A stretch of 64,000 nucleotides of DNA from Lunularia cruciata (lineage: Eukaryota; Streptophyta; Marchantiopsida; Lunulariales; Lunulariaceae): contig OX419757.1 of assembly GCA_948567375.1 (NCBI GenBank), forward strand, positions 50,837,665 to 50,901,664. The letters are read 5' to 3'. Shown piece by piece: positions 1-64,000 of the stretch. Made by a program: the position numbers and the translations under genes. Numbering within the stretch: position 1 is the first letter of the stretch; each line of letters opens with the position of its first letter. The notes under the pieces were generated by a model that was not told the origin of the DNA, searched no databases, and worked only from the letters and a program-made list of their open reading frames with translations.

Positions 1-296
1 GTCCGGAATAAGGCCAAACCTCAAAAATATGAGAATCAACTAAGTCGGAAGTGGGACGGAGTTACTGAGTTGGGCTGGAAGTCGAGCAGAGTCCACCTCG
101 GTGAAACTCAACTCATGGATTCTTCCATTCGGGTTGGATTGGGTTGGGAGAAAGTGGACATGGGTGAAGCTTGAGAAGTTATGAATTGAGGTTGGGAACA
201 GGTTGAGTTGAGCGGATCAAAGGATTTGAGCGGAACTTTGGTTTTAACGACGTTCTAATGAAGATCATATTGGGAGAGTGAGAGAGTCAAAATCAG
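1..296. other. no recognisable gene, left edge
   Basis: I see no coding region or known repeat here. The stretch is rich in imperfect TTGGGTTGG/GAGTTGAG words and may be the tail of the repeat that follows. Confidence 0.3.
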
Positions 297-1164
297 TCTA
301 AAGGCCCAAATAAATACTCAAAGGAAGGAAAAAGAGAAATGGAATACAAGTGCACCTAAAGGTGCGAAAAGAAAAAAAGAGGCCAAGAGCACATAAGCCT
401 TGAGAAAGCACAGGCACAGAGAAACCAAAGCATAAGCCTTGAGGCAACAAGAACAAAGCACTAAGAAGAGAAACCAATACAATGAAAAAGAAAACCAAGC
501 CAAATGGGAATCTATAACTGCACAAGTGTGATGATCCTCCAGAGGTATGTTTGGCAATAGTGATGGGGAGGCTGTAGAGGGAACCGGCACCTCCCACTAC
601 AGATGCCCATCAATGAAGACTCAGAGCCTGTGATCAGAGAGTGACAGAGACCCTCTATAAAAAATAAGAGGTAAGCATGGCGGGTGACATAGACAAAGTG
701 CCTCTCTTCTGTAGCAAGCCAAGTGCAGCCTCTCAAAGGAGACCATCAAACTAATGATGAAGGTGGCCAAACATCTCCACTGATAGAGGGACAAAGGTGT
801 CTAAGGCAAGCCATAGAGCATAGTGGCAATGATCATTGCTACTCTTGCTTGGATGTTAGCTCATGCTAAGGACTCAGTTTGAAGTGGGTTTGCCACCACC
901 ACATCATATAATATATGTTGGCCATCCCTGAAGGTGACAATATCTGTCTGCACGCTTGTGGTGATCCTAATAGGACCATCCATCACTCAATCTGGACTTG
1001 TGAGCGTGTAGAACATAGGATCTAGGCCACTGCATTTCTAATGCATCATGGATTCTAGTAGGCTCTCCTCCTATGGCAAATAAAAAAATGTGTACACCCA
1101 TAATATCAAATGAAGAACCAGAAGTGCATTGGTTTGGTAGGTCCAAGAGTGCTAGATGTGTAGG

Positions 1165-1655
1165 CCTAGCCAAAGTTGAAAGGCAGTTTTGAAACTCTAT
1201 ACAATATTTTATTGTTTCTATATTGATAAGAAGCTCCCAACCATGCGGTGATGCAGATTTTGTAGGGAAAGGAATTTTTCTCCAAAATGAAACCCAATTT
1301 TCAAAACCATCATTAGAATAGACAGACTGATTTTTTGAACTGATGCATTGTATGAGGCAAGACTGCGGGACTGCGACCAAGATGTTGAATCATTTGATCA
1401 TAGTACTTTGACGAGTAATTGTAACCAAAAAAAATAGATTTTTTTGCCTGTAGGGCGTACTACTGAGGGATGTACGTTGGCTTCTCAACTACAATGTGAG
1501 GGAAGCTTTTGATAATGTTAACCACCACGTACTATGTGCTGCGCTGGAAGAGCAGATAGTGGACCATAGGGTTATCAAAGAGATTTGCAAGATGCTTAAT
1601 GTGAAAGGGATAAACTTTGACATCCAGGCCAACATTCAATCTGAGTAGGAACTAA
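1165..1655 (+). other. insertion inside LINE copy 1
   Basis: This block of about 490 bp has no counterpart in the second LINE copy, where the flanking sequences (near 52085 and 52115) are almost adjacent. It carries an A-run near 1428-1435 and a plus-strand reverse-transcriptase-like fragment at its right end, so it is probably a separate insertion. I see no clear target duplication. Confidence 0.4.
1457..1648 (+). pseudogene. reverse-transcriptase fragment, group II intron/organelle type
   Basis: A 63-codon open stretch runs from just after a TAG at 1451 to a TAG at 1646. It contains NVREAFDNVNHHVLCAALEE followed by DHRVIKEICKMLNV. The (D/N)xRxxFDNxxHxxL pattern, followed by a D-R-x-(I/L) helix and a K-x-L-(N/K) turn, is the RT-1/2 region of group II-intron-like and mitochondrial reverse transcriptases. 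It is not the LINE or gypsy form. It lies on the strand opposite to the LINE it sits in. Only one RT block is present, with no YADD box, no maturase domain and no ribozyme domain V that I can see. An organellar DNA insertion (NUMT) is one possible origin; I cannot confirm it. Confidence 0.35.
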
Positions 1656-3590
1656 TTTGAATCAATTCTAAAACCATCTAAAAGAATTACTCAACTATAA
1701 TTGAAAGTCCTCAATCAAAGGGGAAGCATGAAGCTCCAACACCCTTCTTTCTGCAAGAGAGGATCCTAGCTCTATCAAGTAAAAGCTCATTTGTGAGGAT
1801 GCTAGAAATGGTGTAAGTGTGCATATGCTCACTAACCTTTGCTTGAAATTTCCTAAAGTCCAAGGACACAAAGTCTGCAAATGGGGATAATGCTATACAT
1901 GCCAGGCTTGGCAATAAATCCCAAGCCAAACAAAGAGATATTTGGAAATCATAGGTAAATGAATCAACATCCACAATAGGTGGCAACAAATGTGCACCCC
2001 TTGTGTAAGAACCTATCTGCCAAAAGAGGGGCCACTAGTGCCCATACTCCTAAGTAAGTTGCCGGTGCAATGCCCTCATGAGATGTGATACCACATCCTT
2101 CCATAACTACAAGAAGAGAAAACTATAACCGCCACCAATCATCGGAAAACTATGAGAGCATATAAGGTCCTAAGAGTGTGGAGAAGGTGTGTCACATAGA
2201 ACTATGAAAGGACAATAGATGTGGAAGGAGCATTTCTATGGGAGGATATATATGTTCCAAATAAGATGCTCTCGGGATATAACATCTCAAAAGGAGGGAG
2301 TCGACCACCTGTGTGTTCCCAAACCTGGGGAGGAGAGGAGTAAAGGCAATAGCTTGAATCAAAGTATTTGAGACAAAAGAGCTACAAAAGTACTCATCTC
2401 CAAGAGGGGAGCCCAACAATGTAGGCTCCTCTCTTGTAATAAGGATTGGAATCTTGATGGGAAGTTAGAGAGAGTAAGGACTATATGAGCTCTAGATCTT
2501 GCATTTATGAGTCTAGACTTGTAAACCCAAGGTTTCAAGACTAAGTGTAAAAGCCTACATTATACATACTACTTCTTCCGAGGGGCCCAAGATGTGGGTG
2601 TCATTCGATAGGGATGTAAAAAGACATGTAGGAAAGGCAGCAGCCACCTCATCCAAAGTTGTGTAGTGAGATATGGCAAATAATGGCCTTCCCAAAGGAT
2701 CTCCTTGGCATGTGCCCTCTACCAATGTCAACTAAGTGAACTCTCTGATGGTAATATGATGGCTATATAACAATGATGTCTATATACCATAGAAAGTATG
2801 CACAAAAAGGAATCAAGGAGGGAATCTGATCCCCAACCAAACAAAGAGCCCAAAACAAAGCTAGTTGGGAAAGGGTATTAGAAACATCCACTTGAAAAAC
2901 TACCCAATCAGGGTGGAGATCCAAGGAAGCTCTCATGCTTGCAATAACCATCTCACAGCCTCTTGATGTGGCTATAGCATACTAAAGAGGAGACAAGAAA
3001 TATGAGAAGGAGTGTCGGAGCTGTAAAAAAAATTGGTGCATAAGGCTAAACATAAGAAAACATCCTCTATGGCTATGGGGAAAACACTTGTAGTCTCCTT
3101 GGATAGAGCAACAAGACATGATGCACAAAGAAAACAAGCAGCACCCACGAGCACCAAACTTGAGGTAATATGTTGGCAAAAAGAAAAAAGAAGGGGGAAG
3201 CTTGAATTTTGTCATATCAAGGGAGAGACAATCAAGTAAATGCTCAAAATAAAGTCTTGAAGAACCACCTGCTGAGACATAAGGAGAGTGGAGTAAAGCA
3301 TGGGCAAAGAAGGACTCTATAAGATGTAGCTCCTCATCAAGGTGATAATCATGGATAAAGGATGGAAGGTCAAGTGTGGATGATGGATGGAGATCTTGTA
3401 AGGCCGATAAAGTATCTACCAAGAAAGCTATTGGTTGTTAGGGTGAGAGTGCTTAGATTGCTTGTTGATACTCCCCAACCTGGCATAGTATCAAGGAGCA
3501 ACATAAACAGTGATGCTCTGGAGGTGGAGCATGGGCTTTATGTAGACTTTATGATATGTCTAACAACTGCTTAGGCTAGGATGGTGTACT

Positions 3591-3694
3591 TGTAGTACTC
3601 CGAGGACAAGAGAGGAGAAAGAAACACAAATTACACACTCATTGTAATACTCTGAGGACAAGAGAAGATAGAGAAACACAAATTACACACTCAA
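3591..3694 (+). repeat. 52-bp tandem duplication at LTR start
   Basis: Units 3591-3642 and 3643-3694 both start TGTA(G/A)TACTC and end with ACACAAATTACACACTCA. The copy at 53485 has a single unit, so the duplication is specific to copy A. Confidence 0.8.
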
Positions 3695-4383
3695 CATCCG
3701 GTGCCCCAAAGGAGCACCTTCTCTTTATTATATAAACAAAGAGGATCTCCTCCTAGGAAGCTCCACCATAGGATTAGGCACACAGATAGGTGACCTGTCA
3801 GCAAGCTTCACCCTTGGATTACTTACTTGGATGGGTGACATGTTGGTCTAGGTCTTATCTGGTTGGTCAAACAAGCTTTGACCAGAGGGAATCTTTTAGG
3901 GAATCTTCCTATAGGAGTCTCAGAATCACGTGAGTAAAGTACCGTTGGAAAGCTCTCAATGAGACAAACCAAGGAGGAAGGGAAGGCCAGCCATTCCTCT
4001 GTTGAGGGGGGGGAATTTGTACATTTTCAAGGCCTAATTCATCCGTTTAGGCCTCTAAAATTGCCTTCAAAGATTTTAGGTATATTTTGGTTCTTATTCT
4101 ATTAGTAGAAGTGCCCTTTTGGTGATACCTCTTTCTGATCTGTTTAGTCCATCATGTGTAACATCCTTCCAGATGTTACCAAACCAATTCTCACCTTTAA
4201 ATCATATGTCTAGCTATTGGTTCTAAGGTTCTCACGTCTATTTCGGTTTCTGCTCTCTTAGTATAAGTACTCTTTTGGTGATACTTCTATCTGATCTATT
4301 TTGACCATCATGTATAACATCATTCTAGATGTTACCAAACCAAATTTCACATCTAGATCATATGGCTAGCTCTTGGTATTGCA
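3591..4383 (+). mobile_element. solo LTR, copy A
   Basis: Collinear over its whole length with 53485-54225, 50 kb away and in the same orientation. It begins TGTAGTACTC and ends GGTATTGCA; the other copy ends GGTATTACA, a TG...CA type terminus. Flanks GTACT (3586-3590) and ATACT (4384-4388) look like a 5-bp target duplication with one change. There is no internal retroelement sequence beside it, so it is a solo LTR. It interrupts the minus-strand LINE region. The first 52 bp are duplicated in tandem. Confidence 0.75.
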
Positions 4384-5420
4384 ATACTACTCCTATAAAA
4401 TTGGCCAATCTCTACAAAGGAACCGATGAATCTGAGAGGCAATCTCTTGGTGTTCAGATGCATCCCCATGAGCAGGAAGAAGCAAAGTCCACTAGGGGAA
4501 GAGAGCAAGTAGGATCCATGTGGAGACATCTCTCCTAGGTATTTGCCAAGATAGCATGTATGAGTATGGAAAGCATGGAGCCTACTAGATGGTGGGGGGG
4601 CATGGGAATCCTAGTATACATGCATGGATGGGGTAAACCTAGTTGGAAAGCTTGAAGGGGATCCAAAGAATGGAGCAAAGAGTAAAAGTTAGGTGGTGCT
4701 TGTAGTGAGAGGGTTGGAGTATGAAGAGGTCTAAGGGAGTAGGCGGAGATGTGGCCTATGCCCTCATTGTAAGCATCTAGCTTGTCATCAATGTTGAGCC
4801 AAACCAACTCCTACCCATGGGCAATCCAAGCATGATTCCATAAGGCACTGGTGAGGTAGGATGTAAGAGGGTGTTGAGGGTACTAGAGAAGGGATGTCGA
4901 TCGGTGGTGGTGGAAGCTCCGGAAGAAGAGGGGGAATCAAAGCGTATGGTTGTGGTGGTGGTGGTGGTGGAGTTGGGACACTAGGGGGAGAGAACAAAGA
5001 GGATAGTGGGTGGGAGGTCCTCCATAGGAGAGTCGACCAAAGTGGGTTTCACGCCAAGGGACGATGGAGGCCGTGGTAAAGGGATAGATGTGGCTCCATC
5101 ACGAGGAACCTGAGCCCCTAGGGAAGCATGTTGGAAGAGATGGCGCATACCTCTATGCCCTAGATGCACATAAGAGGTATGGGGTGCAAAATGAGGAGCG
5201 TCGCTTATTGTAGTCCATCTAGGTGCCCGTGCTAAAGAACAAAGTGGTGGCATCATAAAAGACTCTACAAAATGATCTCCTATATCCTATGAGGTATAAC
5301 CCAATACATAATGAGAAGAGAAAACATCCCATAACAAAGACTAACAATCTGACACCAAGCACAAACAAGAGCAAAACTAAATTTAGAAAAATAGGGAAAG
5401 GATGTAAGGGCCTATATGAG
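4384..5420. other. repeat-derived sequence, probably 5' part of LINE copy 1
   Basis: No intact gene. On the minus strand there are open but unrecognised proline-rich stretches, for example 4997-4788, which encodes runs of Pro from a (GGT/GTG)n tract at about 4951-4971. Position and orientation suggest the upstream part of the LINE interrupted by the solo LTR, but I recognise no domain. Confidence 0.3.
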
Positions 5421-5422
5421 AT

Positions 5423-5678
5423 TTGCAGTTCTGTTAGCTCCAACAGGTATGATACACAAGCCCTCCTGTGCAAGACTCTTAAGTACATGAACCCTTTGAT
5501 TCAAGAACCTCATATACAAGAGCCCTGCAGTCCTAGAAATTTTTCCACATTTGCAGTTCTGTTAGCTCCAACAGGTATGATACACAAGCCCTCCGGTGCA
5601 AGAACTCTCAAGTCCATGAACCCTTTGATTCAAGAACCTCATATACAAGAGCCCTGCAGTCCTATAAATTTTTCCACA
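5423..5678. repeat. 128-bp tandem duplication
   Basis: Two adjacent units, starting at 5423 and 5551, each begin TTGCAGTTCTGTTAGCTCC and contain CAAGAACCTCATATACAAG. They differ at only a few positions, so the duplication is fairly recent. Both units stay open in one frame, but the encoded peptide has no recognisable character. Confidence 0.85.
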
Positions 5679-5699
5679 CAGACTGATTGAGCCAAAGCC

Positions 5700-8600
5700 A
5701 AATCCCAAATCCCACTGAACCAAAATTTGTAATCAAACTGAGCCAAAAACCACGTGGAAATTGGTTCCGAGAGGAGCAATAGAGTAGGATGGGTCGATAG
5801 GCTATGTGTAAAACCTGCTATTGGAAACTGTGTGAACTACAGGTTTCGGTCTCAAAGAACCCAGCGCCCTCTACCACTCGTATTGCCAGAGTGTTGGAGA
5901 AGACCCTTTTGAATAACCAAAGTCCAGCCAATAGAGTTCGAAATGACAGGAAGGCTACTCTGACCATACAGGAAAATGAGAACCATATGAAGAAGCTTGA
6001 TCTCACTTGACCATCCAAGTATGGACCTCTGTAGTCAAATGCACTATACAATATTCCCTTTCCCAGCCTCCCACAACGAAAAAGCTCACTGGTTGGACAC
6101 CAATAATCAACTATAGCTAATATGTTAAAGCCTCTGTTCGCCAGAAAGGGCTTCTCTATTTTCACACGCTCAATCACCGTGTACCAGTCGCTAGGCCGAC
6201 AAAGCTTCTATTAGCCAAAATGGAGACTTCTCCATTTTTACGGGCTCAGTCGATCTGTCCCTCGCTCTGCAAAGCTATCTCTCTCATAGTTTCAACTATC
6301 CCTCCGAATTATTAAATCCCCACCGCTAAAAAGCTCTCTGCACTAACTCCTTCTCGCAACAATAGCAAATTCAATAATGTTCAATAAAGTGGCCATTCCC
6401 TAAAAAGGAGACTTTTCCCTTTCAAACGACTCCATACTCTTACATTCGAATAGGAGCTAAGCGGGTCCAACACGTAGCAGTCGAAAAGCTAAAGCAACTG
6501 CAACACGCAACAATGACAAATAAAAAGAGACTTCTCCATTTCTACTCGTTCTCGAGTATCTATCTATCACTCGGATAATTTGTTCAATTCATTGGTAAGT
6601 ATGCTGTTCTTTCTTAAAGGATGACCCTATGCAAAACATGAACTGTAGTGTGAAAATCTGGAAAATCCCCTCTGTGTTTGTGAAGTGATTGTCTGATAAA
6701 TTGATTCTATTTATTGGGAATATGATGTTCCATCTTACAGGACGAACCTTTATGGGCACCTAGAAACAAGCCTCCGTGTTTATGAAAATGATTGTCCTAT
6801 GAACTTCCTGCGCCACGTCAACGCTTCGAGGGGTACTGTTCAGTCTTTTCACCGACTTGTGGTATTGTTAAACCGTTCTTGTCATGTGGGGACGCGTTCA
6901 ATTCTTTTTCAATTAAGCACTCGGGTTGTAAGAACTCTCCGCAATACATGATTCGGATGCCAAATATGAGCACAGTGGTGGTTTATATAAAGGAACAGAT
7001 GGTTAGATCTTACAACTACTTAATTAAGAGAGTTTCTAACCTTGATTCACGCGCACCACAAGTTGAAGAGTGTATGCGCGTAAATAGCACCCTAGATGTA
7101 GCATCTCCCGCATTGATTAGTTGCAGAAGGAAGTCATATTGGGGCGGACATCGCTTAGATGTTGTCCTAAAAGGACAAAAGGTGGTGTAGATCAGTTGAG
7201 GCGTCTAATGATTAACCTTTCCCGGTCTCAGAGCCACTGAGATTTTATCGAGACGAAAATGTCCTAACCCTTATCTCCTGGATCTACCCTCAAATAGAAG
7301 TCGATAACAAAACTTTTTGCATTCTTACCGAAGAAAATGGTGAATGACTACAAATATGAATACCATAATAGCTTGCTGGTAGGTATTCAGATTAACTTTG
7401 TCTTCTGATCGAAACAGTACTTGCGATTGGGGATTGGAGATCTTGCAGATTCAACTTTTCCAGTTTCTTCCCCAGAGATGGCTGCCTTTTCTCTGTAAAA
7501 ATTAACTCAAATTATCGTTTGCACCACGATTGGTAGGTCTTGTTCACCTAATTTCATGGGTCAGTTCTTATGGTCGTTGCTTTTGATCTGCAAAAGTTTC
7601 AGCTATCTGTTTGAATGGTCCAATCATCTAGCTGAATAGGCGGTCCAATGACAGTGATCTCTTGCATCACCGTACAAGAGATATCGATGTTGATAACAAA
7701 GGCTAGTGCAGATCATTCCCCTTCGATGCAGAAAGGGTGGATCTAGGTATGGCGGCCATGGAGATAGAATTAGACTAGGGACTGATTTTTTTAACGCAGA
7801 CCATAAATCTTTTGAAGACTTTACGTATTACCTCGTATCTACGACATTTGATCAGTAAAGCTTTGGCATCACGGGCTGGCAACACTAAGAAACCACCTGG
7901 GCTTACACAAAGAGCTGATAAAGTAAAACTCCATGTAAAAATTCGTCCGCCTTCTTCGGATCCCAGATGTTATAAGTATTACGAGTGTGGCCCGGTGTCG
8001 ACTGCATGTAGACGGCTTTTGGGTCCTAGTCTATCGATAATACTTATCAAATGCGAAAGACTAAGGGGTCCTTGTAGAAAACCAAGAAGCAACAAATGGC
8101 TTTTGAATTCAAATAATATACATGGCATATCGTGAATCTCCGTCTCACGAGTATGCAGCAACCATGGAAATCTCCAAGACTGACCTTAGTCAGGTGCCAC
8201 CCGTCTCTACTACTCTGAGTCCCTTCGACCAACCTGAGACATTGCAGACGGACGAAAGTGGGGACAGTTGATCATCGAAACTAGTCAGGAACTCATGTTG
8301 GCCTGAAGTCTCGACATGGTATACAGTAGTAGTATCTAAGACTACATGCAAACTGAATGACCTAGAGGAAGAGATCGTTGATAGGCTTCTCCTCGTCCTA
8401 CCAAATTCTCAACTTTCCCCCTTGATCTTGACCGGGTCACTTGTGCACAGCAATGAATCAGCTTTCACTTTGATATGCGACGGCCAGGCTCTCCTCGACC
8501 ATTTAAATTCATGTTCAACAATATCTGTAAATTCAAGCCTGTTAAACAAGACCCTTACCTGTTTCTAGTCTTTCCACCCTCTGTAGAAGTAGGCCACGGA

Positions 8601-10230
8601 AAGAAACAATAGAAGTTGACATTAGTGTTGCCTTTCTGACTGGGCTGGGGAGTTCTTTCTTCAATTTGAATAGGTCATCATGCCTCAGAAGACTGTTTAA
8701 ATATATCTTGTCCAATCTTTTGTGACATATCTACCGCCATATCTCAACAAACACTATAGAATAATGATATAACAAGATTCAACACATAAAGTAGACAAAA
8801 TGTCAGTCCAGAAGTCGAACTTGACATGTGCAGCTCTGGATGCTATGCTCTTTGCCTGACAAAAGTTTCAATGAGTCATAGATTCAAATGCACACAACAT
8901 GAATCTTGTTCTACTGTGCAAACTACATAACCAAAAACCTGAACTTACCACGGTGTGCTTACTTTCGACCAAGGAATTGTCTAGCAGATTTTCAATAGGC
9001 TTGGTCGTGAATTGTGGGGTTGGTGAATGCTGTAGCAGATCTCCCACTCCTTCAGCCCTTTTCGGTCACTTGGGCATATTGCCATCTAATGACTCAACTT
9101 CATTCACGGCTACCATATATAATTCCGACCATCACCTTCAAGCGCTGTTATTCACCTCATTCAATCATGGACTTCTTGAGTGAATATCAAAGCTCGTCGT
9201 GAAAACCCCATTCCTGTGGGAACACGACTCCTTTGGTGCTCAAGAAACTGCCACTTCTTCTAAAGCATGCGCTACCAGTTATCATTAAGACTTTTCCAGG
9301 ATGGACAATCCGTCACTGACTTGAGGTTAGGAGATAAATATTCTCTCACTCATAATTCGTCTTCAGGAATCACACTTCGGCGTATGAAGTTGTCTTTCGT
9401 ACCAATACGGTCAAATCTCATCGGTCCTGTATTAACATCTCAGAAGAAACAGACAGCTTTAGGTCATAAAAAATCAACTACATATGGTGCAAAAGTTGGC
9501 AATCAACCACACGAATCCTCTGTCCCCTTTACAAAACAAAATAATCCATAGTTCTATTCCATCAGTAACTGCCTCAGATAGGTGGACTGGAACGTGATCG
9601 TGAAAGGCTTTATGTCCGATTCTTCGATGATTGAGCCTGGTTCTCGTGAACAACTCAGAAGGGACAGCATCCTACTCAGCATCTTTCTTCTTGACCGCAT
9701 TCAGATTAAGTTCATAGTTGTTTACATTCCTCGCCCACTAAGATTAAACTTCACATGTGCTGCTGACGGATGATCATGCCTCTTTCAGCTGCCTGGCATG
9801 GACCGCTTTGTTTTTGTTCTTATTCGTTGGGATTCCGTATGCAACAAATTCTGACCGTGATCATCGCTTTCAAGCCTTCCACGACACTCCCAACCTACGA
9901 GTTAGATTTCGGCCAGTCAGCCTTTGATGTTTCGAGACATACTTTAAGTCACCTAGTAGACCGGACCGTTATCTAACAATAGTTGTACACAAATCATATG
10001 ATGGAACCCATCGATACTGTAGCACTCCTTGACTTGAGAATGTTATATGCCTTCTCCTATGCATATAAGTGCACCGGTGAGGATGAGGGCCTCGTTCTAC
10101 AAAGTCTTGTATTTCAATACCAGTACCCAGTAGCGGGGACCTGTTTTTTACATTTTATACTTATAACCGTTTGGATCCCAACTTGGTCTTTCATGGTAGT
10201 GAAACGTGTGGTTTACACTTTAATTTAAAA
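5700..10230. other. CpG-retaining intergenic block, no recognisable gene
   Basis: Composition changes here to a more even base content with many CG dinucleotides. Open frames of up to 132 codons exist (6792-7190) but show no family features. Local structure includes a degenerate series of a GGAGACTTCTCCATTT-like word (near 6145, 6217, 6404, 6522) and two imperfect units of about 110 bp at about 6590-6800, both with CC(T)CYGTGTTTRTGAA. I cannot support a gene, but a decayed or non-coding transcript is possible. Confidence 0.4.
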
Positions 10231-13200
10231 TAGATTATTTAAATTTATTTTAAATTTATTTTAAAATAATCATTAAAAATCATATTTAGATTATATTAAA
10301 GGAGAGGAAATGGGAAACCATCTCACCTTTTAGTCTCGTCCACCTCACCTTTCATTTTTTAACACTTCTAGCCAATCAGATTGGTTGATAGTGTGGAATT
10401 AATCGTTGTCTTGACATGGTCATAGGATTTCTACCTTTCTCGTATTCTAGCATTGTGTCCAAGTTTATAACATAGTGAGAGCGGTTTGATTGATTTATTT
10501 GCACCTGTATATCATAGAGGGTGAGGTAGAAAAAACCGAAAGTAGGACTAAAACATTTGCAATGATCTCTTCTTGCATCCCTTCTTTAACATGATAAATC
10601 ATACTCGTATGAATATCAACAATAATATAATAGGAATACTGATCTCTATTTGTAATATCTTTCAACTCTATTGCAGATTTGCCATTGAGAATTACTAATG
10701 TATTTGAGAATTTTCTTCCCGGGGTGCCCCTTGACCCAACTCACTGACCTGGCAGTGAAACCCCTGCTGGGGCGAGACCATGCCACAATTCGCTGTTGTC
10801 AATTCGATAAAATCCTTCAAAACAAAATATTAAGAACAGTTAGAACGTAGGCAAACGTTTTAGAACGTTCTCCTTGGCACCATTTTAAGAGAAACGGTTT
10901 CAATATTCATTGTACAATTGGATTACAGTGTTCTTGTATGTAAACAGACGGACGTCCCGATATATAGGCAGACGGGCGTCAGCATGTGGCAATGTGATTC
11001 TAGTGTTATGATGGAAGGGGTGTTTCCTTTCATCATGTCCATAGTATACGCGATAAATTAGTTTATATCTATAATACATTTGGATTTCGCCGGGGTCCTT
11101 AGTGAGAGCTAGATTTTGGTGTTGAGACAGTGTCGATGAGTTTCCTTTCATGGCCAAAGTACAATAGTAGCATGATAATAGAACAAGAAAGTTTCAGAGT
11201 GTGCATGTCACTGTGAGAACGTTAAGAAGATTATGTCACGTACCCACAACCGAAGTAAGTTTGTGCACCTCAAGTTTGCGAAAGAATCTAGGAGACTCCT
11301 AAATTTCTTTAGCTGCATGAAGGATAAGGAATCAAATGGAATGCCACGTGCATTATTATTCAAAAAATCTAGAACACCGATTGCATGAGTTTCGAGAGGG
11401 TTGAAGGTTTATTCATCGTAAGCATACAAATTTTACCCAAGAAAGAGCACTGCAGTCAACTAACTCCAACTCTTATGAAAGAATCTTAAAATCCAATAAC
11501 ATTCTTAAAAGCTAACTAAAATCTAATTAAGAAATTAAATATGTGAGAGTAAACACAGGAATCAGAAATATAAAAAAAAAAGTACTATGAATCCTTGTTA
11601 ATTTTTAAGTAAAAAAGCCTTAAAATACATAGTAAAATAAAAGAACATAAACTCTTTGGGCATTCCAATGAATGTTCCATAAGGTCACTAGTCCTCTAAA
11701 TGTTAGGATGTTCACATACTTCAATATACATCGATGTTATATGAACTTATGATTGCCTCTTGTAAGTATGTCAATAATAGACTGTATGCCTTGAAGAATA
11801 TTACAACTACACTTTCATTTCAGGCTTTGAATATAGCTTTTGATGAAATTTGTAGTCTTTCTTTTAGCCGCAATTCATCTCACCATTTGAAATAGATATA
11901 ACTTAAATGGTCACTTACTTCAAAGTAAAGAACAGAAATTTTTGGCATTCATATTTTATCTTCCAATCGCAACAACAGCATAGAAACCATTTACTGAAAT
12001 TTACTCTTGTACTCGTTCTCTTTATTACACCTAAGATACAAGGGTATAATGCATCTCATTTTGAACAAGTGATAAAGTACATTTTCTTTTTAAATTTGGG
12101 ATATTTTTTAAATTTCATAAAGCACATACTATGACCAAGTTTGTAACTTCATAGCAAATTTCAAGTGCACATGGATCTTCTTTTATGAAATAGCTGAATA
12201 ATTTACAATTGTCTCAATTAGAACGCATGCCTCTATCATACACATCTACTGAAACATTGGCACTTTCTGTCCATTCCATATTTTTCAGATTACTTGAATA
12301 CAATGACTCTAGTCCATATTAAAATGTCATGTATAAATCTTTAATCTATATGCTGTACAGCCAATCATTTAACAAATTAAACAAAAATAATAGTAGAAAT
12401 TTGCAATATATTTGTGGAAGAATTCAGGACTTGAGTTTGATCTTGATCTTGATTATTAGTTCATTGATTAATCTGATTATATGCTAGTAGTATCTAATCA
12501 CCATTATTATCACAAAGAAATCCAAATTAATTTGATCATTCAGTCCAAGAAAATGAGACAAAAAGGTTGATTAACTCTCTTGATGCATGATTGGTTAAGA
12601 ATTGAATGTTAAATGTATGAATAATTGACTATTATGATTGAGAAAGAGATTTTTTTATTATATAATGATTATATAATCATATGATCTAATTTATCTCATG
12701 TAGTATATTCAATGGAACAAGACAAATAAAAATTATTTTATTTTTATATTTTTATATTATAATTCACATGTTGAATATCTTATTTTATGATCATTGTAAA
12801 GGTGGATGAATTTTTTTCATTGGCTATGCTCTAAGGCGATTAGAAAACAACTATAATCCAAAAAAATTTTATAATCTTTGACTAATTTATTACTTGCTGC
12901 AAATTCATTGTAAACATTCTACCATGAAACCTTTAGTTTATAAACCAAGCTATCTTCTACATTTAGCTGATAGGACATGTCAATAAAAAATCTCAATTTT
13001 GGTGCAAAACAAGGATGGTTCAATTGATCAAACACACAAAAGATTTAGTATACTTAACGTGAGTTAGTGTAATTTTAGAGATTTTTATCCTCAACTTGAT
13101 ATTAGAATTAAATATCTCGTTCTTTCTTAACTCAATAGATGATCCTTTAGGAGCTAGGTTTCTTGCTCTGTATTGCACACAAAGTTATACACAAAAATTT

Positions 13201-15142
13201 TCAATCTTTAATATTGTTTTCTAATATGGATTGTGTAAGAAGCTTATTATAAGTATTAGGAGAAGGGTGTCAATTTCAGGCACAATATTGAGCTTTGGAT
13301 TAATTTTCTCCTTCTTGATTGATATAAATGTTTCCATAATTTATTGTGGCAAACATTTTTAATTATTTCTTCTATGGTAGGTGCTAGGGTCTAATTTACT
13401 ATTTCTTGTTAAAGATTTGATGAGATTTGTAACTTTCAATTAAAATTTTCTACATTACATAGTATTATAATTTCTTACAAAGTATATAGTTTGGTTCCAC
13501 ATATAGTGCTATTAAAGAACATATAATAGAAGACAAGTAAACTATAGCAATTATCTCCGTACTGAATCAAAAAAAAATCAATACATGATGCATCCAAGAT
13601 AGTTAAAACTCATCTTGGAGGTCTATAAGACATATGCTATTTAGGCTACAACCTAGCTTAGATTTGACCTTGATTTTTGGGTGCAATGTATTAAGAGATA
13701 TTAAATCTCCTTGAAGTTAAAGGTTTAGATTTGGCCATTATTTCTATAGTCATTCAATGAAATATTATATGAATAGTCCATAAGATGGTGAGGAATGACC
13801 AATTAAAATTAGTATATTACCTTTATAGCTGTACAAAGTTGTTTGGTGTGGCTTACAAGAACACTTATAAAACTTATAAGAAGTAGCCTATAACAATTTT
13901 ATAAGTTTACTCTAAGGATATATATATATATATATATATATATAGTGCACAAATTTAGTTTTCTTTCCTCACATTGACATGTTTTCTAAATCCAACTCAC
14001 TTTGGATTGCTTATTGAGGTATCACCTTTTAGTTTAGGGTTTTAAGATTTACTCTTTTTTTATTCTCCTCTTTATCAAGAAAATCTCCTAATTTTCCATG
14101 TACATTTCCTTATGTATGGAGAGAAATTATGAGAATAAAAGATGACTGTAGCAAAATAACAGTAAAAATAAGAAATTGCATAAGAAGAATATACATGAGA
14201 ATGTTTTGCTCTAAAATGGTATTAAAATAGAGAGAGTGAAGAGATGGATCTTAATTTTGGATATCCATGGTTGAGATGATATACATTTTGAGAAAAATAA
14301 AGATATACAATTGATAGATCTCATATTTTGCCCAAAAGTAAGTTTATGAAACTGTATTTGCAGTGTATCCATATTCATTTTGAAAACTAAGTACACTAGA
14401 AAAAACCCTGCTATTTGGTTTTAATCAATGATTATCATTATTTTCAACTTTTGTATAGAATTGGTTAAAGGACATATTTTATTAGTTGATAAAACACTAT
14501 ACACTCTAGCACATAAGCTAATTATTTGTGGAGAGACCTACTTTAGGCAAAAGGGTATACTAATCCATATATATTTGATTATGTTGATTTACTTCAATAA
14601 AAGGGAAGAATACATTTATTTTATTGGAGGTAATTAATTTTACTTTCTTTTTGCTATAATGCTATTTTAGTTCCTTATTTTGTGTGTGTCATTTTGTTGC
14701 CTATACCTTCTTATCAAAAAGTTTCATCTATATTTGTATATTTTTTTTTAAATATTTTTTTATATTTATTTTTATATGTTTATTAAAAAATTATTTTGAT
14801 TGGATAAGATGTAGTTTCTTTACATATAAATGTTTATTGAGTACTCTTGGTTATGTTTTTGTTAAAAAAATTTGAATCTTAATAAGAGATTTTTGATTTA
14901 TTACATAATTAAATGAAATTCTCTTGATTCACAATTTTTGCATACAATTTGCTCCTTCAGAAGAGGTATAATAGTTCATACAGAGGAGTTTGGTGAATGA
15001 AGGAGTTTGTTCAAGTTAGTGAGAAAGGAGACTGAGATTTACTTCTTTTAAGAGAGAAAAAGGAGGAAAAGAAGTCACTATTATTGAAGAAAAGTAAAGA
15101 AGAGTATGAAAGAGAGGAACACTAGTTTAAAAAAAGAACTTT
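10231..15142. other. AT-rich, CpG-poor intergenic block
   Basis: Strongly AT-rich sequence with poly-A/T runs and no open frame I can assign. A small GC-rich island (about 10718-10790, with CCCCTGCTGGGGCG) is the only break in composition. It does not resemble an RNA gene I know. Confidence 0.5.
13917..13944. repeat. (TA)n microsatellite
   Basis: Uninterrupted TA dinucleotide run of about 14 units in AT-rich DNA. Confidence 0.95.
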
Positions 15143-15588
15143 TTTGTAACAATATTGAGTTTACCAATGGTTATTTGAGAGTAATGAAGAAGCAAATAGG
15201 CAAAATTAACCAAGAATTATAAGAATATTCTAGAGGCATCTAGGAAGCTACTTGGTACCTTCTAAGTGTTGGGTCATGCGCATGCAAAGTGATGACTTCA
15301 AGGAGAAAGATTCTTGGGAAGTTTCATAGCTAGTTTAGCTTGCACACCAAGTAGACTACTTCTAGAAGGAAGCATCTTGAGAAGCTTATCGGTTAATTGA
15401 GCTTGCACTCTAAGAAAGCGGCTTTTGTGAAGCTTCTTGAGAAAATTCTCAAGGGTCTTGTATGGTTCTCTATGACTACTAAAGCCCAAGCTCATGCTAG
15501 GCATTCATAGTTTTCTTCATTCAAGAATCCCAATGTGATCTTTCACTCTAATCTTCCATTCTCTTATTTCTCTCCTTGGTCTTTTACA
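15143..15588 (+). repeat. chromovirus 5' LTR
   Basis: Matches 20228-20648 and, in reverse complement, 63483-63972. Its start is aligned with TGTGTAATAATATGG in the minus-strand copy; its end CTTTTACA directly precedes the primer site. It contains about 2.5 copies of a ~63-bp unit built on AAGCTTCTTGAGAAGCTT-like words. Confidence 0.85.
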
Positions 15589-15589
15589 T

Positions 15590-15600
15590 TGGTATTAGAG
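15590..15600 (+). other. primer-binding site, tRNA-iMet type
   Basis: TGGTATTAGAG directly follows the LTR end. Plant LTR retroelements primed by initiator-Met tRNA have TGGTATCAGAG here; one C-to-T change separates them. Confidence 0.8.
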
Positions 15601-15899
15601 TAGGAATAGGATGGATGGAATTTATGGACCACCAAATCCATTTTTTCCAAACCATTGGGATTTTTGTATCCATGTGCAACCCAAGCATCATTTTTATGTA
15701 GTTTCTCATCTCATGCTTTGGGCCAAATTTTTTGAATATGATCACCTTGTCTGATGAACCCTTGGTACTTCCAATTGTAACTTATGGAGCACGGTGGACA
15801 TGTTGCATCTACATGTTAACTTAGATCAATTGTAGGTAGTTTAATAGAGTAGTAGTCATGGTTGCAAAGCCCAAAATTATCATTGCTATGTAGCAACAA

Positions 15900-16800
15900 A
15901 TTGAGCACCTTACTTGATTGTTAGAAGGATACGATCATCAACAACAACAGCATATAAAGAGAGCACCATTTCAAGAAGGAGAAGAGAAAATTCAATTTTT
16001 GAAGCCCAAAGTATTTGAAGGCATTGTGGATAATTTTGTGTTTGATTGTGAATGTTATTTTGAAGCTATAAATCTTCAAGATGAACAAAGACAAATTCTC
16101 TTGGCTTCAAGCCAATTGGATGGAGTGGTAAAATTATGGCAGCAATTTTGAGTAGAGCAAGTTGAGCGGAAATTTGTTATGCCAATCTTGACTTGAGAAG
16201 AATTCAAGAGCACAATAATTAGGAAATTTGAGAGATAAATACTACATGAGATAGGTTGGCAAAATTGAGGCAGATTGGTTATATAAGAATCTACATCACT
16301 CAATTGTAGAACACTAAAATGAAAATTCCATATATATTAGAATGTGAAGTTCTGGATTGATTTGTGAGGGGCTTGAAGTTACACACTAAATTGGAAGTGA
16401 CCATGAGGGAGCCCAAACACTTGGAGGAAGCCATGCAATTGGCTGATGCTTTGATTCCTTGGTTGCGACAACTTGGTCTTGACTTCAACCTTCACAAAAC
16501 CTACCCACACATTACACACGGGCGGAGGAGCCAATACCAATGGAGATTGATGTCATCCAATTGAAACCACTTGGCCTTGTAGATAAGGAAAGATTGCAAC
16601 AAAATGGTTGTTGCTTTTATTGTTGCCAAATTGGGCATTGCATGTTGAATGTCCACTCAAGAATGGATGGCAAGACAAATCACCCCAATGGAGTTTTTGG
16701 AACATGATGATCAATGAAACAAGGAATCCTAATAAGAGAACTCAAGCCATCTATTGGGAACTTGATAAGTTCCAATGGGATTAAAGGCTCAACCTATACA
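15900..16800 (+). pseudogene. chromovirus gag remnant
   Basis: Capsid-type gag. The clearest stretch, 15918-16151, reads FLKPKVFEGIVDNFVFDCEC, then YFEAINLQDEQRQILLASSQ, the retrotrans_gag pattern of a short helix followed by LxGxAxxWW (here LDGVVKLWQQF). Downstream frames are broken by TAG, TGA and TAA. A nucleocapsid zinc knuckle is no longer readable with confidence. Confidence 0.6.
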
Positions 16801-17110
16801 AGTTTGCTTCACTTGCAAGGTATGATAATTGATTATAATTGTAGAATTTTGGTTGATTTGGGAGTTCAAAGAATTTCCTTTCCATGCAATTAGCAAAAGA
16901 ATTAATTATTCCTATCAAATCAATAATTGGAAGTAGATTGATGATGGCAGATGGTAGAAAGGATTCTACATTGTGTATCTCATATCTTATTACATTCAAG
17001 ATTTGGAAGGAGTATTAAGAGAGTATGACATTTATAATGGCACCTCTATACTATGATCTTACTCTAGGTTTGTCTTGGCTTGAATGTCATAAGATTCAAT
17101 TTGATTGGAC
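16800..17110 (+). pseudogene. chromovirus aspartic protease remnant
   Basis: Just after gag the reading DLG, NFLSMQLAKEL, then LMMADGRK and LTLGLSWLECHKIQFDW resembles the retropepsin-like domain and its C-terminal GxxWL motif. The catalytic D(S/T)G is reduced to a degenerate DLGV context, and stops interrupt the frame. Confidence 0.5.
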
Positions 17111-17379
17111 CTGACAAAAAATTCAAGTATAACATCAAAGTAGGAATTTCTGATTAGGTTGTTTGGCACCTTTGAGTAAGATACCTAAGAATAGTTAGTC
17201 CCAAGATGGGAAGTTTGTCAATAAGGTAGCTATAGAGCAAGCTTTGGAGGAAGGTAAGCCTATTTATGGTGTGGGTTAAGCCAATTGCGCATTGAGAATT
17301 AATTTGCTTGATGAGGGCCAAAAACGTCATCAAGCAATGGTTGATCAAATAGTTTAGGAGTTTGCATATATGTTTTTGG

Positions 17380-18200
17380 ATAATTTGCCAAAGGGATTAC
17401 TCTTCAATTATGAAATGCCCTTCAATATTGAGTTATTGCTAGGAAGTACTCTAGTGAGTAGACCAATCTATTGGCTCTCACCAAAGAGTTAGATGAGCTT
17501 CAAACAACGCTGACAAAATTGTTGGAAAAGGATATCATACGGCATAGTACATCTCCTTGGGGAGCACCAATACTATTTGTTCCAAAGAAGGATGTAGGAC
17601 TTCACTTTTGTATTGATTACCTTGGCCTCAATAAACAAACAATGAAGAATGCATATCTCTTGCATCAAATTGATGACTTGATTGATCAATTGAGTGGAGC
17701 ATGATACTTCTCCAAGTTGGATCTCCAAAGCATCTAATGGTAGATTCTCATTGATAGAGAGGATGTGCAAAAGACTACCTTTTGTACAAGGTATGGGCAT
17801 TTTGAATGGATAGTTCTACCTTTCAGGCTCACCAATGCTCCAACAATCTTCATGGATTAGATGCATTGGGGGTTGGATGGGCTATTGGACCAGTACATGG
17901 TGGGGTTCTTGGATGATATTTTAACCTATAGCAAGATGGAGGTAGAACATGCAAATCACATGTGAGAAGTCCTAAGAAAACTATCAATGGAAGTTTTATT
18001 GCAAGAAGTCTAAGTGTGCCTTTTGGCAAAAGGAAGAGACACTCTTGGGTCATAAGATCTCATCAAAGAGGATCAAGATGGAAGAAGAGAAGATCAATGC
18101 TACTACTGATTAGCATACTCCAAAGGATACCATAGAAGTACATGCATTTATTGGATTTGCATGTTTTCATCCACTATTATGCTTGTGTAGCCACACCATT
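17380..18200 (+). pseudogene. chromovirus reverse transcriptase remnant
   Basis: Clear gypsy RT blocks: [20 protein letters not shown] (thumb entry), then [15 protein letters not shown], a broken YFSKLDLQS, FCTRYGHFEW, and the catalytic box GFLDDILTYSK with both Asp codons kept at 17912-17917. Continuous open reading exists only at 17471-17704; elsewhere TGA and TAA codons and shifts interrupt it. Confidence 0.85.
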
Positions 18201-18219
18201 GACTGATCTCTTGGAAAAG

Positions 18220-18720
18220 ACCTCAAGCTTTTAGTGGACCACCAAGCACAAAGAAGCATTCTAAAAGCTAAAACATATGGTATCTTCAAGACCCATTCTT
18301 CAACCATATGATCCTCAACTGCCTTGTGTGGTTTATTTTGATGCTTCTAACTTTTCTATTGGAGCTATGTTGCAACATGAATTTCCAAATGGGTTATATC
18401 CCATTGCCTTTATGTCTTGCCGACTAAACACCACAAAAAGGAATTACTCTATTTGAGATCAAGAAAAACTAGCAATGCTTGATGCCACAAAGGTATGGAG
18501 GCATTATCTCTTGGGGAAACAAGAGATCATTAGGAAACCAATCAAAAACTCTTATTGCAGACATTACATTTGGAGCACATAAAGAGTTGGCATCACTAAT
18601 GGGAGAAACAACTATAATTTTTTGATCTTAAACTTGAGTATAAACATGGTAGGTTCCATGTCATCCATGATGCCCTATCATGATGACCTAATTTGAAGTC
18701 TCTTCATCTCATTGTGATGG
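18220..18720 (+). pseudogene. chromovirus RNase H remnant
   Basis: Readable segments include FDASNFSIGAMLQHEFPNG, then PIAFMSCRLNTTKRNYS, then EKLAMLDATKVWRHYLLG, the pattern of the gypsy-type RNase H (D...GA.L.Q; F.S..L....YS..E.E). Decay is heavy, and several stops lie in the frame. Confidence 0.7.
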
Positions 18721-18739
18721 CAATTACAAAAGTGTCATT

Positions 18740-19560
18740 CCACTCAAAAGTTGAAATTGAGTTTAGGATAGCTTTATGACAAGACTCTTCTTTCATATGG
18801 TACAAGGTTGTCTTGCGACACATGATAAGGAATAAAACATCTTCTCCTTCAAGGACGACCTTTTATTTTGTGAGAATTGGATCTATGTTCCATTTGAGAG
18901 AGATCTATGACTAACGTGCCTTCAAGAAGCCCATGGCTTACCAATAGCTGGTCACATGGGTGTGGAAAAGACCTTGGGTACTCTACAATGCAAATGGTGG
19001 TGGCACAACATGGCACAAGATGTTCAAGACTTTGTTTGATCTTGAGAGAGTTGCCCACGCAACAAGCTAGCAACCAAAAACCAAGTGTACTCTTTCAACC
19101 ACTTCCCATCCAATCTACTTGATGGGAACACATGAGCTTAGATATGATCGCCTCCTTGTCCAAGACAAAGCAAGGTCACACAACAATTATGGTGTTTGTG
19201 GATAAGTTGAGTAAGAAAATCCATTTGGTGCCAATATTGGATACAATGGATGCTCCAACATTTTCTTAAATCTACTTTGAAAATATATTCAAGCATCATG
19301 GAATGCCTTGTGTACTCATCTTTGACCATGATCCTTGATTCACCAAAAAAATGTGGCAAGCATTCTTCCAGATACTTGGCACCAAGCTTGCTCTATCCAT
19401 GGCCTATCATCCTCAAATTGATGGACAAACCAAACATGCAAGTCGTGCCTTGGAGGATATGCTTTGTGCCTTTGTCAATGTTCACCATACCAATTAGGAT
19501 GAATATTTTGCAATTGTTGAGTTTACCTACAATAATTCCAAATAGGTAAGCACCAAATTC
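18740..19560 (+). pseudogene. chromovirus integrase remnant
   Basis: Includes the zinc-binding segment (GHMGVEKTLGTLQCKWWW), the core strand IMVFVDKLSKKIHLVP (first Asp region), FDHDP (second Asp region) and MAYHPQIDGQTKHASRALED, where families usually have QTER/QTEV; the third acidic position appears altered. Order and spacing match gypsy integrases. Stops and frameshifts show it is inactive. Confidence 0.8.
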
Positions 19561-19983
19561 TCTCCCTTCTTCTTTAATTTTGGCCCTTTTCTCCAAATTC
19601 TATTCTTGCTCCTTCTCCATCTCATGTCTCTCATACCTCCACCTTCTTGACAACAATATCCCAATCCCTACAACAAGCCAAATTTCATCTCTTTGTTACT
19701 CAACATCCTCAAAAACAATACATGGACCAACATCATCATGATCTCACCTTTCAACTTGATAATAAATTCATGCTTTCTTTTAGTAACCTACCCTTCCCAC
19801 TTGATACCCAAGTCTATACACTTGCTCCTAATTGGATAGGTCCATTTGATGCTACCCAAGTCATTTCTCCAATTGCTTATCAACTTGCCTTGCCTTGTCA
19901 TATGCAAATCCACCCTATCTTTCATGTTTCTAACTTGAAGCCCTTTGTTTCTAATCCATCTTCCTTTTTTCTCTTGTATCCAA

Positions 19984-20005
19984 CCTCCTCCTCCTCCTCC
20001 TCCCA
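19984..20005. repeat. (CTC)n trinucleotide run
   Basis: CTC/TCC repeat of about seven units in the linker between integrase and chromodomain. Confidence 0.9.
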
Positions 20006-20016
20006 TCCCTATCAAC

Positions 20017-20178
20017 AATCATGAGTATGAAATTGATTGTATCCTTGCACGTCATCACATTCAATGTGGCCGCCAACAACATACGAGGTAGAAAGTCCTT
20101 TGGAAAGGGAATCCTCTTCACAATGTCACTTGAGAGCCTCTTTCTCATCTCTAGAATGCACAAATGACCATCCAAGAG
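20017..20178 (+). pseudogene. chromodomain at integrase C-terminus
   Basis: One frame of about 50 codons reads NHEYEIDCILARHHIQCGRQ, then KVLWKGNPLHNVT, stop, EPLSHL, stop, NAQMTIQEFE. This is the chromodomain pattern YEVEKIL...R.YLVKWKGY....TWEP..NL..A...I.EFE, with one conserved Trp (TGG) turned to TGA. Chromodomains of this kind guide chromoviruses to heterochromatin. Confidence 0.8.
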
Positions 20179-20227
20179 TTTGAAGCTTCCATGGTGATGA
20201 GGATATCACCAACTAGCGATGGGAGAA

Positions 20228-20648
20228 TATGGAACAATATGGAGTTTACCAACAAGTTACTCGAGACTAATAAAGTAGCAAATAAGCCAAATTAGCCAAG
20301 AATTTAAGAATATTCTAGAAGCATCTAGGAAGCTACTTGGTACCTTCTAAATATTGGGTTATGTGCATGCCAAGTGGTGACTTCTAGAAAGAAGCTTCTT
20401 GGGAAGTTTCTTAGTTAGCTTAGCTTACATATAAAGTAGGTGGCTTCTACAAGGAAGCTTCTTGGGAAACTTACCAACTAGCTTAGCTTGCATGCCAAGT
20501 ATGTGGCTTCTAGAAGGAAGCTTCTTGAGAAGCTTCACGATTAACTTCGCTTGCACTCTAAGAAAATGGCTTTTAGGAAAGTTCTTGAGAAGTTTCTCAA
20601 GATCCTTGTATGTTTCACTATGAATACCAAAACCTAAGCTCATGCTAA
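20228..20648 (+). repeat. chromovirus 3' LTR, truncated
   Basis: Preceded by the purine-rich tract GATGGGAGAA and aligned with the 5' LTR from TATGGAACAATATGG. It has about 3.5 of the ~63-bp internal units, one more than the 5' LTR. Similarity stops near 20648, so the last ~90 bp are missing. Confidence 0.8.
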
Positions 20649-21196
20649 GTATTTCAAACTTAGACCCTTAAACTTTCAAAAATCATATTCTAAATATTTT
20701 AAATCCAAACCAAAACTTTATTTAACCTTTGATCTTACCTTATTGTTATTCATAAATACATTTGTTCTCCATATCTTTGGAGGTCTCAACCACAAGGTCT
20801 TAGGTAAATGTTTCAATCAAAATAAATTGAATGAATTTTGACTTTATCATTAAAAGATTTAATCATAGATGAAAAATCAAAAATTTTTCCAATGTTATCA
20901 AAAAATATTTTTTACTTAATTTTTATTTTTCATTATCTAGATGTTTGGACTTCAAATTTGTTAGTAGGTGTGCCTTTCATGCTTAAGTCTACAAACTAGG
21001 ATTTTTAATGATTGGATTGTATACCCAAATATTTCTTCTTCTTTATAACTATCATATTGAGATTTATTTTTCTAGGATTTGATCTTATTAGATGAGAAAA
21101 AATTAAAAAGCTAGTGAATCATACTACAAATATTAAAAAATAACACTGTGAAAATTTTACCAAGAGTACATATAAAATAAGTCTTTACCATTATTT

Positions 21197-21247
<51 letters not shown>

Positions 21248-24200
21248 TTATTTATTTATTTATTTTTGTTTATATTTAGAGTTTGAAAAAATAATTTTAT
21301 TTGGTGAGCCTTGATGTTTGAGTCTATGGAAACAAACAAAATAGTACCCACCGAATTTTGGACAAATTTTTTTGGGTACCATTTTTTATTTCCATAAAAT
21401 ATAAACTATTATTTCCATTCTGTTTCTCTATAATTTATATGTTTCCTCTATTTCTTTGATTTTGGACTCTTACATTACAAAATTCAAAGAGCTTCACATA
21501 TTTTTATAATAAAAATAAAGTAATTTAAATAATTATTATTAAAAATACACAATTTGAATTTATTTTATTATTCTATCTTCTACAAATTTAACTTCAAACT
21601 AGCCAATAAGCAAAATTTTATGCTTAAATCTATGGATTTAAATTCCATAATTTTAAGATGTGTTACTTAAGAGAAAATATCTTATAAATTAAATTTACAG
21701 AAAATTTATTTTATTATTTTTAATATAGAATCTATCAACTTAGTATTGATATACCATTTCAAAAGATTCTATTTTGAATCACTTAAGTTTCCAAAATTGA
21801 AAACCAAAATACAATTATTTAATCAAATTTAAACCTTCAAGATTCATAATTTTAAATATGAATCCGTAAAAAAATTACCAAATTAAAGTGGTGAACCTCT
21901 AAACTAGTAGTTGATTTCTAATTTGAGTGTATTTTCATAGTACTATGAAAACAAGTACTATGAAAATATTGTAAAGTTAGTCGAATAACAAACCTTAATT
22001 GGAGTAACCTTGTTATTGTCTTGTTCTGTAAGTGTTATCACCCATGTGAAGGAATACCTCAAAAATATGCTTCTAATACTTATTTTGATAGAGGATTGAT
22101 TCTTAAGAAATTAGTATAGTAATTTACACTAGTTAGAAAAAAATTGTGCTTATTTGCTACAATGCATTACGTTATCATGCTAGAAGATCTACTTTCTAAT
22201 TATGAGTGCTCTATTGATGATTACTTTGAGGTAAATATAGATAATTCATGAATCAATCAAGAAAAGAAACATAAATTTCCAATTATCATATTGCTAAGCA
22301 ATATGATATTTTAATACATATTACATATTATAAGATTACATTGGGTTTTCTAGGTAATTGACCCACCAAATTTTCATATTTTCAAGGAGATATTATTAGA
22401 TTCTGCTTACTTGCATATGTCGGCACATAATCTTTTTTGAAATATAGAAGAAAGATAAATGAGGTAAAAGAATCTAGAAGACAAAGATAGTGATTACAAA
22501 AGCAAGTGAGTTTAGTATGATAAATTAATGAATTCATTAATGATAATAATAGCCACTAGTTGTAATGGATATGTTGTAAGTGACTTGTTAATAGGTAAAA
22601 CTTCTTATCCTTTCATTTTATTTTATCCTCAATAGGACAAGGGATAATATAGACAAAAACTCTCACTATATAAAAGGAATAAAATGTAAACTTCACAAGA
22701 TCATGTTATTCTTTCACTAAAATCAATTTGTGAATTTTACATTTTATTCTTTCACATAGTAAGAAATTTCTTCTATTTTATCATTTTTCCTATTGAGGAT
22801 AAAAATAAAGATTAAGAATTATGAAGGTGTTATAGTTGAGTGCAAGAGAGAGATTTAGAATGTTACGAGTGTTACTCTCATGATGTTCAAATACTAGTTC
22901 TTGTTGATGCTAGTTCTTATTGTCCTTATCATTTAACATACCTCTAGCTGATACTTTAGTTGTATCATAATATTAGACAGAAAGAAAGACAAGTTGAAGA
23001 TATTGTCTAAGGTGTATGTACATAAAGATGTCTATTTCATATGAGAGCTAGAGGTATGAATTATAGAGAAATAAACTAGTGAATGATTTGATTATAGACA
23101 AGGAGGTTTTTTGGGCTAGAGATAGCATCATTCAAAAGTATAATAATTAAAGATAACTTTTGTAGATCACTCTTGAGCAGACATTTGATGACCTACTTGT
23201 CTAAGGTAAAAGAAGTGGTGCAAATAAGGAGTAGAGGTTGAGGCTCTTTGTAAATGAAGAGGATGTAGTTTGTAATTAATAGTTATCTCCATATGAGTCT
23301 TATCATTAAATTGCTTATTAATAAAATATACATGTATTGTCAATTTGTTGAAGAAGACCATTATCTCGTATCACTTCTTATTACATAGTACGCATTCATA
23401 GGTAAGAGAAAACTGCAGGACTTAAATGGCTAGAGTTAATACATGAGTTGAACAAATTATGTAACTAGGAGCAATCTTCAAGTGCAAAGAGCTAGAGGAC
23501 TTATGCATCAAAGATATATATAATAGATTGAACAAGTTATACAACAATTGAAGATATTTATTATATGGTTATGCTTTGTACTTTTGAAAAAAATTTAATA
23601 CTATTCTCACTTCTATGTTATATGTTGGAAGGATATCTTTAGTAGGTGGATCTAATTCCTTTTGAAAAGAAAAGGAAAGTTATATTATATACTCAAAAGG
23701 ATAGACAGAGGTAGATTAAGTGAATTCTAGTCTCCTTAATAGTTGTTTGGAGATTCAAGCATATATGACGTGAATTATTGCAAGATGTTCCTCTAATTCA
23801 CCTTTATGGAGTTTTTAAATATTTAAACAAACCTATCATATTATCTATAGTCCTTGTTTTAGGCCTCATAGAGATCATATAACACTCAGCTATTCATTTT
23901 TTCTTGATATTTTTATCCCTCTTATAAACCCAAAAGGAGACCTCTTCATACCATCAAGTTCTTTGGAAGAAGAGGCTTGAAGTTCATACTTAGACTTTAT
24001 AGATACTTATTATACATTAGCTAGTTATATTGAAATTCTCATTATTTAGATGGAGTCATCTATAGAGATTGATTATCTTTGTGTTTGGAGAGTTGCTAAT
24101 CATTAGAATCTCTTTGTGTGTGAGGATTTGATTTGAGAGAAGTCACCTATGCAATTGATGATAAAGGTAGTGAAAAGTTTCTAATCTTTTTATTTGTAAT

Positions 24201-25200
24201 TTATAGCTTCTCAACCCCATCTAGATTTCATATGTACATAAATTTTATATTTACATTATATAGTTACTCACAATTGTTACATTTATTTATTTATTTACTT
24301 TACAAGAAAGGTATCACAAAAAATATATGAACTATTACAAAATTTTCTTCTTAGAATTTAAATAGATGAAAAATCATATGTACTAAATTCAAGCACTTTA
24401 GAAGGAATATTTATATCTTGATATATATACATAAAATCTTCTCCATGCCTCAATGTTTCCTTGCAATACCTCCACCTTTGTGAATTGTCTCTCTCAATTT
24501 GTTCTACTATATAGTACTCTATAGATTTCATGAGCTTCTTATGTAACTTTTCATGATTGAGCATATCAATTAGAAAGTAGGAACACTTAAACTCACCTTA
24601 GATTACGAGTAACTTTCCCCTACTCTATACCTTGTAAAATTTTTAAGCTCATCATGAACATGGTTGAAGCTTAATTTAAGTTCTTAGTAAATAACTTTTG
24701 TTATTTTCTATTAACTTGGTATTTCATGTGATCTTCTCTACCTTCTATAGAAAATACCATAGCACCTTCCCCAAATGACCCCATGATGCATACTTCTTTC
24801 TCACTAGTTTTCCATAATTACTAGAGGAAGAGAAGAATGGTTTGCAAGTTTTCTAAACAAGATACTCATTCATTGTAAAATAAGTGCAATAATAAATCAA
24901 GTAACTATTTATGATTCTTCATCTCATGTAAATTTCTTCCTCTATTATGTAACATTTCATAATATATCATTCAGTGAGCAATTCTTTTGGAGCTTATTTC
25001 TGCTCAGAACTTTTGGAAAACTAATTCCATGCTTAAGCAAATACCTTTTCATGCATTGAAAAGCTATATATACAATCCATAGGGGTTTTATTACAAATTC
25101 CTGTATGAATTTGACTTAAACACTTGAGATTATCAATGTTATCTAAAATCTAAGCACAATTATATATAGCATCCTAAAAGGATCTTTCTTCTTTATTCCA
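20649..25200. other. AT-rich intergenic block
   Basis: No gene that I can support. AT-rich, CpG-poor, with poly-A/T runs. Short open frames (for example 24133-24330) are low-complexity. Parts of 22840-24100 could be an old transposon, but I cannot name a domain. Confidence 0.45.
21199..21266. repeat. (TA)n then (TTTA)n microsatellite
   Basis: An (AT) run of about 16 units passes into TTTA-type repeats. The same order (TA run, then TTTA run) recurs at 41243-41287. Confidence 0.95.
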
Positions 25201-27189
25201 CTTTGCTTTATGGGGCTTTGAGGTCGGTTTTATTGTAGAGTTTGAGAGAAAACCCGTTAGAGGAATAGGAACAAAGGACAAAGGACACCGTATTGACAAC
25301 TCCACTCACTAGCAATAATTTGATCACTTATTTCTTTCATACCCTGATTGAGTAATCTGATCACTCCTTTCCCTCACAAATTGATTTTGACTGAGTAGAC
25401 TCTATCACTCTTGCTTAAGGTGCTTTTGAGTTTTGCTAGTCTCACAAATTGGTCTGATTGAGAAGACTTTATCACTCTTGCTTGAGGTGATATTGATTTT
25501 GCTACCTCTTGAGTGAACCTTCAACATTGAAATTACCACCTATTTCTTCTCTATGTCTTCATGCTTGTTCTCCTCATGTTTGCCGAAACAAGTATATTGT
25601 GAGTTTACCCCTCTGGTCACAGCATTCCTTTGTGCATATCCCGTTGCTGGAGCTATTGTGACATGCATAAGAGAGTGAGCTTCCGTTGCCAACTATTGCA
25701 TGCATCAAGCCAAATTAGTCATGGAAATAGCATCAACCTTACTTTTGTCAAAGAGTTTTTGTGGACATTGCCATGTATGTTTAAAGCTTAACTTAAGGTT
25801 GGTGGTCCATTTGGCTGGGGGATACTTACCACACAGGTGCAAAGTTGACAAAACAATCCCATCGCGTCCGCAAGCGTAAGGAAACTAGTGGAGAGGGGAA
25901 AATGTCCATCGAGAGTGACATTTATGAATGCAAACTTGATTGCTTTGATGGTAGGAACCTTGAACACTACAGGTGCTCTCAGAAATAAATAAGGAAGCCT
26001 TTTGGAGCGTGTGGGACCGAACTACAGTAGTCAACTCGGTTTTCCTTTATCCAAGACATGAAGAAAGATATGGTGGTAAACTCCAGTCACGAGATAGTCG
26101 AGTGTCCCTCATTGAACTGAATGAGAATAATACATCATGAGTGACGCTGGACTCTATGAAGACTGCAATAAGAGCGGGACGAGATGATGCAAGTTATAGA
26201 CACGTTTCCATTTCAATATTAGTACCGCCAAGGTGACAAAGGTCGTTTCTTCGACTAGGGTATTCTGTATGAGCTCAGCGTAAGGTCTGTCAGTCCCCAA
26301 AATCTGCTGAGTATCAGGGGTCGCCACCGTATAGATCTACACGAAAGTAGAATACCAGAATTCGACCTCGAGTGGCCCCGTCCTCAGAGAAGAAGTTTAT
26401 CATCCAGAATTCCGTACTGGCTGTAGTATGGAACACGGAGACACACAAAACATAAGAGATCAGTGCCGAGAGCATTCCGTTGTACATATACAGCATATAT
26501 ATAGGACATTAGAGTACTCCGTATGAACTCTGTACTCTGTCCGTATTACTCTAGTTCTTGTCAGGAAACATCGTGTTTCTCGCGGATGTTGCTCTGCCTA
26601 CCTTCGGGAGAACGGAGTGGACTGTACTTGAACCACATTCTTCGCGTCTCAGACCATACCTACCCTCTGGTAGATAAGTCCATATGCCGTACTGAGAAGA
26701 GTAGGTTTTGCTCTCCACTGATCTTCTTCGCTTAAGGTTGGAAAACGGAAGGGATGATCTTGCCATTTACGCGATGGAGCTGACAAGAAGTCAGTTGCAG
26801 TGACACTTTGTATGATTGAGTTGTGTGTGTTGCTGAGGGCGCTCGGCAGGAAAGTAGATATGCAAACTGACAGTCGGGGCCAGGTGTAGGGAACTGCAAT
26901 GGCGGTGAAATCTCGTAAACGGAAGAGATAGTAATGACCCTCCATCCGAGCTACTCCGAGGAAGGATCCGAGTTTAATAATGCTCAGTTGAAAACCATCC
27001 ACAGTTTAGGGGCCTGCCGACCTGCATGAACTGGAAAAAGAAATTGCCAACCTAAACATCCAATGATAAACAACACCACGGATGGTGAGGTCGACAAACG
27101 TCACACTTTCATGTACAAAGATGGACGTAACAGGAAACTCGACACAACCACATTAGGTCAAAAATGTTGACGCTCACCATTGCATATAT
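25201..27189. other. transition to CpG-retaining DNA, no gene seen
   Basis: From about 25.5 kb base composition becomes balanced and CG dinucleotides return. The longest open frames (for example 27002-26649, minus) show no family features. This is the downstream flank of the minus-strand gene. Confidence 0.4.
25373..25505. repeat. ~68-bp tandem duplication
   Basis: Two units, each starting CTCACAAATTG and holding TATCACTCTTGCTT(A/G)AGGTG, lie head to tail at 25373 and 25441. A partial third unit with CTGATTGAGTA lies just upstream. Confidence 0.7.
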
Positions 27190-27795
27190 ATACAAATGAA
27201 AAGAGGCATCATTTATATATTGCGCAAAGAAAAAGAATCAAATGCAACAGTGAGATGATACGGGAAACACCCAAGACTGCAATTCCGAATACCACAAGAA
27301 ACAGCTTTCATTAGAGGCAATGGTACAAGTTATTATGCCCGTCTTAACAAAAAGTTCTCTATACAAAGAAGACTATCTCCTTTCATGTCCCTGTGGGATC
27401 TCTAAACGGTGAAATTTAAGATACCATTGTTTCCCATCTGTGAGTTCCGTGCATAAACATCGAAGTGTGACAGTGGGACCTACAGAGAGAAAGTAAGCTA
27501 CGGATTAATGAATACAAAAGGGAGTCACAACCTACCCGTCTCCAGGAGATGTCAAAAACCCGGGCACTGCTGTTCGTCAGTAAACCTAAGCTACCGTAAC
27601 AAGGATCAGCACTCGCGGAAGTGACGAGCAACTTGTAAATTGCTCTGTCGAGGTTTCTTCGAGTGAAAAAGAATTGATGATTCCCAAGTGAAGTATATCC
27701 ACTATGATAATTAAGGGGAAAAGTTACAGGTTTCTCGTACGTGTTGGGACGATTAGCTTGCATAGAAGCCTCATCTGTTCTGACGAAGGCCACTG
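27190..27795 (-). other. probable 3' UTR of ASG1-like gene
   Basis: Directly follows the TGA at 27796-27798 on the minus strand. A 127-codon minus-strand frame (27799-27416) overlaps the stop in another frame but lacks homology I can recognise, so I treat it as chance. I see no canonical AATAAA on the minus strand here. Confidence 0.35.
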
Positions 27796-30700
27796 TCATC
27801 TCAACTTCTCGCTGCCAAAATAAACCTGCCTCATCGGATCGTACCTAGCAAGAGGAACCTGGGCAGAAGTCTCAAACAGCTGAGGTAAAGTGGCCACACG
27901 AGGAAGATGCATAAGCAAATCGCTAGCCGAGCCATGCTTGTTAATACATGACATTATTGTGTTAAAGGATGGATCTCTATGTGACAACCTACTTAGTTGA
28001 TGTGGGTGGTGATTCCCGGACCCTGGCATGAGCATCTCCAGCTGATCATCAACTAAACCCATTTCAGTTTTAACTTGGACTGGGAAAGGATTAAAGTGAT
28101 GGAGGTGGTGGCCATCTGTCAGTACCGACCCATCCATAAGTCCATGACCGGTTTGATGGGGAAGTTGGAACTCTTCAGCTAACGCAGCAGACATATGCCC
28201 AACCCTTTGCGCTAAAATCAGGGCTTGGTCGTTGGACATAGAGAAAGTTGGCTCTCCAAGAAGGTCGTGCGCTATCTGATCCAATATCTTTCGATCGGGC
28301 TGGAAACCCCGATCCGGTGGCAGTGCATTCCCAACACCCATGTAGATTGCGTTGCACAATGGCTTCACATCCTCCAGATGTTCGTTTGAGTACATCATAT
28401 CCATACGATCTGCTTGGATCTGATCATACTCAAGAGGCTCATCGTGCACCCGCAAATCTTCGTTGTCGCTGGTGCCACTTTCATCGCTGACCCTTGCATC
28501 CATCACTGAGGGAGACAAGGTTTAGTCAGTTTCAACATACAGATCGGTGGTTTCGAGCAAGCATTTACTTCTCGAGAAGACGGTTCGTAAGCGGAACTTC
28601 TGTAAATAATCTCTCTTCATTCTGTAACTACAACGCTCTTAAATACGAATACTTACCAGAGCTCGGAGAAGCCAGATCACTTGATTGCATCTTCAACAAC
28701 CTCATTTCAGGTTTTGAGTCGGCGAGCATTCCGCCAAGAGTGTTGCCAGTATTCGGCCGCATTTGCATGTGCTGGGGAAGAATATAAGACTGCTGATTGT
28801 TCAAAGAATCGTGGGAACTGCTTTGGTGGACTGGTTGTTGATGAGTAGGCAGATGTTGGTGTTGCGCATCAAACATCGGGCGTTCAAAATCGGGAGACGG
28901 TCTGATTGATAGGGTCCCTTCCACGAGAGCCTTTAGGCGAGGATCGCACTGCACTAACTTCTCATAATGCCTATTGAGGACGCCTTCAGGAAAAATTAAT
29001 GAATGGCGTCTGTGCAACAAAAGAAAGTATCGAGTCAGAAGCATGCAGGGACATCGCGTGCACCCCAAGGACAGGAATATCAAACCTAGACTTAGTCCAC
29101 GCGAAGACTCAGACGCTGGGGACGTCTCACAGGTTAAAGAGTTCCCAGAATACCAGTAAGGACAAAAATTCCCGACAAAAACTGATCACGAGACGCAACG
29201 TGATTCAGTGAGAAATCTTTACTGTCCGAGATTTCTAAGTTTCGAGTATGTCTTGTTTGCTCTGAGCAATCCATGACAACATTACGCTGAAAAGAGCTAC
29301 TGATAGAAACACTCACTTGTTTACAGTGGCTTGGCCCCCAGTAAAATCGGAGGTGGCCTGCCATAGGGTGTGCTTTCTTGGTTGGGGGTTCGTTTCCCTG
29401 AAGAACAGCGGGGGTCGAGAGACCTGCAAAAGTGCCCCAAGACGAATGAGTTGATTCCCCACAAACTTAATTTCAAGGTAGATATCAGCTGGAACAAAAT
29501 TGGGTTTCAACAACAGCGGATTTCATTACCTCTATCTCAAGAGAGCCGGGAAGGTTCTCTGGGCAGCTTGCTTTCATAGCCGAGATGTCAGACCATTGGA
29601 TTTCAATCTTACTTTTGAGACCCGTCTCCAGTACCTCCCACACCAGCTTACGCTTGGCATAGTAACACTTACCAACCAGATCCCCCTCGTACCTCGAAAC
29701 ACGCTGACAATCGACAGAAAGTATTTCTGGTATTAGCAAGACAGATCTTGAGCTGAGGCAGTCACATCACCATAACTCACCGCGGCGATCTTGCTATCTA
29801 GTCTCTCAACCGACAGAGCTGTACTCCAGTTCCCAGGGTGGGAAAAGAGGTCAGAACGACCGATATAAACGACGTCATGTCTAAACCACGAAACACTGTA
29901 GAAAACTAACACGCAGCAGTTTCCCGCTTTCCTAATGTAGGTCAGCTCGATAACCGACTTTCGCTTCCTGTTGGCAATTGATTATTTCACTCGTATTAGA
30001 CAACAAACTCCATCAGAAACAGATATGGTCTTGGTTGTTAATTCTAGAGCGAAACCCTGATCCTTGAGATGTGGAGAAGAGATAGATGCTTACCTCCCAA
30101 TTGCCGATTTTCAAACTGGACGCAGGAAAGTTCGACGCCTTGAGCTTGTCTTGGGCAGTGGCTGTGGGCACCAAACACTTCCCGAGCCGATTCTTCGCAG
30201 CTTCAGCCGCCAACGCATCGGGGTTTGCAGATCCCTGATCGTTGGAAGCGCTTTGCGCGAGCTTCATCGATATGAGATCCAAAAGAGATGGCGTTTTCCT
30301 GAGAGTCAACCCAAGAGGACTTGGCTCGTCCAAGGGATTCGTCGACTGAGAGAGATGAGGTGTTGGAGGTATCCGACATATGCTCCCACAAGAATGCTGA
30401 GGTTCGCTGTACTTAGAAGCAGGCGAGGAGGCTTCTCTCGTCAGTGCAGGCCCAGTACAGCCAGGTCCTCCTCTGGGTGACAGCAATTGCGATTGCATCT
30501 ACATGTTTCAACAATTAATTGGTCGTCATCAGATTTTGACAGCCCAGCAACTCATCCGATCCTCCGAAACCTATCATGAAGCTCAGACGATGCAGGTCTG
30601 CGTGTCCATCTAAAACACAACATAATCACACTAAAGCCTCCAATTTCCACAGAGATCTTTGGCATGAACAAAATCGTAGAGACATAGATATGTTCACATA

Positions 30701-31284
30701 CACCATCGACTGGGACCTCAAGAGAACACCAGGTGACGAGCAATTGTGGAAAGTCAAAGCCATTGACGCACTGATTCCTCAATCAAAAGCCTCCGTAGGG
30801 CACATCGGTAAGGAAGCAAGGAGATTTCTTAAACTACCGGAACATCTTCCATAACAGAAACTATTCCGGCCCGAACTCTGCAGTTCTTTTTTGGAAACAG
30901 AACAGTGGCGGAAGAAGAACCCACCTGTGAAGATATGGTATGAACCGAATCCTGGACCTTGGACCTCTTGCGATCATGCGAATACTCATCAAAACCCGCA
31001 TCTCTCTCCCGTTCTCGCTCCACATGCTGCTGAACCTCACGCTTGGGAGACAAGGATGAGTGTCGGTGCGGAGAGGCAACACCACGCGTCCCAAGAGCTC
31101 CTGGCACTTGACCACCACAAGACATGCTGCCAGAGTTCTGCTGGGTCTGCTGCTGCTGCCATTGAGGTGCAGAAGAACCCTGACTAAGAGTTGGAGACTC
31201 TGCCTTCACCGTGACATGGAGGAGTTGTTCAGGCGACCTCGGCTCCACCGTTAATTGACCAGTTGGAGCACCATATGACACCAT
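27796..31284 (-). CDS. ASG1-like protein with TRF2/HOY1 PH-like domain
   Basis: Six exons read on the minus strand: 31284-30925, 30498-30094, 29703-29530, 29423-29317, 29009-28657 and 28505-27796. The five introns (426, 390, 106, 307 and 151 nt) are GT-AG and keep phase, giving 702 codons and a TGA. A polyQ patch lies near residues 42-50 and an RKRSK nuclear-signal-like motif near 105-109. The conserved KTPSLLDLI box is at 188-196. The PH-like domain is at about 238-377, with KASNFPASSLKIGNWE, SRYEGDLVGKCYYAKRKLVW, KSKIEIQWSDI and PLFFRETNPQPRKHTLWQ. The acidic SDESGTSDNED follows near 473. This matches Arabidopsis ASG1 (At2g24100) and At4g30780, a plant family of unclear biochemistry linked by mutant name to altered seed germination. 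This protein is longer than the Arabidopsis members (about 470 residues from memory), with extended ends. Exon 2 opens with ATG, so a shorter product from residue 121 is possible. Confidence 0.9.
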
Positions 31285-31321
31285 TCTTCTCCGAGGCTGA
31301 TGGTAATCAGTTCACCTCCAG

Positions 31322-31345
31322 TTCTGCTTCTGCTTCTGCTTCTAG
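31322..31345. repeat. (CTTCTG)n run
   Basis: About four units of CTTCTG (CAGAAG on the gene strand), some 40 nt before the start codon. Confidence 0.9.
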
Positions 31346-31714
31346 CACAATATGATGGTGATGATGCTTCTTCAACAACTGAATTCAGGCCAGGTGCAAA
31401 GGAGGTAATGAACTCACTGCCCCAGAGGACTTGAATGATGAAATGAATGGCAGGCAGTTAGGGACTAGAGACTCTCCCTTTTCACCTCTTTTTTTCTGGT
31501 TCTACATGACAAACAGTCGGGCGAGGGCCCTGCTTCGACCAACAACGGTGAGGAAATGAGTCATATCGAACTTGAGGAAAGAATGAACGTATGTCCGTGC
31601 TACCGGTAGTAGTCAAAGAGATGGAAAGAGCATCCCTTCAATCCACTGAACAGCACCACCGTAGAAACAGTGAGGATCAATTAGTAAGCAGCTCTCTCTC
31701 GTCGGTTAGTTTCA

Positions 31715-31752
31715 CTGCCAGTAGGCCACAAATGCATTTGGCCTACTGGCAG
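31715..31752. repeat. 14-bp inverted repeat, hairpin in leader
   Basis: Arms CTGCCAGTAGGCCA (31715-31728) and TGGCCTACTGGCAG (31739-31752) are perfect reverse complements around a 10-nt centre. The near-palindrome almost continues through the centre (AAATGCATT). It would fold into a stable stem if transcribed in the leader of the minus-strand gene. Confidence 0.9.
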
Positions 31753-32257
31753 CCACCAATTATTTGCACCTGAATTGAGGTAGAGCTAGAGTAGAAGACA
31801 GGTTGTACGTAAACAAAATGATGGAGCAGCGAAGCATGGATGCAATTTCTCTTATTGACAACTTATTGGGTGTATCTCCCCTACACACAACGAAGTTCCA
31901 CTCTCCAATTCCAGGCTCAGGTAATAAGTAGGTGGTAGTGTTGCTGCTTTGGTAATGGTGGTGATCATAGTAATCCTCGGGAGAAATACCGAGGGCGACT
32001 ATTTGCTCCGATCTCTTCTTCTACATACAAGAAAGGGGACTGGGGCCGAAGACGGGGGATGATGGTGATGATGGTAATAGCGCCAGGATGGTGGAGAACA
32101 GGGGTGAAGAACAAGTCATGAACAAGGAAGCAGCACCTCTCTTTGAGGGGATGATGAATTCTGAAAAGAGAAGCAGTAGTAGTTGTGGCTCTTTTCCAAC
32201 AACTAAAAGGGGACGACACCTCGGAGTGGAGAAAGAGTCGTTCAGTTCACATCCTCT

Positions 32258-32268
32258 CCATATATATC
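32258..32268 (-). promoter_or_regulatory. candidate TATA box of ASG1-like gene
   Basis: Minus-strand reading GTGATATATATGG, some 980 nt before the start codon. It is the only TATA-like sequence I noticed in the CpG-rich upstream DNA, and is followed downstream by the putative leader. A TATA-less promoter is equally possible. Confidence 0.25.
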
Positions 32269-32564
32269 ACTTGCTGTTCCACTCCACCACCCACCAAGAA
32301 GAACGAATATCATGCGATGGATGCGATGATCAAAGTCACTTCCGAAACACTTCCGCTCTACGAGATCATACTTACCACAACAAGCACATCAAAAGCGGGC
32401 TAGCACCAGATCTCAGTCCCAAGAGCTCAGACTTCTCTTCTCTCAGTTCCAGAATACTCAGCGATAAGTCCAGCCCAGCAACACCCACAACACTTCCTCA
32501 GCCGGAAACTGAGATTCTGATCGCCCGTTCAATGACCACTCTCACTCTCACAAGCATCGACGAC

Positions 32565-32582
32565 CTCTCTCTCTCTCTCTCC
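32565..32582. repeat. (CT)n microsatellite upstream of gene
   Basis: CT run ((GA)n on the gene strand) in a broader pyrimidine-rich belt at about 32420-32720. Such GA/CT belts are common around plant promoters. Confidence 0.85.
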
Positions 32583-33086
32583 TCCTCTTCAAGACCCCTC
32601 TTCTTCCCGTCCCTCTCTCCGTCCGAGCCCCTCTCTCGCCTTGAACAATCGAACAAACCCTTTCCACTTTCTCCCACCCCGTTCTATACCCTCTTTTCTG
32701 TCTCACCGGGGCGGCTTCTGCTGCTTACCGATTTAAAGTCCTGCAGGATAAGAGGTAAAGGAGAAAAGAGAAACCTGGGCCCTTCTCCTCTGCTTTGTAG
32801 CCCTCACTTCCACTCATCATCCATTACATCCGTGAATTCTCCCACTCCCCCACCCCTTTTCTCTAACAGGGAAAGAGAAGTCAGTTTTTCCTCTCTCCGA
32901 CTCTTCTTTTCCACTGGTCGTCCTTGACGTCGTCGACACAGCGCACTCCTTTGCAGGGGCCCGTTCGAGCAATAAAGTTGCTCCCTCGTCGCGTCCGACA
33001 GTCTCTTCTGCCAAAAGCTCTTCCTGCGCCGGCGTTCCCTGCCCGCCCACAAACTACATGTTCCTGCCCGCCTTACAAACAAGCAC

Positions 33087-33103
33087 TACAGTACGGTACT
33101 GTA
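33087..33103. repeat. 17-bp palindrome TACAGTAC-G-GTACTGTA
   Basis: Perfect 8-bp arms around a single G. Confidence 0.85.
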
Positions 33104-36100
33104 ATCTCCGTTCTCGTGATATCCGTCCAAAACCTCTGCTTGCTTTACTGTAGAACCTTTACGGCAGAAGAACTTGCCTTTCCTCCACGGTTGGTCTCTG
33201 TGTTCTCGTCAACGGTATATTCTTCTTTTCTTACGCTGATTCATCATCTGCGCTGATTTTATCTTCGAACGACTGCACTAGCGTTGTGTTTCATTTCATC
33301 CTTGTCATATCCTCTCAATTGTATCGACGGTTAGGTTAGCCTCTTCTAGAGCCAAACAAAGAAAGTCAAACACTCTTGTTTCCGAGTAGAGAGCGTTTTT
33401 AGTGTTTCCTATCTGTCGAATAAAAGTGTGCATACGTTCTTCATAGAGTGCATTCAGCACTAAGTGTTGATAAGAACAAGTTTAAGATCTCTATTTCGTG
33501 TTTCTCCCTTGAGTCCGCTGTTGTTTTCACTTGCTTCTCTGATTTCCTCCAATACATCACGAGGAAAGCCTATATTCCCTTGTGATAGCCTATTCTAAAT
33601 TGGCTGTCATCACTTTTTTCCCCATGAAAATGAACCTTCTTTCTGTCTACTCTATTGGTCTATTTGACGGTTGCTGAGTCAGTTTAGATGATCTCCTCCC
33701 GGGTCAAACTCATAAAGAAGTGACATAAACCATCCGAAACCAAAGCCGTATCATAGATATGCTCATAAATTGACTTCATCCTTCCAAAGTGAAAAGATCG
33801 TTAAAACTCAATGAAACTCAAGTATCAAGTCGTCATTTGATTAGCATCGTATCGCAACCTTCATAACGTAAGCCGAACCAGCGACCATGCTCCGAACATC
33901 GAGGTTCGGAATCCGAGGGACGAGGCTAGGCACGAACTGGACGGTCGGTGTCAATCGGACCGGTTCGCGCACGAACGGCTGCTCCACAGTCCCTGCCACT
34001 AGCAGTAGTGGTAGACACCTTAGCACTATACGTAACTGTCTATTTATGGGCAAAGCATCTTTGGACGCAATTTGCCGGATCCTCCTACCATCGACGGTTA
34101 TTATGTGCCTAGATTAGCGCGTATCGTGGAGCTCTGAACAAAGCGGCCTGCCACGACGGCCTCCGTATACAGTACACAATGCACCCAGGTCCTCTGCGTG
34201 GCCCTGCATGTCCCTGCGCTTTGGCGGATCGCTCTATTTTATTTTCTTTAATTTGAATTTATTTGTTACTTTTATTTTAGGTGAAAACATCATATCGAGT
34301 GCTAACGAATCCTGAATTTAGCCTAACCTTATTTCTGGTTTGAGTGGAAGAAACGACAAGATTGGTTTGGTGGAACGTACTAGCAATCCTATCCATGATA
34401 AACAGATCTGGAAACTCTCAAGCTAAATTTTGCCTCCCGATAGTTCAAATTAAGGTACTGTCCTAGATTTCTGTGATCTGATGATAGTCGAATAACACCC
34501 TAGAAACATGCCAGATGGATGTGCTTGGTCGGCCCTAATGAGTTTTTAAGTTAAGTGATGGTGGTTTAACCCCAGTTTAATCTACAAATAGTGGCGTACC
34601 TGCCATCACTTAAATGAAACTCATTTCCCTACATTTTCCTTCTTGTCAACCGCAAGTTAACAACGTGGTTACGGGATGCATTGCATGTCTACTGGCATAG
34701 TAGTCTTCCTCAAAATATTTTCCTCTCGCCATCTTGATACATTTTACAATTTAATTTTACATTTGATACATTTTACATACCAAGATACTAAAAACATCTA
34801 GAGTATTAGAAAGGCATAATCATCAAATCAGCGTGCAAGAGAATATAATTTTAACGACACACTTTATGGTTGAGCCTTTGGAATAGAAAAATATCCAACT
34901 ATTTCTTGTTTCTTCGACACACAGTCTGTACTCCAAACAATTTGCACAACCGTCAAAGACTCTGAAGCAGGTAGTTTTTGTTTCGGATCTCTTTCATCCC
35001 TAAGCAAAGAAATTCCTCTTTCACAACGTACTTGGTCTTGGCTGATACCAGTCCTCCTTCAACGCAAACCATTTAAGCAAATTGATGTCGGCGCATTGTA
35101 GTTTAACATTGAGCGAGTGACAGCTGATACGAACTCATCTGGCGGATTCTAGCCCAAAGGCCAACATCGAACTAGTGATTGCTGGTCCAATTCATCTGTG
35201 GCCCACAAGTCAAGTCCATGGAGAGTAAAAGGTTTACTTCGAGAAGCAGACTTCAGACGAAAAAAATTTCTAGCGGCACGTGGAGTTGTCGTACATTTCA
35301 TATTCTCGGCCAAGCCGGGATGGAAATCTAGAATGGTCGATTGATACTCGTGCACAAATTCATAATTCATTTCTGGTAATGAAGAATCACAACTTCAGAG
35401 ACGCATAATTTACTCACGGTGGCACCAGACACCGGCCTGCGTTACCATGAGAATTGCCGACCGATCTTCTACGAATGACACAGCACCGAACCTGAGGAGG
35501 ACAAGGTTTGACACGCCCTAGGAAACCATGCCAGACCTGTACCTCGCCGCCTTTTCCCTTGCGTTGCGATATCACCATTGAGAACGTTAACTAAACTTGA
35601 GATAATGAAGTATATTGTGCTAGAAAGTAATAGTTCGAGTTTAGGACACTGACAGGAAAACTGCCGCTACGATTGACAGGACGCTACAGTAGCCCTGATG
35701 CACTGCAGCGGACTACAGTGACTGCCCTCCCTACCCGGACTGTATGGCAGCGTCCTCTCTTTCTGACACTCTCTGCCAGAAGACAACAGTGTATGTAAAT
35801 ACGGAAAGGACTGTACTACCGGCAGTAACTACGGTCGATCGCATGGACGTGTATCCGGCGGTATCTATCTGATCAAGGTAAGAGGATCCACGCGCTCACA
35901 CCAGCGTTTCTACAGCAGTCAGGAGTCAAGCTAGTCTCCCTGGAGTCCCGCACGATTACATCTCTGATCCAATCTATCCACAGAAGCTAAACCCCAACAT
36001 CGTGTGGGGTAGCTCAGATATGCGTTACGAATCCCCTTGGGAGGACTTACATACAAGGGTTGCGGATAGTTTTCACGTGTTTCCGAGAAAACTCGTCTGG

Positions 36101-36708
36101 CTGAGTTCCACCGTTACTCTGCATCGAGCCCAACGACACACATCATGCAATCGCTTCCACAAAAGGCAACCTGCCAATAACCACGGTATGTGGAACCCGT
36201 CCGCGCGGGAAGGGTTTCCAACCATCCTTGGAGAAATATACGTAAAATGTGTAAAAGCAAAATGTCATACCTTCGCTGCGGATTTTGGTTCGGCAGTCAA
36301 GTAGTCATACGGACCAATATGGGATACAGGAACTACATTGCCGTACTGTAACGGAAGGAAGGTGAGCATTAAGACTCATCCGTTCCTGTAGACCGCAGGG
36401 TTTATACAACTGTGGAATCATCCATAGAAAATACTCCATTCGTATAGTAGAATATAAAATACGAGAAAAACATTCCTGTATACACAATGACACACAATGA
36501 CAACTTCCTGTTTATATTTCATTCGTAAAATCCTAGAAATGAAACGCGTTGACTGAATATAAAACATTTTGTATATTCTACCATACCTCTACATCTACTA
36601 CTACCATCCAAGCAATACCATTCAGTATACCATTCAGGATCATTGTGCTTTATAGGAAATTACGCTTACTGTGCAAAACCAGAAGGTCTTGTACTAAATG
36701 TTTATGTT

Positions 36709-36738
36709 CGGACTAAATGTTTCGAAACATTTAGTCCG
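36709..36738. repeat. 30-bp perfect palindrome
   Basis: Arms CGGACTAAATGTTT and AAACATTTAGTCCG meet at a central CG, so all 30 bp are self-complementary. An extra partial copy (TACTAAATGTTTATGTT) sits just upstream at about 36691. It lies at the edge between CpG-retaining and AT-rich DNA. Confidence 0.95.
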
Positions 36739-36739
36739 A

Positions 36740-37690
36740 CAAATTTTATGAGATGTATATTATACATATATTTTCTCTAGTTCTTTACTCCTTTATCTTG
36801 ACGCTTTTTAAATTGCATTATTACCTATTATTTCATTTGAAGAACTTCAACTGAAGACAACTGTTGTTGGTCATAGTGTTCCAAGGACAATGTCTAATTT
36901 GACAATGATAATGGGTTGAACTCAATGGTCCGGTAGTTTGCATTGCGTGGAAATAAACATCAAAGAGTAAATGAGCCATAGCATAACACTGTCAAATATC
37001 AAGAAGATTTCTTGTATACCAACCCAGTGAAGCACCTTCACTAGGCTTCCAAACATCTGCCTATCTTGTTTAATCTTTTTTTTCTTTTTCTTTTTTTTGT
37101 ACTTTCATAAGAAGCAAATCCTCTCTTGGCTAATCAAGGTTACACAATAATTGATTTCATCCAAAAAAAAATTATTATTTCTATTTAAAAATCTGGTTCA
37201 GCTATATGTAAATGACTCTAACAAGACCCTCGAAAAAATTCTTTTAAACCATAGTCTGATTCACTTTTGCACTTGTTACTCCCGACATTTACTCTGCTGC
37301 GTTCAACCAAATTAAAGCTCTATCGATGGTTTAAGCATACCCCACACAGGTCCACTACAACTGAGGCATACAAACTATATCAGCCGAGAGTTAACCATTT
37401 TTATATTCCTTTTAAGGTGAGTCCTTACATTGTATACCCACAACCAGGCAGGTTTAGACCTTACTATAGTTAACGGTGATACCTTTGTAAAAGACTTGGT
37501 AGGTGTTCCGTATGCTGGATAGGGCTTGTTATAAGAACAAAGCTGCTACTGTATTAGAAGTTATAATCTGGTAAGTAATCTTTGTAAGTAACAAGTGGAT
37601 GTAGGTTTCCATGGGTTTGCAGAGAGTTTAGCAACCATATAAATCTACATGTCTTAAATATATTTTAAAGAAATATTAGACCAATTGTTA
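36740..37690. other. AT-rich spacer, nothing recognised
   Basis: Poly-pyrimidine stretch TTTTTTTTCTTTTTC near 37078-37097 and AT-rich sequence. No gene or repeat family recognised. Confidence 0.4.
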
Positions 37691-39990
37691 TTGGAGAAAT
37701 CTTTTTGCAGTTAGTTAGCGGTATCATTATCCTTCAACATTGATCTTATTTGAGAGCACCTCAGTCCACAATTTGTAGTAGTTACACCTGGAAGTTTTGA
37801 GACTATTTCTTTAGGTATCAAGGCACTCCTAGATATCCATCCGAAGTGGATTGTCTTACTGGTGGGTGTTGAGAAAGCTTTAAATAGCATCTCTTGAACA
37901 TCCATCTTTAGAGAGCTTAGGGAGGCTGGTGGATCCTTGGCGAGTCTCATTCCTTTTGTGTGGTCGTTCTATTGCTCTCTTGCTTCCCTTTACTACTAGC
38001 ATGAGTGGTCACAAGAGGGAGTCACCGTCTTGGAGTAAGTTGTCAGCACATGACATGGCAATCCTTTGAGGAGACCTTTGTTTTCCATGGCTCACTTCAA
38101 AGCTCTCTTATTTACTACTTTCATTATGCCATGTTGTGTATTTTCCTCTTTGGCAAACAATACACACATTGTGACCCCATAGATCAGATTAGGCAGGCCT
38201 TTGATCACTTGACTGCCGAGCTACATCTTGTAGGTTTGAGAGTCAAGGTGTCAAAGTGCAGAGCATGCTCCCCTTCAAGTATCTCTCCACCCCTTGAGCT
38301 TCCAAAGAGGTGTGTCACATCTACAAATGGACTAGTATCCTTGGACTGCTAGTAAGATCTGAGGATTTTGTCACATGCTTCTTAGATGATGCCCTTGTAG
38401 AAGATATACTCCATGTGGATGACCTTCCTCTACTGGGAGATCTGCAAGTGGAGGATCTCCTAGTAAAAGAAATATGGTAGTAGAGGAAGTAGCGTTGGTA
38501 TACTCTCCTCTAGTATTATCATCAACTAACTTATCTTCTCCACATGGCTCTCCCTTCCTTGACTTTCCTATCACATTTGAGAGCTTTTGATATGAGGATT
38601 ATGGGAGTCTTTGATGATATCATAAGACCATGGACATTTGAGTGTATGATGAGGGATTTGGCACGTACACAAACATCTCTATTGCTCTTGTGCGTGCGGG
38701 TAGGCCTATTATCTATGGAGGAGATAGCACCTATAGCATTCTTGGGTAGTTGGGCTCTCTTGGCACTCCTATTTTCCTCCCATTTTGTGGTTGCTGATAG
38801 GTCAATTTTTGAGACATATGTGATCGAGGTGGAGGAGGGATCCTTTTCTCTCCAAGAGTTATTGAGGTGAGATGATGGTAGATAGACAAGAGATAGATCA
38901 AGAGATGGTGTATCCCCATGGGCACACGAATACCTTCTATTCTTTGCTTCACTACCATCAAATTGGACCAAAGTTTGCAGTCTTCCTTGATGGATCGATA
39001 GTGTCAACATATGCTACATTCTATCTTAGTTGACTCATCCATTCCTCGGGCCACTAGAGCATGTCTTCACTCTTGCTTTGGCAAGGGTGCAGGCTCTTGG
39101 ATCCTAGCTTGACCATGCATTAGGTCATTCCAACTCGCACCACCCACCTTCTCCACAACAATGAGGTTCTACCTAGGTTAGGACCACATGTCTTCATTTT
39201 TGTTACTCACTTGCAAGTGTGGTTCTGCACTAGATGCAACAGCAATTCCATATGACATTGTGTCCATTTGGAAGAGAGAGGATAATTATCCATGATGCCA
39301 TCAAGGATATAGTGTTTGTTATAGCACAAGAGAGTGGATACCTTGCTTGGAGAGAGTGTTCATATTCATTGTAGATGACATGTGTCATAGCAGACTTATA
39401 CTTAGTCTGAGATGATCAAGTGACAAAGGCAGACGTTGTGGTTATAAATCCTACGCATGATACAGCTTTGGAGGGAGTAATTACTCATCCTCTTGGATAT
39501 GCAGTGAGCGGAGCAACAACATGTACGGTCTTCAAGTATATGGGTATGCAGCAAGGTCACCTCTTTGTTCCTCTAGCCTTTGAGTTATGTGGAGCGATAT
39601 ACATTGTGTTTAACACATTTGTCAAGGATTGCATGAGAACTTATCTTATTAGACCTGAGGGGGTACCATTCTCACTCCCATACTTTGTAGCATACTTAAA
39701 CAGCATGTTCCATTGCTCTACAAAAAGCATTGGTTGGTGCAACCCATAGGAGAGCAATAACACTAGGTGATGCTTCTTTGGGTGCTCCAATAGTTTGTAG
39801 ACCTTACAACTTGCATAGCTTGGATATCGTAGGTGCAGTAGTGCAAATTTCTCATATCTATACTATTGGGGCCTTGCCCCATTTTACCTCTTTTGCCTCT
39901 TCCTTATATGGTTTGATGGGGTCTTTTCCATCAAGTCATATGTGTCTTCCTTCATGTGTTCTACAAGGTCGCCTTTTCCACTCTTTAAAG
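37690..39990 (+). mobile_element. decayed LINE, plus strand
   Basis: Remnant of the same type of LINE polyprotein as copy 1, on the plus strand. RT segment at about 37824-38000 (DIHPKWIVLLVGVEKALNS, then IFRELREAGGSLASLIPFV). The catalytic box at 38150-38175 reads SLANNTHIV, with Asn-Asn where an active enzyme has Asp-Asp. Next comes a thumb-like segment at 38190-38290 (AFDHLTAELHLVGLRVKVSK). C-terminal parts follow at 38710-38790 (IAFLGSWALLAL) and 39425-39790, with LFVPLAFELCGAIY and RRAITLGDASLGAP. Several frames and stops; inactive. The tail past 39880 resembles 50315-50390. Confidence 0.65.
38005..38352 (+). pseudogene. LINE reverse-transcriptase fragment
   Basis: A 115-codon open stretch within the plus-strand LINE. 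The first part is out of frame with the RT box; the last part reads DQIRQAFDHLTAELHLVGLR, then VKVSKCRACSPS, the usual continuation after the catalytic Asp box. Both catalytic Asp codons (GAC/GAT) appear as AAC and AAT at 38156-38161, so the enzyme could not work even with the frame repaired. Confidence 0.6.
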
Positions 39991-41241
39991 GAAAATACTC
40001 TCTATAAATGTGTCAAGCTAATGAATAAATCATCTGCTCAAGATCACCTCACTTGGTATACTTTTTACACCGTGCTCCTTTTCTGTCCATAAGAGTGAAT
40101 GTAGCATTTGCTTGGGTTCAAGTTGTCTTGGGAAATTATAGACCTAAATTATAAATAAATACTTTATTTGTAAGTAGAATCAGAAGTCTAACATCTACAA
40201 TTAAGCTTGCCACCAACCTAGATTCTAATAGAGTTCTTCTTAAATTATCATAATAGTGTAAATTTTAATTACAAGGCTGTCATGAAGGCCAATGGTCTAA
40301 GATTTTGAAAGATGGCTATTCTTAAATCAGTATATTATGCAACATTGATAAAGAATAAAATTTAATTTATATTTATAATATATATTATTATACTACTCAC
40401 AAATAGTATGACCACAGAATTGTATATTTTGTACATAATATTTATAATTTTAGTTGTCTCACTTCAAGCTATAGCTTTGCCATCCACATCTTCAAATTCT
40501 ATTTACCACTCTTATCATTACCATCAGATTTGTAACTATCATTATTTCCATAGAATTCATATTTAGATAAAAAAAATTAACAAAAATTGAAGGTAATTAT
40601 CATTTAAATAATTATTATCTTGATAATTTTCATTATCAAAATAATTTAAATCCATTGTGATTGTACCAATGTTTTATATCCTTTCTTTTAAATGTAGTTT
40701 AAGAACAGTAATACAAGTACATTATTATTACTCTGAGTACTATTATCAAAAACCTTATTCACAGTCACTTAATACTTCTAGAATATTTCCATTATTTTGC
40801 AATCTTTTATTTCTATTTGTACTACATAGGATAGAACTCATATATTAATAGAGTCTCATCTTGAATGAGTAGAATAAAATAATGAATACTCTTATTATTT
40901 GACGTAAAATGATCTTTGCTGGCATTTGAAATTAAAATTTGTTGAGCTGAAATTATAAGTTGTCGAGCTATTAGTGTTACCTCATGGACATGAGCATGAT
41001 TTAACATTTAATTGTATTTTTTGTTGGACTTTATTTTACAAGAAGACTTTATCATAAAATATTATTTATCTATTGAAATTTTGAACTATATAAGATCATA
41101 GTAATAGATTTTTATGTGAGTTCAATTAATTAGATCATCTAATTAGGTGGTAATATGAACTTTAAGTAGATAATGTTATTTGATATGGTCTAAATTATAA
41201 AGTAATTGATGCTTACACAAATTAGACCAAGTAAAAGACAA

Positions 41242-41242
<1 letters not shown>

Positions 41243-41276
<34 letters not shown>

Positions 41277-41287
41277 TTATTTATTTT
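41243..41287. repeat. (TA)n then (TTTA)n microsatellite
   Basis: About 15 AT units followed by TTTA repeats, like 21199-21266. Confidence 0.95.
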
Positions 41288-41562
41288 TTCTTAATATCTA
41301 GTATGGCTTTAAAAATATGAGTATACTTATTTTTAAATAATTAATTTCGTAATACAAAAGATTTTGATAGATTTCAAGATTTTGAGAAATGTATTTGCAG
41401 TCATAAGTACAAAGTCAGCATAATGTAATATTTTAATTTTAGGTATTTATAATTTTATTCTATCTACAATACTAATTTATCTTACTATTCTAACACAAAT
41501 AAAATCACTGCAAATATAAGGTAAGTCATTTATTAAAAGAACCTGAAAAATATTACCTTTAA

Positions 41563-41564
<2 letters not shown>

Positions 41565-41594
<30 letters not shown>
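41565..41594. repeat. (TA)n microsatellite
   Basis: About 15 TA units. Confidence 0.95.
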
Positions 41595-41596
<2 letters not shown>

Positions 41597-44263
41597 GAGA
41601 TCAGTTTGGAAATTTTGTAAGTTTTACTATGAAATCTAAAAATTTGAAGGTTAGATTTTGCAGGTTTTTTTTTGTTTAAAACTACTTCTTAACTTTAAGT
41701 GGAGTAATATAAATATAATTTTATCCAATTAAAAATATTCAATATTCAATATTCACAATTTAATAAATGAATAAGGTATCTCTATAAATTCCTATTTATA
41801 AGTAACTCAAATATAACTGATATGTAGTTAGCTTTAGGAATTTATGATAATATCACTAGTTTAGTATAAGAAAATAAATCCAACTTTGATAATTAAATCA
41901 AAGCCATTTATTTATAATATTATATAAATCCCTTAAATTTAACCTTAATATGAAAGGTTGATTATTTATCTTAGTTGATATAGCCATTTTATAGATTAAA
42001 GATATCTCTTATCTTATTTTGAAATTTTATTTATATCTATATTTTAAGGTGACCAATAGAGTTATTTTTTGTACTTATAATGAATTATTTTTATTATATT
42101 TAGCCTTATATTTTTCCTTTTTAATGAAATAATGTTAAGTTATAATTAGTTAACTAAAAAATTTATGCAAAAAATTCTCATTATATAAAAATATGCTAGA
42201 AAAGGATAATATTAGATATTGAGCATATTAACATAAAATAGTGATTTACTCCAATCCTTTCGCACAAATGTGTTCTATGAAAGGAAAAATATTAAAGGTT
42301 TACATAATTCAAGTACCACATTTTGGGTGAAAAGATTCCACCTTTTCTCGTTAATTATTCCTATTAATATATATTTACATAAATAGAGATGTGTTATGTA
42401 AATTTATAATTTACAAAAATCGAGAGTGTAAGATATGGTTAATGAGTTTTCTTTAGAAATTCATAATTATAATGAAAAACTATATTATCAACAGAAAAAG
42501 TTATCGAGAGAAAAAAAGACTTAAATTTTAAGACAAACTTTTAGCTAGATAATTTATTTTATTTTATTTTTATTTTTATTATGAAGATTAACATCTTATT
42601 TACCTTTAAATAGACTATTGTGGCCATAAAGTTAGGGTAAAAGCAATCCACATTTTAGGGTAAGCTCCCAATAGTAATATATTGAAAGAAAAAGTGCGAC
42701 CGCGCACAAACACAAAGGATGGGAATAGTAATATATTGATGTATAGGGTTTGATATATCGAGAAACTCGCGGCACGAGATCGGGAGAAAGCCGATGGGCA
42801 ATGACCTGAACTACCAAATCAGTACATAAATACTTCTACTATGGAGGAAGTAATATGTATTTGCTCTCTAAACCTTGGTTGGTCCTTATACCCCAGGTTT
42901 TCCAATTCTTATGGATGAAAAATGTGACCAAAGGAATGTAAGCACTATTATTTTTGCATTTGCGCGTGATGCGCGAGATTTATCTTGGTTGCTTTATTAT
43001 TAAAAGGATTCAAATTTCAATCCATAATTTAATAAATATTAATTATTTCATTTAAAAATAAATTTATATATTTTTTAATAATATTTAGTTCTAAAAGATC
43101 AAATCCATCTTTATTAGAATTTTCAATTCATTATCAATTTAGCTAAGTAACTTAATTTCATCTACATTGTACATTTTTGGGTTAACCATAAAAATAAAAA
43201 TAAAAATATTGTACAAATTATAGTAAATGAATCTATCATATTGAATAAATATTAATTATAATATTTATAATAGAAACTATTAATTATAAATATAAAAATT
43301 AAACTTTTAAGATATAAGTAATTTATAAGTTAATTATATATTATATCAATACAAGAATTTTCATTATAGATAATATTTATATCTATTTAGAAATAATTGT
43401 GTTTGTATTTTATTGAATGGTTGAATAATATATTAAATATGCCATCTTAAAATTTCTTATTTTACAACATATATTATGATATTTAAAAAATAATAGAATA
43501 TAAGGTGAGAATCTATATTTGAAGATAAATGATAAGAGTGCATACTATAAGGACAAGTAATATACTTATAGTCATTTTTACAACAAAACAAGTTTAAAGA
43601 ATCTTTTATTCATCATAAATACCAAATTATTTAAGTCATTGACTGTATTCTTCACATATATAACCTTTAAAACTGTAAACTTAAGAGTATGATCCTTATA
43701 TTATATATCATTATGATAAATATTATTTTTTGGAAAATAGTTCATAATACAGTTTAATATTTGTGTTCATATTTCAGTATTATATTTCCTAATTTAATTG
43801 TGCTTTATAAATTAAAAATGGTAGTAAAATAATCTTAATAATTTCAATGCCCTTATAAAACCTTCATTTAAAATAAATAATTTCTAAATACTCAGCTTAG
43901 TATATCTTGGCCCCCTATGATGCAGAGTCCTCAACTACACATAACAGATTTAGTTATTACACAGTAAAAGTAACCTTGTCTTCTCTTCTTAACGAGGCTT
44001 CTTAAGTTTTTCTCCACTTTATATTAATAATAAATTAAAAGTTATGAATTAAAAAAGTAATAAGTGGTTTTGGAAATATTATAACTATACAAATTTTAAT
44101 TATTCAGTTCTCTAAGGATTTTATTTTACTCTCAAATCAAGCATTCTAACTATCAAAAGCCGATTCAAAAATGTACCTAAGTATCGACAAATATGATTAG
44201 AGTTATGAAAGATTTTCACCTTATATGGTATTGTGAAGTATGCCGGTCTCTTCTATGAAGCAT

Positions 44264-44284
44264 TATATATATATATATATATAT
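44264..44284. repeat. (TA)n microsatellite
   Basis: About 10 TA units. Confidence 0.95.
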
Positions 44285-44650
44285 TTTCAAGATCTTGAAA
44301 GACAATAGGGATAAAATGAACTTGTTACTTGTCTTATACATTAAGCTCATATTTCATCAACATATTGGACTAAGGTGACATCACATGTCAAATAATGTTT
44401 CCGTGGCGGTCGCCTTCTTCTCAATTATGTTTTCTTCTTACTTATTTGGATATATGGAATACTACTCTTCGTACTGCATTGCATTACAGTTACGTTACCT
44501 CCTAGGTTTTTAACTTTATATGGAACTTTACTTTCCATTGTATATAAAGTTTATGCTATTTCATATGTTTTAACTCCGCTACAAAGCTCAAAATTCCACA
44601 TAATTACAAAAATAATCAATAAAATAACGGAATTGATATTTCCAAACCCT

Positions 44651-47600
44651 TTTTTCCTCATTTCCACACCCCACTTACCGGTGGCTTCCCTTCCCCGTCG
44701 GATCAGAGGCCACTTATTTTCGTGAGGAACAACGTCATCGCTCCGATACATCTGGGGGTGTTGAAATATCAAAAACAAGATGTGGAAATATCAGTTTTTA
44801 AAATAATCAGACTCGAAAATAGTAGGTGAGTATAGTACTTCGATTCGAAAACCGGATGATCATAAAGTAAATCGATTACGATAGAGGAAAAAGCGTTACT
44901 CGTTCTTGCAGTTGAAGTCGAACGGGGTTTGTTACAAAAGGTAAAAGGCAAGTTGGTCCTTCCTTGTCCAGTACTCCCTCTGCTTCTTATACAATCACTT
45001 CACAATATCGAATGACTTAGTAGTACGAGACCTATGAAAATCTGGCTTCGAAGAGGAACACTCTCCTCTTCCAAGAGCAAAATAAACCACAAGGGATCAA
45101 ATTAATAAAGCAATTCTTTTTAAACCTGGTTTTTAAATCTTGTGCATTTGTTTGGCTAGGAAATCGATATTTTCTTATCACCGCTGTTGATGATCTATGT
45201 ATTTGGAGTTGTTTTTTACGTGTTGACTTGTTTAGTCATTGGTTGTTGTGAAGTATAGGGATTTGATTTATCATGATGATTATAAACGGTAGCTTGAAAA
45301 ATACGGTAACTTAGTTTATTCTCAAGAAACTCAGAAAAGTGGGTATATGAAAGAGAATACACCTTCTCTTGTTTGAAAGTCTTTATTGAGTCAAGGGTAA
45401 AGGTGAGATAAAGGTCATCATCAAGTAAATAAGAAATGAACGGATGATTCATCACATTACTTGGATGATGAAATTTGGATTAAACTAGTGAGTTAGATAC
45501 GAGAGATTCAACATATAAATCAGAGATTGATATGGTTTTCAAGCTCGCCAATACATACTTCTAGCCGGAAATACCTTCATAAGAATAAAAACACTTTGTG
45601 CTTTTATTCTGCTTACTGGAGAATATAAGCCAAAACACGATGCACAAGAGTTTCAACTTAGAAGTCTGTTCATCATTACTCAATAAGAGAATTTGTACTT
45701 AGTATAGGTATCAGTATAATAGTCCTAGTAGTACCTATAGTGAGGATATATGAACTTTCTGACGTGTTATATAGAAGACTGGGTGGTTCTAAGTTAATTA
45801 TTGATACGGAAAAACGTAAGATTTTCTGTCTGACAGTATTTTATTTTAAACTTACTCTTCATATTGACCTCGAATTTAGAATTGAAAACTTTTCGTAAAC
45901 ATCGAATGTAAGAAGAAAAGTAAGTTTGTTCGAACTGAGAGTAGGTACTACCAGAAAAGTTCACAGCCAAGTGTACACATTAACAAACTCTATTCCTTAT
46001 AATAAAAATAATAAAAAATAAAAAATAAAATTATCCCGACGGGTAATCTTATCTATGTGGCCTCCGTTCAAGATGGGACAACCATGACTTTACCATGGAG
46101 TCTGTTCTTTACATGGACAATCTGAAGTAAATGCTGTCACTCTAGTGAAAGTAAGTGATTATAAATCTCTAAAATTGGACCTGATAGTCAACACCAACCA
46201 AGAAGAAAAGAATTTGATAGGAACCTTTACATTTGATAGGAACTTCACTATAAGAAAGGTACTTGGAATTCAAAAAAATACAAAGTTGTAAGAATATATC
46301 ATTATGCTTGTAGAGGATTTGCATATACTGATAAGTGACTAATGTGTAGATTAGAATGTTATCATATTACAACATTCTACCAAAGTAATTCACAACAGCA
46401 ATTATAGCAACTTCAACTCTAGATAAACTTACAGTTTTAAAGTTGTATTCATGGCGTTTATAGATCCTAATCAACTATTCTTCTTTAGAGGCAAGTCAAA
46501 TACCTAGTCAGATTGATTATTGCTTCTCCCCTGACATGGTCGCTTATTGTTGAAGATCCAAAATGTCATAGGATGACTCTTCTTGATTTAGAATTTACAA
46601 AATCAAGAGAAATAGAAATAACTTTGTTCTACTTTTCGGTTTTCCATGAATATTTGAAATTCCATGTATCATAAAAGCTAATTTTTCCATGGGGATCAAA
46701 TAAAATCATATGGAAGTACCCTATCTTCGGTTTTCTTACTTGCTTGAAGTTTTAATCAGTATTAGTCACTATGCATTGTATGTGACAAGTAAGATTTTAC
46801 TTGTTTCTAGAGGAGACTTACATTTGATGAAAATAATTTCTTCACATTTATTCTTATCCATCTGGTACAAGCAACTCCTTTGATTACATTTCCTTCTATT
46901 GATAATGATTTATTTGGTCAAGGTAAGGTTTGTTGACGCTTATAGGAAGGTCCTATTTTTTCCTCGTTATCAACATGTGCAAGATACTCACTCGTACTTT
47001 CGCCAATAATATTGTTTCGAGAAGAATGGGTCAAGACAAGTAAACCCTGCTTTTCTATCAATATAATACTGTGTTGCTTCTAGATTGGGACTATCAACCC
47101 ACCTCTAGAAAAATTTACGTTGTTAAAGAATATCCTTTATCTGCCTAGAATGCATTCCTCTAGATTTACTATTAAGCAAATGATCGCTAATATTTACATT
47201 TTGTGCTTGAAATGTAAGGTTCATCAAGACAAATGTTCAATGACAAGTGGGACGTTATTTGGTTTGATGCCCGTTATATTGTTATTCAATGTATAGTTCT
47301 CTCTTTAGCTTTTCTTCTCCATATTTTTCAGTTGATGCAGTTGATTCCATCACTCTCCCAACAAACTCACAATAGCCATAGGGAAATTTCTCTTTTCGGA
47401 AAGGATAATTAATAATTTACCCCTTGAGGTTTCTGCCACCGGGACAAGCTTGAACACACTCTTAAATCCATCAAATAGACATATATAAAGGTTGGGAGAT
47501 TGTTTGAATATAATACGGAACCTAAATCCCAAGAAATCTCTTCTTATCCCTTGATGATGTATATATGTCACTCAATTATTAAAACTTTTGTATATGCAAG

Positions 47601-50600
47601 TGCGCAATTAGAAATCTTGCATTTTATACATCTGTTTACAATGTCGAGAGGACCTTTATATTTCTTTCTCCCGAAATTGGCAATGCAAGTTTTGCATTGC
47701 CAAGAGGAACAATTACACATAGCGAGATTTTGGTCTTAAACGGGCCGACTGTATACGGTGGTAACACTGGTCCTCTGTGGAGAAAAAAGTTCGAAGATGC
47801 TCATATAACCCTGGACCAAGTTAAGAAAAGTCCCCTTCTCTAGAATCTGCTTCAAAGGTCATTTTGTCTGGTAAGGACACAGGTAAGGACAAACGAAGGT
47901 GCTTTGTCTAGTAATAATGACGAGTTGAACTCATTTCAAATAAGGACCACAAGGAGAGAAAGGGGGTTACAAAACCAACCAACTTTTAGCTAGAAGGGAG
48001 GTAGTGTAATAGGAGCGCCTTGTAAGTTAAGAAGGAGGCGAGGAGAAAAGCACTTCCTTTTTTCAGAGGAGTAGGACTGTAGGATACACAAGGCCAAATC
48101 CCGTGGGATAGCGCTTGTCCTTTTCTGATATGTAGGGTGATGGTCTTGAAGTTGTAACCCTATTAACATTACCCACCACGTGTGTACAGGGCTTAGTCCC
48201 TTGGAACTCGAGTCTCTCCGGTGTCTTTTACCAGTTTCTGCACCCCTGCTCCCTATGATCATCAAAAGCAAGTGCACCTCACCAGGCCATGGTTCAGTCT
48301 CCAGCTCAAAAAGAGATGAAATATACGTTATCTAGTATCTGGAGCCAGAACTACTAAACTCCAAGTACCAATGCTACCAAGAATATCCCTGGTTAACTCA
48401 ATGTGACAATAGTTCGGAAACGGGATTGACATTTTTTATGACGATGACACTTCTTAATCCAGTCTTTCGATCGCTTACCATATAAAAAAAGAGAGATATA
48501 ACTTATCTGGAAAGTGTTGAACAAAAGAAGATCAGTAAGAAAAGAAAATTCTCAAATTATACGTCTTGAGAGATGAAAGCTACAAACCTGCAGTAAGGAA
48601 GCTCATCTTCGAGAAGAGTCCTACCATTGTGCGCTACGAGAAGGGCTCCAGAAAGAATGATGGAACTCATTTCCTTCATAGAGACGACCAACCTCGGTTC
48701 ATGAATCGCCAAAAATCAGTCGATCTTACCAGTTGGGGGTCGCAACCAAAGGACGAAGAGTAGGAAAGAAAATTCTCATACACATAGGAGTCACAATGCA
48801 AGGTCAGAGAGGGAGGAGAAAACGTAAGTTTCCCACCTCATTCTACACGCTCATAAACAAGAATGAAGAAGAGGGTCAGTGAAGGAGCTGCAGTGCTCCG
48901 GGAGAGTTCCATGGAGAACCGTAACTGTGCCCGGGATCCACCGGATTGTACCGGTCATCGGGCGAAGTTTTTGGGAATTGTTCGCTATCCTTGAGTATCT
49001 TGTCTGCCAACCTGTTCCACTACTGATAACAATCCCCGATCCGCCAGAACTTCTTGCGTCTCCTGTGTGCTCAGGTCTCGGGGAGAGTTTACGGAGAACC
49101 GGTTACATACCCGGGTAAACAAAGGATCCAACGTCCTTTTGAGGTATTCTCTACGTCTACCTGTTTCTTGCCCAGCGAACACCCGGTACGCGTCGGGGTG
49201 TTCCGGCTATTCGCCGGAACACCGAAAGCTGTCTGCAGCTATACCTCTGATTTCGTTCTGCACATAAGATCTAGAAAACCTGGTCACCATCTCTTTGTAC
49301 TATTTTATTTATGTATATATCACTCTGTCCTTTGTTCTGCCAGGGATGTATAAAGAAGGTAAAGATTTGAATACTAAATCAACTCAGACCTTCTCAGTAG
49401 AATATCTCTAGACCTTCAGAGCTCGTTTTTAATTTTGACCTGAAACAGTCCATGCTCCGCTGCAGCTAACTACAGGACTTGACGAAGGGATTTGAAGAAC
49501 AAGCAGGTAATAATGGCATTCAATACCAGAAATTTGAAAGGAGGCATTCACTATCATCAATTGGAACACCAACTCTCAACCACGAACTCCTCAGAGGAAC
49601 TCAGGAGTTGAATAATATATAGATCCCTTCGCAAAGCAACCCCCAAGCCTGATAGCAAGGATCATCATCATCGGCATTATTTCGTTGGATGGTTATTTAG
49701 TTACCACCGTTGCGAGTACATAACCGGCCGGGGCCACGATGCGGGAAAATAAACGAGAGGCAGTGCAAACAATCAAGTGCTCACCAAAGTGATGGATTTA
49801 GACATTCTGAGCATATTCATAGCGTCTTTGAAAGCTGTTGGCACAAGGACCGAGTGCAGTTCCACGCGCAAACTCCTAGAGATTACGGTACTGTCTTCAA
49901 TATCAGATCATTCATACTTCTCCCACTGTAAGTCAGATCCTTTGCATGGTCGTAAGGAATCGTCATATTGAGGTTATACCCGCGAGACACCTATCTGCGT
50001 GTTCTACTCAAAAGACAAAATTCTCATTGTAAAGTTGCTCACTGCTAATTACAATTGCTTTACAATTAGACAAAATGCCGTCTCGGACTCAACGACCAGA
50101 TGTGAAAGACCGAGCCAATGTATATCCTGAAGGAAAAAGAAGAAGGTATACAAGGCACTGAGGAGTGCGTAGGGAAAGACCCCGAGGGTTTTGGCCCGTA
50201 AGGCACCCATGGAGCGCAGGTTTATTTCCACCTCCTGATGTAACTTTAGATGTAAGGTTGAGGACATAAAAAAATTCATATTGATTAGTGAGTGTCTCCT
50301 TAGTCAAGCAATACCTCTTTCTCTTTTGTCTCTCCCTTATACGGCTTGGTGGGGTCTTCCCATCCTTCGTTTTTTCTACGCGGTCGCCTTCTTCTTCTCT
50401 CTCGTCAAACAAAGGAAATATAAAAAGAAATGAGCTCCGGCTTGTGCACTTACATTCCATCAGTACGGGCATGATGGGATGGCACAAATCTTATGTCCGA
50501 ACACGCAAACAAGTCTAGGTTCATAGCATCGTATTCCTTTTTCTTTTTCCTTCGGTATATTATTTGACCTCTTGGCCCTTTGCAGTTAAAACTCAGATCG

Positions 50601-51180
50601 GGGAAAATAACTAATGAAAAAATATATTCGTAGGGGGAGAGGAAGAGTACTTGCTAGTGCAAGTACGGAATTAGTGCAAGTGTTGATTCAGTAAACCTGG
50701 AGAGGAGAAACCCCGTTAACAAGAGACAAAAAAGAGGGTCCAACAAGTCTTTGTGGGAGTCCACGGCAACCATGTTCTCTTCATTCATAGCGTATTTGAC
50801 TCGTCTGGTACATTCACTCCCTCCTGGTTGAAGATATCACGAAGACGGACGGGTAGATTCCTTGGCAGGAGGAATGTTTCAGCTTGGATATGGGAGTGGC
50901 CTAAGAATCTTTGTTTATTTCATTCTCTCGTGTCTCTTGGATAAAGCTTGACTTGGGGCTGTTATCCAATCTAGTCAAGACGAAAGAAAAAGTAATTATA
51001 AGTAATATGTGAACATGTGCTTATTTCTTTCCCATCATATATATTGCCGTTCAAACTTCTCCCTAGACTTCAAAGTTTTTCTAATCAGTATTTAGTCCTC
51101 GACCAAAGTTAACATCATGTAATGTCTCAACCAATAAATAAAAGTCCTCACATGATAGGGATTGTTGGGTATATATATAT
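44651..51180. other. mixed intergenic DNA, no recognisable gene
   Basis: CpG-bearing blocks at about 44.65-45.1, 47.7-49.3 and 49.4-50.9 kb alternate with AT-rich sequence. The open frames (for example 50487-50089 minus, 132 codons; 49054-49353 plus) have no recognisable domain. An imperfect repeat of about 30 bp (GGAGAGTT...GGAGAACCG) occurs at 48900 and 49081. Confidence 0.4.
49198..49222. repeat. 10-bp hairpin, GTGTTCCGGC / GCCGGAACAC
   Basis: Perfect GC-rich 10-bp arms around TATTC. It resembles a factor-independent terminator stem, but that has no meaning in a plant nuclear setting. Function unknown. Confidence 0.85.
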
Positions 51181-51432
51181 AGAGTAGCCTGAAGGAAAGC
51201 ACAAACTAGTGAGAAAAGAGCATGAGACTACAACAGTCCTAATCCTAAGAGACCAAGAATACCAACAGAGATAGGGCTCGAAGGTATAATCCAAGAAAAA
51301 GCATATATGTAGAGTAGCCTGAAGGAAAGCACAAACTAGTGAGAAAAGAGCATGAGACTACAATAGTCCTAATCCGAAGAGACCAAGAATACCAACAGAG
51401 ATAGGGCTTGAAGGTATAATCCAAGAAAAAGT
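51181..51432. repeat. 130-bp tandem duplication, nearly identical
   Basis: Units start at 51181 and 51311 (both AGAGTAGCCTGAAGGAAAGC). They differ at only about three positions up to GTATAATCCAAGAAAAAG. A recent duplication at the edge of the LINE copy. Confidence 0.9.
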
Positions 51433-51439
51433 ATTAACA

Positions 51440-52401
51440 ACAAGCACCTTAGTTTCTAAGGAGAGGTAGTCTACTCTTGATGGTGTGGTAGAGGTCTTCC
51501 AATGGTATGTCTTGTAAGTAGGGAGGGAGTACCCCTAGCCATGATAGGTATGCTTGTTGCAGTTCCTAATCAATGAAGACCCAAAGCTTGAGTGTATTGC
51601 AAAGTGATTGATATGTGTTGTCTGTAACAGTAAGTGAGGTTGGAGGACTGCCAATGCCCTTCTTAAGTGCAAAGAACCACCATGTTTCGTCCTTGAGGAG
51701 ACTATCCAAGTGGCAATATAGGCAGCCAAAGATCTCAATCAAAGGTATCTAAGGAAAGTCATGGTGTGCATAGTGGTCCTCCTTGCCCCTAGAAGCAACG
51801 GTCATTGCTTCTCTTGCTTGTACGCCTACCCATGCCAATGACTTTGGTTGTAGAGGGTTCACCGCCACCACATTATGCAAGGTCTGATGATCATGCATAT
51901 GATGGATAGGTGATTATGGTAAATCAAACCATCGCTCAATCTAAACTTGGGCCCGTGTAGCTCATAAGATGTGATCCACACCATCATGAACTGGATCATG
52001 GACTCTAGTGGGCTCTTCCTATTGCACATCATAGCAATTGTATGCCAAATAGGTCATATGGGGAACCACATTGGTCCAAAAGCTATATGAGAGTTGGATG
52101 TGAGAGATCTAATTTCAATTATAGTGCTATGGTAAACTACTCAAAAGTAAAATGGAAGTCATCAATCAAGGATGAAGCTTAGAGCCTTTCTCCCCATAAG
52201 GGAGGATCCTAGCTTTGTTAGGTAGAGGTGCATTGGTGAGAATACTGATAATGATCTTTGTGCAAGGATGCATAGGCTCATTAAGACCCATCCAAATCTT
52301 CCTAGAATCTAGGGATGCAAAATCACTAAACTTGGAGAGTGATGTGAGGCAATAAGTCATGAGCCAAACAAAGATATGACTAGAAGGCATAAGTGCTTAA
52401 A
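51440..52401 (-). mobile_element. LINE remnant copy 2, left half
   Basis: Aligns with 560-1165 and 1660-1960 of LINE copy 1, same orientation: for example CAATGAAGAC..A.AGC.TG, TGCATAGTGG and GAGGATCCTAGCT. It is cut at 52401 by the LTR retrotransposon. The copy resumes at 62121. Confidence 0.65.
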
Positions 52402-52854
52402 TTGTCACACCATTTGTAGCGTCGCACCTAGATTGCCCGGACTTTGGAGTAGTAGTGTTGGTAGTCAAGAGTATTTTGGTAGTTACTCATAGACTACTTG
52501 TTGACGGACTGATTTTGTGTTTGGAGTATTGATTACATGGTGGGACCCACCGTCACTTGCACCGTCTGGACCGTCGGGTGTGCCATCAGCAGGACCGTTA
52601 GGGTTTGAGATCTAGCTCGAGTCTAGGAGGTATACTTTTGAAGTGCAGCTCCAAAGAGCTCACTTCTTTGATGTTGAGCCTTTGAGTTCTTGGCTATGGT
52701 GGACAGAGGCCGGTGAGCATCACCTTGATTCTCTTAGCTAGAGTGGGTGTGACTTGACTATAATCACTGTCCAATTGTTGGTAGATCATTGAGTGACGGA
52801 TCAAGTACTAATCTGATTGAGTGTGATTTGAGTTGTGTAAACAAACTGATTATA
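52402..52854 (+). repeat. 5' LTR of methyltransferase element
   Basis: Starts TGTCACACCATTTGTAGC and aligns to its end with 61618-62068. Shared words include TTGGTAGTCAAGAGTATTTT and ACCGTCACTTGCACCGT. The two repeats differ at several dozen positions, so the insertion is old. Confidence 0.85.
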
Positions 52855-53167
52855 TCCCATAGAAGTGAGGTCAAGGGGAAATTGGGTGCAAGAAGTGAGA
52901 GTGTTGGTTGTATCTCCAAGACTCACTAATCGTTGGTAGCTTGATCAGAGTTTAGGTTTTCCCTAGTGTGCAAAAGCTCATTTGATTGATATAGATTTGG
53001 CAGTGAGGTAAATGGTGTGAAGAAGCATTGGCCAAATTTTGAGAAAAGAGAAGCAATTTTGAGCAATGGTTGTGATTTTGACCTCAAAACGTGAAAGCAA
53101 GACTAATCTGGTGCAAGTTGGGAACCAGTCCTCGTGAAATTGTGATTTGGAGAAACCATCATTTCAA

Positions 53168-53484
53168 TTTGACTTGAGTGGAGAGTTAGTAGAGGATTTG
53201 ATGGTCAGCCAACTTTAGGGATTTGTCAAATTTTTGTTGTAGTTTATGTCAAATTTTGGCCAGATTTGGAGGATGTTTGCTCAAGTTGGAGGAGTTTCAC
53301 TAGATTTTGAGAGGGTTTGAAGTGGCAAGAAGAAAGACCTCATTTTGCTTGAGTGGAGAGTTAATAGAGGATTTGGTGGTTAGCCAACTTTAGGGATTTA
53401 TGTCAGATTTTGGCCAAATTTGGAAGAGTTTCACTCAAGTTGGAGGAGTTTTGCCAGATTTGGAGAGGGTTCAAAGTGGCAAGA
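53168..53484 (+). repeat. ~175-bp tandem repeat in leader
   Basis: Unit 1 starts at 53168 and unit 2 at 53343, both with CTTGAGTGGAGAGTTA and GCCAACTTTAGGGATTT. Unit 2 is interrupted by the solo LTR and resumes at 54231; the junction restores GGCAAGAAGAAA as seen in unit 1. Confidence 0.8.
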
Positions 53485-54225
53485 TATAATACTCCAAGGA
53501 CAAGAGAAGAGAGAAAACATAGATGTCACACTCAATTATCTGATGCCCCAAAGGAGCACCTTCTCTTTATTATATAGACAAAGAGGATCTCTTCCAAGGA
53601 AGCTCCACCATAGCATTAGGCACACAAATAGGTGACATGTCAACAAGCTCCACCCTTGAATTACTTACTTGGATGGGTGACATGTCGGTCCTGGCCCTAT
53701 CTTGTTGGTCAAACAAGCTTTGACTAGAGGGAATCTTTTAGGGAATCTTCATGTAGGAATCTCAAAATCACGTGAGTGAGGTACCGCTGGAAAGCTCTCA
53801 ACAAGACAAACTTGGGGGAGGGGATGAAGGCCAACTTTCCCTCCATTGGGTGGGGAAACCTACACATTTTTGAGGCCTAATACATCCATTTAGGCCTCTG
53901 AAATTGCCTTCAAAGATTTCATGCATATTTCAATTCCTACTCTATTAGTAGAAGTCCCTTTTTGGTGATACCTCTTTCTGATCTGTTTAGTCCATCATGT
54001 GTAACATCCTTTCAAATATTACCAAACCAATTCTCACCTTTAATCATATGTCTAGCTATTGGTTCTAAGGTTGTCAAGTCTATTTCCGTTTCTGCCCTAT
54101 TAGTAGAAGTACTATTTTGGTGATACTTCTATCTGATCTATTTTGGCAACCATGTATAACATCATTCAAGATGTTACCAAAACAAATTTCCCATCTAGAT
54201 CATATGTCTAGCTCTTGGTATTACA
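53485..54225 (+). mobile_element. solo LTR, copy B, nested
   Basis: Collinear with 3643-4383. Begins TATAATACTCC, ends GGTATTACA, and is flanked by perfect 5-bp direct repeats CAAGA (53480-53484 and 54226-54230). No internal retroelement sequence is attached. It landed in the leader of the methyltransferase element and so is younger than that insertion. Confidence 0.92.
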
Positions 54226-54230
54226 CAAGA

Positions 54231-55920
54231 AGAAAAGCATCATTTAGGCGTTTAGAGGCTTTAAAGCATAGGGCGATGCTTTGAGAGGCTACAAAGGCCA
54301 TAGGGCTATGGGCTATGAAGGGCCAGCAAGGCAGCTTGTTGGCATGAGGTTAGCTAATTTAGAGTAGATTTTGGTCATTGTTTGGCAAAATCTACTCATC
54401 TTGTGAGATTATGCGCAATAGGGTTTGACCCCTAGATCTCTTGTTCCTAGACTTGTGCTCTAGCTAACTTGTCCACCCTCACTTGTTGTCCTAGTGACTA
54501 TTCCACTATTATCTATACACTTGTAGCTTTGGCTAGGAGAGGCAGTTTGATCTTATTCTTGGTGATCTTGGTAGCCTAGGAAGTAGATAACTCATATAAG
54601 GTCAAATGCTAAATGGTGGCAAAGTGAGTCCAGTGTTGATTTATGAGATTTTTTTTAGCTTTCTTGTGATTGGACCCCCCTCTATTCTTTGCTTCCTATT
54701 TTTGCACCATGTTTATGTGAGGTGCCTTAACTTTAGAGCGTTGGTGCTCTGGTGTAATTCTTGATAGTGAGACTGGAGTGATGACCAATCAGACTATATA
54801 TATTTCTCTTTAGTGAAGTAGGAAATGATGACCTATAGACCATGAGAGTGTGTGTTGTGATGGCAGGTTATAGGTTGTCCTTTCTCTTAGTGTAGTTTTC
54901 ATAATTAGAGCTACATTAGTTGGTGACGTTCAGTTTGTGTTGTTGGTACTTGGTGGGATACTTGCAGAGGTTCCGGTTGCGGGTTGTAGTTCTTGGTTAC
55001 TTTATCACGACGGAGTACTCTAGGGATTTTGGGAAGATAGTGCTACAATATGCAAGGGGCTTAATCAGAGTGGTGCTCATTATTAGCCTATATCTTAGAT
55101 CCCAATGAGGGAGGAGATTGACTCTGAATTAGAGTTTGACACAAGAGTTGATTTAGTTCAGAGTGCACTTGGTGTGTCTTGTAACACTCATTTGTGCATG
55201 TGTATGGTATTGTGATATTTAGCTTGGTATTACAAGTACTTAAGAGATATAATTTATATAGAGATAAAGGATGGTTCTATATTAGTCATGGTTAGCTAAA
55301 GTTAGTCATAGCTAAGATAGAGGGGACCTTAATTTAGAGGAAGTAGAAAAGATGAGCACCACTATTTTGGATTTTAGTGTGTTGACTTGGTCTTATTCCT
55401 AGGTGTTTGGCTTTGAGAAAACAGTTGAGAACTCTTGGGCCTGCAAGCCTTTTTGTTTTGGATTCTTCTTTAGTCCAAGGATAGCCCATGTAAAGGAATC
55501 CTTGACTTAGTGGTTGGGTCAAGATAAGACCACATGCTTAGGGGAATATGCCCATGTGAATGGATATTCCTTTCTACTTTTTGACTTTACTTGACTTTTA
55601 GTCTAGTAACTTGAGTTACTACGGTAATTAGTAACTTTGGTACGTAACTATTTCACAAGTATATAAACAAGGGGTGAGGAGGTAATCATCATCCTTTCAT
55701 TTGCAACTATCTCTCTCTCACTGAGTTCTCTAGTGAGCAATGTCTTGAGTCTTGGAGTGTTAGCCTTGGAGGAGTATGATGGAGTTGGGGTTCCTTGCCT
55801 TCTTAGTCCATGGTGCACTACCATAATAGCCATCAGAGGTTCATCCTGAGTGAGAGACAGGCCGGCTCATAGTCCGCACTATTGTTGTGGGACATAGACA
55901 AGATTTAGGGGGCCTCCAAA
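54231..55920 (+). other. leader of methyltransferase element, non-coding
   Basis: Between the nested LTR and gag. I recognise no domain on either strand. The length is unusual for a gypsy leader and may include lost coding sequence. Confidence 0.4.
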
Positions 55921-56029
55921 GGTGTGTTACTTTGAGTACCCATGGGTACCATTGAGTTGGATAACTTCATCTAGGAGTTTGATAGTTGGTGTGATCTGTA
56001 GCAGATGTGGAACTCGACTTTGTTCACAC

Positions 56030-57050
56030 CTTTCATGGCATGGAAGGGGTTATTTTAGCAATTGGAGGGTTTGCCAACGGAAAACTACCATGAGTTTAGG
56101 AGAGCTCACTTGGAGGAGATTGAGCTATGGAGACAATATTGGTCTCCGAACTATGTCTCCATCACTTCACGCACAATTTCTAAGGGTAGATTGGCAATAC
56201 TTATGAGTTCTAACTCTAGTAGCGTTGGTGGATCTCTTGGAGATGGTGCTACTATGAGTGGAGGTACTACTATAGGAGGTGGTATAGTGACACGGTTTAA
56301 CCCCATGTTGGAGTTCTTCTAGTGTTTGAGGAAAAACTACTAGGGGGTGCGGATTGACAAGTTGAGAAGCTTGCAAGAGTTCCAGTAGAAGGTTGGAAGG
56401 AGCCTATGCAAGACATACACTCGCATGAGATGGCTGATCAATTCTACTCAAGGAGTTACTGAGGCCCAAGTAGTCCAATTTTGGTATGGAATACTGGATA
56501 GGGAGTTGCAACATAGAGTTTGTGATCCTACATTGCTTTAGGCTACTTTGCCTACTTTGGTGGTGGTCTTTGGTTTCATTGAGTATATTGAGCTCAACAT
56601 GGTGGAAGAGAGAGTGGTGACATTTGGATTTGGTAGGGAGACCTCATCCATAGCTGCTACTTCTTCCAAAGTGCACCATACCATGTCTATTTCTAAGGAT
56701 AGGGTGGACAACCTAGATCATATAGAGTGAGTGGAGAGCCTAGTGTGGCCAGACCCTTACCTTCATTTTTGGGTCAACAACAACCTGTGAGTGGTGGTGT
56801 TGCTTGTTGGACTTATGGTAGATCTCATCATAGGACATAGTGCACTCAAGGCAATAGACCTGATGCCTTTGCTTCATCTCAACCAGCACAAAGACATCCA
56901 AAGTTACAAAGTGGTAGGGTTGCTATGGCAAGTGGTAGAGGAACTCCAGGTAATGGAAGACAAGGTGGTAGAGGTGGTGGTAGAGGATCTACACCTAGTA
57001 GAGGTGCAATACATGCCTTTACTTTTGATACAACCATGGCTACTCGGATT
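56030..57050 (+). pseudogene. gag of methyltransferase element
   Basis: Reads LEGLPTENYHEFRRAHLEE early, then the capsid stretch LRSLQEFQ, stop, KVGRSLCKTYTRMRWLIN, then GVTEAQVVQFWYGILDRELQ, typical of retrotrans_gag. A CCHC-like zinc knuckle lies at 56805-56843 (C-W-T-Y...H...C, with the second Cys now Tyr, a G-to-A change). An RGG-rich tail (GRQGGRGGGRG) follows near 56955-56995. Stops include TAG and TGA at former Gln/Trp/Arg-like sites. Confidence 0.75.
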
Positions 57051-57434
57051 GAGTAGTTGCTCCATGGCTAGTATGGCCATAGCTCAAAGGAGATCAGATT
57101 TAGGTGTTGAGGCTTCCACCTTATATGCGGGTGATAAAGATGTCTTAGACTTCATGTGCACAATAGCACAGGTGGATGCATCTGCCATAGTGACTAGGAG
57201 TGCAATACATGCTCCAGAACCTAAAGGAGCATTAGTGAAGTTGGATCTACAAAGAAGAGAGGCTAATAGACAGGTCAAACTTCCCCAACCTTTTATACTC
57301 TTTGAGGCACTATAGACAACATCTATGGCTCTTAAACATCCTAGGGCAAGTGTGGTAGGTGATGATGGGGTGCATGATGGACTACCTACTAGTAAGCCAC
57401 TTGCTATTACACAAATTGAGTTTAGCACAATGTT

Positions 57435-57447
57435 GGGGGGGGGGGGG
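57435..57447 (+). repeat. 13-bp poly-G run
   Basis: Uninterrupted G run between gag and protease. It may be a replication-slippage frameshift site or a sequencing artefact. Confidence 0.9.
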
Positions 57448-57779
57448 CTCAGTTGATTATGCGCTTTCCATTATTCTCAACCAATGACATGGTATATTGG
57501 GAGTTGACCTAACCCTAATGTTTTGGTTGGCTGCCATGCTTTGTGACAATAGGGATGATGTGGTTCCTACTACTAGATCAAAGGTGGTTGATAGTAGAGT
57601 TGATTTGGTTGAGGAGCATAGGATCCGCTCAACGACCAGTGGTTTATGGCAAGGCAACAAAGGCTAGATTGGATGGTTACCAACTAGACCGGCCTTTGAG
57701 CAAGCATGGTTTACACTTGGGGTTGTCATGTTGGATAACCAAAGGGAGGTTTTTTTGGTTGGTGAGACCTTTAGGGAAA

Positions 57780-58090
57780 GTCAATACACCATAGAGAGTC
57801 TTACTTGACTCTGGTGCGCAACCACTTATGTTGTGGAAGGTTGCAAATGTTGGTCTAGAGTTACAAAAGACCGATGTAGAGAGGTGTCCATTTTAGATCC
57901 AAACATCTCTAGGGGGTGGTTCTACATAGTAAATCATATGTGGAGAGCTTGTTGTCCATATTCAACTTGGTCATCTGACTAATAGCTTTGTGGTGAAAGC
58001 TCAAGCCATTGTGACCATGGCTGAGTTGTATGATGTGTTAGTTGGGAGAGTAGTGTTGTATCCCATGGGTTTCAATATTGGCTATTGGGA
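57780..58090 (+). pseudogene. aspartic protease of methyltransferase element
   Basis: Reads RVLLDSGAQPLMLWKVANV with the catalytic Asp-Ser-Gly-Ala at 57807-57818, then FVVKAQAIVTMAELYDVLVG and MGFNIGYWE, as in retropepsin-like domains (hydrophobic-hydrophobic-G near the end). At least two stops interrupt the frame. Confidence 0.8.
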
Positions 58091-58499
58091 GGAGATAGCC
58101 TACTATAGACCAGGTTAGCAGTCTATTGAGGGATGAGTATGTCATCTACTAGTATGCTTTAGTAGTGGCAGTCTTGGCTCATTACAATCTGGGACCATGG
58201 CAACTTCAGTTTCAACTTCCAATGGTTTTTTACTTGGCTTGGTGATTTATTGAAGGAGAATGCCCATGTAGAGGATACTCCAGTACTAGAGGAGATCACT
58301 CAGATTTGGATAACAAGTGGGATCATTCCATCCACCTTGGATGTTCCTTTGTGGAGTTCAGAGGAGGCATTGCAGCGACATGCACGTAGATCAGTTGGTG
58401 TAATAGGCTTGGAGTGGAGCCTTTGTACCACTAGGTGACCAGTGTGAGGATGAGCCTCTAGAGTCAATTACCTTGATACCTTTGGATACCACACTCATT

Positions 58500-59480
58500 G
58501 CTTGGCAGTATCTAATAGAGGGAGTATGTCTATTAGAGTTTTTTGGTCGGATTAGCATTGGACTAGTTGCGATGCTACAAGCGGGTATATGAGTACAGAT
58601 GTACTTGTATGTGGAGAGAGATGAGACTACTAGGCAAGTCTCTCTGCATCATGTGGCATAGTTGGCCTATTGGTATCTTGAGTTATTACCAATGTCAGTA
58701 TACAAGGTTACTAAAAGTCCTTCCTAAAAAACATTTCCTTGTTGGGGGTGCATGATTTGGAGAGACATGGGCTTATTAATTTGGTGATTTTTGGACGGCC
58801 ATGTCAGGGACAAGCTGATCAAGGTTTGGTTCTTTAGGATCCCTATTCTGGTATGTTTTGGGAGATGTTACGGATACTACAACATCTTTAGGTTCATAAG
58901 TCCATTTCTCCAGCTTACCTTTTGGAGAATGTCCCTTTGATAGGTTATTCTTGCACCTGAGTGGTGATGAGTATGCATCAAGTCCATTCTTAGATGAGAC
59001 TTGTTTTGTTGTTAGATACAGCTAGAGTGGGGTCATGAGCTCATTGTCTTTGTCTTTGGTGGATGAACCTCTTACTTAAAGAGGTTCTACAATGCACTTA
59101 TGATGACATTTGGCGACTAGACCACAACATTGTTGATGACATCTTGGATGTTGGGCGTCAATTTCAGATGGTGGTAGTGGTTGATAGATCACCTATGGTA
59201 GTGGTGAACCTAGTTGGACAACCTAGAGTCGCTTTTCCTCCACTTATGAGTTTCTCAAGCTCCTATGATTTTGAGAGGGAGGCCCTAGACTAGTTTGGGA
59301 ATCATAGTTATAGTAGTTGGTAGAGCCCAACGCCAACAAGACAGAGCGGGAAATGGGTTTTCTCACTAGTATTACCACTATTCTAGTAATGTCAGAGGCA
59401 TCCAAGCATTAGATGTTAGGTCAAGCTATGGACCTGAACCATTTGACCTAGATTGTGAGCCTTGGTTTGGCAGAGTAGTG
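58500..59480 (+). pseudogene. cytosine-5 DNA methyltransferase domain in retrotransposon
   Basis: An enzyme of this class moves a methyl group from S-adenosyl-methionine to C5 of cytosine in DNA. Motifs appear in family order. Motif I (58530-58562) reads LLEFFGRISIGLVAMLQAGI, the F.G.GTG AdoMet loop. The acidic YLYVERDE follows (motif II). Motif IV (58790-58815) is GRPCQG, with the catalytic Cys codon kept at 58802-58804. Motif VI is LLENVP (58919-58936). Motif VIII region: LLLDTARVGS, stop, AHCLCLWW (59005-59060), where the family has AHR.R. The target-recognition stretch lies at 59130-59290 (DILDVGRQ, then VAFPPLMSFSSSYDF). Motif X is LGQAMDLNHLT (59416-59450), usually GNA. The PCQ and ENVP forms are nearer to Dnmt1-like or bacterial-type enzymes than to plant DRM (PCN). 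Decay: eight or more stops and at least two frameshifts. Identity is sure; specificity and closest relative are unknown. Confidence 0.88.
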
Positions 59481-59900
59481 TAGGATGCGCTTGATAGGCA
59501 TCACCACTTAGACACTTGTGAGCTCTATGCCTATCAAGACAATTTAAGCACATGTTGGAGGTGATGGACCAAGTGGGCATGGTATTCTTAGGACATAGCT
59601 AGTGGCTACTAGGAGGAGTGGTCTACTTGGAGTCCATCCAAGAGAGCGTGGGCTACTTGGATTACACCCTTGGTCTACTTGGGATGCAACTAGAGGACGT
59701 ATGGAGCTTGCAACTAGATAAGAGGGAGTTTTTCACGCTAAGGTTAGGACCTCTAGTGGTTGGGAGCATGACACTACTGCTCCCAAGGGTCCAATGTAGC
59801 AGCTAATCAATATGCTACCACTCCTACAATAGTAGATGATACTTGGACCCAAGCTTATAGGAGAAGAAAGACAAAGAGTTTAGAGGTTCTTGAGGAGGTA
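59481..59900 (+). other. linker between methyltransferase and RT
   Basis: An open stretch (59618-59806) reads with acidic and hydrophobic residues but no domain I can name. Confidence 0.4.
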
Positions 59901-60750
59901 CACAAGCTGTTTTTCCTTTAGTAAGAAGGATTTGGGTGCTCTAAAAAGACTTGGTATTTTAGATTGAGCTTATTAGTGATACATCAATTTTTTGATATCC
60001 CTATAGAGACAATGACATTGAGCAAGTATTGATTTAGAGCCAAAGTAGTGACCTTTTTGAGGCTGGTTTGGTGGAGATTTCACATGGAGAGTATACATCA
60101 ACTATAGTGATGCCAACCAAGAAGGACATGCATGGAAACTACATAGATAAGCAGATGTGTGGAGACTACCATTCTATCAATTGACAAACTAGGGCTGATT
60201 GGTATGCCATGCCTACATTGGAGGAGATCTTTGATGTGATTGGGCATGCAAAGGTCTTTAGTACTTTGGATCTTCAAGCATGATATCATTAGTTGCCAAT
60301 CAAGGAGGAGGATAAGTCCAAGACAACATTTTGGGCTATTGATCCTCACGGTAAGGATGTGTTATATCAATAGAGGTTCTTACTATTTGGGTTAAATAAT
60401 GCTCTTGATGAGTTCTAGAGTGTCATGGATAGGATCCTATATGGATTGGATTTTGCTCAATGCTATATTGATGACATTTTAGTCTATAGCATTACTATGG
60501 AGGAGCATGAGAGACAATTGTTGGAGATGTTTGAGAGGTTGAGATCTCATGGACTCAAATTACATCCTAGGAAGTGTAGGTTCTTCCACAAGTAGGTTGA
60601 GTATTTGGGTCACACTATTTACTCTAGAGGACTTGATGTTCAACCGACCAAGGTGGAGGTTATTGTGCATATTCCTTGGTCTACGGATGTGAGCAAAGTG
60701 CAATCATTCCTTGGGTTAGCAAACTTCTATTGTCATTATGTCAAATGATT
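59900..60750 (+). pseudogene. reverse transcriptase of methyltransferase element
   Basis: Reading frames give VMPTKKDMHGNYIDK, then MCGDYHSIN, RADWYAMPTLEEIFDVIGHA, FSTLDLQA, LFGLNNALDEF, and the catalytic box CYIDDILVYS with both Asp codons intact at 60470-60475. FLGLANFYCHYVK follows near 60712. These are the gypsy RT blocks in order. Stops such as TGA at Tyr/Arg-like and TAG at Gln-like positions break the frame. Confidence 0.9.
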
Positions 60751-60759
60751 TAGTGCCAT

Positions 60760-61270
60760 TGCCAAGTCCTTGACAAAGCTGACCAAGCTTACACAGAAGT
60801 GGTGTCATGGAGATGAGCAAGAGAGAGCTTTTTTAGAGCTCAAGGAGAGGTTGACATCTGCTCTTATTTTGAGGAGACCAATTAGAGAACAACCATTTCA
60901 AGTTCACAAAAATTGGAGTATGTTGGAGCTTGGAGCAATGCTCACCCAACATGATGATGGAGAGAAGGAGTTTGTGGTGGTCTATGCTAGTTGCTCCAAC
61001 AATTGAGCAAAAGCAAAGTATAGTTTATATGAAGGAGAATGCATGGCAGAAATTTGGGTGGTAGCACATTTCCAATGTTACCTATTTGGTAACCCCTTTA
61101 CTCTCATCATTGATCATCAGCCACTAAAGTGGTTGATGGAGTCCAATAAGCTTTCAAAGAAGCTTGCATGATGGGATCTGACTTTACAAGACCATGATGT
61201 CAAGATTATTCTCAAAATTGGACTGGTGAACCGTGATGCAGATGGGTTGAGTAGAAACCCATGTCCTAGC
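60760..61270 (+). pseudogene. RNase H of methyltransferase element
   Basis: Reads AFLELKERLTSALILRRPI, then MLELGAMLTQHDDGEKEFVV, YSLYEGECMAEIWVVAHFQ, LIIDHQPLKWLMES and VNRDADGLSRNP, the full pattern of the gypsy RNase H-like domain including the terminal N..AD.LSR. Only two in-frame stops were seen over about 500 nt, so this part is better kept than the rest. Confidence 0.9.
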
Positions 61271-61573
61271 CAACAAGATCAGATCGGAGCACATTGGCAT
61301 GGTGAGACAAATGAGGAGATGGTGTCAAGTTGGCATACATTTGCCTTTCTTTGTATATTTTCTGAGGCTTTGGTGGTGTCTCTCTCAACACATGCAAGAA
61401 GAGCTATTAAGGTCACAAATCTAGAGAGTGGAGATAGTGGTATAGTTCAGGGAGACATTCATGATGATGTCTTAGTGATGGACTATCTTTGCACTAGTTT
61501 TGTGGGTGGCACAATGGTACTTTAGAGTCCATGTATGACTTATGTGTGAGTTGTGCTTCTATTGTATGATGGT

Positions 61574-61615
61574 GATAGCAATGTATGTTGTGTAGCAATG
61601 TATATACATATGATA
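61574..61615. repeat. 42-bp direct repeat, left of 3' LTR
   Basis: GATAGCAATGTATGTTGTGT then AGCAATGTATATACATATGATA. The same 42 bp, with a single change, lie at 62079-62120 just after the 3' LTR. Confidence 0.9.
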
Positions 61616-61617
61616 GT

Positions 61618-62068
61618 TGTCACGCCATTTGTAGCATTGCACCTAGTTTCCATAGACTATGGAGTAGTAATGTTGGTAGTCAAGAGTATTTTGGTAGTTA
61701 CTCATAGACTATTTGTTGACGGAAGGATTTCATGTTTGAGGTAGTGACTACATGGTGGAGCACACCGTCACTTGCACCGTATGGACTGTCGTGTGTACCG
61801 TTAGTGGGACTATTAGGGTTTGAGACCTAGCTTGAGTCCAAGGGGTATACTTTTGAAGTGTACCTCTAGAGAGCTCACTTCTCTAATGTTGGGCCTTTGA
61901 GTTCTTAGCTATTGTGGATAGAGGCCGATGAGCATCACTTGTATTCTCTTAGCTAGAGTGGGTGTGGCTTGATTGTAATTAGTGCCTAGTTGTTGGCAGA
62001 TCACTAAGAGACAGATCAAGTATTGATCTGATTGAGTGTGATTTGAGTTGTGTAAAACAATTGATTAT
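61618..62068 (+). repeat. 3' LTR of methyltransferase element
   Basis: Starts TGTCACGCCATTTGTAGC and aligns with 52402-52854. No clear polypurine tract precedes it; the 42-bp repeat takes that place. Confidence 0.85.
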
Positions 62069-62078
62069 GTGTGATGTT

Positions 62079-62120
62079 GATAGCAATGTATGTTGTGTAG
62101 CAATGTATATACACATGATA
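62079..62120. repeat. 42-bp direct repeat, right of 3' LTR
   Basis: Second copy of the 42-bp sequence. The LINE copy resumes directly after it (AAATCCACTATGG, matching CATCCACAATAGG near 1968). Confidence 0.9.
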
Positions 62121-63480
62121 AAATCCACTATGGTGATGGGTGATAAAAAAAGGAAGTCCCTTGTGTAAGAACTTGACAACTAAATGAGGAACCACTAAAA
62201 CCCATGCTATTATATGTGTTGCTTTTGTTGTAACCTCTTTCTCTATGAGGTCACATCTGCCCATGATTATGCGATGAGCTATATGTTGGTTATACCACTC
62301 ATTTGAGAGACATGGGAGCATACATGGCCCTAAGATTGTGAAGAAATTATGTCAAATTGTGCTATCAAAAATCCACAAGTATGGCAATAGTGTCTTTGTC
62401 GGCAAGAAAGTTTATGATAAATATAACACCCTAAGGGAGTTAAGACAATGTAAGAATAGAATATGCCATATGAGCTATGGCTTGAAATTAGATATCTAAG
62501 ATGAATGAACTTCAAAAATTCCCTCCTAGAGGAAAGCCCAAATCTCTGAAACCACCTATGTGGAATTGGAATCTTGGTGGGAAGTCAAATTTGGGCTCTT
62601 GTTCCAATCTTGAAGATGCAAACAAGTGATCTCCTCAATTAGTGGTGCATGTGTAGAGCAAAAAAGCACTTTAGAATCAAGTGGAAAGAGGCTACCGTGT
62701 TGGATAAAAAGAAAGATAGGAAGACCACATCAAGTCGCACAAGGAAAAGACGTAAGGGATAAATGGTGCTAAGAAAAAATGGTATTGGTAAGAGGAATCT
62801 GCCTACAACATCTAAGATATTAGAGCTATGCAAGTTTTATGGTCTACAAATATTTGGAGCATCTAGAGAAGCATCACTTAGTGTGATTGCACCAACTAAT
62901 GATCTCTACAGAGCAATGAACACATTGTCTAAAGTATGATGTAAAATATGAGAATGCAAATGGTATCCCTAATTCTAAAATTATATGTCCTTATGCACTC
63001 CTAAAAGAATATGTCAAATGTTACATCAATCACTCCATATAAATCCAAGGCTAGAGGAATAAAGATATGATCTTATTGCATACCCTTATACTTGGATACC
63101 TTGCTTGTTGCCGTTCCACTTGCTGCCCATCAAGGAAGATGTGTGATCATTCTTTTGAAACTATGTCACATATTAGAGTCCATAACCACAACATCTGCTT
63201 CTATCACCCAATCATCTTGTATCAAGTATAAGTCTACATTGACTTGTGTTATCTACAAATCATACCAATGCTCCTTTTAAGCAAGGTATCTACTCTCTTA
63301 TGCCATGGAAAACACTATATCCTTGATAGCATTGGGGGTAGCTATCATATGTCCTCTAAAAGGATACCATGTCATATGGACTGCTATTGCATCTAGTGTA
63401 GAACAAAACTCACAAATGAGTAAGGAAGATGTAGATAGGTGACCAAACCTAAGCTAAACCTCATTGATGTAGATAAAGTA
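62121..63480 (-). mobile_element. LINE remnant copy 2, right half
   Basis: Continues the alignment with copy 1 (about 1968-2640): CCCTTGTGTAAGAAC, GGAATTGGAATCTTGGTGGG and others. Beyond about 62760 the similarity to copy 1 is weak by eye, but no other family is recognisable. It ends against the chromovirus LTR at 63483. Confidence 0.55.
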
Positions 63481-63482
63481 AT

Positions 63483-63972
63483 TGTAAAAGACTAAGGAGA
63501 GAAATAAGAGAATGGAAGACCAGAGTGAAAGATCACATTGGGACTCTTGAATGAGAGAAACTCCAACATGAAACTCCAAAATCCAACATCTAACATGAGT
63601 TTAGGCTTTGGTATTTATAAGGAACATACAGGGCTCTTGAGAAGCTTATTAAAAGCCATATTCTTAGAGTGCAAGCTAACTAAGAAACTTCTCAAGAAGC
63701 TTCCTTCTACAAGTTGTATATTTGGTATGTAAGCTAAGCTAGTTGAGAAGCTTCCTAAGACTTTTTTCTACTAGAAACCACCTACTAGCATGCAAGCTAA
63801 GCTAGCCATGAAGCTTCATCCTAGAAGTCATCACTTGGTATGCAACTTACCCAATACTTGGAAGATACCAAGTAGTTTCCTAGATGTTTCTAGAATATTC
63901 TTGGCTAATTTGGCCTATTTGCTACTTTGTTAGTCTTGACTGATTCATATATAAACTCCATATTATTACACA
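63483..63972 (-). repeat. 3' LTR of a minus-strand chromovirus
   Basis: Reverse complement of the LTRs at 15143 and 20228. On the minus strand it starts TGTGTAATAATATGG and ends CTTTTACA. It is preceded by the purine tract CATAGGGGAA (63982-63973) and then by internal sequence ACATCACCAACTAAA like that before the 20228 LTR (ATATCACCAACTA). So it is a 3' LTR, and the element body lies beyond 64000. It has about 3.5 internal ~63-bp units. Confidence 0.85.
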
Positions 63973-64000
63973 TTCCCCTATGTTTAGTTGGTGATGTCTT
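63973..64000 (-). mobile_element. 3' end of a chromovirus body, cut by window edge
   Basis: Polypurine tract plus about 18 nt of internal sequence, collinear with the end of the 15-20 kb element. Confidence 0.75.

What the first reader, a model, noticed from the sequence alone, without database searches (positions are those of the whole stretch)
58500..59480. A cytosine-5 DNA methyltransferase built into a Ty3/gypsy retrotransposon
Motifs I, IV (Pro-Cys-Gln), VI (Glu-Asn-Val), VIII and X occur in order between a retroviral-type protease and the reverse transcriptase, on the same strand and inside one LTR pair. Methyltransferase capture by retrotransposons has been reported in Klebsormidium and dinoflagellates; a copy in this plant-like genome could be the same lineage or a separate capture. 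An element that methylates its own or host DNA could secure maintenance of silencing marks, an unusual strategy. The PCQ motif separates it from plant DRM enzymes.
Basis: partly seen in the sequence, partly recalled or inferred. Interest (0 to 1): 0.92.

Follow-up and report, generated by a model that had tools for sequence, protein, structure and literature searches.

The report
DNMT3-carrying Ty3/gypsy retrotransposon in a liverwort
A common jumping gene in what looks like a liverwort genome carries its own DNA-methylating enzyme and a histone-reading finger, and relatives with the enzyme in one of two places occur in other liverworts and in green algae.

Summary
Window 58448-59490 encodes a cytosine-5 methyltransferase (MTase) inside a Ty3/gypsy element at 52403-62120. 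This copy is a fossil: stops, frame changes, integrase deleted. It is not a one-off: of 24 loci first fetched, 18 are distinct further copies, all with the MTase before RT, one in open frames up to 1428 aa. Sequence and predicted fold say DNMT3 type, not permuted DRM.

Additions: (1) the ends are split direct repeats, A-body-B-A-B, not a plain LTR pair, yet with 4-bp target duplications and a DDE integrase; (2) a PHD finger follows the integrase; (3) Gag-protease-MTase and RT-RNaseH-integrase-PHD are split by one in-frame UAG, context UAG-CAG-CYA in 19 of 19 copies, a readthrough-type signal, so the enzyme is probably made at Gag level; (4) MTase-bearing relatives occur in Marchantia, Calypogeia, Sphagnum and Closterium; in Haematococcus and many environmental sequences the MTase lies after RNase H instead. 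RT and MTase trees favour one capture and one relocation.

The kind is known (KnitGypsy-Dnmt3, Klebsormidium, 2018); this is a wider variant than I found reported. Activity and purpose are inferred.

The parts
52399..52402 (.). target site duplication AAAT, left
   Evidence: equals 62121-62124; read
52403..52853 (+). repeat A1 (5' end of element, begins TGTC)
   Evidence: 85% identical over 452 bp, no gaps, to A2
53123..54316 (.). extra DNA in this copy relative to copy L012
   Evidence: gap in alignment; partly short tandem repeats
55179..55871 (.). extra DNA in this copy, interrupting the gag region
   Evidence: gap in alignment to L012 and L015
55873..57059 (+). gag region, broken (other copies have a CCHC knuckle)
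   Evidence: tblastn of L015 ORFs; CCHC in other copies
57795..58100 (+). retroviral-type aspartic protease, LLDSGAQ (DSGA at 57807)
   Evidence: frame; alignment
58448..59490 (+). DNMT3-type cytosine-5 methyltransferase, broken by stops and two frame changes
   Evidence: intact homologue L015:
59797..59799 (+). in-frame TAG between ORF1 and ORF2, context TAG CAG CTA
   Evidence: 19 of 19 copies TAG CAG CYA
59963..60682 (+). reverse transcriptase, Ty3/gypsy type
   Evidence: tblastn of L015 ORF2; Pfam RVT_1 in L015
60683..61222 (+). RNase H, Ty3/gypsy type
61513..61515 (+). site of the deletion that removed integrase and PHD finger (about 1556 bp present in L012)
61515..61615 (+). repeat B1, ends GATA (GACA in other copies)
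61618..62068 (+). repeat A2
62068..62120 (+). repeat B2, truncated at its left; 3' end of element
   Evidence: 94% to B1 over 53 bp
62121..62124 (.). target site duplication AAAT, right

Best explanation
The window holds a decayed copy of an abundant Ty3/gypsy retrotransposon of a liverwort-like genome. Less decayed copies encode gag, protease and a DNMT3-type cytosine-5 methyltransferase in ORF1, then an in-frame UAG, then RT, RNase H, DDE integrase and a PHD finger. SHOWN: the domain order, the conserved UAG-CAG-CYA, the A-body-B-A-B repeats, 4-bp target duplications in most copies read, conserved catalytic residues in relatives from liverworts and green algae, and matching RT and MTase distances. 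INFERRED: the UAG is read through now and then, so Gag-PR-MTase is the main product and Pol the minor one; the MTase travels in the particle and methylates the element's cDNA de novo, so that the new copy arrives already marked like silent plant DNA; the PHD finger, of the kind that reads H3 unmethylated at K4, tethers integrase to silent chromatin; and RT makes LTRs that read B-A (G-rich tract before B1), while integrase cuts a circular form at the B/A junction GACA-GC-TGTC, which gives the permuted repeats A-body-B-A-B. The MTase was captured once in the green lineage and later moved within the polyprotein.
Against: No activity was measured; in print the Klebsormidium enzyme gave no methylation in yeast, which its authors call inconclusive (PMC5890265, passages). 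The copies compared for pN/pS are young (pS about 0.06), and 8 of 18 have stops in the MTase. Only two DNMT3 rows served as outgroup; in the full MTase tree DNMT3 and viral rows joined inside the MTase-first rows beside long branches; the clean result came after 8 rows were dropped and 28 of 56 MTase-later rows kept. In the RT tree the MTase-first rows are no clade: the tree needs 11 changes, among rows without MTase, many of which are ORF2-only proteins. Two of 10 random copies showed no B-A-B in the piece fetched and 3 of 7 no duplication. No PHD was seen in the Marchantia, Calypogeia, Riccia, Sphagnum or Closterium proteins fetched, many of which are partial or lack the integrase end. RT copies without MTase could not be counted.
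Confidence: 0.68

Rival explanations
1. The liverwort elements captured their DNMT3 independently of the Klebsormidium element and of the elements with the MTase after RNase H.
For: The MTase sits at two different places (18 of 69 before RT, 51 of 69 after RNase H). The 2018 paper argues for capture within the K. nitens lineage. The three K. nitens RT proteins fetched show no MTase.
Against: RT and cleaned MTase trees both put the arrangements in one group and the distances correlate. MTase identity between the arrangements (median 34%) equals that among MTase-first rows (33%). The DIRS-like repeat order reported for the K. nitens element is found here.
Confidence: 0.22
2. The MTase acts elsewhere than on the element's cDNA: on host DNA (to provoke or blunt silencing), on RNA, or as a structural or nucleic-acid-binding part of Gag.
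For: Gag-level expression, if the UAG works as inferred, would suit a structural part; there are no activity data; the 2018 discussion leaves RNA and host effects open.
Against: Catalytic Cys and Glu kept in 90 and 91 of 91 rows, which a merely structural part would not need; predicted fold covers the whole DNMT3 catalytic domain.
Confidence: 0.35
3. The A-body-B-A-B repeats mean a DIRS-type element moved by a tyrosine recombinase.
For: The repeat order is that of DIRS elements (order as given in PMC5890265).
Against: rve integrase core and H2C2 zinc finger, TG..CA ends with 4-bp target duplications, gypsy RT and RNase H; no recombinase family among the Pfam hits of the two L015 ORFs scanned.
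Confidence: 0.03
4. Chance motif run, or a one-off insertion of a methyltransferase fragment into one element.
For: PF00145 on the window piece is below its cut-off.
Against: 18 of 18 further copies and homologues in other genera.
Confidence: 0.01

Closest known systems
KnitGypsy-Dnmt3 of Klebsormidium nitens (de Mendoza et al. 2018, PMC5890265; abstract, sections 9 and 11 and passages read, figures not held)
   Same: Gypsy element; unpermuted DNMT3 in the polyprotein; repeats in DIRS order with Gypsy domains
   Different: Its main text has no word beginning PHD, Marchantia or chlorophyte. Here: a PHD finger, a conserved UAG, many copies in a liverwort-like genome, and a second arrangement in Haematococcus and environmental sequences. 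The K. nitens element's own MTase sequences were not in reach.
SymbioDIRS-Dnmt3 (dinoflagellates, same paper, passages)
   Same: DNMT3 in Pol, two domain orders; there active on CG in yeast
   Different: DIRS element with tyrosine recombinase; here gypsy RT and DDE integrase with 4-bp duplications
Chromoviruses (Ty3/gypsy with integrase chromodomain; recalled)
   Same: chromatin-reading domain after the integrase
   Different: PHD finger instead of chromodomain; split repeats; MTase
DNMT3A/B of animals, and host DNMT3 of the same genome
   Same: fold and motif order; host exon read
   Different: no ADD or PWWP among Pfam hits of ORF1; part of a retrotransposon polyprotein

Membership tests
Ty3/gypsy (Metaviridae) LTR retrotransposon | gypsy-type RT, RNase H, then DDE integrase | tested here: met
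   L015 ORF2; integrase deleted in the window copy
Ty3/gypsy (Metaviridae) LTR retrotransposon | same LTR at both ends | tested here: not met
   A at the 5' end, B-A-B at the 3' end
Ty3/gypsy (Metaviridae) LTR retrotransposon | short target duplication by integrase | tested here: met
   4 bp in 6 of 6 and 4 of 7 copies, and in the window copy
DNMT3 family | closest to DNMT3 among C5 methyltransferases, motifs in order I to X | tested here: met
DNMT3 family | ADD and/or PWWP domain | tested here: not met
   Pfam scan of L015 ORF1 (1142 aa) gives PF00145 only at E 0.01; algal and protist DNMT3s are also said to lack companion domains (PMC12344493, passages)
DRM | permuted motif order | tested here: not met
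   motif I precedes IV, VI, VIII, X
DNMT3 family | de novo DNA methylation | not testable with these tools
   no assay
DIRS order | split direct repeats | tested here: met
DIRS order | tyrosine recombinase, no target duplication | tested here: not met
   rve integrase, 4-bp duplications
KnitGypsy-Dnmt3 lineage | Gypsy with DNMT3 in the polyprotein and DIRS-like repeats | tested here: met
   features as in section 9 and the Fig. 4 legend
KnitGypsy-Dnmt3 lineage | MTase groups with the K. nitens element MTases | tested here: inconclusive
   no K. nitens MTase fetched; two K. nitens RTs fall inside the element's RT clade

The most novel reading that the evidence does not exclude
One ancient green-lineage clade of gypsy elements took up a DNMT3 once and carries an integrase-linked PHD finger. 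It spread through green algae and liverworts while the MTase shifted between Pol and Gag control (UAG readthrough), and it integrates from circular cDNA at a site inside its RT-made LTR: a self-methylating, histone-reading retrotransposon in which the dose of the enzyme is set at Gag level.
Probability: 0.38. Interest if true: 0.78.

Novelty: new variant of a known kind. Interest (0 to 1): 0.63.

Why it matters
It turns what was reported for a single charophyte into a widespread family in which the writer of a silencing mark (DNMT3) and a putative reader of silent chromatin (PHD) travel in one element. Liverworts can be handled in the laboratory, so whether a retrotransposon methylates its own cDNA becomes directly testable. 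The split-repeat gypsy structure with 4-bp duplications also poses a clean problem: how RT and integrase can disagree on where an LTR ends.

Tried and rejected
DRM and bacterial origin: rejected on motif order and ranking. A family missing from the VIA list is not taken as excluded.

Genome-contig scan: 28 pattern matches, none a relative. Viral-contig scan: 65 pattern matches, 6 weak relatives (28-37%), used only as outgroups. tRNA and Rfam scans of the window: nothing.

Primer-binding site: in the four copies printed the body begins CATCAGAG after A1, holding a 7-base match to the usual initiator-Met site (recalled); the window copy does not keep it; left open.

Literature: searches gave 0 papers, one search gave 2 unrelated ones, another the 2018 paper only; some searches gave 5, 3 and 203 papers (5, 3 and 20 listed); searches failed and met the cap. 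'Not in print' therefore means only: not in those listings of open-access papers.

Counting RT copies without MTase in this genome: the same request; none answered.

Full report
OBSERVATION. In the window they lie in three frames of the + strand, because this copy is broken. Of three pieces sent to Pfam one hit PF00145, E 0.0036, below cut-off. Mapped onto a natural open copy (L015) the domain spans 58448-59490, between protease and RT.

A FAMILY, NOT A ONE-OFF. The window is G000:C6:50837665-50901664 of a 566 Mb assembly. PF00145 gave 2161 candidates, of which 123 were scored and matched; most cover about profile positions 48-120, some in frames open for up to 1428 aa. Of loci L001-L024, L001-L004 are host genes (a DNMT3 exon, a permuted DRM, a CMT-like exon, a second DNMT3-like piece, classed by eye), L019 is a motif-X exon of a host gene, and L006 is the same copy as L017. 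The other 18 are distinct copies: MTase before RT in 18 of 18; protease before it in the 17 whose piece reaches that far; integrase in 15 of 15 and PHD in 14 of 15 of the 8.9-9.0 kb pieces. These loci were found through PF00145, so they do not tell how many RT copies lack it.

ANATOMY. ORF1 = gag with CCHC, protease, MTase; ORF2 = RT, RNase H, H2C2 and rve integrase, PHD finger. The ORFs share a frame and are split by one TAG, context TAG CAG CCA in 17 and TAG CAG CTA in 2 of 19 copies, the window copy included. This fits UAG-CAR-YYA, the tobacco-mosaic-virus type of readthrough signal (recalled). If it works so, the MTase is a Gag-level product.

REPEATS. Repeat A (450 bp) opens the element and repeat B (about 103 bp) closes it; B also precedes the second A: A-body-B-A-B. 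B-A-B stands at the 3' end in 9 of 9 chosen copies, with A found at the 5' end in 8 of 9; in a random draw of 10 copies (from 57 of the 123 rows) A at the 5' end in 9 and B-A-B in 8. None of the 5' pieces shows a B. Ends are TGTC...GACA. Four-bp duplications in 6 of 6 chosen copies with both ends read, in 4 of 7 random ones, and AAAT in the window copy. The B1/A2 border reads GACA-GC-TGTC in the two copies printed, of L009 and L012, and GATA-GT-TGTC in the window. A G-rich tract AGGGGGG(C/T)(G/A)A, once AGGAGGG, sits just before B1 in the 9 body/B1 borders printed. My reading, inferred: RT makes LTRs of order B-A; integrase cuts circular cDNA at the B/A border. The 2018 paper notes DIRS-like repeat order in KnitGypsy-Dnmt3.

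AGE. A1-A2 K2P: 0.007 to 0.025 in seven copies, 0.110 in L014, 0.175 in the window copy (51 transitions, 18 transversions in 452).

SELECTION. Pooled pN/pS over 13-18 copies: MTase 0.37, RT 0.39, RNase H 0.28, PHD 0.32, protease 0.44, integrase 0.51, gag part 0.55, integrase tail 0.55, protease-MTase linker 0.57, stretch after MTase 0.75. The MTase is about as constrained as RT. Copies are young, 8 of 18 have stops in the MTase, and CpG decay was not corrected for, so this is mild evidence.

RELATIVES. MTase search: 97 proteins, named ones from Marchantia, Calypogeia, Sphagnum, Haematococcus, Monoraphidium, most others unnamed environmental. RT search: 120 listed of 3539, with Riccia, Closterium and Klebsormidium among the names. 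With own profiles on these 215 proteins, 69 have both MTase and RT: 18 with the MTase before RT, 51 with it after RNase H (45 of these with an integrase behind it); 45 of the 69 have MTase, RT, integrase and PHD. Among named relatives the PHD was seen in Haematococcus (2 of 2 proteins) and Klebsormidium (1 of 3), and in none of the Marchantia, Calypogeia, Riccia, Sphagnum, Closterium or Monoraphidium proteins; many of those are partial or end before that point, so its presence there is open. MTase was seen in 17 of 17 Marchantia, 1 of 3 Calypogeia, 4 of 13 Closterium and 0 of 3 Klebsormidium proteins. RT proteins without MTase are in part ORF2-only, so absence is not shown.

TREES. RT, 145 rows of at least 280 aa: every MTase or PHD row lies in one clade (99) of 108, apart from 37 rows of animals, flowering plants and others; rows with the MTase after RNase H form one clade (98; 37 of its 40 rows have the MTase). 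The MTase-first rows are scattered among rows without MTase (11 changes) in the remainder. Two K. nitens RTs fall inside a 64-row part (93) that also holds the liverworts. MTase tree of 99 rows: DNMT3 and viral rows attach among MTase-first rows beside long branches. After dropping 8 rows (three viral, P0072, P0093, P0114, P0115, P0207) and keeping 28 of 56 MTase-later rows, the retro-MTases form one group (100/99) with the MTase-later clade inside it (99/98). MTase and RT distances correlate: r 0.63 for 40 proteins and 0.59 for 32 MTase-later ones (0 of 2000 shuffles each), 0.83 for 8 MTase-first (4 of 2000). One capture and one move is the simplest reading; the direction of the move rests on a weak root.

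HOST. Closest named relatives are liverworts, and eight contigs of 60-85 Mb make up 558 of 566 Mb, which suits a liverwort karyotype; inference only.

PHD FINGER. PF00628, E 2.2e-10. Nearest solved fingers: CHD4, KMT2D/C, PHF12, KDM5B, DPF, PHF21A, further down AIRE and UHRF1. Several of these bind H3 with unmethylated K4 (recalled). Inference: it tethers integrase to silent chromatin, as chromodomains do in chromoviruses.

NOVELTY. Gypsy plus DNMT3 is known from K. nitens. [quoted passage not shown] Liverwort abundance, PHD finger, conserved UAG, the second arrangement and the shared ancestry were not in the listings and passages I saw.

Noticed in passing
window 17498-18170: Fragment of a different gypsy RT, about 30% identical to this element's.
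   Followed up: no
window 51173-51432: Two tandem 130-bp copies, 96% alike, just left of the element.
   Followed up: no
L068 (turned to element strand) 15-888; L034 481-801: Two A repeats head to tail at the 5' end of one copy; in L034 a further B and A follow the element's end.
   Followed up: partly
P0069: A gypsy protein with MTase and PHD finger filed under a Minisyncoccia bacterium MAG (MTase by own profile); most likely eukaryotic DNA binned with a bacterium.
   Followed up: no
retro-MTase alignment, motif IV: In 44 of 91 rows the Pro of PCQ is Glu (ECQ) beside an unchanged Cys, unusual for C5 methyltransferases as far as I recall.
   Followed up: no
L043 (reverse strand) 2813-4383; L004: Host DNMT3 exons in the same genome, plus a second DNMT3-like piece at L004.
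   Followed up: partly
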